From positions 1 through 47,247 of the forward strand of contig JACDUA010000032.1 of NCBI GenBank assembly GCA_013519935.1: a stretch of 47,247 bases of DNA, read 5' to 3'. The position numbers and the translations under genes are program-made. Of this stretch, positions 1 through 47,247 are shown one piece after another (the stretch's first letter is position 1; each line of letters starts with the position of its first letter). Source of the stretch: Ectothiorhodospiraceae bacterium WFHF3C12. Lineage in GTDB: Bacteria; Pseudomonadota; Gammaproteobacteria; Nitrococcales; Nitrococcaceae. The notes under the pieces are model-generated. The model saw only the letters and a program-made list of their open reading frames with translations. It did no database searches and was not told where the DNA came from.

Positions 1-523
1 GCTCCGCCAGCAGGCCCATGGCCTCGGCCTGCTTCGCGTTGAACTCCTCGCCGAGCAGCAACAGCTTGGCGGCACGATGGCGGCCGACCAGCTCCGGCAG
101 CAGCACGGAGCTGGCAAATTCCGGCACGACCCCCAGCTTGACGAAGGGCAGGGAGAAGCGGGTGTCCGTCGCGGCCACCACGAAATCGCAGTGCAGCAGC
201 AAGGTGGTGCCAATGCCGACGGCGAAGCCCTGGACCTGGGCGATCATGGGTTTGGGGAAATCCACCACCGCATGGAGAAATGCGTTGGCCGTGGAGTCGC
301 CGTCGCTGGTGGAGCCGAAGTCCTTGAGATCGTTGCCGGCGGTGAAATTGGGTCCGAAACCGCGGAAGCGCAGCGCCCGGATGTCGTCATCGGCCGCCGC
401 CTCCTGCAGGGTCTCGGTCATGGCGCGGTACATCGGCTGAGTCAGAGCGTTGCGCTTGGCCGGCCGGTTGAAGCTGATGGTGGTGACATGCGCTTCCTTC
501 TCCACCGCGATTTCGTCAACCAT
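1..523 (-). CDS. Enoyl-CoA hydratase/isomerase (crotonase family), 3' end outside window
   Basis: Crotonase-fold protein acting on fatty acyl-CoA. The ATG (521-523, minus strand) follows a GGAGAGCT ribosome site and the frame stays open for 174 codons to the window edge, so the C-terminus is missing. Visible signatures are the N-terminal NRPAKRNAL segment, an oxyanion-hole region around GNDLKDF, and the second crotonase block QGFAVGIGTT. In classical hydratases two catalytic Glu occur; here the first position falls in GIGTT, with no Glu, while the second is kept in VVPEFASS. That pattern, and the PExxSS block, resembles delta3,delta2-enoyl-CoA isomerases (ECI/PECI) more than true hydratases, so isomerase is my preferred reading. 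It is divergent from the MaoC gene, with about 150 bp between them that could hold promoters for both. Confidence 0.85.
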   Translation of the reverse strand, partial: MVDEIAVEKEAHVTTISFNRPAKRNALTQPMYRAMTETLQEAAADDDIRALRFRGFGPNFTAGNDLKDFGSTSDGDSTANAFLHAVVDFPKPMIAQVQGFAVGIGTTLLLHCDFVVAATDTRFSLPFVKLGVVPEFASSVLLPELVGRHRAAKLLLLGEEFNAKQAEAMGLLAE

Positions 524-675
524 GGAGCTCTCCTGGATTGGGTGATGCCGACAGCGTACTCATCCCGCACGCGTTACGCGAGCAGGAACAGTGGTTGCTG
601 GGTCAATATTCATGTTGCAATGCCAAACACCAAGGGTGGCGGCGTGAACGCCCGTCCGGATAAGGAGGTGGATGG

Positions 676-1161
676 ATGCACGGCTACTATTTCGAGGAGC
701 TCCGGGAGGGCATGGAGGCCTCCTTAAGCAAGACCATCACCGAGTCCGACGTGGGCCAGTTCGCCGGCATAACGGGGGACTTCAACCCGGTTCACGTCAA
801 CAAGGAATTCGCCCGGCAGACCCGGTTCCAGGACCGCATCGCTCACGGCATGCTCACGGCCGGCATGATCTCGGCGGTGCTCGGCACGCGCCTGCCCGGC
901 CCGGGCGCCATCTATCTCAGTCAGAACCTGCGCTTTCGGGCCCCCGTCTATCTCGGCGACACGGTCACCGCCACGGTGCGCGTGACGGATCTGGACGCCG
1001 GGCGCTCCCGGGTGAGCGTGCATACCGGCTGCTTCGTCGGCGGCCGCTGCGTGCTGGAGGGCGATGCCGTGCTGCTCGTCGATCGGCGGGGCGGCGAGCC
1101 GAACCTGGTGGAGCCGACTTCCCGCGCCGGCACCATGCCGCGTCAAGGCAACACGGAATAG
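676..1161 (+). CDS. phaJ: MaoC-like (R)-specific enoyl-CoA hydratase
   Basis: A 161-residue single hot-dog-fold protein of the MaoC/PhaJ family, which hydrates trans-2-enoyl-CoA to (R)-3-hydroxyacyl-CoA and can link beta-oxidation to polyhydroxyalkanoate or fatty-acid synthesis. The hydratase motif GDFNPVHVN (residues 34-42) carries the catalytic Asp35 and His40, followed by the IAHGMLTAGM helix and the LRFRAPVYLGDTV strand typical of the family. A strong TAAGGAGGTGG ribosome site (661-671) fits the ATG at 676; an overlapping out-of-frame ATG at 672 is not used. fabI follows after 65 bp in the same direction, so the two are probably cotranscribed. The symbol is by similarity; the acyl specificity cannot be read from sequence. 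Confidence 0.88.
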   Translation: MHGYYFEELREGMEASLSKTITESDVGQFAGITGDFNPVHVNKEFARQTRFQDRIAHGMLTAGMISAVLGTRLPGPGAIYLSQNLRFRAPVYLGDTVTATVRVTDLDAGRSRVSVHTGCFVGGRCVLEGDAVLLVDRRGGEPNLVEPTSRAGTMPRQGNTE

Positions 1162-1226
1162 CCCGCGGGGGCGCTGCGCTTCAGAGCGCAGCCTCGCCTG
1201 CGGCCGGATCAGTCAGGAGGTGAACG

Positions 1227-2006
1227 ATGTCGGATGAAAACGCCGGCGCCCTGGCGGGCAAGAAAGGGCTCGTCGTGGGCATCGCCAACGAGAGCAGCAT
1301 CGCCTACGCCTGCGCGCGGGATTTCGCCGCGCAGGGGGCTGCGCTGGCGGTAACCTATCTCAACGACAAGGCCGAGCCCCACGTCCGGCCGCTGGCCGAG
1401 GGCCTGGGGGCGGACATCATCGTGCCCTGCGACGTCCGCGAGCCGGGCCAGCTGGAAGCGGTGTACGAGGCCATCGAGCAGCGCTGGGGGCGGCTTGACT
1501 TCCTGCTCCACGCAATCGCCTTCGCGCCCCGGGAGGACCTGCACGGCCGGGTCGTGGATGCCTCCCGCGAGGGTTTTCTCACGGCAATGGACGTCTCCTG
1601 CCACTCCTTCATCCGTATGGCCCGCCTGGCCGAGCCCTTGATGAGCGAGGGCGGCTGCCTGATGACGGTGAGCTTTTACGGGGCGGAGAAGGTGGTGGCC
1701 AACTACAACCTCATGGGGCCGGTGAAGGCCGCGCTGGAATCCACGGTGAAATATCTTGCCGCCGAGCTCGGCCCGCGGGGCATCCGCGTCCACGCCCTTT
1801 CGCCGGGGCCGCTGAAGACGCGGGCCGCCTCGGGCATCGCCCGCTTCGACGAGCTCATGGAACAGGCGGCGGAACGCGCCCCGCGCCACCAGCTGGCGGA
1901 TATCAGCGACGTGGGCGCCACGGCGGCCTTCCTGGTCGGGGACAGGGCACGAAGCCTGACGGGCAACGTGACCTACGTGGATTGCGGCTATCACATCGTC
2001 GGCTGA
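1227..2006 (+). CDS. fabI: Enoyl-[acyl-carrier-protein] reductase (NADH), FabI
   Basis: A 259-residue short-chain dehydrogenase of the FabI class, which performs the last reduction of the fatty-acid elongation cycle in the cytoplasm and is the triclosan/isoniazid-type target. FabI hallmarks are visible: the nucleotide-binding segment VVGIANESSIA (residues 16-26), HAIAFAPRE, and the catalytic Tyr-x6-Lys in NYNLMGPVK (Tyr160, Lys167). The SPGPLKTRAASGI loop is the substrate-binding loop. An AGGAGGTGAACG ribosome site lies just before ATG 1227. Sitting behind a MaoC hydratase and divergent to an isomerase-like gene, it belongs to a small lipid block. Whether this is the only enoyl-ACP reductase in the genome is unknown. 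Confidence 0.93.
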   Translation: MSDENAGALAGKKGLVVGIANESSIAYACARDFAAQGAALAVTYLNDKAEPHVRPLAEGLGADIIVPCDVREPGQLEAVYEAIEQRWGRLDFLLHAIAFAPREDLHGRVVDASREGFLTAMDVSCHSFIRMARLAEPLMSEGGCLMTVSFYGAEKVVANYNLMGPVKAALESTVKYLAAELGPRGIRVHALSPGPLKTRAASGIARFDELMEQAAERAPRHQLADISDVGATAAFLVGDRARSLTGNVTYVDCGYHIVG

Positions 2007-2040
2007 TGCGCGGCCGGCCCCGCGTCGGCCGCGCATCAGC
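2002..2040 (+). terminator. Perfect 15-bp inverted repeat over the fabI stop codon
   Basis: Arms at 2002-2016 and 2026-2040 are exact reverse complements of 15 bases with a 9-base loop. The left arm contains the TGA stop of fabI. There is no following T-run, so it is not a classical intrinsic terminator; it may be an mRNA 3'-end stabiliser or a palindromic repeat. A second smaller perfect hairpin (7-bp arms, 3-base loop) occurs at 2104-2120. The rest of the gap to 2247 shows nothing else recognisable. Confidence 0.55.
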
Positions 2041-2247
2041 AGGTGTTGGCTGGGCGTAGCCGAGTGCCTGCAAGGCGCCAGCGGTGCCCCGACTCCCGTA
2101 GAAGCCCGGCAACGCCGGGCGAAGGCATCGCCGCGACCCCAAAACCGGCCCGGCATAAGCTAACGCTGCCGCGTTATTTCCCCATCCTGTGCCGTCTGGG
2201 TAGACTGCCCGCACTTTCGCCGCCCGGTCGGAATATTAAGGAATGCG

Positions 2248-4038
2248 ATGCACTGGGAAACATGGCTGACCCTGCTGGTCGTCGTTGGCGTGTTCGTCGG
2301 CCTAGTCCGCAACATGGCCACGCCGGCTGCGCTGATGTTTCTGGCACTGGCGGTGCTGCTGACCGCCGGCGCGGTCACCGGCACCGACCGGCTGGTCACG
2401 TCCACGGAGGCGGTCGCCGGCTTCGGCAACACCGGGCTGGTGACCGTGGGGCTGTTGTTCGTGGTGGTCGCCGGGCTGGTGCACACCGGTGCGGTGACCA
2501 TGATCACCGAGCCCATCATCGGCCGGCCGCGGCGCCTGACCACGGCCCAGAGCCGACTGCTGCTGCCCGTCTCGGCGCTGAGCGCCTTCCTGAACAACAC
2601 GCCCATCGTCGCCATGTTCCTGCCGGTGGTGGACGATCTCGCCAAGCGCAGCCGGCTGCCGGCCTCGCGGCTTTTCCTGCCGCTGTCCTACGCCTCCATC
2701 CTCGGTGGCATGTGCACCCTCATCGGTACCAGCACCAATCTGGTGGTCAACGGCATGCTCACCGAGCAGGCCCGGCTGCCCGGCCTGGCCCTGTTCGATC
2801 TGGCCTGGGTGGGCGTGCCCATCGCCATCGTCGGCCTGGCCTATATCCTGCTGACCAGCGGCCGGCTGCTACCGGATACGGACAGCTCCGTCAGCGTTGA
2901 CGAGGACCCGCGCCGCTACACGGCGGAGGTCGTGGTGGAGCCGGGCGGGCCGCTGGTGGGCAAGCGGGTGGAGTCCGCCGGTCTGCGTCACCTGCCGGGC
3001 CTGTTCCTGGCCGAGATCGAGCGCGACGGCGAGGTGCTGCCCGCCGTCTCGCCCACCGAGCGGCTGCAGTCCGACGACCGGCTGGTCTTCGTCGGTGTGG
3101 TGGAATCGGTAGTGGATCTCTACCGCATACGCGGCCTCAAGCCGGCCAGCGACCAGGTCCACAAGCTGCGCGAGCCCCGCGAGGAACGGTGCATGGTGGA
3201 AGCGGTGGTCTCGGACCGCTGCCCGCTGGTGGGCAAGAGCATCCGCGAGGGGCGCTTCCGTACGGAATACAACGCCGCGGTCATGGCGGTGGCCCGTGGC
3301 GGGCGCCGGCTGCGGGGCAAGATCGGCGACATCGTGCTGCAGCCGGGCGACACGCTACTGCTGGAGACCCATCCCAACTTCCTCGACATCCAGCGCAATG
3401 CCCGGGACTTCTTCCTGGTCAGCGGCATCGAGGATTCCACGCCGCGCCGCCACGAGCGGGCCTGGGTTTCCCTCGGCATCCTCGCGGGCATGGTGGCGCT
3501 GGCGGCGACTGGCGTGTTGTCCATGCTCAACGCCGCCCTGCTGGCGGCCTGCGGCATGATTCTCGGCCGCTGTGCGACACTCAGCGAGGCCAAGCGCCAG
3601 GTCGACTGGAACGTGCTGATGGTCATTGGCGCGGCGCTGGGCGTGGGCCAGGCCATGGCCAACAGCGGCGCCGGGGCGCTGGTGGCCAGCGGCCTCATCG
3701 AGCTGGCGGGCGGTCATCCCTGGCTGGTGTTGGCCGCGGTGTTCGTCGTCACCACCGTGTTCACCGAGCTCATCACCAACAACGCGGCGGCGGTCATCGT
3801 CTTCCCCATCGCCGTCTCGGCCGCGGAACGGCTGGGGGCGGACCCGACCGCCTTCGTCATCACCCTGATGATCGCCGCTTCGGCGAGCTTCTCCAGCCCG
3901 CTGGGCTACCAGACCAACCTCATGGTGTTCGGCCCCGGTGGCTACCAGGCGACGGACTACCTGCGATTCGGCATTCCGCTGAACATCATCGCCGGCGTCA
4001 TCACGGTGCTGCTTGCGCCTCTCGTCTGGCCTTTCTAG
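2248..4038 (+). CDS. SLC13/DASS-family permease with two central RCK_C (TrkA_C) domains
   Basis: A 596-residue inner-membrane transporter of the divalent anion:Na+ symporter (SLC13/ArsB-like) superfamily. The N-terminal membrane half (about 1-210) carries [15 protein letters not shown] and the [10 protein letters not shown] hairpin; the C-terminal half (about 405-596) repeats it with [14 protein letters not shown] and [11 protein letters not shown]. Between them are two tandem TrkA_C/RCK_C-like soluble domains (about 225-295 and 315-395, each starting around GGPLVGK or CPLVGKSI and ending near GD.L). Bacterial and algal proteins of this layout transport sulfate or dicarboxylates, but the substrate cannot be assigned here. 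Start at 2248 is supported by AAGGA five bases upstream. It stands alone, 240 bp after fabI. Confidence 0.88.
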
Positions 4039-4228
4039 CCGCTAGCAACACTGCTTCGCCTGCCTGACTGATGTGTCCGGATGTGAGCCCTGTCGCGAAC
4101 TCAAGGGATCCAGGTGGTAATATGAAGCCCGGGTCAGGAGGTTGGCCGGAATCATTGAAAGTCTTCGCCGCGCGTTCGCGATCAGGGATCCGGGAGGTCG
4201 ACGCGCGGTGTCAGGGGAAGCATCTGCT

Positions 4229-5296
4229 ATGGCCTGTTCCGCGTGCGAAATCGTCCCACGCACGGATTTCGAAGATGGGCGGCTGCTGGTGGCGCCGGCC
4301 ATCGGCCACACGCTGTCCACCGTCATCGGCTTTGTCGAGGAGCAGGGGTTCGCCTACGAACGGCCGGCCGACGGCCTGGTGGCGGTTGACCTCGCGCCGG
4401 GCCGCGCCGAGCAGTTGGCCGAGGGTCTCGCGGCCCGCATGAGCGGTCCCGAGCAGGCCGATTGCCGCGTGGCCCACCTGGCGCCGAACGAGTCGTTTCA
4501 CGTCGGTCACATGAGCAAGATCCAGCCCTTCGAGGTATTCGCCTCACGCATCGGTGGCTCCTGGCTGGCGGACATGATCGACGAAAATCGCCTGACGGCC
4601 CACTTCCATCCTATCGTCCACGCCAGGGAGCCGGAGCGGATCTTCGCCTACGAAAGCCTCGTCCGCGGCCTCGGCACGGACGGCCGGCTGGTCTCCCCGG
4701 GCGAGATGTTTTCGGCCGCGCGCAGCGCCCAGCTGATGTTCCATCTGGACCGCGCCGCACGGCTGGCGGCCATCGATGAATCCAGCCGCTGGGGAATCGA
4801 GCAGCCGTTGTTCATCAACTTCAACCCCACCGCCATCTACGACCCGGCCTTCTGCCTGCGCACCACGATCGCCGCGGCCGGGGAGTCCGGCCGGTCGCCG
4901 GATCAGTTCGTCTTCGAGGTGGTGGAGAGCGACGACGTGGGCGATCCGGACCACCTGCTACGCATCCTGCAGGTTTACCGCCAGGCGGGCTTCCGCGTGG
5001 CCCTGGACGACCTGGGCGCCGGCTACGGTTCCCTGAACCTGCTGCACCGGCTGAAACCCGACTTCGTGAAGTTCGATCGCGAGCTCATCGACCACATCGA
5101 CCGGGAATCGGACAAGCAGAGCATCGTCAACGCCATCGTGAACATGGCCCGCGAGCTCGGCTGCCAGACCGTCGCCGAGGGTATCGAGCGCCCCGAGGAA
5201 TGGCAGTGGCTGGCCGAGAACGGCGCCGATTACCTCCAGGGCTTCTACTTCGCCAAGCCGGGTAACCCGCCACCGCCGTCCGTGCCGGGCGGATAA
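4229..5296 (+). CDS. EAL-domain cyclic-di-GMP phosphodiesterase
   Basis: A 355-residue cytoplasmic protein: about 95 N-terminal residues of no recognised family, then an EAL domain (about 105-350). Catalytic signatures of an active c-di-GMP phosphodiesterase are present: ESL in place of EAL (residues 142-144), FINFNP, FEVVES, DDLGAGYGSL, VKFDREL, VAEGIE and LQGFYFAKP. I chose ATG 4229 because AGGGGAA lies nine bases upstream; the frame is open further back to a TTG at 4142, but that codon directly abuts its would-be ribosome site. No membrane segment or sensor domain is recognised, so the input signal is unknown. It stands apart from its neighbours. Confidence 0.87.
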   Translation: MACSACEIVPRTDFEDGRLLVAPAIGHTLSTVIGFVEEQGFAYERPADGLVAVDLAPGRAEQLAEGLAARMSGPEQADCRVAHLAPNESFHVGHMSKIQPFEVFASRIGGSWLADMIDENRLTAHFHPIVHAREPERIFAYESLVRGLGTDGRLVSPGEMFSAARSAQLMFHLDRAARLAAIDESSRWGIEQPLFINFNPTAIYDPAFCLRTTIAAAGESGRSPDQFVFEVVESDDVGDPDHLLRILQVYRQAGFRVALDDLGAGYGSLNLLHRLKPDFVKFDRELIDHIDRESDKQSIVNAIVNMARELGCQTVAEGIERPEEWQWLAENGADYLQGFYFAKPGNPPPPSVPGG

Positions 5297-5337
5297 CCTC
5301 CTCCCGCCGCGGCCGACTCCATCCGGCACCTAAGCAG

Positions 5338-5492
5338 TGTGGGAGCGGCGTCGCCGCCGCGCAGTCTCCTGCCCGTGGCAGGCGCGTCCCCGCGACCGAT
5401 TAACGGAGATTCGTTGTCAGTGGGCGGCGCTTTTCGCCGCCCACCCTATGGTGGCCGCCGAGGCGTAGGAGCGGCCCATGGCCGCGAACGAC
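5338..5492. repeat. Cluster of REP-like palindromes
   Basis: The gap between the EAL gene and glyoxalase holds three palindromic units and no gene. A GTGGGAGCGGCG..CGCC unit starts near 5340. A perfect hairpin with 10-bp arms (5420-5429 and 5435-5444) and a CTTTT loop follows. A GTAGGAGCGGCCCATGGCCGCG unit lies near 5466-5487. The GTAGGAGCGG core resembles REP elements of gammaproteobacteria such as Pseudomonas, an assignment from memory. No T-run follows the hairpin. Confidence 0.55.
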
Positions 5493-5552
5493 GGCCGAAG
5501 ACGAGCCGCTCTCGCCAAGCAGTTTAGGGGTACGGGGACTTCGCAGCGCGGC

Positions 5553-5993
5553 CTACCAGGTGCCGATATTTTCCATGCTGGCCCAGGGTTCGCGGGCGGG
5601 CAGCGGCTCGCCGCTTTGCAGCAGCTCTATGGAAATGCCGTCCGGTGAGCGCACGAAGGCCATGCGCCCGTCGCGTGGCGGGCGGTTGATGGTGACGCCG
5701 CCGTCCATCAGTCGCTGGCAGATCTCGTAGATGTCCTCGACGCGGAACGCCAGGTGGCCGAAGTTGCGCCCGCCGGTGTACTCCTCTGGATCCCAGTTCC
5801 AGGTGAGCTCCATCATCGGCGCGCGGTCCCGCTCGGCGCGCTCCGCGTCGTCGGGTGCGGCCAGGAAGATCAGCGTGAAGCGGCCGGCCTCCACGTCCTT
5901 GCGGCTTATCTGCACCAGGCCGAGCTTGTTGCAATAGAAGTCCAGCGAGGCGTCGATGTCGCTGATGCGGACCATGGTGTGAAGGTATTGCAT
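5553..5993 (-). CDS. gloA: Lactoylglutathione lyase (glyoxalase I)
   Basis: A 146-residue VOC-superfamily enzyme converting the methylglyoxal-glutathione hemithioacetal to S-lactoylglutathione. It keeps the family's N-terminal YLHTMVRI block and all four metal ligands of the Ni-type enzyme: His5, Glu62 (MELTWNW), His80 (NFGHLAFRV) and Glu123 (SIELLQ). The ATG at 5991-5993 aligns with the usual start; the frame extends ten codons upstream to a TTG, which is less likely. It is followed by the REP-like cluster and stands alone on the minus strand, downstream of the subtilase gene with 208 bp between them. Confidence 0.92.
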   Translation of the reverse strand: MQYLHTMVRISDIDASLDFYCNKLGLVQISRKDVEAGRFTLIFLAAPDDAERAERDRAPMMELTWNWDPEEYTGGRNFGHLAFRVEDIYEICQRLMDGGVTINRPPRDGRMAFVRSPDGISIELLQSGEPLPAREPWASMENIGTW

Positions 5994-6141
5994 GGTGGGT
6001 GTTCCGTCCTGAAGAGGTATCAACGATACAGGGTATCTACCCGCCGGGGTCGGCTAAGCCCTGTGGGCAGCCGTCCCGGGCGATGGGCTCAAAGCGAGGA
6101 CGGAGGGCCAGTTCCAGGGATCCCGTACTCGTAAACCGCGT

Positions 6142-6181
6142 CCTCCGGCGCGGCGCTCGACTCTCAGCACCGCGCCGGAGG
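6142..6181 (-). terminator. Perfect 12-bp inverted repeat after the subtilase gene
   Basis: Arms at 6142-6153 and 6170-6181 (CCTCCGGCGCGG and its complement) are separated by 16 bases and lie 20 bases beyond the subtilase stop. No T-run on either side; probably a transcript-end hairpin for the minus-strand gene. Confidence 0.5.
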
Positions 6182-6201
6182 CAGGGGATCAGCCGTCGCG
6201 C

Positions 6202-9165
6202 TTACTCGCTCTGTTCTCCCAGTCTGGCCGAGCGGGGCGCCGGCGTCACGTGGGCGTCGCCGCTGGGGTCGCGGGAATAGGCATCGTTCTGCGCCGTGCT
6301 GCTGAGGTTCAGCCGGAACTGGGTGCTGAACTGCAGCCCGGTTCGGTCACCGGTGTCGTCGTTCACGTTGATGGCCGTGAGCTCGCTGACGCTGGGATAG
6401 GCGCCGCAGGCCTCGCCGGCATCGCAGATCAGCCGGTCGTTGTCCATGTCAGTGCCGGAGAGCACCAGGTAGCTGCCGGCCGGTACGCCGGTGATGCTGA
6501 AGTCGTAGGTGCCGTTGTTCACGTCGGCGTCGACCTGGCCCGCCGTGAAGCCGGTCACCGTATCAACGATGATGATGTACTGATGGCCGGCGTCGGCGAC
6601 ATCGGCCACGCTGCCGACGCGCATCTCCACGGGCACCTGGGTCTCGCCGCCGTTGTCTGAGGTCACGGTGATTGTGGCGGTGTAGCGGCCGTCCCCGGGG
6701 GGTTCCCGGTTCACGCTGGCGTTGTACTCGCCCGTGCCGTTGGCTTCCGTGCTGGTGGCGGAGACGGTAAGCCAGGACTCGCCGGACGTGGTCACATTGA
6801 CGTTGTCCAGCAGGCCATCGTCGCCAGTGGCATTTCCGACCGTGAAGCTCAGGCTGGTGGTCGAGTTGCCGAAATCCAGGCGCGTCGGGGAGACCTCCAC
6901 CAGCGGCGAAAGCTGCCCGTCGGCGGCCCAATCCACGGCCTTGGCGGCGTTGATCAGGCCGTAGCCATATTCGTCATTACGCTCCGTAGGACCGTCCGGT
7001 GGGTTTCCGGTCAATCCGAGGTCCGTGGTCAGGCTTCCCTGGGCCAGCGCCGCCTCGAACATACCCGGGGTCAGCGCATTGTTCACCGACTTCATCAGCG
7101 CCGCCACGCCGGCCACATGGGGGCTCGCCATGGAGGTGCCGTTCTCGAAGTTGTAACCGGTCACCGGCGATCCGGTGGAATCGTTTACCGCGGTGCTGAG
7201 AATGCCGTCCAGGTAGGGATCCCCGTCGACATTCGCTGAAAGGTCGCCGCCCGGCGCGGCGATCTGCACAGAGTCCCCGTAGCTGGAATAGGGGGCCAGC
7301 TCGTTGTTCTGGTCCGTGGCGCTAACGGAGACGACCGCGTCGTAGGAAGCCGGGCAGTTGGGCGTGTCGTCGCCGGCGTTGCCCGCGGCGGCGATCAGCA
7401 GCACGTCGTCGGCGGTGTCGGGGGTCCCGTCCGGGCCGTTGCGGACGGCCTCGAACTCGCTGCCGAAATCCGTGGAGCCGCAGGGTCCGCCCAGGCTCAT
7501 GTTGATGACCTGAGCCCGGTCGGCGACGGGTAAAATGATGCCCGCGTCGTTGGCCATGCCGGCGGCGTAGCGCAGGCCCTGGAGGATGTCATAGGTCGTG
7601 CCGCCGCCCTGACCCAGCACGCGAATGGGCATGAGCCCGGCGTTCCAGGCCACGCCGGCGACGCCGGTGCCGTTGTTGCTGGCCGCCGCCACGGTGCCCG
7701 CCACGTGGGTGCCGTGAAAGCTGCTGCTGCCGTCCGGCAGGGCCTGGTCGCCGGGATCGGTCGGGTCGGCGTCAATGCCGTCGCCGTCCAGCGAGCGGCT
7801 GGTGTCGCTGATGAAATCGTACCCGTTACCCGTGAGCTGACCGGACAGGTCGGGGTGGTCGAAGATGCCGGTGTCCACGACGGCCACGACGACGCCGCTG
7901 CCCTGGGTCTCTTCCCAGGCCTGCGGCAGGCTGATCTGCGGGTAATGCCATTGATACTGGTAGTACTCGTCGTTCGGCACCAGCTGCGGCTGATAGATGT
8001 AGTTGGGCGACACCGCCGCGACGTCGTCGCGCGCGCTGAGCTTCTTGACCAGTTGCAGTGTCGCCAGCTTGTGGCGCGCTTTCGCGCTCGTGCCGAAACC
8101 GCGCGCCGTGGCGCCGGGCTGTTGATCGATGCCGAGCGCATCGAAAGCGAGCTGGGTTTGCAGGTGATCGCCCATGGACAGCAGCATGGGCCGGCCCAGG
8201 TCGCCCGCCTTGTGCTGAAGGCCCATCTGGCTCGCCATGGCGCTGGCCGTGCCCGCGGCAGCGAGGCTGCGGGCGCCGTCCCTGAAGCGCACGAGGACTT
8301 CACCCGGCACGAATTCATCAGTGACGTCCAGCGTCCCCGAAACGCTGAGCCCTCCATTGGCCACACCGAGCACATAGTTGGAATCGCCGGCGTAGGCATC
8401 GACGACGACGAAGTAATCCCCGTCATTGGGGACGGAGAAGCTCTCCACCGCGGAGGACGAACTGGTCGAACTGGCAACGGGGCTACCGCCCGGGTTGCCT
8501 ACCTCATAGAGATAGATGTCGAGGTCGGTAGTGCCCGGGCTGCTGGCGCTGTAATCGGCGATGGAGAGAGTGACGTTGTCCCCGGACGAGAGCGTTACCT
8601 CGAAGCTGTCGAATCGATCGCTATTCCGGGACGCATAGCCACCGATGGTAACCGGTGCGGAGACGGCCTGGGCCGTGCTTGCCGAGTCGTTGTCCGCGGT
8701 GGGCGCGGCCGGATCAGCGGTGTCGCTGTCAGCGGCGGTTCCGGTGGGCACCGTGACCGTGCCCGAGACCTCATAGCTCGGGTCCAGGCCGATCCGGATG
8801 GTCTCGGTGGTCGTGCTGCTTCCGCCGCTGTCGTCGGTGACCTCCAGCGTAGCCGAGTAAGAGCCGCTGCTGTCGTACTCCGTGATCCCGACCGGGCCGG
8901 AGGCCGTCGCGCCGTTGCCGAAGTCCCAGCTGTAGCCGACCACGGTGCCGTCACTATCGGACGAGCGCTCGGCGGTGAATTGCACGGCGGTGGGCGGGCC
9001 GCCCGCGCTTACCGTGTAATCGAAGGCCGCCGTCGGCGCCTGGTTCGTGTCCCCGCCGTCATCGCCGCCTCCACCGCCGCCGCCACAGGCGACCTGGCCC
9101 AGTGCGACCAAGAAAGTGGCGCAGAGCGTACTGCGCCGCGGCTGGCAAGCGGTGCGCGTCAGCAT
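6202..9165 (-). CDS. Secreted S8 (subtilisin-like) serine protease with PKD and pre-peptidase domains
   Basis: A 987-residue exported protease. N-terminal signal-like segment ending at Cys27, followed by a Gly7 run and acidic linker as in surface lipoproteins; the lipobox (GQVAC) is imperfect because Gln sits at -3. Domains: PKD (about 41-127, with WDFGNG), a PPC-type pre-peptidase beta-sandwich (about 155-270), a propeptide-like region (about 285-395, starting VPGEVLVRFRDG), the S8 domain (about 400-725) and a C-terminal beta-rich region (730-960). The catalytic triad is intact: Asp431 (VVDTGIFDHPDL), His484 (FHGTHVAG) and Ser678 (NGTSMASPHVAG), with oxyanion Asn596 (AAAGNAG). It is very acidic, fitting a saline environment. 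AAGGGA precedes ATG 9165. No dedicated secretion genes are adjacent. Confidence 0.92.
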   Translation of the reverse strand: MLTRTACQPRRSTLCATFLVALGQVACGGGGGGGDDGGDTNQAPTAAFDYTVSAGGPPTAVQFTAERSSDSDGTVVGYSWDFGNGATASGPVGITEYDSSGSYSATLEVTDDSGGSSTTTETIRIGLDPSYEVSGTVTVPTGTAADSDTADPAAPTADNDSASTAQAVSAPVTIGGYASRNSDRFDSFEVTLSSGDNVTLSIADYSASSPGTTDLDIYLYEVGNPGGSPVASSTSSSSAVESFSVPNDGDYFVVVDAYAGDSNYVLGVANGGLSVSGTLDVTDEFVPGEVLVRFRDGARSLAAAGTASAMASQMGLQHKAGDLGRPMLLSMGDHLQTQLAFDALGIDQQPGATARGFGTSAKARHKLATLQLVKKLSARDDVAAVSPNYIYQPQLVPNDEYYQYQWHYPQISLPQAWEETQGSGVVVAVVDTGIFDHPDLSGQLTGNGYDFISDTSRSLDGDGIDADPTDPGDQALPDGSSSFHGTHVAGTVAAASNNGTGVAGVAWNAGLMPIRVLGQGGGTTYDILQGLRYAAGMANDAGIILPVADRAQVINMSLGGPCGSTDFGSEFEAVRNGPDGTPDTADDVLLIAAAGNAGDDTPNCPASYDAVVSVSATDQNNELAPYSSYGDSVQIAAPGGDLSANVDGDPYLDGILSTAVNDSTGSPVTGYNFENGTSMASPHVAGVAALMKSVNNALTPGMFEAALAQGSLTTDLGLTGNPPDGPTERNDEYGYGLINAAKAVDWAADGQLSPLVEVSPTRLDFGNSTTSLSFTVGNATGDDGLLDNVNVTTSGESWLTVSATSTEANGTGEYNASVNREPPGDGRYTATITVTSDNGGETQVPVEMRVGSVADVADAGHQYIIIVDTVTGFTAGQVDADVNNGTYDFSITGVPAGSYLVLSGTDMDNDRLICDAGEACGAYPSVSELTAINVNDDTGDRTGLQFSTQFRLNLSSTAQNDAYSRDPSGDAHVTPAPRSARLGEQSE

Positions 9166-9257
9166 GTTGTTCCCTTCGACTGGTTTCGGACCGGGGCTTA
9201 TTGCTTTGCCTCAACCATACACAAAGGTGTCCTGAGCGTCATGGGGCGCCTTGTCTT

Positions 9258-10559
9258 CTATTCGTGTGCTTCCCGGGTCTCCACGAGCCGATTGGGGCCG
9301 ATGGCCCCCACCTCCCGGCACCCGGCCAGGGCCATGGTCAGCTCGAAGTCGGCGCGCAGGTTGCGGATGACCGCCTGCACGCCGGCCTCGCCGTCCAACG
9401 CCAGGCCATAGCAGTAGGGTCGGCCGAGGAGGACGGCGTCGGCGCCGAGGGCGATGGCCTTGAAGATGTCGGCGCCAGTGCGCACGCCGCTGTCCATGAG
9501 CACGGGGATCTGGCCGCCGACGCGGCGAACGATGGACGGCAGGGCGTCCAGGGTTGCCAGCGCGCCGTCCACCTGACGGCCGCCGTGGTTGGAGACGATC
9601 AGCCCGTCCACGCCTTCGTCCACCGCCCGGGCTGCGTCCGCCGGGTCGGTGATGCCCTTGAGCAGGACCGGCAGTCTGGTCATCTCCCGCAGCCGGGGGA
9701 TGTCCTCCCAGGTCAGGGAAGGGCGCGAGTAGGTGTTGATGAAGGTCTGCACCGAGGCGCGGCCCCGTCCGGATTTCAGGTTGTCGAGCATGCGGCCGGG
9801 AAAACGCCGGGCCTGGGCCAGCAGCGTGGCGATACTGCGCGCGTTGACCGGCGGCGAGACCGGTGGCTCGGGCTGGTCCTCGGCCATCATGCGTCTGAAT
9901 ACCGGGTCGCTGGTGTACTGGGCGATGCCCCGGCCCTGGAGGAAGGGCAGGTAGCCGTAGTCCAGATCCCGGCAGCGCCAGCCCAGCAGCGTGGTATCCA
10001 GGGTGACGACGATGGCCTCGCAGCCGCAGGCCTCGGCGCGGCTGACGAAGCTCGCGGCCAGCTCGTCGGAGGTGCTCCAGTAAAGCTGGAACCACTTGGG
10101 GGCCTCGCCCATGGCGGCTGCGGTGCGCTCCATGGCCACCGAGGCCTGGTTCGAGAAAATGTAGCCCGTGGCTTCGGCGGCGCAGGCGCGGGCGACGGCC
10201 AGGTCGGCGTCCCGGTGCGCCATCTCCAGCACGCCGATGGGGGCCAGCATGAACGGGCTCGGCCAGGTGCGGCCAAGAATCTCGACCGTGGTGTCGCGCT
10301 CGGAGACGTCATGCATCATTCGCGGGCGGATGCGCCAGCGCTCGAACGCCGCGCGATTGGCCCGCATGGTGCTTTCGGAGCCCGCCCCGCCGGCGATGTA
10401 CGCGTAGGCCTCCGGGTTCATCCGGGATTCGGCGGCTGCCTCCAGGCGCTGCATGTCCGTCGGTACCCGGGGGCGCCGTCCGCCCACCCCCTGGATGTAG
10501 ATCTCCGTCTGGCGCAGGCGCGCGAAGCCGGCCTCCGGTGTGGATCGCTGGCTGCTCAT
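9258..10559 (-). CDS. FMN-dependent alpha-hydroxy-acid oxidizing protein (lactate 2-monooxygenase-like)
   Basis: A 433-residue TIM-barrel flavoprotein of the lactate/glycolate oxidase family, which oxidises L-2-hydroxy acids. Signatures: FMN-site PIGVLEM, LLKGI with the phosphate-binding Lys, the catalytic-His motif [30 protein letters not shown] and [11 protein letters not shown]. The last block plus [12 protein letters not shown] resembles mycobacterial lactate 2-monooxygenase more than LldD, so the product may be acetate, CO2 and water rather than pyruvate; this is inference. I chose ATG 10557-10559 because GGGAGGGG lies about nine bases upstream; 13 more codons are open before it. It follows no obvious lactate-use genes and is 92 bp from the subtilase start. 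Confidence 0.86.
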
Positions 10560-11156
10560 GGCCAAGGCCCCTCCCGTTTGTTCGTATTGGCCGTTCACCC
10601 GGTCCTTTTAAGCGCAGGGGCGGCGGCAATGCAAACCAGTGCATGTGCGGGTGGTGGGTGGCACGGGCGTTGTTGTCCGCGTACAGGGCTCGTGGCGGCG
10701 GCCCACCGTCGCGACTGAGTCGTCGGGACTCATCCCGCAGGATCAGCAATGTTTCCTGTTTGCCGCCAACGGAGACATCCGCGGCCGAAACGATGATCCA
10801 TACAAAACTTCGGACGCCTCCCGGTGGTTTGGGGCGCTGTGGAACTTGCTACTCAGAGACGGTGTCTCTTATGCGCGAACAGCTTGTTTCGAACTTCTCC
10901 ACCGGGCAGTTCAGGCGGCCGCGGCATGCTGCAGGGCGCGCGCTGGCAGGATTTCCGGGAAAGCCCGTGAGAAGCGCTTCTCGGCGGTGCGGACTGGTTC
11001 TCAAATCGCCTATTGCGGATCCCCGTGTTGCGGTGCCACAATTCGCCTGGCCCTGGGGTTGTTGGCCCGGGCTTTATTTATTCTGACGTGCAGGTAAGGC
11101 CGCTCAACCCGATTCCTGCGGTTATTGAACACTCTCTTGGCTGGGGGTGATTGGAA
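10560..11156. other. 597-bp region without a convincing gene
   Basis: Open frames exist here on both strands but none has a ribosome site, a family signature or plausible composition. The base composition looks less GC-rich than flanking genes. A perfect 14-bp palindrome, GAGAAGCGCTTCTC, sits at 10969-10982 and could be a protein-binding site. No tRNA, riboswitch or transposon end was recognised. Confidence 0.45.
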
Positions 11157-11510
11157 GTGGAAGCGCAGTTCATTCGTATCGCAGGAGAGCTCGGCTGGGA
11201 TCTGGACACGCAGATCGCCAAGCTCGAGGAATTCGTTGCCGCGGCAGGCCGTGACGCCGAGTGGCAGGAAGAGTTGCGGGGTCGCAGGCTCCACGGCGCG
11301 GCATTGCGTGACGCGCTGCTGCAGTTCGTCGCGCGGTCGGGGTATTCCGGTGCCTTCACGCGATTCATGCTGGCCCAGATTCCGCCTGCGCCGCGGGCGG
11401 TGAAGGAGAGTCCGGCGGCCGCGCCGGTCGCGGCACCGCCCGCGGTCGCGCGGCGCAACGGGCTTTTCGGCTGGCTGCGGCGTCGGGGCAACTCGCCAGC
11501 GCCGCGCTGA
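11157..11510 (+). CDS. Hypothetical protein, 117 residues
   Basis: Not recognised. The first 75 residues are mostly charged and predicted helical (GELGWDLDTQIAKLEEFV.., LRDALLQFVARSG), followed by an Ala/Pro-rich linker and a basic tail (LFGWLRRRG). I place the start at GTG 11157, seven bases after GGGGGTGA; a TTG two codons upstream is the alternative. A strong intrinsic terminator follows at 11560, which supports a real transcription unit. No signal peptide or membrane segment is evident. Confidence 0.6.
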   Translation: MEAQFIRIAGELGWDLDTQIAKLEEFVAAAGRDAEWQEELRGRRLHGAALRDALLQFVARSGYSGAFTRFMLAQIPPAPRAVKESPAAAPVAAPPAVARRNGLFGWLRRRGNSPAPR

Positions 11511-11559
11511 TTCGCTCTCCACCGGGGCACGCCATCGGCGTTCCCCGTCAGACCGGTCA

Positions 11560-11591
11560 GGCCGGGCGGTTCGCCGTCCGGCCTTTTTCTT
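11560..11591 (+). terminator. Rho-independent terminator with UUCG tetraloop
   Basis: Ten-bp GC stem (11560-11569 with 11574-11583, one G-T pair), TTCG loop, then TTTTTCTT. A textbook intrinsic terminator for the small plus-strand gene ending at 11510. Confidence 0.9.
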
Positions 11592-11626
11592 GGGTATCTG
11601 GCGACGGGCGCGTGGCCACGGAGAAA

Positions 11627-11712
11627 TGGTGCGCGGGGTGGGACTCGAACCCACACGGGGATTGCCCACTGGAACCTAAATCCAGCGCGTCTACCAGTTC
11701 CGCCACCCGCGC
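11627..11712 (-). tRNA. tRNA-Leu (anticodon UAG)
   Basis: 86 nt including an encoded CCA. The 7-bp acceptor stem GCGCGGG/CCCGCGC, the D-arm, anticodon stem CTGGA/TCCAG with loop TTTAGGT (anticodon TAG), a long class II variable arm and GGTTCGAGTCC T-arm are all readable. It decodes CUA (and CUG by wobble). It lies 24 bp downstream of the next tRNA and is probably cotranscribed with it. Confidence 0.95.
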
Positions 11713-11736
11713 GGGGCAAGATCGGGGTTTGATGAT

Positions 11737-11823
11737 TGGTGCGCGGGGTGGGACTTGAACCCACACGACCTTTCGGCCACTGCCCCCTCAAGACAGCGCG
11801 TCTACCAGTTCCGCCACCCGCGC
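11737..11823 (-). tRNA. tRNA-Leu (anticodon GAG)
   Basis: 87 nt with encoded CCA. Acceptor stem identical to the neighbouring tRNA-Leu; anticodon stem CTGTC/GGCAG with loop TTGAGGG gives anticodon GAG (decodes CUC/CUU). Class II variable arm and GGTTCAAGTCC T-arm present. It is the upstream member of the pair. Confidence 0.95.
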
Positions 11824-12001
11824 ATAGGTGGTCTGCATTCACCGACCCGGCCGGGCGCCGCGTCGAGGCGTGACACCATAGCGCCACAAACGGCGGACGG
11901 CAAGCGTTTCGGACCCGTTCGCCGGACATGGCCGGCACGCTACCGCTCGTCGGCTTCAACCTTCATAATGCGCGGCAAACCGCAGTCGACCGGGTATTTC
12001 A

Positions 12002-13117
12002 GTGAGTGCCAGGCAAGCGAAGCCGATTGTCGCCAACCGGCTGTTTTTCCCCGCAGCGGCCCTTCATGCCGCGTTCGTACTGCCGTTGTCCGTACAGGCC
12101 ATGGTGGCCGGGGCACCCGTGCTGCCGGGGCTTCAGTCCGCGACCGGTCATGCCCACGAGATGCTGTTCGGCTTCGCCGCGGCCGTGGTCGCCGGCTTTC
12201 TCATCACGCAGACCTCTCCGGCTCGGCTGTATGCGTTGTTCGGGGCCTGGCTGCTGGCGCGGCTGGGGTTCATATTCGAGCCCGCCGGGACGGTCTCCAC
12301 TGTCGCGAACCTGGCTTTCGCCGGCGGACTGGTGGCCGAGACGGCGCCGCGTTTCATCCGGGCGGCCAAGAAGCTGCGCAATCAGGTTTTCGGGCCGCTG
12401 CTGATCGGCATCGGGGCGCTGATCGTGGCATTCTCGGCGCTGTCGCTCGCCGGTTACGGCCACTGGCGCGGTGCCGTGGTGGCGGCGGGCGTCGCCCTGT
12501 TCGCAGCCCTGCTGGGGTTCATGGGCGGGCGTTTCCTGGCGCCGGCCGCGGCCAACCAGCTGCAGCACCGGGGCGTGGCGCTGGACGCGCGGCTGCAGCC
12601 GCGGCTGGAAGGCGGCATGCTGGTGGCGTTGGCGCTGTCCGCCGCGGCGGCGTTTCTGGCATCCCCGCAGCTCGCCGGCGGACTGTTGTTCCTGGCGGGC
12701 CTGTTGCTGGTCGTCCGGCTGTTGCGCTGGCGACCGTGGTTGTGGATGGCCGAGCCCGCCCTGCTGGGGCTCGTCCTGGGCTACGCTTGGCTCGGCGTCG
12801 GTCTGTTGCTCCACGGCGGCCTCACGGCCCTGGCGCCGGGCAGCGTCGCGGCCGTGCATGCCGTCACTATCGGCGCCCTGGGCACGCTGACACTGACCGT
12901 GATGGCCCGGACCCGCATTCAGCGGGCACGGCGCGACACCGCGGAGCTGCGCCAGCTCCACCCGGCCCTGGCGCTGCTCTCGCTGGCGGCGGTGGTCAGG
13001 CTGGCGGCCGGGCTGCCGCAGCTGCCCGTCCAGCCGCTGCTGCTGGCGGCGAGCCTTGCCTGGAGCCTGGCGTTCCTGCTGCTGTTCCGGCTGCTGCTGA
13101 TGGTGCCCGCGCGATGA
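12002..13117 (+). CDS. nnrS: NnrS family haem-copper membrane protein
   Basis: A 371-residue polytopic inner-membrane protein with about 12 hydrophobic segments. NnrS proteins bind haem and copper and protect against nitrosative stress. The family block around His50-Ala-His52-Glu (GHAHEMLFGFAAAVVAGF) is clear, as are conserved WLLARLG and GALGTLTLTVMARTR segments. The start is GTG 12002 with no clear ribosome site; the hydrophobic region begins directly after it. The stop overlaps the next gene's start in an ATGA arrangement, so the HDOD gene is translationally coupled. The tRNA pair lies divergently upstream. Confidence 0.85.
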   Translation: MSARQAKPIVANRLFFPAAALHAAFVLPLSVQAMVAGAPVLPGLQSATGHAHEMLFGFAAAVVAGFLITQTSPARLYALFGAWLLARLGFIFEPAGTVSTVANLAFAGGLVAETAPRFIRAAKKLRNQVFGPLLIGIGALIVAFSALSLAGYGHWRGAVVAAGVALFAALLGFMGGRFLAPAAANQLQHRGVALDARLQPRLEGGMLVALALSAAAAFLASPQLAGGLLFLAGLLLVVRLLRWRPWLWMAEPALLGLVLGYAWLGVGLLLHGGLTALAPGSVAAVHAVTIGALGTLTLTVMARTRIQRARRDTAELRQLHPALALLSLAAVVRLAAGLPQLPVQPLLLAASLAWSLAFLLLFRLLLMVPAR

Positions 13118-13992
13118 GCATACGCACCGAAGACGTACATGCGCCGCTGACGCCGGCCGAGACGGCCTGGCTGGCGGAGGCGGTGGCCTATAGCGGCTCC
13201 GGTCAGCCGGACCTGCCCGGTCTCCCGGATCTGGTCACGCGGATGCGCAGGACCATGGGTGAACCGGACTGCACGCCGGCCAAATTGGCTGCGCTCGTGG
13301 GCTCGGATGCGGCCATCGGTGCCCGGGTGGTCAAGGTGGCCAACAGCGCCATGGCACGGGGCGCCGCACCGATTCACTCCCTCGACCGGGCCATCGCCCG
13401 GCTGGGCTTCGATCTGGTGCGCAACCTGGTGACGGGGATCTGCGTGACGCGGTTGTTCACGGTGCCCAGCGGCGCCTCGGCGGCGTTTCTGCGGCGCCAC
13501 TACCGCGCGACGCGCATGGTTGCCGCGGAGGCCTACGCGCTCGGCCGTCACTCCCGGCGGGCGGAACCCCAGGAGGCCCTGCTGGCGGGCCTGGTGCACG
13601 ATATCGGGGTGTTGCCGCTGCTGGCCTATGCGCGGAAAAGCGCGCCACCCGACGACAAGGATGCCGCGTTGAACCGGCTGCTGTATAAGGGGCACACGCG
13701 GGCCGGCGCGGCATTGCTGGAACAATGGCAGTTCGACGAACGGTTCGTTACCGTGGCGGCGGAACACGAGGACATCCTCGCCGTGGCGCGGGACCGTCAT
13801 CCGCTTCGTGATCTGCTCATCGTCGCGAACGTAGAGGTCAACTCGGGGCCGGGCACCTGGATCGGTCAGGTGGACCGCAATCGTGTGCCCGCCTACCGCC
13901 GGTTGAGCATCGATCCGGGCGGCGGGTTTCGGGGCGGGTCCGACTGGGCGGCGGATATCGAGGCGGCGCAGCTTCGCATGCTCGGTCAATGA
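13114..13992 (+). CDS. HDOD-domain signalling protein
   Basis: A 292-residue cytoplasmic protein made almost entirely of an HDOD domain (about 40-240), a non-enzymatic relative of HD phosphohydrolases used in signalling. Visible: LPDLVTRMRR near the start, IGARVVKVANSAM, IHSLDRAIARLGFDLVRNLV, LLAGLVHDIGVL and GHTRAGAALLEQWQF. The ATG overlaps the nnrS stop by four bases (ATGA), implying coupled translation; a link to nitrosative stress sensing is only inferred from that. The same frame is open far upstream through nnrS, but that extension has no coding character. Confidence 0.82.
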   Translation: MSIRTEDVHAPLTPAETAWLAEAVAYSGSGQPDLPGLPDLVTRMRRTMGEPDCTPAKLAALVGSDAAIGARVVKVANSAMARGAAPIHSLDRAIARLGFDLVRNLVTGICVTRLFTVPSGASAAFLRRHYRATRMVAAEAYALGRHSRRAEPQEALLAGLVHDIGVLPLLAYARKSAPPDDKDAALNRLLYKGHTRAGAALLEQWQFDERFVTVAAEHEDILAVARDRHPLRDLLIVANVEVNSGPGTWIGQVDRNRVPAYRRLSIDPGGGFRGGSDWAADIEAAQLRMLGQ

Positions 13993-14120
13993 GGCCGCGT
14001 CGGCCATTCGGGGGAACCGTTAGCCGCGGCACATCGTCAGTTGTGGGAGACGGCGATGGACCCCACCGTCAGTCGAGGGGCAGGGGCGAGTCGAAATCGC
14101 AGTTCAAGGAGGCAATGCCA

Positions 14121-14795
14121 ATGCAAGTTCCAACCCGCGTGACGGCTTTCGCCGCCGCCCTGGCACTGGCGCTCAGCGCCTGCACGACCACCGACCCCTA
14201 CACGGGCGAGGAGAAGACCAGCAGCGCCACCAAGGGCGCCGCGATCGGCGCCATCGCCGGTGCCGTGGTGGGCATCGCCACCGGCAACAGTGCCAAGGAG
14301 CGGCGCAACCGGGCGCTGATCGGCGCGGGCGTGGGCGCCCTGTCCGGGGCCGCCATCGGCAACTACATGGACCGCCAGGAAGCCGAGTTGCGCCGGGAGC
14401 TGGAAGGCACGGGCGTCAGCGTGGTGCGCCACGGTGACAACATCACCCTGAATATGCCGGGCAACGTCACCTTCGACACCGACAGCGCGGCGCTGAACTC
14501 GCAGTTCTTCCGGGTGCTCAACGGCGTGGCCCGGGTACTCGACGAATACGAGAAGACCATCATCGAGGTGGCCGGCCATACCGACAGCACCGGTTCCGAC
14601 GCCTACAACCAGCGGCTTTCCGAGCGCCGCGCCCAGAGCGTGGCCCAGTACCTGCAAGGCCAGGGCATACGCTCCATGCGCATCGTCACCGAGGGCTACG
14701 GCGAGCAGTATCCCGTCGCCACCAACGAGACGGACGCCGGGCGCCAGCAGAACCGCCGGGTGGAGCTGACCCTGGCGCCCGTGACGGAGAACTGA
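14121..14795 (+). CDS. OmpA-like peptidoglycan-binding outer-membrane lipoprotein
   Basis: A 224-residue lipoprotein: signal peptide with lipobox LALSAC, a glycine-zipper segment (about 35-80, KGAAIGAIAGAVVGIATG and GAGVGALSGAAIG) and a C-terminal OmpA domain (about 105-220, with FDTDSAAL, EVAGHTDSTGSDAYN, LSERRAQSV and NRRVEL). It resembles YiaD-type proteins that anchor the outer membrane to peptidoglycan. ATG 14121 is preferred over the ATG two codons earlier because AAGGAGG ends eight bases before it. It converges on the hydantoinase gene. Confidence 0.9.
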   Translation: MQVPTRVTAFAAALALALSACTTTDPYTGEEKTSSATKGAAIGAIAGAVVGIATGNSAKERRNRALIGAGVGALSGAAIGNYMDRQEAELRRELEGTGVSVVRHGDNITLNMPGNVTFDTDSAALNSQFFRVLNGVARVLDEYEKTIIEVAGHTDSTGSDAYNQRLSERRAQSVAQYLQGQGIRSMRIVTEGYGEQYPVATNETDAGRQQNRRVELTLAPVTEN

Positions 14796-14809
14796 TCACC
14801 GTTCATTGA

Positions 14810-14831
14810 CCCCGCCCATGCCCGGGCGGGG
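14810..14831. terminator. Hairpin between convergent genes
   Basis: Perfect 8-bp stem CCCCGCCC/GGGCGGGG (14810-14817, 14824-14831) with a 6-base loop, 15 bases after the OmpA-like stop. No T-run. It could serve both convergent genes. Confidence 0.5.
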
Positions 14832-14872
14832 CGTTACGTCAGGCGGGAGCGCCGTCCCCGGGGGCGAGCTCG

Positions 14873-17800
14873 TCAACGCCCGCTGCCGCTGTCGTAACCG
14901 CCCCCGCCCGGCGTCTCGATGACGAAGACATCGTCCCGGCCGACCTCCGTGCGGTCGGTGCCGGAGAGGGTGTCCACCGTGCCGTCGCGACGCTCCACCC
15001 ATTGCCGGCCCGGCGCGCCGGCCTCGCCGCCCTCGAGCCCCGGCGGCCCGCTGCGTCGGTGGTTGGAGAGGATGGCCGCGGTCATCGGTTCCAGGAAACG
15101 GATGCGCCTCACGGCGCCGTCGCCGCCCTTCCAGTGGCCGCCGCCGCCGGAGCCGCGGCGGACTCCGAAGCCGTCGAGGCGGACCGGGAAGCGCCACTCC
15201 AGGACCTCCGGGTCGGTAAGCCGGCTGTTGGTCATGTGGGTGTGCACGGCGCTGGCGCCGTCGAATCCGGGGCCGGCGCCGGCCCCGCCGCAGAGCGTCT
15301 CGTAGTGCTGGTGGCGCTCGTTGCCGAAGGTGAAGTTGTTCATGGTGCCCTGGGAGGCGGCCATGGCGTCCAGGGCCGCATACAGCACGTTGGCCACCAC
15401 CTGGCTGGTCTCCACGTTGCCCGCCACCACGGCGGCCGGGTAAGTGGGGCTGAGCAGGGAACCCTCCGGCACGATCAGCTCCACGGGGTCCAGGCACCCG
15501 TCGTTCAGGGGGATGTCCTCGTCGACCAGCGTGCGCAGCACGTACAGCACGCAGGCCCGGGTCACGGCGCGCGGCGCGTTGAAGTTGTCCGGCGAGGCAT
15601 CGCTGGTGCCCGTGAAGTCGATACGCGCCCGGCGTGCGTCCCGGTCGACCGCGATGGCCACCTGGATGCGCCGGCCGTTGTCCATCTCCTGGCTGAATTG
15701 TCCGTCCTGCAGCCGGCCGAGGACCCGGCGGACCTGCTCGGCGGCGTTCGCCTGGACGTGGCCCATGTAGGCGTGAACGACGTCCAGGCCGAAGTGCTCG
15801 ATCATGCGGCGCAGCTCGCGGGCGCCCTTCTCGTTGGCCGCGATCTGGGCGCGCAGATCGTTGAAGTTCTGTTCGATGTTGCGTACCGGCAGCGTGCCGC
15901 CGGTGAGCAGGCCGCGCACCGCGGCTTCCTGGAACTCCCCCTGGTGAACCAGGCGGAAGTTGTCGATGAGCACGCCCTCCTGCTCGATTCGCGTGCTGTC
16001 CGGCGGCATGGAACCCGGGGAGGTGCCGCCGACGTCGGCGTGGTGGGCGCGGCTGGCGATGAAGAACAGCACGTCCGTGCCGTCGTCGTCGAACACCGGG
16101 GTGATCACGGTGATATCCGGCAGATGGGTGCCGCCGTTGTAGGGGTCGTTGAGCATGAACACGTCGCCGGGGCGCATGTCCTTCCGGCGGCGATGGAGGA
16201 TGGCGCGCACGCTCTCGCCCATTGAACCGAGATGGACCGGCACGTGGGGCGCGTTGGCCACCAGGTTGCCCGCCGGGTCGAACACGGCACAGGAGAAGTC
16301 CAGCCGTTCCTTGATGTTGGCGGAGTAGGAGGTCTTGCGTAGCGTCACGCCCATCTGCTCGGCGACGGACATGAACAGGTTGTTGAAGACCTCCAGCATG
16401 ACCGGATCCACCTCGGTGCCCACGCCGACGCGCCCCGGGAGCGCCACGACCCGTTCCATCAGGAGGTGGTCGTGGGCGGTGACCGACGCGCGCCAGCCCG
16501 GCTCGACCACGATGGTGGACACCGGGTCCCGGATGATGGCAGGGCCGTCCACCTCGTGTCCCGGTGCCAGGGCGGGACGGTCGTAGACGGGGGCATCGAG
16601 GTGCGCCCCGGCCATGTAGGCGCGCACGCGGTCCAGGGGCGCGGGGAGCGGGTCGTCGGTGAACGCCTGTGCCGGTTCCTCGGCCACGGCGCCGCTGTCC
16701 CCGGTGAGCTCCACGGCGGCCGCGGCGACCAGCAGATCCTTGGCCGGCATGAGGAAGCCGAACTGGCGCCGGTGCTCCGTCTCGAAGGCCTGCTGGACGC
16801 GTTCCGGATCGTCGAAGTCCACGCTGAGGCTGGTGTCCGTCCCCGCGTACTTGACGGCGAGGCTGCGGCGAATGCGCACCTGTTCCGCGGGGCAGCCCTG
16901 AGCGGCCAGTTCCTCCAGTCCCTCGTCCACCAGGGTGTCCAGCTCGGGCCCCAGGTCCGCCACCAGGCTCTCGGAAAGCGGGGCGTCCACCGGCATCTCG
17001 CGCATGGTGATGAGATCCGCCAGGCCCATGCCGTAGGCGGAGAGCACGCCGGCGAAGGGATGGATGAAGACCCGCTTCATCCCCAGGGCGTCGGCCACCA
17101 GGCAGGCGTGCTGGCCGCCCGCGCCGCCGAAGCAGTTGAGCACATAGGCGGTGACGTCGTGGCCCCGCTGGACGGAGATCTCCTTGATGGCGTTGGCCAT
17201 GTTCTCGACGGCGATGCGTAGGTAGCCCTCGGCCACCGCCTCCGGCGTGCGGTCATCGCCGGTGGCCTCCAGGATCTCCCGGCGCAGGGTCTCGAAACGC
17301 TCGCGGACCACGTCCGCGTCCAGCGGCTGATCCGCCCCGGGGCCGAAGATGCTCGGGAAGAAGGCCGGCTGCAGCTTGCCGAGCATGACGTTGCAGTCGG
17401 TGACCGTCAGGGGTCCGCCGCGGCGGTAGCAGGCCGGGCCGGGATCCGCGCCGGCGGAGTCCGGGCCAACCCGGTACCGGCTGCCGTCGAAATGCAGGAT
17501 CGAGCCGCCGCCGGCGGCCACCGTGTGAATCTGCATCATGGGCACGCGCATGCGCACCCCGGAGATGACGGTCTCCATGGTGCGCTCGTAGTCGCCGGCG
17601 TAGTGGGAGACGTCCGTGGAGGTGCCGCCCATGTCGAAGCCGATGACGTCCTCGAAACCGGCCATGGCGGCGGTGCGGGCGCAGCCCACGATGCCGCCGG
17701 CGGGGCCCGAGAGTATGGCGTCCTTGCCGGCGAAGAAGCGGGCATCGGCGAGCCCGCCGTCGGATTTCATGAAATACAGCGGCGTGTTACCGACAGCCTC

Positions 17801-18511
17801 CGAGACCCGGTTGGCGTAGCGGTGCAGGACCGGCGAGAGATAGGCGTCCACCACCGTCGTGTCGCCGCGGCCGATGAAGCCCATCAGCGGACTGGTCTCA
17901 TGGGAGAGGCTGACCTGGGTGAAGCCCGCCGACCGGGCGATCTCGCCCAGCCGCCGCTCGTGCGCGGGATAGCGATAGCCGTGCAGCAGGGCCACGGCGC
18001 AGGCCCTGAACCCCGCCGCGAAAGCCTCTTTCAGGGCCTCGCGGGCCGAGTCCTCGTCCAGGGGCATGATGATTTCGCCGTCGGCGCCATGGCGCTCACC
18101 GATCTCGATGACACGGCCGTAGAGCAGCTCCGGCAGCTGGATGTGCCGGGCGAAGATCTCCGGCCGGGCCTGGTGGCCGATGCGCAGGGCGTCGCGGAAT
18201 CCACGCGTGACCAGCAGCACCGTGGGCTCGCCCTTTCGCTCCAGCAGCGCGTTGGTGGCCACCGTCGTGCCCATTTTGACGTGTTCGATGCGCGCGGCCG
18301 GGATGGGATCATTCGGGTCGATGCCGAGCAGGTCGCGAATACCCTGAAGCCCCGCGTCGGCATACTGCTCCGGGTTCTCCGAGAGCAGCTTGTGGGTCAG
18401 CATGCGCCCGTCGGGCCGCTGGCCGACGATATCGGTGAACGTGCCGCCGCGATCGATCCAGAAGCGCCATTGGCCGGCGCCGGTGAGTTCTTCCCGCATA
18501 TTTGACGCCAT
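14873..18511 (-). CDS. 5-oxoprolinase (ATP-hydrolysing) / hydantoinase A-B fusion
   Basis: A 1,212-residue cytoplasmic ATP-dependent amidohydrolase with HyuA and HyuB parts in one chain, as in eukaryotic OPLAH. HyuA half (about 15-700): [37 protein letters not shown] (about 291-302) and [10 protein letters not shown]. HyuB half (from about 702): [53 protein letters not shown] and a Gly-rich end. Such enzymes cleave 5-oxoproline to glutamate (glutathione recycling) or hydrolyse hydantoins; the fused format favours oxoprolinase. ATG 18511 has only a weak ribosome site; Met5 is an alternative. Divergent from the HD-GYP gene. Substrate not provable from sequence. Confidence 0.88.
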
Positions 18512-18703
18512 CCCCGGCGTGGGTCCGTGGCCCAGGGAAACGCAGACGAATTGCCCGGTGTTGCCCTGAATATTGGGGCGCCCGCGGGCCGTGACCAGAG
18601 GCAGTCGTCCGCGGCGCCCGATGGCGCAGCATAAGCCGCCGCCTCGCCGGGGGGAAACCGGGTTCGCGGCGGTCGCCCATCACTCGGAGCGAGGCGAAAA
18701 GGC

Positions 18704-20128
18704 GTGAACCCGTTGGCATTTCTACCCGCAAGTGGCGGTTACCCTGACAGACGCATCGAGGCGCTGGAAGCGAGCCGGTATGGCCGCGCGCGCCGCTGGG
18801 GGCACGGATGCCGGGGGAAGATCACGACCAAGAACGAGACCCGACCAACGTTGGCCGAACCACAAAGAATAAACGTCGAAGACCTGCTGATAGGGCTCTA
18901 CGTCGCCGAGCTGGACAGGCCCTGGCTCGAATCGCCGTTCCTGTTCCAGGGGTTCCGTATCGAGTCCGACCGGGATCTTGAGCAGCTGCGCGAGGCCTGT
19001 GCCTACGTTTACGTGGATCCGGACCGGTCCGAGGCGGCGGCGCTGTCCCGCGTTCAGGCTTCGCGGCCGACGCCCCGCCGTCCCGAGGCGGCCGTTGTCA
19101 GCGCCGTGCGCCGCCGTGAGATCGAGGGCCTGTTCGGGGACGATCCCTATCCGAACCCGGCGCGATTTCGCCAGGAGCTCGTTCGGGCCTCGCGGGTTCG
19201 CGGCGAGGCCCGCGACGTGGTCGATCACCTGCTGGGGCAGGTGCGTGCCGGCGGCGAGGTGGATGGCAAGCGGGCCGCCGGCGTGGTCCAGCACCTGGTG
19301 CGTGCGATCACCCGCAACACCACGGCCTCGCTGTGGCTGACCAGTCTCAAACAGCGCGACGAGTACACGGCGATCCACTGCATGAACGTCTGCGTGCTCG
19401 CCCTGGCTTTCGGTCGCTTTCTGGGTATGTCACAGCAGGCGCTGGAGGTCCTGGGACTGGGGGCCCTGCTCCACGACATCGGCAAGATGCGCACGCCCGA
19501 CTCGGTGCTGAACAAGCCCGGCCCGCTGACCGAGGAAGAGTTCGCCATCATGCGCCGTCACCCGGTGGATGGCTATGAGGCCATGCGTCGGGCCGGCGAC
19601 GTCTCGGCCGAGGTGCTCGAGATCATCCGTTCCCATCACGAGCGGGTCAGCGGCCGCGGTTATCCGGACGGCCTGGCCGGCGATGACATCCCGTTGACGG
19701 TGCGGGTGGTGGCCATCGCCGACGTCTACGACGCCATGACCAGCGACCGCGTCTACCGCGACGCGGTACCCGCCGAGCGGGCAATCCGCATTCTCTATCA
19801 GGGGGCGCCCCAGGACTTCGGTCGCGAGCTGGTCGAGGGCTTCATCCGCTGCATCGGCATTTTCCCGGTGGGCAGCCTCGTGGAGCTGGACTCCGGCGCA
19901 CTGGGGGTGGTGATCAGCTCCGCGCCCGAGTCGCGGCTCAAGCCGGTGCTGCTGATGGTGCGCACACCGGAGGGGGACGATTACGAAAAGCGGCTGGTGC
20001 TCAACCTGGCCGCACTGGATGCGGAGGCCCCGGGGCGCGGGCTGTCGGTGCGACGGGTGGTCCAGGGCGCCGACTACGGCATCGACGTCCCGGCCATCGT
20101 CCGCGCCGAGCTTGAGACGAGCCCGTAA
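18704..20128 (+). CDS. HD-GYP domain c-di-GMP phosphodiesterase with N-terminal DUF3391
   Basis: Up to 474 residues. A DUF3391-type N-terminal region (about 55-140, RINVEDLLIGLYVAELDRPW and YVYVDPDRS) precedes an HD-GYP domain (about 205-400): HD pair in LLHDIGKMRTPDSVLNKPG (257-258), HHERVSGRGYPDGL (HHE 311-313, GYP 319-321) and VAIADVYDAMTSDR. All metal-ligand and GYP positions are present, so it should hydrolyse c-di-GMP to pGpG or GMP. The start is uncertain: GTG 18704 gives 50 extra N-terminal residues unlike the family, while TTG 18851 would match the usual DUF3391 start. No membrane segments. Confidence 0.88.
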   Translation: MNPLAFLPASGGYPDRRIEALEASRYGRARRWGHGCRGKITTKNETRPTLAEPQRINVEDLLIGLYVAELDRPWLESPFLFQGFRIESDRDLEQLREACAYVYVDPDRSEAAALSRVQASRPTPRRPEAAVVSAVRRREIEGLFGDDPYPNPARFRQELVRASRVRGEARDVVDHLLGQVRAGGEVDGKRAAGVVQHLVRAITRNTTASLWLTSLKQRDEYTAIHCMNVCVLALAFGRFLGMSQQALEVLGLGALLHDIGKMRTPDSVLNKPGPLTEEEFAIMRRHPVDGYEAMRRAGDVSAEVLEIIRSHHERVSGRGYPDGLAGDDIPLTVRVVAIADVYDAMTSDRVYRDAVPAERAIRILYQGAPQDFGRELVEGFIRCIGIFPVGSLVELDSGALGVVISSAPESRLKPVLLMVRTPEGDDYEKRLVLNLAALDAEAPGRGLSVRRVVQGADYGIDVPAIVRAELETSP

Positions 20129-20295
20129 CCGGCAGCCTTTGCTGGTCTCAATCCCCGGTGGTTCGGGCACCGAGGCGTATTTCCACGGGGGCGGTCGACG
20201 GGGTACCCTTGCGCCGCATCGTTTCCTGGCCCGGGTCTGCGCCGAGGTAACCGCTTTGACCGCATCGATAGTCATCTTCAACCGGGACGGCCGGT

Positions 20296-21357
20296 TTGAG
20301 TGAACGCTGGCTGGACGTCTTCGCGGGCCGCGAGGCGCTGAGGCGGATTCGCGACTCGGGCCTGCGGCCGGAGGACGTGGATATCGTCACCGGCGCTTCG
20401 GGCGGACCCAAGTGGTTCGTCCTCTATGGCCTGGACCGGGTGTTGTGGTCGGAGTGGTTCGCCCACCGGCGGCGGCCGCTGTCGCTGATCGGCTCCTCCT
20501 CGGGCAGCTGGCGTTTCGCCGCGGCCTGCCAGAACGATCCGCTGGCCGCCCTGGAGCGCTTCGAGGCCGCCTACCGCGAGCAACGCTTTCCCCACAATCC
20601 GCCGGCGGAGCTGGTCACCGAGACCGCGCGGCGGACCATGGACGCCATGCTGGGGAGCCACGGTGTCCGCGAAATCCTGGGCCAGCCCGGCCGCCGACTC
20701 GCCATAGTGGTCAATCGCCTGCGCGGGCTGCCCGCGCAGGCGCCGCGCGGACGTCATTACCGCCGCCTGGCCCTGGGGGCGGTCCTGAATCTCGCCCGGC
20801 GGGACTGGCTGGGGCGGGTGGTCGAGCGGCTGGTATTTCACGTCGGGGACGCCGACCCGCTGGCGTTCTCCGACCGCCTGCCGACGCGCTATGTGCCGCT
20901 GACCGAGGAGAACCTGCGGCCCGCCCTGCTGGCCTCCGGATCGATTCCGCGGGTCATGGCCCCAGTGCTGGACATACCCGGGGCCGGCCCGGGCGTGTAT
21001 TACGACGGCGGGATCACGGACTATCATTTCGCCGAGCCATTCCCGGGATCGGACGGGTTGGCGCTGATGCCTCATTTCTACCCATACGCCGTCCCCGGCT
21101 GGTTCGACAAGCTTGCTCCCTGGCGCCGGCGCGGACGGGGGCTCGACCGCACCGTGCTGCTGGCGCCCAGCGAGGCCTTTCTCCAGCGCCTGCCGCAGGG
21201 GAAGATCCCCGACCGCAATGACTTCCTGCGCCTGCCGGACGCGGAACGGGCGCGCTACTGGAAGACCGCGGTCGACGAATCCCGGCGGCTCGGAGACGCC
21301 CTCTCCGAGCTGGTCGCCGGTGGGCGGTTGTCGCGGGTTGCTCGTCCACTGCCGTAA
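20296..21357 (+). CDS. Patatin-like phospholipase
   Basis: A 353-residue Ser-Asp dyad hydrolase. The oxyanion segment GASGGPKWF (33-41), nucleophile elbow GSSSG (Ser68) and catalytic Asp in YYDGGITDYHF (Asp237) are all visible. Patatin proteins release fatty acids from membrane lipids. The start is TTG 20296; no better in-frame codon is close. No signal peptide, so probably cytoplasmic or membrane-associated. It follows the HD-GYP gene by 167 bp without an obvious terminator and could be read from the same transcript. Confidence 0.85.
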   Translation: MSERWLDVFAGREALRRIRDSGLRPEDVDIVTGASGGPKWFVLYGLDRVLWSEWFAHRRRPLSLIGSSSGSWRFAAACQNDPLAALERFEAAYREQRFPHNPPAELVTETARRTMDAMLGSHGVREILGQPGRRLAIVVNRLRGLPAQAPRGRHYRRLALGAVLNLARRDWLGRVVERLVFHVGDADPLAFSDRLPTRYVPLTEENLRPALLASGSIPRVMAPVLDIPGAGPGVYYDGGITDYHFAEPFPGSDGLALMPHFYPYAVPGWFDKLAPWRRRGRGLDRTVLLAPSEAFLQRLPQGKIPDRNDFLRLPDAERARYWKTAVDESRRLGDALSELVAGGRLSRVARPLP

Positions 21358-21567
21358 CGGCTGCCGGGGCACCGTCCACACCTGTCAGTTTGGACAGGTT
21401 CCAAAATATCCCCTGCCAAGCAAACTCCCGATTGGGGGGTCGTCAGCAAACCGTTGCACCGGCGTTCCCGCCGGCACGATGGCGGGTGCCGGGCCGGTCG
21501 CTGGCGTATTGAAGGCGTGCCCTTGCCGTTGTTCGGGGGCGCGCATGGCAATCGCAGGGGGTAATGC

Positions 21568-21963
21568 ATGTCCGACCTGGTCAATACGCTCAAGAACGAA
21601 CACCGCGCGATTCAGAATCTCCTTCAGGGCGCGAGTCAGGCTGGCGTCACCACGGCCGATGGCCGGGCGAAGCTGAAGAAGGCCAAGGCGCTGCTGATCG
21701 GTCATCTGGAGAAGGAGGACCGCCAGCTCTATCCGGTTCTGCTCAACAGCGGCGATGCCGGCCTGGCGGGTTCATTCGCCGAAGAGATGCAGGCCATTTC
21801 CAGGCAGGTCGTCGCATTCTTCGAGAAATACGAGAACGGCGGCGATGACTTTCAGTTCGCCGTCGATTTCGGCAAGGTGCTGGGACTGCTGAACAACCGC
21901 ATCCGCCGCGAGGAGGCGTCGCTTTACCGGCGCTACGAGGCGCTGGTCTCCGATCCGGCCTGA
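21568..21963 (+). CDS. Hemerythrin-like helical-bundle protein
   Basis: A 131-residue predicted four-helix bundle. Hemerythrin-type ligands appear in LKNEHRAIQNLL (His12) and LIGHLEKEDRQLYPVL (His46, Glu50). The C-terminal helix reads NNRIRREEASLYRRYE, keeping the Glu pair but having Arg where many family members have His, so a full di-iron site is doubtful. Possible roles are oxygen or NO sensing or iron handling; none is proven. ATG 21568 follows GGGGGTAATGC. It converges on the amidotransferase gene. Confidence 0.72.
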   Translation: MSDLVNTLKNEHRAIQNLLQGASQAGVTTADGRAKLKKAKALLIGHLEKEDRQLYPVLLNSGDAGLAGSFAEEMQAISRQVVAFFEKYENGGDDFQFAVDFGKVLGLLNNRIRREEASLYRRYEALVSDPA

Positions 21964-22024
21964 GGCGGAGGCTCGACATGCCGGCCGCCGCTGGCGTGCC
22001 GGCATGCGCCGCGCATACGTCTCG

Positions 22025-22729
22025 CTACTGGCCGAAGAACCGGTCCATGAGCCGGAACATCCACTCGTTGCCCTGGGCGAATGGCGCATCGGCACGCAGG
22101 ATGTCCGCTCGCGACTGCACGTAGGGACTGTCGCTGGCGAGCTCGTCGGCCGCGGCATCCGCGAGCCTTGTGGCCTGTTCGGCATCCCATTCCAGGTGGC
22201 ACTGCAGAGCGAGCACGCGCCCGCCGGGATCGAAGAAGCCCTGATTGGCGCAGGCCTCGCTGTGTCCCACGGCGGTCATGCCGGCCGGGCACTCGAAGGT
22301 GTCTCCGTGCCAGTGCATCACCTCCAGGGTCTCCGGGAAATCCCGGAACAGACGGTGCGAACGGGCTGGCGGCGAAAAGTGCACCGGATGCCAGCCGATT
22401 TCGGGATGGGTGAGCCGGGTGACCGGCGCGCCCATGACGTCGGCGATGAGCTGAGCGCCCAGGCAGATGCCGAGCACGGGTGCCCGGCGCTCAAGCACGC
22501 CGCGAATGAACGCCTTTTCCTGTCGCAGCCAGGGGTATGCCTCTTGGTCATGGACACCCATTGGACCGCCAAGCACAATCAGGCCGCCGACGCCTGCGGG
22601 GTCCGGCGGGCTGGCGTCGTCGAAGAGCCGGCAGCCCTTCAGGCCGACACCGCGCGAATCCGCCCAGCGGCCGAGGGCGGCGGGGCCCTCGAAAGGGACA
22701 TGCTGCAGGACGTGAATGCTGTCGATCAC
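22025..22729 (-). CDS. Class I glutamine amidotransferase (GMP-synthase-like)
   Basis: A 234-residue stand-alone glutaminase-fold protein. It begins in family style (IHVLQHVPFEGP), has GGLIVLGGPMGVHD, the nucleophile in GICLGAQLIADVMG (Cys89) and the His-Glu pair in LQCHLEWD (His178, Glu180), giving a complete Cys-His-Glu triad. The amidated substrate is unknown; such proteins are often annotated GuaA-like but lack the synthetase domain. I chose GTG 22729 because upstream codons lack coding character, although the frame is open to 22987. Its start region is divergent from the large signalling gene. Confidence 0.85.
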   Translation of the reverse strand: MIDSIHVLQHVPFEGPAALGRWADSRGVGLKGCRLFDDASPPDPAGVGGLIVLGGPMGVHDQEAYPWLRQEKAFIRGVLERRAPVLGICLGAQLIADVMGAPVTRLTHPEIGWHPVHFSPPARSHRLFRDFPETLEVMHWHGDTFECPAGMTAVGHSEACANQGFFDPGGRVLALQCHLEWDAEQATRLADAAADELASDSPYVQSRADILRADAPFAQGNEWMFRLMDRFFGQ

Positions 22730-22979
22730 GATGCGGTGTTCCCATAATCGCGTGGGAGACGGCTCAGGCCTCGCGCCGGCATCTGGCGTCGGTGCCGGGA
22801 GCGGAAGACGCGTCTCCGGGTTGCAGCGACTATGACGGCCGTCTCCGGCGTTTTCAATGCTTTGCAAGCGCCTTGGTGCACCCACGGCCGGTAATGTGGG
22901 AAGATCGCCGGCAGCGGCGCGTTTCGCCGTTGCCAAGGAATGCCCGAATGATGAACCGCGGGGCCGCGGAACGCAGACA

Positions 22980-25900
22980 ATGACCATTCTCGTCGCCGGG
23001 AACTGCGGATCCTTGACCGAGACCCTGGCCGCCGCCGGTCACGAGGTGTCGACGGCGGCCACCGGCACGGCCGCACTGGAGCGGGTCGAGGCGGGCGGCG
23101 TGACGGCGCTCGTACTGTCGATCCTGCTGCCGGGCAGCGACGCCCTGACGGTGTGTCGCCGGATTCGGGAGGATGTCCGCTGGAAGGCGCTGCCGGTGGT
23201 AATCCGTCGCGATTTCCCGCTGGAGGGCGACGATCCCGAGCTGGTCCGGGCCATCGGGGCCGACCTCTACGCGGGCGAGAACGTTGCCGACGCGGATGTC
23301 GTCGGCGAGATCGAGCGACTGCTCCAGGACGGCCGCCCGGACAGCCGCCCGGTCACCGATCCGGAAGCATCCGCCGTGGAGCGACATCATACGGCGCTGC
23401 TCGGCCGCCTGCTCGACAGCCGGCTGATGGCGGAGGCGCAGCATGCCGAGCGTCTGCGCGAGACCGAGGGGCGGACCCGCGCCGTGGTCGAGACCGCCGC
23501 CGATGCCATCATCGCCATCGATACCGAAGACCGCATCATCTTCGCGAACTCCGCTGCCGCGGAGATGACCGGGTACACGGAGCAGGGGCTCAGTGGCCGC
23601 TCCGTGCGGGACCTCATCCCCGAGCGCCATCGCGACGCCCACACCGAGGGCATGCGCCGGTACATGCGTACGGGTGAGCCGAGAATGCCTTCATGGCGGG
23701 GTGTCGCATTCACGGTGCTGCGCGCCGACGGCCGGGAGTTGCCGGTGGAGGTCACCCTGGGCGAGCACGCCCTGGGCAGCGAGCGCTGGTTCATCGGCGT
23801 GCTCAGGGACATCTCCGAGCGGCTTCGCGACGAGCAGCGGCTGCAGCGCATCAACCGGATGTACGCCATGCTCAGCGCCTGCAATCACGTGCTCCTGCGC
23901 ACGGAGGACGAGACGGCGCTGCTGGAGAAGTTCGTCGAGTCCGTGGTGGGGGTGGGCGGTTACCGTTTCGCCTGGGTGGGGTACGCCGAGCACGATGCGG
24001 AGCGCAATATCCGTCCGGTGGCGCGGGCCGGCGTCGACGACGGCTACCTGGAGGCGATTCGCATCACCTGGTCGGACGCGCCGGAGGGGCGTGGACCGGG
24101 CGGTCGCGCCATCCGCAGCGGCGAGACCCAGGTGATCGAGGACATGCAGACCGCCGAGATCATGACACCCTGGCGGGAGCAGGCGAACGCGCGCGGTTAC
24201 CGTTCCATGGTGGCTCTGCCCATGAACCTGGAGGGCCGGCGCCTGGGTGTTCTGTGCATTTACGCCGACCAGTCGGGGGTGTTTTCCGAGGAGGAGGTCG
24301 GCCTGCTGGAGGAGCTGACCGGCGATCTGGCCTTCGGTATCCAGGCGCTGCGGGTGCGCCAGGCCCGGCAGCGGGCCGAGGCGGAGCTGCGGCTCACCCA
24401 CCGCGCGCTGGAAGCGAGCAACAACGGCGTGATCATTACCGATGCCCGGGCCGATGACCATCCGGTGATCTACGCCAATCCGGCCTTCAGCCGCATTACC
24501 GGCTATGGCCATGACGAGATCGTGGGACGCAACCCGCGCTTCATCATGGGCTCGGAGCTGGATCAGCCGGCGCTGGACGCCATCCGCGCCGCCCTGCGGG
24601 AGGGGCGCTCGGAGACCGCCACCGTCCGCACGTTCCGCAAGGACGGCAGCGAGGTGTGGTGCGACACCGCCGTCTCTCCGGTGTTCGACGAGCAGGGGGC
24701 GCTGACGCATTTCGTGGGGATCAGTACCGACATCACCGAGCGGGTGCGCTACGAGTACGAGCTCGAATACCAGACCAACCACGATCTGCTCACCGGTCTC
24801 GCGAACCGCAGCCTGCTGCTGGATCGCCTCTCCCAGGGTCTGACCTTTGCCGAGCGCCACGGCCACGGCGTGGCCGTCGTCGTCATCGACCTGGACCGCT
24901 TCAAGCACGTCAACGACACGGCCGGGCATGCCGTGGGTGACGAGCTGTTGCGCGAGGTGGCCCGGTCCCTGACCGAGCTGACCGGGCGGGCGGACACGGT
25001 GGCCCGGCTGGGTGCCGATGAGTTCGTGGTGCTGCTGACGGAGCTCGACGGTCCCGACGAGGCGCTTCGCCGCGCCTATGAGCTGCGCAGCGGCGTGGGT
25101 CGGGTTCACGAGGTGCTGGGCCAGCGCATCGCGGCGCCCTGCAGCCTCGGTGTGAGCTACGGGACGGCGGATGGCGGGCAACCCGATGCCCTGCTGCGCC
25201 ATGCCGAGACCGCCATGTACCGCGCCAAGGAGATAGGGGGCGGCGAGGTGGTGATGTTCAGTGACGAGCTCACCGTGCGGACCACGGACCGGGTTCGGCT
25301 GGAGTCCGCCCTGCGGGAGGCGCTGGCCCGGCGCGAGCTGCAGGTGTATTTCCAGCCCCAGTTCCAGCTGGCCGACGATGCCCTGGCGGGGGCCGAGGCG
25401 CTGGCGCGCTGGCACCACCCGGAGCGGGGCTGGATCTCGCCCGCGGAGTTCATCCCCGTGGCGGAGGAAACCGGCCTCATCGTCCAGCTGGGGCGGTTCG
25501 TGCTGGAGCGGGCCTGTGAGCAGCTCGCCGCCTGGGATGCCCGCGGCATCCACGTCCCGCGGCTGGCGGTGAACGTCTCGGGGTTGCAGGTGCAGCGCGA
25601 GGACCTGGTACGCGACGTGGCGGAAGTTCTGGCGGCGACGGGCATTTCCCCCGACCGTCTCGAGCTGGAGGTCACCGAGTCGTTCGTCATGCGCCGGGCC
25701 GAGGCGGCGATCCGCCAGCTCAACCGTCTGAGCCGGATGGGTGTCCACGTGGCGGTCGACGACTTCGGCACGGGCTATTCGTCCCTGAGCTATCTCAAAC
25801 GTCTGCCGGTCAACCGGCTCAAGCTGGACAAGTCCTTCGTCCGCGACATTCCCGGCAACGCCCACGACGAGGCGATCGCGCGGGCGGTAATCGCGCTGGG

Positions 25901-26063
25901 CAAGAGCATGGCCCTGGAGGTCGTCGCGGAGGGCGTGGAGACGGAACGGCAGAAGCGGTTCCTGCGTTTGGAAGGCTGCGACGTGGCCCAGGGGTTCCTC
26001 TACGGCCGACCGTTGCCCGCCGAGGAGCTGGAATCGTCGCTAATCCGGGGTGTCGCCAGCTGA
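22980..26063 (+). CDS. Multidomain REC-PAS-GAF-PAS-GGDEF-EAL signalling protein
   Basis: A 1,027-residue cytoplasmic protein for c-di-GMP turnover. Order: receiver-like domain (1-115), PAS (164-284), GAF (299-454, GYRFAWVGYAE), PAS (464-589, ASNNGVIITDA..), GGDEF (599-760) and EAL (770-1020). The receiver has Ser47 where the phospho-accepting Asp should be (LVLSILLPG), so it is a pseudo-receiver. The GGDEF signature reads GADEF (678-682), possibly weakening cyclase activity. The EAL domain has EALARWHHP, DDFGTGYSSL, KLDKSFV, VAEGVET and QGFLYGRP and should be an active phosphodiesterase. ATG 22980 starts the first receiver strand; 41 more codons are open upstream. Confidence 0.92.
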   Translation: MTILVAGNCGSLTETLAAAGHEVSTAATGTAALERVEAGGVTALVLSILLPGSDALTVCRRIREDVRWKALPVVIRRDFPLEGDDPELVRAIGADLYAGENVADADVVGEIERLLQDGRPDSRPVTDPEASAVERHHTALLGRLLDSRLMAEAQHAERLRETEGRTRAVVETAADAIIAIDTEDRIIFANSAAAEMTGYTEQGLSGRSVRDLIPERHRDAHTEGMRRYMRTGEPRMPSWRGVAFTVLRADGRELPVEVTLGEHALGSERWFIGVLRDISERLRDEQRLQRINRMYAMLSACNHVLLRTEDETALLEKFVESVVGVGGYRFAWVGYAEHDAERNIRPVARAGVDDGYLEAIRITWSDAPEGRGPGGRAIRSGETQVIEDMQTAEIMTPWREQANARGYRSMVALPMNLEGRRLGVLCIYADQSGVFSEEEVGLLEELTGDLAFGIQALRVRQARQRAEAELRLTHRALEASNNGVIITDARADDHPVIYANPAFSRITGYGHDEIVGRNPRFIMGSELDQPALDAIRAALREGRSETATVRTFRKDGSEVWCDTAVSPVFDEQGALTHFVGISTDITERVRYEYELEYQTNHDLLTGLANRSLLLDRLSQGLTFAERHGHGVAVVVIDLDRFKHVNDTAGHAVGDELLREVARSLTELTGRADTVARLGADEFVVLLTELDGPDEALRRAYELRSGVGRVHEVLGQRIAAPCSLGVSYGTADGGQPDALLRHAETAMYRAKEIGGGEVVMFSDELTVRTTDRVRLESALREALARRELQVYFQPQFQLADDALAGAEALARWHHPERGWISPAEFIPVAEETGLIVQLGRFVLERACEQLAAWDARGIHVPRLAVNVSGLQVQREDLVRDVAEVLAATGISPDRLELEVTESFVMRRAEAAIRQLNRLSRMGVHVAVDDFGTGYSSLSYLKRLPVNRLKLDKSFVRDIPGNAHDEAIARAVIALGKSMALEVVAEGVETERQKRFLRLEGCDVAQGFLYGRPLPAEELESSLIRGVAS

Positions 26064-26101
26064 CAGCGGGGCTCCATGCACCGCGAAGGGGATGGCCGGA
26101 G

Positions 26102-26407
26102 TCAGGCGCGGCCGGCGCCGAAATCGTTGGGCGTGTGGAAGTACTCGCTGGTGCGGGCCAGCTCCTCGACCTGTTTGAGCAGCTCGGCGAGCCGCAGCTC
26201 GGCGGTTCGCATGGACGCGCAGTCCTCGCAGGCCGGATCGTCGCAGGGCTGACGGGCATAGAGCCAGTACTGGATGGCGCCGGCGAGGAGCCCGTCGCCG
26301 ATGTCCCAGGGATGGGATTCCGGCTCGTCGTCGGCGATGCGATTTCCCAGCTCAACGGCCTCGCGCGCGGCTTCCTCGAAGCTGGTTTCGGGTTCCTCTA
26401 CGGCCAT
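26102..26407 (-). CDS. Hypothetical small acidic Cys-containing protein
   Basis: A 101-residue protein of no recognised family. It is acidic and mostly helical, with a central cysteine cluster CDDPACEDC (C-x5-C-x2-C) that could bind a metal or form disulfides, and a C-terminal heptad-like helix (LRLAELLKQVEELA). ATG 26405-26407 has AGGACG about eight bases upstream; a TTG seven codons earlier is the alternative. It converges on the GGDEF-EAL gene and no partner is apparent. Confidence 0.6.
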   Translation of the reverse strand: MAVEEPETSFEEAAREAVELGNRIADDEPESHPWDIGDGLLAGAIQYWLYARQPCDDPACEDCASMRTAELRLAELLKQVEELARTSEYFHTPNDFGAGRA

Positions 26408-26655
26408 CTCGGCGTCCTGTTTCCCCAATCTGTCCGCCTATTGTAGCAGTCGGCGGCGGGCCCTTGCCGAGGCGGTAAGCCTGTGCGCCGGCGTTGATTG
26501 CGCGTTCTCCCGCCCCCACCCAAGCACCGAGGTTCGCCGCCATCGAGCGGGTGCCCCATTGGGGGGAAGGGTGGCGGACGTCGTGGTTTTGATGCCTGAA
26601 CGGGTCCGGAGAGATCCGGCAGGCCAAGGTCAATTGGCTAGCTAAGGAGAGACAG

Positions 26656-26991
26656 ATGTCCGACAAGACCTTTGATCCATCCCGCCGTAACCTCTTGCGC
26701 GCCGGCATCGCCACGGCCGTGGCGGTTCCTTTCGCGCGCCTGGCGCTTGACGGCAGCGCCCACGCCCAGGATCTGCCCAAGCTCGCGCTGGACGATCCCC
26801 AGGCCAAGGCGCTGCAGTACGTGCACGATGCCTCCAAGGCCGGCGATGCCCGCCAGGAGGGGGCCGACTGCGCCAACTGCCAGCTCTATCAGGGCGGCGC
26901 CGACTCCGAGTGGGGCAAGTGCAGCATCTTCCCCGGCAAGCTGGTCAACGCCCAGGGCTGGTGCACGGCCTGGGCGCCCAAGGCCGGCTAA
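26656..26991 (+). CDS. hip: High-potential iron-sulfur protein (HiPIP), Tat-exported
   Basis: A 111-residue periplasmic electron carrier. The twin-arginine signal SRRNLLRAG (9-17) ends near AHAQD, giving a mature protein of about 73 residues. The four cluster cysteines fit HiPIP: Cys72 and Cys75 (DCANC), Cys89 (KCSIFPGK) and Cys103 (GWCTAW), which hold a 4Fe-4S cluster. HiPIPs shuttle electrons from bc1 to reaction centres or oxidases, mainly in purple and halophilic proteobacteria. AAGGAGAG precedes ATG 26656. It is a lone gene with 250 bp of upstream sequence for its own promoter. Confidence 0.94.
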   Translation: MSDKTFDPSRRNLLRAGIATAVAVPFARLALDGSAHAQDLPKLALDDPQAKALQYVHDASKAGDARQEGADCANCQLYQGGADSEWGKCSIFPGKLVNAQGWCTAWAPKAG

Positions 26992-27069
26992 CGGCCCTGC
27001 TCGATCAGGGGGCGCCATGGCGGCGTCCCCGCTACCGGATTTGACTGTACGCCGACATGGCCCGGTCGA

Positions 27070-27423
27070 TCAGAGAACGGCGATGGCGAGCAGAAACGTC
27101 GCCGCCACGGCGCTGGCCGCGTGCAGGTAGACCATGAACATCGGCGGCGGCTCACGCTGTAGCCGGAAGATCAGCACGAATAACCCGCCGACCAGCGCAA
27201 GGCAGTAGAACAGCAGGGCGGCATTGAGCAGGCGCAGGGTGCCCCCGGTGAAGGCCGCCGCGCCGACGGCCAGCACGGTCGCCATTCCCAGCCCGCCGTG
27301 GCTCAACCCGGATGCCAGTGACCCGGCCCGGCCGAGGGCGGCGCGTCTGGCGAGGTGCAGGCCCAGGGCCAACGCCGCGCCGGCCAGGGCCAGACCGAGG
27401 ATCATGAAGATTTCACGATTCAC
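27070..27423 (-). CDS. Small integral membrane protein, unknown function
   Basis: A 117-residue protein with four predicted hydrophobic segments (about 4-24, 42-60, 66-86 and 98-117). No family recognised. Its GTG start overlaps the stop of the DNA ligase gene by four bases (GTGA, 27420-27423), so its translation is likely coupled to the ligase. A membrane protein coupled to a DNA ligase is unexpected and has no functional explanation here. Confidence 0.68.
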   Translation of the reverse strand: MNREIFMILGLALAGAALALGLHLARRAALGRAGSLASGLSHGGLGMATVLAVGAAAFTGGTLRLLNAALLFYCLALVGGLFVLIFRLQREPPPMFMVYLHAASAVAATFLLAIAVL

Positions 27424-28967
27424 GCCGGCGCGTCCGTCTGCCGCTGGAAAATCGCCCTGACCGCCGCGATGCTATCCGCCGTCTGCGGCGCCTTGTCGGT
27501 GCGGTACCCCTTCAGCCTGGCGAAGCGCAGGGCCAGACCGGCGGGATAGTGGGGGCTGCGCTGGATGCCGTCGAAGGCCACCTCGACCACCAGCTCCGGG
27601 CGTACCGTAACGACGCCCTGCGACTCCGAGACGGCCAGCTCGCGCAGGGTCCGTGTCTGCCAGTCCAGCATGCGGTCGGTCATGCCCTTGAACGTCTTGC
27701 CCAGCATCAGGAATCGCCCCGTGGCCTCGTCCCGTGCACCCAGATGAAGATTGCTGAGCCAGCCGCGGCGCCGCCCATGGCCCCATTCCGCCGCCAGCAC
27801 CACCAGGTCCAGCGTATGCGCCGGTTTGACCTTCAGCCAGGCGCCGCCCCGGCTTCCGGCCGCGTACGCCGCACCCAGGTCCTTCACCATGACGCCCTCG
27901 TGGCCGGCGTCCAGCGCCTGTTGGGCGAAGGTCCGCTGCGGGCCTTCCTCGCCAGTGACGAGTCGGCGCACGGATAGTGTGTCGGGCAACAGGGTCGTCA
28001 GCCGCTCCAGCCGCGTCCCCAGGGGCGCGTCGAGCAGATCCTCGCCTTCCAGGTGCAGGCAGTCGAAGAAATACGGCGTCAGGGGCTGCTCCCGCCGGCT
28101 GGCGCCGACGTCGCGCCGGCGGCCGAATCGGGCCATGGTGACCTGAAACGGCTGGGGGCGGCCATCGTCGCGCAGTGCCAGGGCCTCGCCGTCCAGCACG
28201 AAACGGCTGGAGGGCAATGCGGCCGCGGCTTCGGCGATCTCCGGCACGGATGCGGTGACGTCGTGCAGGCGGCGTGAGAATACGCGGACGTCGTCTCCAT
28301 CCCGGTGGACCTGGATGCGGGCGCCGTCGAGCTTGTACTCCAGGCAGACTTCCCCGGCCCCGGCCAGGGCCTCCTCCAGAGTGCCGCCCGGCTGCGCCAG
28401 CATGGGCTGTACAGGGCTCAGCGGCACCAGCCGGAAACGCGCCAGGGCCGCGCTGCCGTCTGTCAGCACCGCCTCCGCCACCGGTGCGGCGTCGCCGGCG
28501 ACCATCACCGCCTTGCGTAGCCGGGCGGCCGGGAGATCCGCGGCGGTGGCGATCGACTCGGCCATGACCGCGGCCAGTGCCCCCTGGCGCAGCTCGCCCA
28601 GCAGCAACTGCGCCAGGAAACGCTGTTCGGGGGTTGTCGCCGCGTCGAAGAGCTCCGCCAGCAACGCCCGCCGGCGCCGCTGCGAACCGCTTCCCGAGCA
28701 ACCGGCGAGCGCGCTGAAGCATCGGTCTACGTCTTCGAGGGTCAGTGTGACCCGGTCGGCGGGTGCCCGGTCCAGGGCCTCCCTGACCAGCGACGGCCCG
28801 ACACCGATCCGGCCCTGGGGCAACTGCCCGGAGAGATACTGCACGCAAACGCGGATCTCGCCCGGTGGCGCTTCGGCCAGCAACGCGGACAGCAGAGCGA
28901 TCTTGCGCCGCCGGCTGCGCGTGGCCGCCACCGATTCGGAGACTTCCGCGAGGGTGGTCAGCTGCAT
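27420..28967 (-). CDS. ATP-dependent DNA ligase (three-domain, archaeal/LigB-like)
   Basis: A 515-residue ligase with N-terminal DNA-binding domain (about 1-180), adenylation domain (about 185-385) and OB-fold (about 390-510). Motif I is EYKLDGAR with adenylated Lys212; other nucleotidyltransferase motifs visible are FVLDGEALAL, FFDCLHLEG, HEGVMVKDL and WLKVKPAHTLD. The N-terminal domain places it with archaeal and actinobacterial LigB-type enzymes and not with the short periplasmic bacterial ligases, and it is additional to the NAD-dependent LigA expected in a bacterium. ATG 28967 is preferred; the frame is open 52 codons further back. No Ku or primase gene is adjacent. Confidence 0.88.
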   Translation of the reverse strand: MQLTTLAEVSESVAATRSRRRKIALLSALLAEAPPGEIRVCVQYLSGQLPQGRIGVGPSLVREALDRAPADRVTLTLEDVDRCFSALAGCSGSGSQRRRRALLAELFDAATTPEQRFLAQLLLGELRQGALAAVMAESIATAADLPAARLRKAVMVAGDAAPVAEAVLTDGSAALARFRLVPLSPVQPMLAQPGGTLEEALAGAGEVCLEYKLDGARIQVHRDGDDVRVFSRRLHDVTASVPEIAEAAAALPSSRFVLDGEALALRDDGRPQPFQVTMARFGRRRDVGASRREQPLTPYFFDCLHLEGEDLLDAPLGTRLERLTTLLPDTLSVRRLVTGEEGPQRTFAQQALDAGHEGVMVKDLGAAYAAGSRGGAWLKVKPAHTLDLVVLAAEWGHGRRRGWLSNLHLGARDEATGRFLMLGKTFKGMTDRMLDWQTRTLRELAVSESQGVVTVRPELVVEVAFDGIQRSPHYPAGLALRFARLKGYRTDKAPQTADSIAAVRAIFQRQTDAPA

Positions 28968-29273
28968 GGCAAAAACGGGTTCCCCAGTTAGCAGGGCGGT
29001 GGACCCAGGCCCGTCCCGGCGCGGGCGGGCTTTCGATAATGCTGCGGTTCGGACGCCATCCCGGCGGGAATCCCCGCCGAAGTGACAATCGGGCTGGTCA
29101 TCCGTGCACGCTCCCACTACCATTGCCGTTTACAAAATACCCAACTCCCGGGGTCAGAGTGCCGGCGGCTCGTACAAACGACGAAGGCGCGGCGCTGGGC
29201 GGGAGATACGGCCACCCGGCCCGGGGATCAACCCCGCCGCCGCAGCGATGGCCACCCCGATGGATGGAAGCGG

Positions 29274-29334
29274 TCAAGGCAACACTGAAGGCGTCGCGCG
29301 AGGGCCGCCGGCGACGATTTCAGTGTTTCCTTGA
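29274..29334. repeat. 61-bp imperfect inverted repeat upstream of pckA
   Basis: Arms 29274-29297 and 29311-29334 match at 21 of 24 positions as reverse complements, around a 13-base loop. It ends 44 bases before pckA. There is no T-run, so it is not a standard terminator; it may be a leader hairpin, an operator or a small mobile palindrome. The rest of the gap from 28968 holds no gene or clear promoter that I can identify. Confidence 0.65.
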
Positions 29335-29378
29335 TCCATTTTCGCTAACCAGACGAGAAATTCCCGCGTGAGGGTGCC

Positions 29379-30962
<1,584 letters not shown>

Positions 30963-30991
30963 CCCGACGCTTCCAGCGGCGGAGCACAAAT

Positions 30992-31019
30992 GAGGCGCCT
31001 CACGGGCGCCTCTTTTTTT
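30992..31019 (+). terminator. Rho-independent terminator of pckA
   Basis: Perfect 8-bp stem GAGGCGCC/GGCGCCTC, 5-base loop, then seven T. It lies 30 bases after the pckA stop. Confidence 0.93.
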
Positions 31020-31070
31020 GGGTTCCAAGCGGGTTGGCGTAAGGACGGCAGGGCGGTGTCGGACGCGTCG

Positions 31071-31137
31071 GTCGGCACCGACCGAGCCAGCGTCGACGAT
31101 TGGGGCGGGGCTGTCGGACGGCAAGCCCGTCCGACCT
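31071..31137. repeat. Palindrome-containing repeat, copy 1
   Basis: 67-bp unit repeated at 31181-31247 with 10 differences. It contains a perfect hairpin, GTCGGACGG/CCGTCCGAC (31113-31121, 31127-31135) with a 5-base loop. Resembles dispersed intergenic palindromes; not coding. Confidence 0.75.
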
Positions 31138-31180
31138 ACTGTTGATGCCGGTGGTATCGGCGCCCCGGTAGAGGCCGTAG

Positions 31181-31247
31181 GTCGGCACCGGCGGAGCCGG
31201 CGCCGACGATTGGTGTCGAGATGTCGGACGGCAAGTCCGTCCGACCT
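31181..31247. repeat. Palindrome-containing repeat, copy 2
   Basis: Direct repeat of 31071-31137, start-to-start distance 110 bp. The 9-bp palindrome arms (31223-31231, 31237-31245) are unchanged and only a loop base differs; most differences lie in the linker before it, which suggests the hairpin is the conserved part. Confidence 0.75.
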
Positions 31248-31321
31248 GCAGTGGCGCCGTGGCGGTCGATGCGGAAGGGGGCCTACCGGGCGCCCCTATC
31301 ACGCGGGAATCGACGCCGGGT

Positions 31322-31600
31322 TCAGCCGGCGTTCGTATCCGGCGTCAGCGGTTCACCGTTCTCGTCGACCACCTCCCGGTCGCCGATGAGCTCGTCGACG
31401 AACCGGATGGCCGTCGCCTCGGCCTCCTCGGGCGAGCGCCCGCGCATGGCCCGCGGCGTGCTGAACAGGGTGGGCATGGAGATGGTGGAGACGTAATGGT
31501 CGTCGCCGTCGCCGGCTTCGGCACGGCTGATCTGCACCTTGAAGGGCATGCGTTCATCGCCGTCGACCAGGAATCCTTCCAGGTTGAGTAGGTATGCCAT
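31322..31600 (-). CDS. Hypothetical protein, 92 residues
   Basis: Not recognised. A small acidic alpha/beta protein beginning MAYLLNLEGFLVDGDERMPF, with a middle helix rich in Glu/Ala (SPEEAEATAIRFVDELIG) and a disordered acidic tail. ATG 31598-31600 follows GGGGGAAGAGAG. No signal or membrane segment. It is divergent from rimO, with a 194-bp shared upstream region. Confidence 0.65.
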   Translation of the reverse strand: MAYLLNLEGFLVDGDERMPFKVQISRAEAGDGDDHYVSTISMPTLFSTPRAMRGRSPEEAEATAIRFVDELIGDREVVDENGEPLTPDTNAG

Positions 31601-31750
31601 GGATTCTCTCTTCCCCCGAAAAGCAATACTGTGGATGCTCGTTCATTCTAGGTGGGTCGAGCGGGCGGTATACCTGTCAGAACTGACATGTGGCGCTCGC
31701 GCTGTGAGGCGCCGGCCGTCGGCCCGGCACGCCTGCGCGGCCGGAGGAGT

Positions 31751-31759
31751 TGCTATAAT
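31751..31759 (+). promoter_or_regulatory. Extended -10 promoter of rimO
   Basis: TGCTATAAT (TG at 31751, TATAAT 31754-31759) is a perfect extended -10 element. No good -35 is seen 17 bases upstream, as is usual for extended -10 promoters. It implies a leader of about 30 nt before ATG 31795. Confidence 0.7.
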
Positions 31760-31794
31760 CCGCGTCCCCGCGCAACCACGGTTCCGAGCAAGCT

Positions 31795-33129
31795 ATGAGC
31801 ACAGCCGCGCCCAAGGTGGGCTTCGTGAGCCTGGGCTGCCCCAAGGCCCTGGTGGATTCCGAGCGCATACTGACCCAGCTGCGAACCGACGGCTACCAGG
31901 TGGTCCCCACCTATGAGGATGCCGACGTGGTCGTGGTGAACACCTGCGGCTTCATCGACGAGGCCAAGGCGGAGTCGCTGGAAGCCATCGGCGAGGCCGT
32001 CGAGGCCAACGGCCGCGTCATCGTCACCGGTTGCCTGGGCGTCGAATCCGCGGCCATCCAGCAGGCCCACCCCAGGGTGCTGGCGGTCACCGGCCCCCAG
32101 CAGTACGAGGCGGTGGTCGGCGCGGTCCACGAGCATGCCCCCATGACGCGGGCGCACGATCCGTTCACGGACCTGGTCCCGCCGCAGGGCATCAAGCTCA
32201 CACCCCGCCACTACGCCTATCTGAAGATCTCGGAGGGCTGCAACCACCGCTGCAGCTTCTGCATTATCCCGTCCATGCGCGGCGATCTTGTCAGCCGGCC
32301 GGCCGGCGACGTGCTGGCCGAGGCCGAGCGCCTCGTCCAGGCCGGGGTCCAAGAGCTGCTCGTGATCTCCCAGGACACCAGCGCCTACGGGGTCGACACC
32401 AGATACCGGACCAGCTTCTGGAACGGCCGCCCGGTCAAGACCCGGATGACCGAGCTCTGCGAGGCCCTCGGCACGCTCGGTGTCTGGGTGCGGCTGCACT
32501 ACGTCTATCCGTATCCCCACGTGGATGAGCTCATCCCTCTGATGAATGAGGGCCGTGTCCTCCCCTATCTGGACATTCCCTTCCAGCACGCCAGCCCCGA
32601 GGTGCTCAAGCGCATGCGCCGGCCGGCGGCCAGCGAGAAGACCCTCGAACGGGTGCAGCGCTGGCGCCGCGACTGCCCGGATCTCGCCATCCGCAGCACG
32701 TTCATCGTCGGCTTCCCCGGTGAGACCGAGGCGGATTTCGAACAGCTGCTCGAGTTCCTGGAGGCGGCGGAGCTCGACCGCGTCGGCTGCTTCACCTACT
32801 CGCCGGTGGAGGGCGCCGCGGCCAATGCCCTGGACGGTGAAGTGCCCGAGGCCCTGAAGGCGGAGCGGCTGGAGCGGTTCATGGAGACCCAGGCCCGGAT
32901 CAGTGCGCGGCGGCTGCAACAGAAGGTGGGCCGCACGCTGGAGGTGCTGGTGGACGAAGCCGGTGTCGACGGTGGTGCGGTGGCTCGCAGCTACGCCGAT
33001 GCCCCCGAGATCGACGGCCTGGTCTACGTCGACGCGCCGTACCCGCTGGAGGAGGGGCGGCGCTACCGGGTGGACGTCACGGACGCCGACGACCATGACC
33101 TCTGGGCGAGCATCAACCCAGACCAGTAG
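31795..33129 (+). CDS. rimO: Ribosomal protein S12 methylthiotransferase RimO
   Basis: A 444-residue radical-SAM enzyme that methylthiolates the conserved Asp of ribosomal protein S12. The UPF0004 domain has [11 protein letters not shown] and three cluster cysteines (Cys15, Cys51, Cys80); the radical-SAM site is CNHRCSFC (Cys149, Cys153, Cys156); a TRAM domain forms the C-terminus (about 375-444). [11 protein letters not shown] and the S12-type layout distinguish it from MiaB. It has its own extended -10 promoter and converges on an outer-membrane protein gene. Confidence 0.96.
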
Positions 33130-33141
33130 GGTGTGGGAATT

Positions 33142-33171
33142 GCCGCCGCCCGAAAGCGTTTGGACGGCGGC
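33142..33171. terminator. Hairpin between rimO and the outer-membrane protein gene
   Basis: Arms 33142-33151 and 33162-33171 pair at 9 of 10 positions with a 10-base loop, in the 56-bp gap between convergent stops. No long T-run on either side. Confidence 0.5.
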
Positions 33172-33185
33172 TGTTGGCGTGGATG

Positions 33186-33761
33186 TCAGAAGTAGTAGCG
33201 GCCGCCGAGTAACAGTGTTTCCTGTTCGTCGGTGAGCTCCAGCTCCGCGCCGGCGGCGATCTCGGGGACGAACTTGAAGTACGCGGTGCCGTAGATGCCG
33301 GTATCGTCGTCATCGTCCAGCTCGTAGTGCACCAGGCCGCCGCCCAGGTCCAGCTGGGGCACGGCGCTGGTGCGCACGCCGGCACGCAGGCCCAGGCCGT
33401 CGGTATCCTCGTCGCGGCCGTTGCTCTCCCATTCCCGGTCGAGATAGAAGAGCTCGCCCACCAGGTCGGTGGTCGGGGAGATGGGTGCATGACCGCCGGC
33501 GCCGATGGTGAAGTCGGTGCGCTCCAGCGAGCCGTCATAGTCCCAGCTGGAGAACGAGCCCAGGACGTGGAGGTAGGGCGCCGGCGAGAACGAGCCGTCC
33601 ACCCGGATGCCGTCGCCGTCGGTGTCGGCGTTGCCGTCGTCGATCTCGGTCAGCCCCAGGCTCACGCCGGCGTGGTTGTAGTTCGGGCCCGCCCAGGCGG
33701 CCGTGGTCATGGCGGTGGCCGCGAGTAGCGCGACCGTGGTCAGGCTGTATTTAATGCGCAT
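33186..33761 (-). CDS. Outer-membrane beta-barrel protein
   Basis: A 191-residue exported protein: signal peptide (1-24, ending TAAWA), then alternating beta strands with acidic turns, ending in GGRYYF, whose C-terminal Phe is the BAM recognition signature. The size and repeated strand pattern suggest an eight- to ten-stranded barrel. Asp/Glu-rich loops (DDGNADTDGDG, ELDDDDDTG) suit calcium binding or high salt. ATG 33761 is chosen because GGGAG lies ten bases upstream; Met at 33770 is too close to it. Function unknown. Confidence 0.75.
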   Translation of the reverse strand: MRIKYSLTTVALLAATAMTTAAWAGPNYNHAGVSLGLTEIDDGNADTDGDGIRVDGSFSPAPYLHVLGSFSSWDYDGSLERTDFTIGAGGHAPISPTTDLVGELFYLDREWESNGRDEDTDGLGLRAGVRTSAVPQLDLGGGLVHYELDDDDDTGIYGTAYFKFVPEIAAGAELELTDEQETLLLGGRYYF

Positions 33762-33920
33762 AGATGTCATGCTCCCTTTATCGGACTCAGGCTGAAACGA
33801 CCCGGCCGCAACCGGGCCGCCGGCCCCGTCAACCGCCAGTTTTGGGGCGCCGGGAGGGGTTTCAAATGTCGCCAGGCGGCGACGACTGGGCCGACGGGAC
33901 GATGCTTTCCGGGAGGGGAA

Positions 33921-34430
33921 ATGCCGCTGCGAACACTGGCTCGGATTCTCAAGGCGCTGAATTCCGAGGCCTCGCCGGCCCAGCTGGCGGGCGCCGCCTG
34001 CCTCGGCATGGTCATGGGGCTGACGCCGCTGTGGAGCCTGCACAACCTCCTGGTGCTGCTGCTGGCCCTGGTGCTGCGGGTCAATCTCTCCGCGTTTCTG
34101 CTGGTATTCGTGCTAACGACCGGGATCGCCTACCTGGCCGACCCGCTGTTCGACGCGTTGGGCTGGGCGTTACTGACCGCCGGGGCGCTGGAGCCGATGT
34201 GGACGGCGCTGTACAACACCACGCTCGGCCGCCTGTCCGATTTCAACAACACGGTGGTGCTGGGCAGCCTGGTGGTGGCGCTGGTGCTCTGTCCGTTGGT
34301 CTACGCAGTGCTGGTCCGGGCAGTGAAACGCTATCGCGATCATGTTCAGAGCTGGGTGAAGCGCACCCATCTCTATCAGGCGATCCGCGGTTCGCGTTTC
34401 TTCGAGGTGTATTCGGCGTTGCGCGGCTGA
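33921..34430 (+). CDS. TIGR03546/DUF2062-like small membrane protein
   Basis: A 169-residue inner-membrane protein with three or four hydrophobic segments (about 20-60, 64-90 and 115-140) and a basic C-terminal tail. The N-terminal part SPAQLAGAACLGMVMGLTPL and RVNLSAFLL have the DUF2062 look. I recognise it as the TIGR03546 family, which is found paired with TIGR03545, the next gene. GGGAGGGGAA precedes ATG 33921 and the gap to the next gene is 48 bp, so the two form an operon. Function undescribed; see findings. Confidence 0.78.
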   Translation: MPLRTLARILKALNSEASPAQLAGAACLGMVMGLTPLWSLHNLLVLLLALVLRVNLSAFLLVFVLTTGIAYLADPLFDALGWALLTAGALEPMWTALYNTTLGRLSDFNNTVVLGSLVVALVLCPLVYAVLVRAVKRYRDHVQSWVKRTHLYQAIRGSRFFEVYSALRG

Positions 34431-34478
34431 AGGCACGATCGCGCCTCGCATGCGTTTGAGAGCTTGAGGGAGAACCCG

Positions 34479-36197
34479 ATGTTGCGTTGGTTGCGCTGGC
34501 AGGGACTGGTGGGCTTCGTCGTGGTGATGGCCCTTCTCGCCGGCAGCTGGGTGCTGTTCGCCGACCGGCTGGTCAAGTGGGCCGTGGAGGGCACGGGCAC
34601 GGCCATGGTCGGTGCGCGGGTGGAGCTGGACAGCGCGGATGTCGCCCTCGCGCCGCTGCGGATCGAGATGCAGGGCCTGCGCGTGACCAACCCCAACGCG
34701 CCGATGCGCAACGCCTTCGAGGCCGGCCGGATCGCCTTCGACGCCGACACGCTGGGTCTGCTCCTGGACCGGGTGGATATTGGCGAGGTGGCCGTGGAGG
34801 GGCTACGGCTGAATACGCCGCGGGAGCGTAGCGGCGCGGTCGGACGCCCGCCCAGTGAAGGCCCCGGCCTTCTGGACAGGACGGCGCGCAGCCTGGAAAT
34901 TCCGGCCCTGGAGCTGCCGACCGCGGAGCAGGCCCTGGCCGCGGCGCAGCTGCGCAGCCCCGGCGTCATCGAGGCCGCCCGCGAGGACATGCGCCGGCAG
35001 CGCGACACGCTCGAGCAGCGGGTGGATGAGCTGCCGACCGAGGCGTCCATCGCCGATTACGAGTCGCGGCTGGAGCGTATCCGCGAGGGCGGCGGCGACC
35101 TGACCGGGCGACTCTCCCAGGCCCGCGACGCCAAGGCACTGCTGGATGACGTCCGCGGCGATCTCAAAGCGGTTCGCAAGGCCCGGGATGCCGCCCGCGA
35201 GACCGTTTCGGCGGCGGAGGATAATGCCCGGAAGGCCCGCGAGGCCCCCGAAGCCGACATCCGCCGCCTGGTGGACAAATACAGCGACCCGGCCACGGTG
35301 GCCCAGGAGCTGGTGCGCTATGTCCTCGGCCCCCGGGTTGCCGGCTGGGTGAACGGCGGCTGGTACTGGTATCAGCGCCTCGCGCCGTACCTGGGCCGCC
35401 TGCAGGGCGGGGAGGACGAACCGCCCGCAGTGAAAGTGCCCCGCAGCGAGGGCCGCCGGGTGATCTTCACGGAGGCCGATCCGCGGCCGGAAACGCTGGT
35501 GCGGCGCGTGGCGTTGAGCGGTGCCGGCGGCGAGGGCACGCTGGGCGGAGAAATCACCGACATCGCGGCGCCGGCGAGCCTTTGGCCGCGGCCGCTGCGA
35601 TTCGACCTGCGCGGAAACGACCTGCCCGGGCTCGCCGGACTGGCGGCGCAGGGGCAGCTGCGGCAGGCGGCCGGCCAGTCCCGGGCGGATGTCTCGCTGC
35701 AGCTGAGCGGCGCGGCCCTGTCGGCCGATGCGCCCGACGCGGGCGGTATCGCCATCGAAGACGGCATCGCCGACCTCGAAATCGACGGTCAGGTGGGTGC
35801 GGGGACTCTGGACCTGCGCCTGGACGGGCGCTTTCGCCAGGTCGGTTTCGCTCTCGGCGCCGAGGCCGGCGAGCGGGTCCGGCAAATGGGCGAGCTGCTC
35901 GAGGGTGTTTCGAGCTTCGACCTGTCCGTGCGCATCACCGGTACGCCGGAATCCCCGGAGCTCGCCCTGCGCAGCAGCCTCGCGGACACCCTGAAGCGCA
36001 TGGTGGGCCAGGTGGCCGGGCAGAAGGTCCAGGCGTTTCGGGCCGCGCTGCGGGACAGGATTGGCGAGCGCGTCGCCGAGCCCCTGGCCGCGGTGGACGA
36101 AAACCTGGAGGCGCTGCGCGGCGCCGAGCAGACCATCGCCGATCGGCAAAGCCGGCTCAAGGCGCTGGAGGATCGACTCGGTCGCATTCTGGGGTAG
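34479..36197 (+). CDS. TIGR03545 family AsmA-like protein
   Basis: A 572-residue protein with one N-terminal membrane anchor (about 8-30) and a large periplasmic part. The first 110 residues (GARVELDSADVALAPLRIEM.. and VAVEGLRL) have the AsmA/chorein-type N-terminal pattern; about 135-265 is a long charged coiled coil (RQRDTLEQRVDEL.., KAVRKARDAARETVSAAEDN); the remainder is beta-rich, with a final helix (about 510-570). Recognised as TIGR03545, the partner of TIGR03546. ATG 34479 with GAGGGAG upstream. A role in lipid transport between membranes is inference from AsmA similarity. Confidence 0.78.
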   Translation: MLRWLRWQGLVGFVVVMALLAGSWVLFADRLVKWAVEGTGTAMVGARVELDSADVALAPLRIEMQGLRVTNPNAPMRNAFEAGRIAFDADTLGLLLDRVDIGEVAVEGLRLNTPRERSGAVGRPPSEGPGLLDRTARSLEIPALELPTAEQALAAAQLRSPGVIEAAREDMRRQRDTLEQRVDELPTEASIADYESRLERIREGGGDLTGRLSQARDAKALLDDVRGDLKAVRKARDAARETVSAAEDNARKAREAPEADIRRLVDKYSDPATVAQELVRYVLGPRVAGWVNGGWYWYQRLAPYLGRLQGGEDEPPAVKVPRSEGRRVIFTEADPRPETLVRRVALSGAGGEGTLGGEITDIAAPASLWPRPLRFDLRGNDLPGLAGLAAQGQLRQAAGQSRADVSLQLSGAALSADAPDAGGIAIEDGIADLEIDGQVGAGTLDLRLDGRFRQVGFALGAEAGERVRQMGELLEGVSSFDLSVRITGTPESPELALRSSLADTLKRMVGQVAGQKVQAFRAALRDRIGERVAEPLAAVDENLEALRGAEQTIADRQSRLKALEDRLGRILG

Positions 36198-36315
36198 CGC
36201 GGCTGGTGTTCCGTGTTTCCGCCGCGCCATAATCGGGGCGGGGTAACAAGCAGCACTGGACGGGGTTGGCATCGACCAAGGAAGAAGACGGGCGTAACGC
36301 CCAGGAGGTCAGGAC

Positions 36316-36993
36316 ATGTTCGATCTGAATAAGCGAGCCGGCAGCAGGGAGGCACCGGAGCTTCCCGATACCGAGCCCCAGTTTCCCGAGAGCCGCGGCA
36401 AGGAACCCGCCCCGGGCGCGCGCGTCCGCGAAGCGGCGATCATCGGTCCGTCCATTCACATCGAGGGCGATCTGCGCGGTGAGGAGGACCTGGTCATCGA
36501 GGGTGAGGTCAAAGGCACCATCCATCTCTCCGAGCACAGCCTCACGGTCGGCAGCAAGGGCAAGATCGAGGCCGACGTTTACGCCCATACCATCGTTGTC
36601 GACGGCAACCTCGAGGGTGATCTCTACGGCTCCGAGCGCGTCGCCATCCGCAAGAACGGCCAGGTCCGGGGAAACATCATCTCACCGCGGGTAAGCCTGG
36701 AGGACGGCGGGCGCTTCAAGGGCAGCGTGGAGATGGATGAAGAGGCCGTCGCCAAGGTCTTCGGCCGTGCCGCCGTCAAGGCCTCCGCCGATACCGGAAG
36801 CAGTCAGGGCGCGGGCGCTTCCTCATCGGCTGCCGGCCAGAGCGCATCATCCGGCAAGCCGGCGGCGGACAGCTCGAGCGAGTCCGGACAATCCGGTGCC
36901 ACCGGTTCCTCCGGGCAGTCGGGGGCCGCGGCCCAGAGCGGCTCCGCCAAAGGCACCAGTGGCTCATCCGGCAAGGGCAGCGTGGCCGGTTGA
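36316..36993 (+). CDS. Bactofilin
   Basis: A 225-residue polymer-forming cytoskeletal protein. The bactofilin beta-helix (about 40-140) shows the repeating turns IHIEGDLRGEEDLVIEGEVKG.., HTIVVDGNLEGDLYGSERV and GQVRGNIISPRVSLEDGG. The N-terminal 35 residues are polar and Pro-rich; the C-terminal 70 are a Ser/Gly/Ala low-complexity tail. Bactofilins form filaments on the inner membrane and shape the envelope. AGGAGG lies eight bases before ATG 36316. It follows the TIGR03545 gene by 118 bp in the same direction. Confidence 0.92.
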   Translation: MFDLNKRAGSREAPELPDTEPQFPESRGKEPAPGARVREAAIIGPSIHIEGDLRGEEDLVIEGEVKGTIHLSEHSLTVGSKGKIEADVYAHTIVVDGNLEGDLYGSERVAIRKNGQVRGNIISPRVSLEDGGRFKGSVEMDEEAVAKVFGRAAVKASADTGSSQGAGASSSAAGQSASSGKPAADSSSESGQSGATGSSGQSGAAAQSGSAKGTSGSSGKGSVAG

Positions 36994-36997
36994 TCCG

Positions 36998-37020
36998 GCC
37001 CGCCTGTCCCCGCGGCGGGC
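36998..37020 (+). terminator. Weak hairpin after the bactofilin gene
   Basis: GCCCGCC/GGCGGGC stem (36998-37004, 37014-37020), 9-base loop, no T-run, directly after the bactofilin stop. Confidence 0.35.
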
Positions 37021-37078
37021 GGGCACCGCTGCCCGGCCGGGTCATCGCCCGGTCGGGTAGGCCGGTGCCCGGGTTCGT

Positions 37079-37729
37079 ATGCGCCACATGGACGCCTTGA
37101 CGAGCGCCTCGGGCTCGAGCGTGTCATCCAGCGCCCCACCGGAGGCCGTCGGCACGCGCTGCCCGCTGCTCCTCGGCCACCTGGAGACGCGCAACCCACA
37201 GCGCCGGATCGTGGTTGCCGATACCGCCCGGGCTTCGCCGCGGAGCCTGGCCGCGTACGCTCACCTCCGCGGGCGCTTTGCGTTCCTGGGTATTCCCGAC
37301 GAGCTCACCGCGCAGGGCGAGGACGTGGTCGACGCCCTGGCTGCCGGGCTGGCTCGGTACGGCGCCCGGGTCCAGGACCTGATGCTGCTGTGGGATCTCC
37401 CCAACTACCTGGACGCGGACGGCCTGGCGCGGATGGCCGTGGCCTTGCGTCGCGGCCTGCGCACCGGCGGCCGGCTGCACATGCTGGTGGCCAGCTCTCA
37501 GCGTTGGGTCTCGGACCGGCCCGGCCATTACGAGATACTGCCCGGCTGGGCCGGGGTGGTGGTCGAGCAGGGCGAGCCGGTGCGACAGGCGCCACGGTAC
37601 ACGCCCTGGCAGGTGGAGCAGGCGTTCCAGGGCTTCGAAACCGAGCGGTCCGTGCTGCTGCGAAGCGGCATGCAGGAATACCTGTTGCGGTTGAAGATGA
37701 GCGCCTCGACGCCCGATGAGGCGGGGTGA
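37079..37729 (+). CDS. Hypothetical protein, weak methyltransferase-fold resemblance
   Basis: A 216-residue cytoplasmic protein I cannot place firmly. A central stretch (QDLMLLWDLPNYLDADGLARMAVALRRGLRTGGRLHMLV, written in parts: LLWDLPNYLD, then ALRRGLRTGGRLHML) looks like the second half of a Rossmann methyltransferase, but the glycine-rich SAM motif is missing. The ends are polar. ATG 37079 has no good ribosome site; ATG 37088 is an alternative. It precedes a 480-bp AT-rich region. Confidence 0.6.
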   Translation: MRHMDALTSASGSSVSSSAPPEAVGTRCPLLLGHLETRNPQRRIVVADTARASPRSLAAYAHLRGRFAFLGIPDELTAQGEDVVDALAAGLARYGARVQDLMLLWDLPNYLDADGLARMAVALRRGLRTGGRLHMLVASSQRWVSDRPGHYEILPGWAGVVVEQGEPVRQAPRYTPWQVEQAFQGFETERSVLLRSGMQEYLLRLKMSASTPDEAG

Positions 37730-37849
37730 GCCGCCAAACAGTCCTTGGGGCGTGCGACGCCGGCCGAGACACAATCGGGAAGCGGCCATCCCTCATACAA
37801 GTTATGACGTAGTCAGCGTAACTACCGGCGGTGACGGGAAAAGAAAGCG

Positions 37850-37884
37850 GTGTCCACAGATCCTGTGGATAACTCTGTGGATGA
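37850..37884. promoter_or_regulatory. Cluster of three DnaA-box-like sites
   Basis: A perfect DnaA box TGTGGATAA (37864-37872), a one-mismatch box TGTGGATGA (37876-37884) in the same direction, and an inverted two-mismatch box (37850-37858) lie within 35 bp. A fourth, TGTGTATAA, is at 38054-38062. The following 70 bases (37921-37990) are 59% A+T (41 of 70), unusual for this window. No gene is seen in 37730-38209. Possible roles: replication origin, DnaA titration or reactivation site, or DnaA-controlled promoter. Confidence 0.6.
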
Positions 37885-38053
37885 AGCCGTAACGTTGGCG
37901 CAAAGTTCCTGTCACAAGGGCATTCCCGTTAGATTGGCGACAAATTAGCCGACGCAAAAAAGTCTCGCATAGACAACAAGTTAAAGGATTGCTCTGCAAA
38001 TCCGATACATGAGTTGGCATGGGTGTACCCGGGTCGCCGGAGGGACGGCGGCT

Positions 38054-38062
38054 TGTGTATAA
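38054..38062. promoter_or_regulatory. Outlying DnaA-box-like site
   Basis: TGTGTATAA differs from the consensus TGTGGATAA at one base and has the same orientation as two boxes of the cluster 170 bp upstream. Confidence 0.4.
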
Positions 38063-38151
38063 GCACGGCGTTGTCAACCCCCTGAACAGGCGGATCGAGG
38101 GGGCGATTTCCGGCGCACGCCGCCGCTGCTTGCCGCTGACCGGGAACTCCA

Positions 38152-38179
38152 GCACCATCGCAACAGGTGGCGATGGTGC
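38152..38179. promoter_or_regulatory. Perfect 9-bp inverted repeat before the REC-CheC gene
   Basis: GCACCATCG and CGATGGTGC are separated by 10 bases and end 30 bases before the ATG at 38210. It could be an operator or a leader hairpin for the signalling operon. Confidence 0.5.
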
Positions 38180-38209
38180 CGTATAGCGCTCGCCCAGTGG
38201 GGAACGGAA

Positions 38210-39202
38210 ATGACAACGGCTGTGCTGATCTGCGACGACTCGGCTATGGCGCGCAAGCAGATCGCCCGGGCCCTGCCCGAGGGCTGGGACGTCAGCATCC
38301 GCTTCTCGGCCGACGGGCGCGAGGCGCTGGACGCGGTCTCACGGGGACAGGCCGATGTGCTGTTCCTCGACCTCAACATGCCGGGGATGGACGGCTACGA
38401 GGTACTCGCCGAGGTTGGCCGCCGGGATCTGTCCACGGTGGTCATCGTCGTCTCCGGGGACGTGCAGCCCGCGGCTCATCGCAAGGTCATGTCCCTCGGT
38501 GCCCTCGACTTCATCCGCAAACCCGTGGCCGCGGCGGAGCTCGAGCAGCTGCTGCGGCGATTCGGGTTGATCGACACCGCCGGTACCGGCGGGCCTGCCG
38601 CGGTGCCGCGAACCGAGGTGGATCTGCTCGACGCCGCCCGCGAGGTGGCCAATGTCGCCATGGGCCAGGCCGCCGACCGGCTGGCCCGGCTGCTGAACGT
38701 CTTCGTGTTGCTGCCCGTGCCCAATGTGGCCCGGCTGGCGCCTTCGGAACTGCGCATGGCCATGCAGGCGGTGGAGGAGCGGGACACGATCTCCGCCGTC
38801 TCCCAGGGGTTCATCGGGGCCGGCATCGCCGGCGAGGCGCTGCTGCTGTTTCACGATTCCAGCTTCCAGGACATGGCCCGGCTGCTGAATATCGACGGCG
38901 AGCTGGAAGCCGGCGTGGAGCTGGAGCTGCTCATGGACGTGGCCAATCTGTTGATCGGGGCATGTCTCAACGGCATCGCCGAGCAGCTGGACATGAAGTT
39001 CAGCCAGGGCCATCCGGCCGTGCTGGGCCGTCATGCCCGGGTCTCGGAGATCCTGGAGGCCCGGGCGCCGCTGTGGTCGGAGACCCTGGCTGTCGAGATC
39101 AACTACGCGGTCGAAGACCATGACATCCACTGTGACCTGCTCGTGCTGTTCGCGGAGGATTCGGTCCCGGCCCTGAACGACAAACTGGCCCACCTGCTGT
39201 GA
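38210..39202 (+). CDS. Response regulator with C-terminal CheC-type phosphatase domain
   Basis: A 330-residue cytoplasmic protein. The receiver (1-120) is complete: Asp9/Asp10, phospho-acceptor Asp54 (LFLDLNMPGMDG), Ser82 and Lys104 (RKP). The C-terminal half (about 135-330) is CheC/CheX-like: AREVANVAMGQAADRLARLL keeps the E-x2-N phosphatase motif, while the second copy reads LLMDVANLLIGACLNGIA. CheC proteins dephosphorylate CheY, so this may act on its own or another receiver. GGGGAACGGAA precedes ATG 38210. Its stop overlaps the GTG of the diguanylate cyclase gene (GTGA), making a coupled pair. Confidence 0.85.
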   Translation: MTTAVLICDDSAMARKQIARALPEGWDVSIRFSADGREALDAVSRGQADVLFLDLNMPGMDGYEVLAEVGRRDLSTVVIVVSGDVQPAAHRKVMSLGALDFIRKPVAAAELEQLLRRFGLIDTAGTGGPAAVPRTEVDLLDAAREVANVAMGQAADRLARLLNVFVLLPVPNVARLAPSELRMAMQAVEERDTISAVSQGFIGAGIAGEALLLFHDSSFQDMARLLNIDGELEAGVELELLMDVANLLIGACLNGIAEQLDMKFSQGHPAVLGRHARVSEILEARAPLWSETLAVEINYAVEDHDIHCDLLVLFAEDSVPALNDKLAHLL

Positions 39203-40164
39203 ACGAGCGTCGCGCCAGCACCGATCTCGACCAGTTCCACTGGATCATGGACATGCTCCAGAGCGTGGATGTCGGTCTGGTGGTGCTGGACGCCGGGTAC
39301 AGAATCCGCCTGTGGAACGGGTTCATGGAGAATCACAGCGGCATGACGCCGGATGAGGTGCGTGGCGAGAGCCTGTTCGAGCTGTTTCCGGAAGTCCCGG
39401 AGGCGTGGTTCCGGCGCAAGGCCGACGGCGTGTTCCTGCTGCGTAACCGCGCCTTCACGATCTGGGAACAGAGACCCTACCTGTTTCGCTTCCGCAATTA
39501 CCGGCCCATTACCGGTACCGCGCAGCACATGTACCAGAACATCACCCTCATGCCGCTGGTGAGCCCGGATGGCCGGGTGGGGCATATCTGCCTGCAGGTC
39601 TACGACGTCACCGAGGCGGCGGTCAGCCGCGGCGCGCTGGAGCGCGCGAACGACCGGCTGGAGGTGCTCAGCCGCACCGACTCGCTCACCGGGCTGCTCA
39701 ACCGCGGTGCCTGGGAGGAGGCGGTGGCGGAAGAGTTCCGGCGTTACCAGCGCACCGGTCAGGTGGCCTCACTGGTGATGTTCGACATCGATCATTTCAA
39801 GCACGTCAACGATACCCATGGCCATCCTGCCGGGGACGCCGTGATCCGGCAGGTGGCCGCCGTGTTGCGGGAGAACACGCGCCAGACGGATATCGGGGGC
39901 CGCTATGGGGGCGAGGAATTCGCGGTGGTGCTCATCGACACCGACGGCGAGCATGCACGCGTATTCGCCGAGCGGCTCCGGACCCAGGTGGAGGCCGCGG
40001 TGGCGCAGCACGAAGGGGAGCGGCTGCAGGTTACGATCAGCCTGGGTATCGCGCCCCTCGGGCCCGGGATCGGCGGTCACGCACAGTGGATCGAGCATGC
40101 GGACGCGGGTTTGTATGCCTCCAAGCGCGGCGGGCGCAACCGCTATACCCTGTATCGTCCCTGA
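39199..40164 (+). CDS. PAS-GGDEF diguanylate cyclase
   Basis: A 321-residue cytoplasmic protein with an N-terminal PAS-like domain (about 15-145) and a GGDEF domain (about 155-320). The active-site signature is GGEEF (237-241) and the RQTD I-site (228-231) lies five residues upstream, so it should make c-di-GMP and be feedback-inhibited. DSLTGLLNR and FDIDHFKHVNDTHGH are canonical. Its GTG start overlaps the upstream REC-CheC stop by four bases. The pair probably couples a chemotaxis-like phosphorelay to c-di-GMP output. Confidence 0.92.
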   Translation: MNERRASTDLDQFHWIMDMLQSVDVGLVVLDAGYRIRLWNGFMENHSGMTPDEVRGESLFELFPEVPEAWFRRKADGVFLLRNRAFTIWEQRPYLFRFRNYRPITGTAQHMYQNITLMPLVSPDGRVGHICLQVYDVTEAAVSRGALERANDRLEVLSRTDSLTGLLNRGAWEEAVAEEFRRYQRTGQVASLVMFDIDHFKHVNDTHGHPAGDAVIRQVAAVLRENTRQTDIGGRYGGEEFAVVLIDTDGEHARVFAERLRTQVEAAVAQHEGERLQVTISLGIAPLGPGIGGHAQWIEHADAGLYASKRGGRNRYTLYRP

Positions 40165-40182
40165 GGCGGACACGGCCGGGCA

Positions 40183-40212
40183 TTGACTCGCGCGGGCGGT
40201 GCCCCATATATA
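40183..40212 (+). promoter_or_regulatory. Sigma70-type promoter of the EF-hand gene
   Basis: TTGACT (40183-40188), 18 bases, TATATA (40207-40212). The EF-hand start is 31 bases downstream of the -10. Confidence 0.6.
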
Positions 40213-40242
40213 CCCCACGGAGTAACCCGGAGGCGGTGTGTC

Positions 40243-40533
40243 ATGTGGGTGCGCGAAATGATGCTCAGTGCGGCGGTGCTGGCGTTGCTGGCGGTGCCGG
40301 CCGGCGCGGATCCGCTGGAGTCGGATCGGGAGTTCCACGTCATAGATCGTGACGACAATGGCGCGATCGAGCTGGACGAGGCCGAGCGCAACACGGTGTA
40401 CCCGCTGCTGGCCTTCGTGTTCGATGCCGTGGACCTGGACGGCAGCGGCGCCATCGAATACCGCGAATGGGACCGCGCCCGGTTTTACGTGCGCGGCCTG
40501 GATGCCGGTGGACCCGGCGCGGCCGGCTTCTAG
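40243..40533 (+). CDS. Exported EF-hand calcium-binding protein
   Basis: A 96-residue protein with a signal peptide (about 1-24, ending PAGADP) and two EF-hand loops, DRDDNGAIELDE and DLDGSGAIEYRE, both with the full D-x-D-x-(D/N/S)-G..E ligand pattern. They form a paired EF-hand domain, probably a periplasmic Ca2+ buffer or sensor. GGAGG lies nine bases before ATG 40243. Partner unknown. Confidence 0.82.
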   Translation: MWVREMMLSAAVLALLAVPAGADPLESDREFHVIDRDDNGAIELDEAERNTVYPLLAFVFDAVDLDGSGAIEYREWDRARFYVRGLDAGGPGAAGF

Positions 40534-40641
40534 CCCCGAACCGCGTGCGCCGGTGAAGGCGGCGCCAGGTGCGAGCAGGCCCGGGCATCCACTGCTGCCC
40601 GGCGGGTATCGAATTACGACTACTATGGAGGACAACAACGC

Positions 40642-41007
40642 ATGAGTGATGCCACCCAGCAGGTCCAGGAGATCTCGCCCGAGCAGGCCCGGCAGCTGCG
40701 CGACGATGGCAGGGCCGTCATCATCGACGTCCGCGAGCCCCATGAATATCAGGCGGAGCGCATCCATGGCGCGCTGCTTTATCCGCTTTCCACCTTCGAT
40801 CCGGCCGGACTGCCGGAGGACGGTGACAAGCAGGTGATCTTCCACTGCGGCGTCGGCGGGCGGTCCATGAAGGCGGCCCAGCAGTGTCTGGCGTCCGGGC
40901 GTCCGGTGGCGGCCCACATCACTGGCGGCCTCAAGGCGTGGAAGGACAGCGGCCTGCCCACCGTCAACGTCGATCCCCGCACCGGCCAGGTGGTGGACAA
41001 CGGCTGA
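40642..41007 (+). CDS. Single-domain rhodanese
   Basis: A 121-residue cytoplasmic sulfurtransferase. The rhodanese fold is clear: IIDVREPHEYQAERIHGALLYPLS and the active loop HCGVGGRS with Cys69, then GGLKAWKDSGLP. It may carry persulfide sulfur. TGGAGGACAACAACGC precedes ATG 40642. The sirtuin gene follows after 34 bp and may be cotranscribed. Confidence 0.93.
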   Translation: MSDATQQVQEISPEQARQLRDDGRAVIIDVREPHEYQAERIHGALLYPLSTFDPAGLPEDGDKQVIFHCGVGGRSMKAAQQCLASGRPVAAHITGGLKAWKDSGLPTVNVDPRTGQVVDNG

Positions 41008-41041
41008 TGATCGGCGCAGACGGACTGAAGCGTCACGGCTG

Positions 41042-41890
41042 ATGGCTGCAAGCGTCGTCGAGGGCGTGCCGCCGGAGCGGGCGGTCGATGCCGTGGCCGG
41101 GTTCCTGGTGGGCCGGCGGCGGCCGTTCGTGCTCACTGGCGCCGGATGCAGCACCGGCTCCGGGATTCCCGACTACCGGGACAATGACGGCGCATGGAAG
41201 CGCAGCCCGCCGATGCAATGGCAGCTGTTTCGAAGCTCCGGCCCCGCCCGGCGCCGCTACTGGGCCCGCAGTTTCGTTGGCTGGCCCAGGGTCGCCGCGG
41301 CCCGCCCGAATACCGCCCACGCCGCTCTGGCGGCCCTGGCGGGACGCGTGCCCGGTTTGCGGCTGGTTACCCAGAACGTGGATGGCCTCCACCAGCGGGC
41401 CGGCTCCTCGCGGGTCATCGATCTCCACGGCCGCCTGGACCGGGTGCTGTGTCTGGACTGTGGCGTGGTTGAGCCACGCGCGGCCTATCAGGAGCGGCTT
41501 GGGAGCCTGAACCCGGCCTGGCGGACGGATGACGGGCCCATGGCACCCGATGGCGACGCCGACCTGGGCGAGACCGGCTACGAGGATTTCCGGGTGGCGG
41601 CCTGTGCCCGTTGCGGCGGCATCGTGAAACCCGACGTGGTTTTTTTTGGCGAGAACGTGCCGCGGGAGCGTGTTGCGGAGAGCTTCGCAGCCCTGGAGGC
41701 CGCCGATGCCGTGCTGGTTGTGGGGTCGTCTCTGATGGTCTGGTCCGGTTACCGCTTCGTGCGTCGCGCCCGGGCGCTCGGCATTCCCGTGGCGGTGCTC
41801 AATCAGGGCCGCACCCGGGCCGACGACGAAGTGGATCTTAAGGTCAGCGCCTGCTGCACCGAGGTGCTGCCGGCGCTGATCGGGGGCTGA
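41042..41890 (+). CDS. NAD-dependent protein deacylase (sirtuin, SIRT4-like)
   Basis: A 282-residue Sir2 enzyme. NAD-site GAGCSTGSGIPDYR (33-46), TQNVDGLH (110-117), catalytic His129 (DLHG), a structural zinc site Cys137/Cys140 and Cys188/Cys191, KPDVVFFGENVP and VVGSSLMVWSGYR. The GCSTGSGIPDYRD form and the insert after the first zinc pair match class II sirtuins, so acyl-removing or ADP-ribosylating activity is possible. ATG 41042 has no clear ribosome site. Its stop abuts the stop of the convergent DUF924 gene with no gap. Confidence 0.9.
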   Translation: MAASVVEGVPPERAVDAVAGFLVGRRRPFVLTGAGCSTGSGIPDYRDNDGAWKRSPPMQWQLFRSSGPARRRYWARSFVGWPRVAAARPNTAHAALAALAGRVPGLRLVTQNVDGLHQRAGSSRVIDLHGRLDRVLCLDCGVVEPRAAYQERLGSLNPAWRTDDGPMAPDGDADLGETGYEDFRVAACARCGGIVKPDVVFFGENVPRERVAESFAALEAADAVLVVGSSLMVWSGYRFVRRARALGIPVAVLNQGRTRADDEVDLKVSACCTEVLPALIGG

Positions 41891-42496
41891 TCAGAAGCCG
41901 GCGCCGGGCTCGCGCAGATAGGCTTCTTCCTCGGGGGTGTCGGGGCGGCCGAGAATCGCGTTGCGGTGAGGAAAGCGCCCGAAACGGTCGATCACCACCC
42001 TGTGCTGCTCGGCGAAATCGAGGAACGTGTCGAACGCGCTTTGCTGGTGGGGCTCGACGGCGTCGCGCAGCGTCCGGAACGCATCCACCGCGCGGGCCTG
42101 CAGGGCGGCGTCCTCGGCGTGCTCCATCGGCAGGTAGAGAAAGACCCGCTCGATCGGGCGCAGGCGCTCGTCGTGGCCTTTTTCAATACCGTCCAGGCAC
42201 AAGGCCAGGGCCTTCGGATCGTCGGCGAACGCCGCCGCCGTCCCGCGGTGGATGTTCCGCGGAAACTGGTCCAGCAGAATGACCAGGGCCAGCCGACCCA
42301 TGGGGTTCGTGGCCCAGCCGTCCAGTGCGCCGCTGCCGGCCTCGGCGACGAGATCACCGAAACGCTCGCGGATCTCCGCGTCAGTCTGCTCGGACTTGCG
42401 CCACCACAACCCCGCCTGGCGCTCCGCGACGCGGGCATCGTCGTCGATATCGCCAAACCAGAAGTGGTGAACGTCCTCAATGCGTGGGTCCTCCAT
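41891..42496 (-). CDS. DUF924 family protein
   Basis: A 201-residue helical cytoplasmic protein with the DUF924 signature: HHFWFGDIDDDARVAER.., LWWRKSEQTDAEIRERF, LALVILLDQFPRNIHRGTAAAFA, ERVFLYLPMEHAED, GRFPHRNAILGR and a C-terminal LREPGAGF. Function is unknown; TPR-like fold has been suggested. AGGA lies five bases before the ATG. It is downstream of the degenerate GGDEF gene by 49 bp on the minus strand. Confidence 0.9.
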   Translation of the reverse strand: MEDPRIEDVHHFWFGDIDDDARVAERQAGLWWRKSEQTDAEIRERFGDLVAEAGSGALDGWATNPMGRLALVILLDQFPRNIHRGTAAAFADDPKALALCLDGIEKGHDERLRPIERVFLYLPMEHAEDAALQARAVDAFRTLRDAVEPHQQSAFDTFLDFAEQHRVVIDRFGRFPHRNAILGRPDTPEEEAYLREPGAGF

Positions 42497-42545
42497 CGCG
42501 GTCCTGCCTCCCGAATGCCATGCCCCACGGGCGAATCGTCTGGTC

Positions 42546-42971
42546 TCAGTCCAGTATCACGTCCATGCCCTGGACGGCCAACCCTTCCCGGTCGGCGCGG
42601 CACAATGCGGCCTGCGCGTGGCGCAGCAGCGCGCAGGCATTCTCTGGCCTGCGCGGCGCGGCCATCGCCAGGCCCATCCGGCAGCCTCCGGGGAGCGCCC
42701 CGTGCACGCGGTATGCCACCCGGTAGGCGGCCTCGGGGGAGGTTGCCGGCAGCGCCGCGGCTACACGGCCGTCGTCCAGCTCGAACGGCCCAAAGGCACT
42801 TGCTGGCAGCGCATCGCCGAGGGCCGCGCGGACACCGCCGGCCTCCGCGGCGTGGCCGGGGTCGATCAGCATCAGGCACAATGGCAGGGATTGGCCGCGG
42901 GCCTCCTCCCAGCCTGCGCGCAGCCAGTCCGGCATGTCCCCGCGGTGCGGCCGCGAATCGTCCTCGTTCAT
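42546..42971 (-). CDS. Degenerate GGDEF-like protein
   Basis: A 141-residue protein with the outline of a GGDEF domain: DWLRAGWEEARGQSLPLCLMLIDPGH at the front and PENACALLRHAQAALCRADREG at the back, but the signature is replaced by FELDDGRVAAAL and metal-binding residues are missing. It cannot be an active cyclase; it may be a c-di-GMP receptor, an allosteric partner or a decaying gene. The start is ATG 42971 or 42986; neither has a good ribosome site and the latter overlaps the divergent vanZ-like start. Confidence 0.6.
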   Translation of the reverse strand: MNEDDSRPHRGDMPDWLRAGWEEARGQSLPLCLMLIDPGHAAEAGGVRAALGDALPASAFGPFELDDGRVAAALPATSPEAAYRVAYRVHGALPGGCRMGLAMAAPRRPENACALLRHAQAALCRADREGLAVQGMDVILD

Positions 42972-42984
42972 CGGAAACACCCGC

Positions 42985-43416
42985 ATGCAGCAGCGTAACC
43001 GGCAGCATACACCCGACGCCGGCGGGCCGTGGCCGCCGGCGCTCGGCCGTGCCACCCTCTGGCGCGTTCTGGCGCTGGCCCTGGTGCTGGCTGTCGGGGT
43101 GCTGTCGCTGATGCCCGCCCCGCCGGCCCCGCCCCGAATCCTGGAATGGGACAAGGCCCAGCATGTGCTGGCCTACCTGGTACTGGCCTGGTGGTGCCTA
43201 CAGTGCTGGCCTCGCCGGGCCGTCGCGGTAGTGGCGGGGCTGATTGTCTACGGCATTGCTCTGGAAGGCCTGCAGGCGCTGTCGCCGGCGCGGATGCTGG
43301 AGCTCGGCGACATGCTCGCCAACACCCTCGGTGCCGTGGCCGGGGCCGCGTTGCTCGCGTGGCCGCCGGCGCGGGTGCTGCCGCTGGCCGATCGTTTGCT
43401 CGGTGGCCGACAGTGA
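42985..43416 (+). CDS. VanZ-like membrane protein
   Basis: A 143-residue inner-membrane protein with four hydrophobic segments. VanZ features: LSLMPAPPAPP after the first segment, EWDKAQHVLAYLVLAWW, GLIVYGIALEGLQAL and DMLANTLGAVAGA. The role of VanZ-like proteins is unclear outside teicoplanin resistance. ATG 42985 overlaps the divergent degenerate GGDEF start region. Its TGA overlaps the GTG of the next gene, so the two are coupled. Confidence 0.82.
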   Translation: MQQRNRQHTPDAGGPWPPALGRATLWRVLALALVLAVGVLSLMPAPPAPPRILEWDKAQHVLAYLVLAWWCLQCWPRRAVAVVAGLIVYGIALEGLQALSPARMLELGDMLANTLGAVAGAALLAWPPARVLPLADRLLGGRQ

Positions 43417-44069
43417 GCGGGCTCGCGCTGCCCGCCGGCTGGTGGATCGCGTTGTGGGTGATGGGTGCCCTGGCGCTGCTGAGCGCCGCCCGCTTCCTGC
43501 CCTACCGGGTGCTATGGAACAGTCCCACCGCCCAGCACCTGTTCTTCGCCGCCTGTCTCGGTCTGACCCTGCTGTGGTCGGTCAGGGCCGGCATTACACC
43601 GGGGCTGGGGGTGCATTTCCTGGGCGTCACGGCGCTGACGCTGATGGTGGGCTGGCCGCTGGCCATCGTGGCCACGCTGGTGGCTAGCGGGCTCAATGCG
43701 CTCTTCGGCCTCATCGAGCCGAGCTTGGTGCCATTCGAATTCGTGCTCAACGGCGTGGTTCCGGTGGCGGTGAGCCACTGGGTGCGGCTCGTGCTGGAGC
43801 GGCTGTTCCCGCCGCACCTGTTCGTCTACCTGCTCGGCTGCGGTTTCGCCGGCGGCGTGCTCGCGGGGCTGGCCAGCCGTGGCGCCACCGCGGCGGTGCT
43901 GGTGCTGGCCGCCGCCTATTCCGGAGATCGGGTCGCGGGGGAGCTGGGCGTCATCATGGCACTGACGACCCTGCCGGAAGGGGTTATAAATGGCATGATC
44001 GTGACCGTTATGGCGGTCTACCGGCCCGAGTGGGTCAAGGAGTTCGACGACAGCCGGTATCTGGGATGA
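43413..44069 (+). CDS. CbiM-like energy-coupling-factor permease
   Basis: A 218-residue inner-membrane protein with six or seven hydrophobic segments. It has the form of gammaproteobacterial ECF permease-like proteins, ending in INGMIVTVMAVYRPEWVKEFDDSRYLG (PEGVINGM and RPEWVKEFDD blocks). No ECF ATPase, T-component or metal-binding N-terminal MHIPDG motif is present. It starts with GTG 43413 overlapping the vanZ-like stop by four bases. Cobalt or nickel is the usual substrate of the superfamily, but here it is open. Confidence 0.78.
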   Translation: MSGLALPAGWWIALWVMGALALLSAARFLPYRVLWNSPTAQHLFFAACLGLTLLWSVRAGITPGLGVHFLGVTALTLMVGWPLAIVATLVASGLNALFGLIEPSLVPFEFVLNGVVPVAVSHWVRLVLERLFPPHLFVYLLGCGFAGGVLAGLASRGATAAVLVLAAAYSGDRVAGELGVIMALTTLPEGVINGMIVTVMAVYRPEWVKEFDDSRYLG

Positions 44070-44092
44070 CCGGTCGTCCAGAGGAGAGCGTC

Positions 44093-45202
44093 ATGGTAAG
44101 CGCGACCGCGAAGCGATGGATGACCGCTCTGGCCTTGCTGGCGCTGGCGGCCGCGGCCGGCGCCCAGACCATGGGCGAGCACGTGCGCATCACCCGGCCG
44201 GCCGAGGCGGACAGTTACCTGCTCGGCCGCAGCGTGCTGGTGGAGGCCCCGGTGGCGGGCGACGTGGTTGCCGCCGGCCAGGACGTCACCCTGGGCAGTG
44301 AGGTCGCCGAGGACGTGATTGCCGCTGCCGAGCAGCTGACCGTCTCCGGCCGCATCGCCGATGACCTGCGCGGCCTCGCCCGGCGTCTGGATGTTAGCGG
44401 ACGCGTCCACGGTCATGCCGTCCTCGCCGGTTGGCGGGTGCACCTCGCGGAAGGCTCGCAGGTGGGGGACTGGTTCTGGGGGACCGGCGCGGAGATCCGG
44501 CTCGACGGCGTGGTGGTGGGGGATGTCCGCCTGCGCGCCGCGGAGGTCATTATCGGCGGCGCCATTGGCGGCGATACCGAGATCGTGGCGGACTCGGTGA
44601 CCGTCCTGCCGGGGGCGAGCTTCGCGGGCGATCTGCGCATCCGCAGCGAGCAGCCGGTGAACGTGCCTGACGGCGTCAACATCGGCGGCGTGTTCTCGCA
44701 GTCGCGCCTGTCGGCCCCGTCGGCGGCCGAGGGCGATGGCGACGGCGGGTTCACGGGCTGGGTCCTGGTCGCCGTGTTCGTCCTGGTGCTGCTGTTTCTG
44801 TTGCCCCGGTCGACGCGCGGGACCGTGGCGCTGCTGCGCGAGCGGCCGCTGGCGAGCCTGGGTCTGGGACTGGCGATCCTGGCGGCCGGGCCCCTGCTGG
44901 GTATCCTGCTGGTGGCCAGCGGGCTGGGTGCGCTGCTGGGTCTGGCGTGGCTGCTGGTCTACCTGTTGCTGCTGATCGCCGGCGTGCACGCCGGCGTCAG
45001 CACCCTGGCCGACGGCTGTCTGGAGATGCTCGGCCGCCGGCCCTTGGCCGGCTGGCGGGGGGCTGTGGCCGTGATCGCGGCGGTGCTCGTCGTGGCCCTG
45101 GTGAGCTGGATTCCGTGGCTCGGGCCCCTGCTGCTGTTCCTCGGCCTGCTCGCCGGGGTCGGCGCGAGCGGCCTCGGGTTGTGGCGGTGGCGGTTCGGTT
45201 GA
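44093..45202 (+). CDS. Bactofilin-like beta-helix protein with C-terminal membrane domain
   Basis: A 369-residue exported membrane protein: signal peptide (1-23, ending AGAQT), a beta-helix region (about 25-200) with turns such as EAPVAGDVVAAGQDV, SGRIADDLRGLAR and GGAIGGDTEIVAD, then four membrane segments (about 218-238, 256-300 and 325-358). The soluble half resembles the polymer-forming bactofilin fold placed on the periplasmic side. GAGGAGAG precedes ATG 44093. It is 23 bp from the ECF permease gene, in the same operon. Confidence 0.75.
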   Translation: MVSATAKRWMTALALLALAAAAGAQTMGEHVRITRPAEADSYLLGRSVLVEAPVAGDVVAAGQDVTLGSEVAEDVIAAAEQLTVSGRIADDLRGLARRLDVSGRVHGHAVLAGWRVHLAEGSQVGDWFWGTGAEIRLDGVVVGDVRLRAAEVIIGGAIGGDTEIVADSVTVLPGASFAGDLRIRSEQPVNVPDGVNIGGVFSQSRLSAPSAAEGDGDGGFTGWVLVAVFVLVLLFLLPRSTRGTVALLRERPLASLGLGLAILAAGPLLGILLVASGLGALLGLAWLLVYLLLLIAGVHAGVSTLADGCLEMLGRRPLAGWRGAVAVIAAVLVVALVSWIPWLGPLLLFLGLLAGVGASGLGLWRWRFG

Positions 45203-45254
45203 ACGGGGAGCCGGGAGGCCGCGAAACCGGTCGTTCCGTCCGGTGCTCCGTCGT

Positions 45255-45283
45255 TTGAGAATGAATGTTATTTGCACTATTAT
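45255..45283 (+). promoter_or_regulatory. Promoter with Fur-box-like operator for the exbB operon
   Basis: TTGAGA (45255-45260), exactly 17 bases, TATTAT (45278-45283), both 5 of 6 to consensus. A Fur-box-like 19-mer at 45257-45275 matches GATAATGATAATCATTATC at 12 of 19 and covers the -35 and spacer, the right place for iron repression. Confidence 0.65.
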
Positions 45284-45347
45284 CTAGCGCGCTGACCGTT
45301 CAGCATTCTCCCTGCAACGCTTCGCCGCCACTTCGGATCTGTCGCTC

Positions 45348-46064
45348 ATGGATGCCGTAACCGAATCAGCCCAAATGCCGATGCTCGCCGGGTTACAGGC
45401 CCTGCTCAACAACGGCGGGCCCGTGGTCGCCATCCTGCTGGCGATGTCGGTCCTCGCCCTGGCCATCGTGCTGCTCAAGCTCTGGCAGTTCCTGCGCCTG
45501 GGTCTGCACCGCGTGGGCTTCATCGCGCCGGCCCTGGACGCCTGGCGTGGCGGCGACGGCGAGGGTGCGCTCAAGGCCCTGGATGGACAGCCCAATCCCA
45601 TAGCCCGGGTGCTCGCCATCGCCATGGGCGGCATCCGCCGGCAGGAACCGGAGTACCAGGTACGCGAGGAGGCGAGCCGCGTGGCCGTCGGTCATATCGA
45701 GCAGCTGCGCAGCAACCTGCGGCTGTTGGAAATTATCGCCACCCTCAGCCCCCTGCTCGGCCTGCTGGGCACGGTGCTCGGCATGATCGAGGCCTTCCAG
45801 AAGCTCGAAGGGGCCGGTGCCGGCCAGGTGGATCCCGCGGTGCTCTCCGGGGGTATCTGGGAGGCGCTGCTGACCACCGCGGTGGGTCTGGCGGTGGCCA
45901 TTCCCGCCACGGCGGCCCTGTCGCTATTTGAGCGCGCGGTGGAGCGCTTCAAGCACCGGCTGGAGGACGCCCTGACCCGGGTCTTCACCGGCACGGCACC
46001 GGACCGGGCCGGCGCTGCCGCGGAGCTGCGCGTCGCGGAACGTCGTGCCGCCGATGCGCATTGA
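45348..46064 (+). CDS. exbB: ExbB/TolQ-family proton channel protein
   Basis: A 238-residue inner-membrane protein with three membrane segments (about 24-45, 128-150 and 170-195). The MotA/TolQ/ExbB channel block LLEIIATLSPLLGLLGTVLGMIEAFQ and LSGGIWEALLTTAVGLAVAIPA are canonical. With ExbD it couples the proton gradient to TonB. Placed before two exbD genes and tonB it is ExbB and not TolQ. No strong ribosome site before ATG 45348. The stop overlaps the first exbD. Confidence 0.93.
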   Translation: MDAVTESAQMPMLAGLQALLNNGGPVVAILLAMSVLALAIVLLKLWQFLRLGLHRVGFIAPALDAWRGGDGEGALKALDGQPNPIARVLAIAMGGIRRQEPEYQVREEASRVAVGHIEQLRSNLRLLEIIATLSPLLGLLGTVLGMIEAFQKLEGAGAGQVDPAVLSGGIWEALLTTAVGLAVAIPATAALSLFERAVERFKHRLEDALTRVFTGTAPDRAGAAAELRVAERRAADAH

Positions 46065-46437
46065 GGAGACCCGGCGCCGTCCACGCTCGCCGAGTCTGAC
46101 CCCGCTGATCGACGTGGTGTTCATCCTGCTGGTCTTCTTCATGCTGGTATCGAGCTTCGTGGAATGGCGGGCCATCAAGGTGGATACGCCGCCTGCGGTG
46201 ACCCTGGCCCGGCCGGGCGCCGATACCACGACGCGCCGGCTGCAGGTCTTTCCCGGCGGACGGCTCGTGCTCGATGGCGAGACGGTGGATCTGCCCGGGT
46301 TGGCCCGCCGGGTGCGCGCCCGTCCCGGTGAGGCGGTTCAGGTCGTGCCCATGCCGGGCCTGACCCTGCAGCCCCTGGTCACAGTGCTCGACCGCATCGC
46401 CGCGGCTGGCGGCAGCGCGGCCTTACGGGAGCCCTGA
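46054..46437 (+). CDS. exbD: ExbD/TolR-family protein, proton-carrying type
   Basis: A 127-residue protein with one membrane segment (about 18-38) and a periplasmic domain. SLTPLIDVVFILLVFFML has the membrane Asp20 that is essential for proton flow in ExbD/TolR. ATG 46054 overlaps the exbB stop by 11 bases; GTG 46045 is an alternative. It stands immediately before a second, divergent exbD. Confidence 0.9.
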   Translation: MRIEETRRRPRSPSLTPLIDVVFILLVFFMLVSSFVEWRAIKVDTPPAVTLARPGADTTTRRLQVFPGGRLVLDGETVDLPGLARRVRARPGEAVQVVPMPGLTLQPLVTVLDRIAAAGGSAALREP

Positions 46438-46438
46438 C

Positions 46439-46831
46439 ATGCGGCTTCCGGAACCGCCGCGCCGGGGCGAGGGCGAGAACGTCATACCGCTGATCAACGT
46501 GGTCTTCCTGCTGCTAATCTTCTTCATGATCGCCGGCAGCCTGGGCCGGACGGAGCTGTTCCGGGTCGAGCCGCCCGAGTCGGCCAGCGAGGCGCCCCTG
46601 CCGCCGGAGGCACGTCGCGTGCTGCTGGCCGACGACGGCCGTCTGGCCCTGGACGGGCGGGCAGTATCCCTGGAGCAGCTCGGCAGCGCGCTTGACGGCG
46701 GGGCCGCGCCGGTGGAGATCAAGGCGGATGGCGGCGCCCACGCGGCGAAGCTCATGGCGGTGCTGGCCGCGGTGCGGGAGGCCGGCATCGAGGAAGTGGA
46801 GCTGATAACCGTCAGGGACCGGGACGGCTGA
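46439..46831 (+). CDS. Second ExbD paralogue with Asn in place of the membrane Asp
   Basis: A 130-residue ExbD-like protein with one membrane segment (about 16-36). The family position reads [15 protein letters not shown]: Asn20 replaces the protonatable Asp (codon AAC). The periplasmic part ends [12 protein letters not shown]. It starts one base after the previous stop and its own TGA overlaps the tonB ATG, so all four genes are coupled. It probably acts as the non-protonatable half of an ExbD pair; see findings. Confidence 0.88.
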
Positions 46832-47247
46832 TGGCGCGGGCGGGGCAATGGCTGGTCGCGATGCTTGTCGCGGCCGCGCTGCATCTGGCCGTGTTCTTGA
46901 GCTGGCCGCAGGCCGAATCCGGTGCCGTGGCCGAGGGCCAGGGCGGTATCCGCATCGGTCTGGGCCGGCGGGGCGGGGAGCCGGCGCCCCAGGAACAGCA
47001 ATCCGAGCCGCCGGACGAGCCCGCCGATCAGCCGCCCGAGCCGGAGCCCGAGCCGAAGCCCGAGCCGAAGCCCGAGCCGAAGCCGAAGCCGAAGCCGGAG
47101 CCGAAGCCGGAGCCGAAGCCGAAGCCGGAGCCGAAGCCGGAGCCGGAGCCGGAGCCGGAGCCGAAGCCGGAGCCGAAGCCGGAGCCGAAGCCGGAGCCGA
47201 AGCCGGAGCCGAAGCCGGAGCCGAAGCCGGAGCCGAAGCCGGAGCCG
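46831..47247 (+). CDS. tonB: TonB energy-transducing protein, C-terminus outside window
   Basis: 139 codons are present. A short cytoplasmic start, a membrane segment (about 8-25, [18 protein letters not shown] with the conserved His18), then an acidic linker and a very long X-Pro tract (Glu-Pro and Lys-Pro dipeptides) from about residue 70 to the end. This is the periplasm-spanning region of TonB. The C-terminal domain that touches receptors is not in the window. ATG 46831 overlaps the preceding stop (TGATG). Confidence 0.9.
47038..47247 (+). repeat. Low-complexity hexanucleotide tract in tonB
   Basis: About 35 tandem six-base units GAGCCG or AAGCCG (with a few CCC variants), becoming a regular 12-base alternation GAGCCGAAGCCG from about 47155 to the window edge. 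Confidence 0.95.

Follow-up and report, generated by a model that had tools for sequence, protein, structure and literature searches.

Genes at the locus

The window, i.e. the whole 47,247-nucleotide stretch of DNA analysed here, carries two adjacent genes on its plus strand, each assigned to a protein family by profile matches.

33921..34430, plus strand: TIGR03546 / DUF2062 inner-membrane protein, 169 aa (profile matches)
34479..36197, plus strand: TIGR03545 AsmA-like anchored protein, 572 aa (ORF open from TTG 34464)

The first ORF scored 172.3 bits against the TIGR03546 profile (cut-off 79.45) and 51.5 bits against DUF2062 (PF09835, gathering cut-off 27.4), and DUF2062 was matched by all 63 aligned TIGR03546 homologues (E ≤ 0.01). 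As judged by these profiles, the TIGR03546 protein of the window is a divergent DUF2062 membrane protein, in agreement with an earlier note on this DNA, in which a small DUF2062-like membrane protein had been recognised. DUF2062 is also found fused to glycosyltransferases in some bacteria.

The second ORF (34464-36197, plus strand) scored 288.8 bits with the TIGR03545 profile (cut-off 173.35) and covers nearly the whole of it. ATG 34479 is a likelier start than TTG 34464 because GAGGGAG lies just upstream. Taken alone, the window protein matches DUF748 weakly (19.7 bits, under the 50-bit cut-off); among the 63 aligned TIGR03545 proteins, DUF748 matches 44 (best E 2.4e-15) and the AsmA profile 25 (best E 4.1e-8), both at E ≤ 0.01. 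By profile, the TIGR03545 protein is a member of the AsmA-like group, and the anchored protein with an AsmA-like N-terminus described in the earlier note is thus recovered. The 63-sequence alignment comprises the window, 6 class loci and 56 of the 60 named loci described below, with a duplicate (L034) and three fragments (L049, L053 and L071) excluded. The same genome also encodes an AsmA protein scoring 196.5 bits, and a frame of 1032 aa matches AsmA weakly.

The pair is flanked by rimO upstream, a divergent outer-membrane-barrel-like ORF and, downstream as had been noted, a bactofilin gene (36316-36993, PF04519, E 1.4e-24). The divergent ORF, on the minus strand between rimO and the pair (33186-34043), stays below cut-off with both the OmpO/Ax21 porin family (42 of 250 bits) and OMP_b-brl (23.8 of 28.7 bits); its true start is probably further in, since its 5' part overlaps the start of TIGR03546. 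After the bactofilin gene, three further ORFs lie on the plus strand: 37079-37729 encodes 216 aa and has no NCBIfam (E ≤ 0.1) or Pfam (E ≤ 1) match, 38210-39202 encodes a response-regulator receiver with, after it, a weak CheX/CheC-like stretch that stays under cut-off, and the translation of 39199-40164 contains a GGEEF stretch, which we take to be the diguanylate cyclase motif. A scan of 33600-36500 found no promoter and five terminator-like sites, against 1.0 expected.

Pairing of TIGR03546 and TIGR03545 across genomes

Both families were searched in a class set (185 genomes), a phylum set (299 genomes) and family f140 (79 genomes), some genomes being common to the sets. TIGR03546 was over its cut-off in 51 distinct genomes and TIGR03545 adjoins it on the same contig and strand in every one, with 50-185 nt between the two profile matches. 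In one of the 51 (G049) TIGR03545 is under its own cut-off; this genome was counted as its fused frame has TIGR03546 over cut-off. TIGR03545 itself was over cut-off in 59 distinct genomes, nine of them without TIGR03546. In the class set it had a match at E ≤ 0.001 in 75 genomes and was over cut-off in only 7; apart from G049, the other matches were partial (N-terminal, helical or C-terminal) and were left uncounted.

In family f140, 41 genomes have both genes, nine have TIGR03545 only, none has TIGR03546 only and 29 have neither (Fisher p 5e-14, uncorrected for phylogeny). The pair is dispensable, being absent from those 29 of the 79 genomes, and the pairing of the two families is far beyond chance. 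The co-occurrence across genomes that the earlier note called for is strong, although it is not symmetrical, as the nine genomes with TIGR03545 alone attest.

Named genomes were also scanned with two peptide patterns of TIGR03546, which yielded 60 loci (L034 being equal to L007); the patterns are gammaproteobacterial and say nothing on absence elsewhere, and some of the loci may repeat genomes of the other sets. These loci span Gammaproteobacteria, Desulfobacterota and other former Deltaproteobacteria, Nitrospirota, a Myxococcales, a Nitrospinaceae, Caldithrix and Gemmatimonadetes, and the gene following TIGR03546 is TIGR03545 in 60/60, which bears out the statement in the earlier note that the pair recurs in outer-membrane bacteria. 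With gene starts picked by a simple rule, 40 of the 59 unfused pairs overlap (32 by 4 nt, seven by 1 nt and one by 8 nt) and the other 19 are 0-36 nt apart; the spacing of 48 nt in the window is looser than in any of them.

Single-frame fusions, always with TIGR03546 first, were found at L010, L011, L091, L097 and L098; one (L091) is among the 60 named loci, and fusions also occur in genomes G047, G049, G285 and G348, of which G285 and G348 belong to the same genus. Two further fusions of this kind are in print, in a passage of PMC4035852.

Two loci carry disrupted genes. On a Nitrospiraceae contig (L092:7005-7490) TIGR03546 is broken into two reading frames next to a TIGR03545 frame that is open. 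In G491 (contig C81:74973-76099) TIGR03546 has one internal TAG and TIGR03545 is cut to a 246-aa frame; here both partners seem to have decayed together, unless the assembly is at fault.

No third gene family was widespread among the loci, the best families being present in 10 of 61 at scattered places and on either strand; another recurrent neighbour block, in nine loci, is confined to Aliidiomarina/Idiomarina. Neither a conserved outer-membrane gene nor a conserved cargo, secretion or barrel-assembly gene was found beside the pair in the 61 loci. The bactofilin was rejected as a third component, as no other was present in the 60 named loci (ORFs of at least 90 aa, flanks of up to 7 kb, several contigs being shorter). 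Complementarity with TamB was likewise rejected: in f140, TamB is present in 28 of the 41 genomes that carry the pair and in 25 of the 38 that lack it (Fisher p 1.0).

Predicted architecture of the TIGR03545 protein

AlphaFold2 modelling of the window TIGR03545 protein with 63 sequences gave a pLDDT of 89.1 and a pTM of 0.71. An anchor helix (residues 7-44, family mean hydropathy 1.28) precedes the following elements.

34632..34820, plus strand: strands 1-5 (residues 52-114), AsmA/DUF748-like N-terminal part (predicted)
34956..35405, plus strand: helical insert (residues 160-309), predicted to bundle with the C-terminal helix
35493..35975, plus strand: strands 6-14 (residues 339-499) (predicted)
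35976..36191, plus strand: 72-residue C-terminal helix (residues 500-571) (predicted)

Thus, the helical middle and beta-rich remainder that had been read from the sequence are both seen in the model, most of which is helix outside the strands. In structure comparison the helical insert and the C-terminal helix jointly match helical bundles, and long helices are the dominant part of the structural matches. Foldseek gave no match at E ≤ 0.001, which is not evidence of a new fold. The match to the bridge protein LPD-3 (Z 7.4, rmsd 10.8, 257 aligned) equals that to a porin and is in the background range, and a sequence search of solved structures returned five weak matches, all in the helical region.

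Hydrophobicity alternates between the strand faces more than in shuffled sequences (p 0.0034 overall, with p < 0.05 reached singly in only two of the 14 strands), which is what a groove would need. If the ~14 predicted strands form one untilted sheet, the length of such a groove would have a ceiling of ~62 Å. Hence the groove that the earlier note looked for in a predicted structure is plausible in the model, but at this short length it would not span the periplasm, and the model agrees better with a short chute for loading lipid, extended by helices, than with a membrane-spanning bridge.

Conservation is highest in the anchor and the first strands (2.03 for strands 1-5) and lowest in the C-terminal helix and in strands 424-459 (1.10 for each), and helix 208-258 is also low (1.24). 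The short fusion L097 has 221 residues for 346 profile positions, ~125 fewer where the helices lie, and keeps both other parts; L011 and L098 are alike by reading. Given the low conservation of the helices and their shortening in the short fusions, the helical bundle seems to be an elaboration on a core that comprises the membrane protein together with the anchor and beta part.

TIGR03545 proteins without a partner

The nine f140 genomes with TIGR03545 and without TIGR03546 at E ≤ 1e-6 (L194-L202) are 99-100% complete, and no TIGR03546 match was present in the 5.6-5.8 kb around each solo gene. Their proteins were compared with 29 of the 41 f140 paired proteins, namely those fetched as loci, a column being taken as conserved when kept in at least 85% of these 29 and at least 80% of the 63 in the main alignment. 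Of 24 such columns, 18 are kept in the nine solos (78-100%) and six drop to 0-56%, gaps counting as loss: R6, G9, F13, G325, F330 and P337. All six fall in two short stretches, and the solo proteins keep the fold core.

34494..34517, plus strand: anchor motif R6-W7-x-G9-x-x-x-F13, putative intramembrane contact with TIGR03546
35451..35489, plus strand: loop G325-F330-P337 ahead of strand 6, also a putative TIGR03546 contact

The same result was obtained with alignment-free patterns. R..G...F is present in 55 of 63 proteins of the main alignment, 29/29 f140 paired proteins and 0/9 solos; for G....[FY]......P the numbers are 46/58 (five fragments of the 63 being omitted), 28/29 and 0/9. L009 and the fusion L091 are paired yet have neither pattern. 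The solos, L194-L202, are AsmA-like proteins with a changed anchor in which the loop before strand 6 is lost or changed.

In the tree, seven solos form one clade, L196 is on a long branch (support 0.79) and L199 is beside a paired protein (support 0.97). The solos thus probably belong to three lineages; seven of the nine are of common descent, and L196 is placed with weak support. An ftsB-like gene is near eight of nine solos and in six of 29 paired loci (1.5 kb flanks), and an ispD-like gene is also near eight of the nine solos. As ftsB is found near solos and some paired loci alike, TIGR03546 was probably lost in place in the solos; the presence of ftsB in just six of 29 paired loci marks this link as local.

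Residues 6, 9 and 13 would point to the same side of the anchor helix, close to where it begins, and it is likely, from the pattern of residue loss, that the two stretches are docking surfaces for TIGR03546. The partner-dependent motifs are a strong lead rather than proof, because the stretches were found in the data, without having been named beforehand, and most solos are of one origin.

Predicted fold of TIGR03546

The TIGR03546 model (pLDDT 88.9) has helices at 3-14, 19-34, 40-51, 56-72, 74-85, 88-98 and 111-148; the broken pairs 19-34/40-51 and 56-72/74-85 look re-entrant, and helices 3-14 and 88-98 are short. These elements were set against the DedA / VTT layout, in which an amphipathic helix, a re-entrant loop and a transmembrane helix make up a unit that occurs twice. 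Foldseek gave no match at E ≤ 0.001, which again does not speak for a new fold, and the best of 50 chains compared with the model was 8ahx_A (RNF; Z 4.7, 104 aligned, rmsd 4.5). A sequence search gave no solved relative at E ≤ 0.1.

Homology to DedA was considered and rejected. PF09335 (DedA / VTT) is absent among the four Pfam families matched by the 63 TIGR03546 proteins, and profile comparison gave 0.3 and 0.2%, against 1.3 and 0.2% for reversed decoys, a comparison of low power in which the known DUF2062 relation scores just 14-18%. PMC7818093, a paper on Tmem41b/DedA indexed once under PF09835, has no occurrence of it in its main text. TIGR03546 is thus DUF2062 and, at the level of sequence comparison, not detectably DedA.

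Discussion

The inner-membrane partner of an AsmA-like protein that the earlier note had considered plausible looks like a dedicated one, given the adjacency in 51/51 genomes and 60/60 loci, the overlaps, the fusions and the partner-dependent motifs, and TIGR03546 very probably docks onto the TIGR03545 protein. We see an even chance that the two make up a two-subunit envelope complex, in which TIGR03546 docks on AsmA-like TIGR03545 and supplies lipid to a short beta chute. Family membership, the coupling and fusion of the genes, the modelled layout of strands and helices and the partner-dependent motifs are observed; physical contact, lipid as the substrate, TIGR03546 as the loader and the role of the helices are inferred. 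In such a complex, TIGR03545 would be held in the inner membrane by its single N-terminal helix with the AsmA-like beta part in the periplasm, and TIGR03546 would dock at two places, the R6/G9/F13 face of the anchor and the G325-P337 loop. TIGR03546 would then most likely offer membrane lipid at the mouth of the chute, by scrambling, flipping or local perturbation of the bilayer; the short hydrophobic chute would shield the acyl chains, and the helical bundle may position the far end of the chute, or lengthen it, in the direction of the wall, the outer membrane or a further subunit. A more specific version, that TIGR03546 is a new type of inner-membrane lipid scramblase or extractor hard-wired to the AsmA-like chute via the R..G...F face and the G325-P337 loop, is put forward tentatively and is rather less likely to hold.

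TIGR03545 shares with the AsmA-like proteins (TamB, YhdP, YdbH, YhjG/DUF748, AsmA) one N-terminal inner-membrane helix, an AsmA/DUF748-like N-terminus and a beta-rich periplasmic part. It differs from them in its much smaller number of strands, in a large insert of helices and a helix at the C-terminus, and in having a dedicated inner-membrane partner whose gene often overlaps its own. SHIP164 is a eukaryotic, cytosolic protein with a groove much longer than the one proposed for TIGR03545. With this type of repeating-beta-groove protein, described in part of PMC7613979, TIGR03545 would share the combination of a groove with a coiled coil at the end of the protein. The proposed handing of lipid by a membrane protein to a beta groove recalls ATG2 and VPS13 with their scramblases (TMEM41B, XK) and the proposed DedA-AsmA arrangement, going by sections of PMC10127716 and PMC7613979, although TIGR03546 is DUF2062 and the TIGR03545 groove would be short. 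How lipid is extracted for AsmA-like proteins is treated as an unsettled point in a section of PMC10900882, and DedA as a membrane lipid transporter feeding an AsmA protein is a proposal only in the relevant part of PMC10127716. Both points are in keeping with the proposed complex, as is the action of a short AsmA-like groove on lipidated cargo in GspN (PMC12802150).

TamB has a role with outer-membrane proteins, and the pair, too, might handle a cargo that is not bulk phospholipid: nascent outer-membrane proteins, lipoproteins or a lipid linked to polyprenyl. According to excerpts of PMC12802150, type II secretion employs GspN, a short protein of the AsmA-like group with a predicted place at the inner membrane, for lipoproteins; its short AsmA-type groove would be a feature in common with TIGR03545, but it acts within a secretion machine, and those excerpts mention no DUF2062 partner. 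We consider another cargo unlikely, as no cargo, secretion or barrel-assembly gene is conserved beside the pair, and ftsB/ispD near eight of nine solos, with ftsB in six of 29 paired loci, is a local link.

A full lipid bridge from the inner to the outer membrane, of the TamB/YhdP/YdbH type and perhaps completed by some outer-membrane protein or stacked subunits, is decidedly improbable. It would accord with the AsmA-like profile match and the origin of the loci in outer-membrane phyla, and the 72-residue helix could add up to ~108 Å of reach if it points outward. However, ~14 strands would give at most ~62 Å, against the ~20 nm rods of known bacterial bridge-like proteins, a length taken from a passage of PMC7613979; no conserved outer-membrane gene adjoins the pair, and its presence is independent of TamB. 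Of the membrane lipid bridge foreseen in the earlier note, the AsmA-likeness is supported, and a groove long enough to join both membranes is not. Least probable of all is a scaffold or tether in which the helical bundle does the work (envelope spacing, cytoskeleton or wall contact) and the AsmA-like part is only structural: the dominance of long helices in the structural matches and the bactofilin in the window would suit it, but the C-terminal helix and helix 208-258 are among the least conserved parts (yet strands 424-459 are too), the short fusion L097 dispenses with ~125 residues of the helical stretch, and the search of the 60 other loci turned up no bactofilin.

The two-subunit complex supplying lipid to a short chute is thus the reading that we prefer. 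The Nautilia and Francisella TIGR03546-TIGR03545 genes, adjacent and fused, in a passage of PMC4035852 belong to the same families, which are called uncharacterised there and used as an orthology example only; this agrees with the earlier statement that the pair has no assigned function. By title and start of abstract, no paper retrieved for DUF2062 is about AsmA-like proteins, and none of the matches listed for the AsmA-like literature (DUF748, TamB, YhdP, scramblase) is on the pair, subscription papers and preprints falling mostly outside this scope. The families, their adjacency and the fusions were thus already known, and the dedicated-partner reading and the partner-dependent motifs appear to be new.

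TIGR03546 is a concrete candidate for the missing inner-membrane partner of AsmA-like proteins; the natural relatives without a partner point to the likely contact residues, and the question can be tested on two small genes. If the scramblase or extractor version is true, the pair would correspond in bacteria to the ATG2-TMEM41B or VPS13-XK partnerships, and TIGR03546 would be the first inner-membrane protein to be genetically coupled, as a partner, to an AsmA-like protein.
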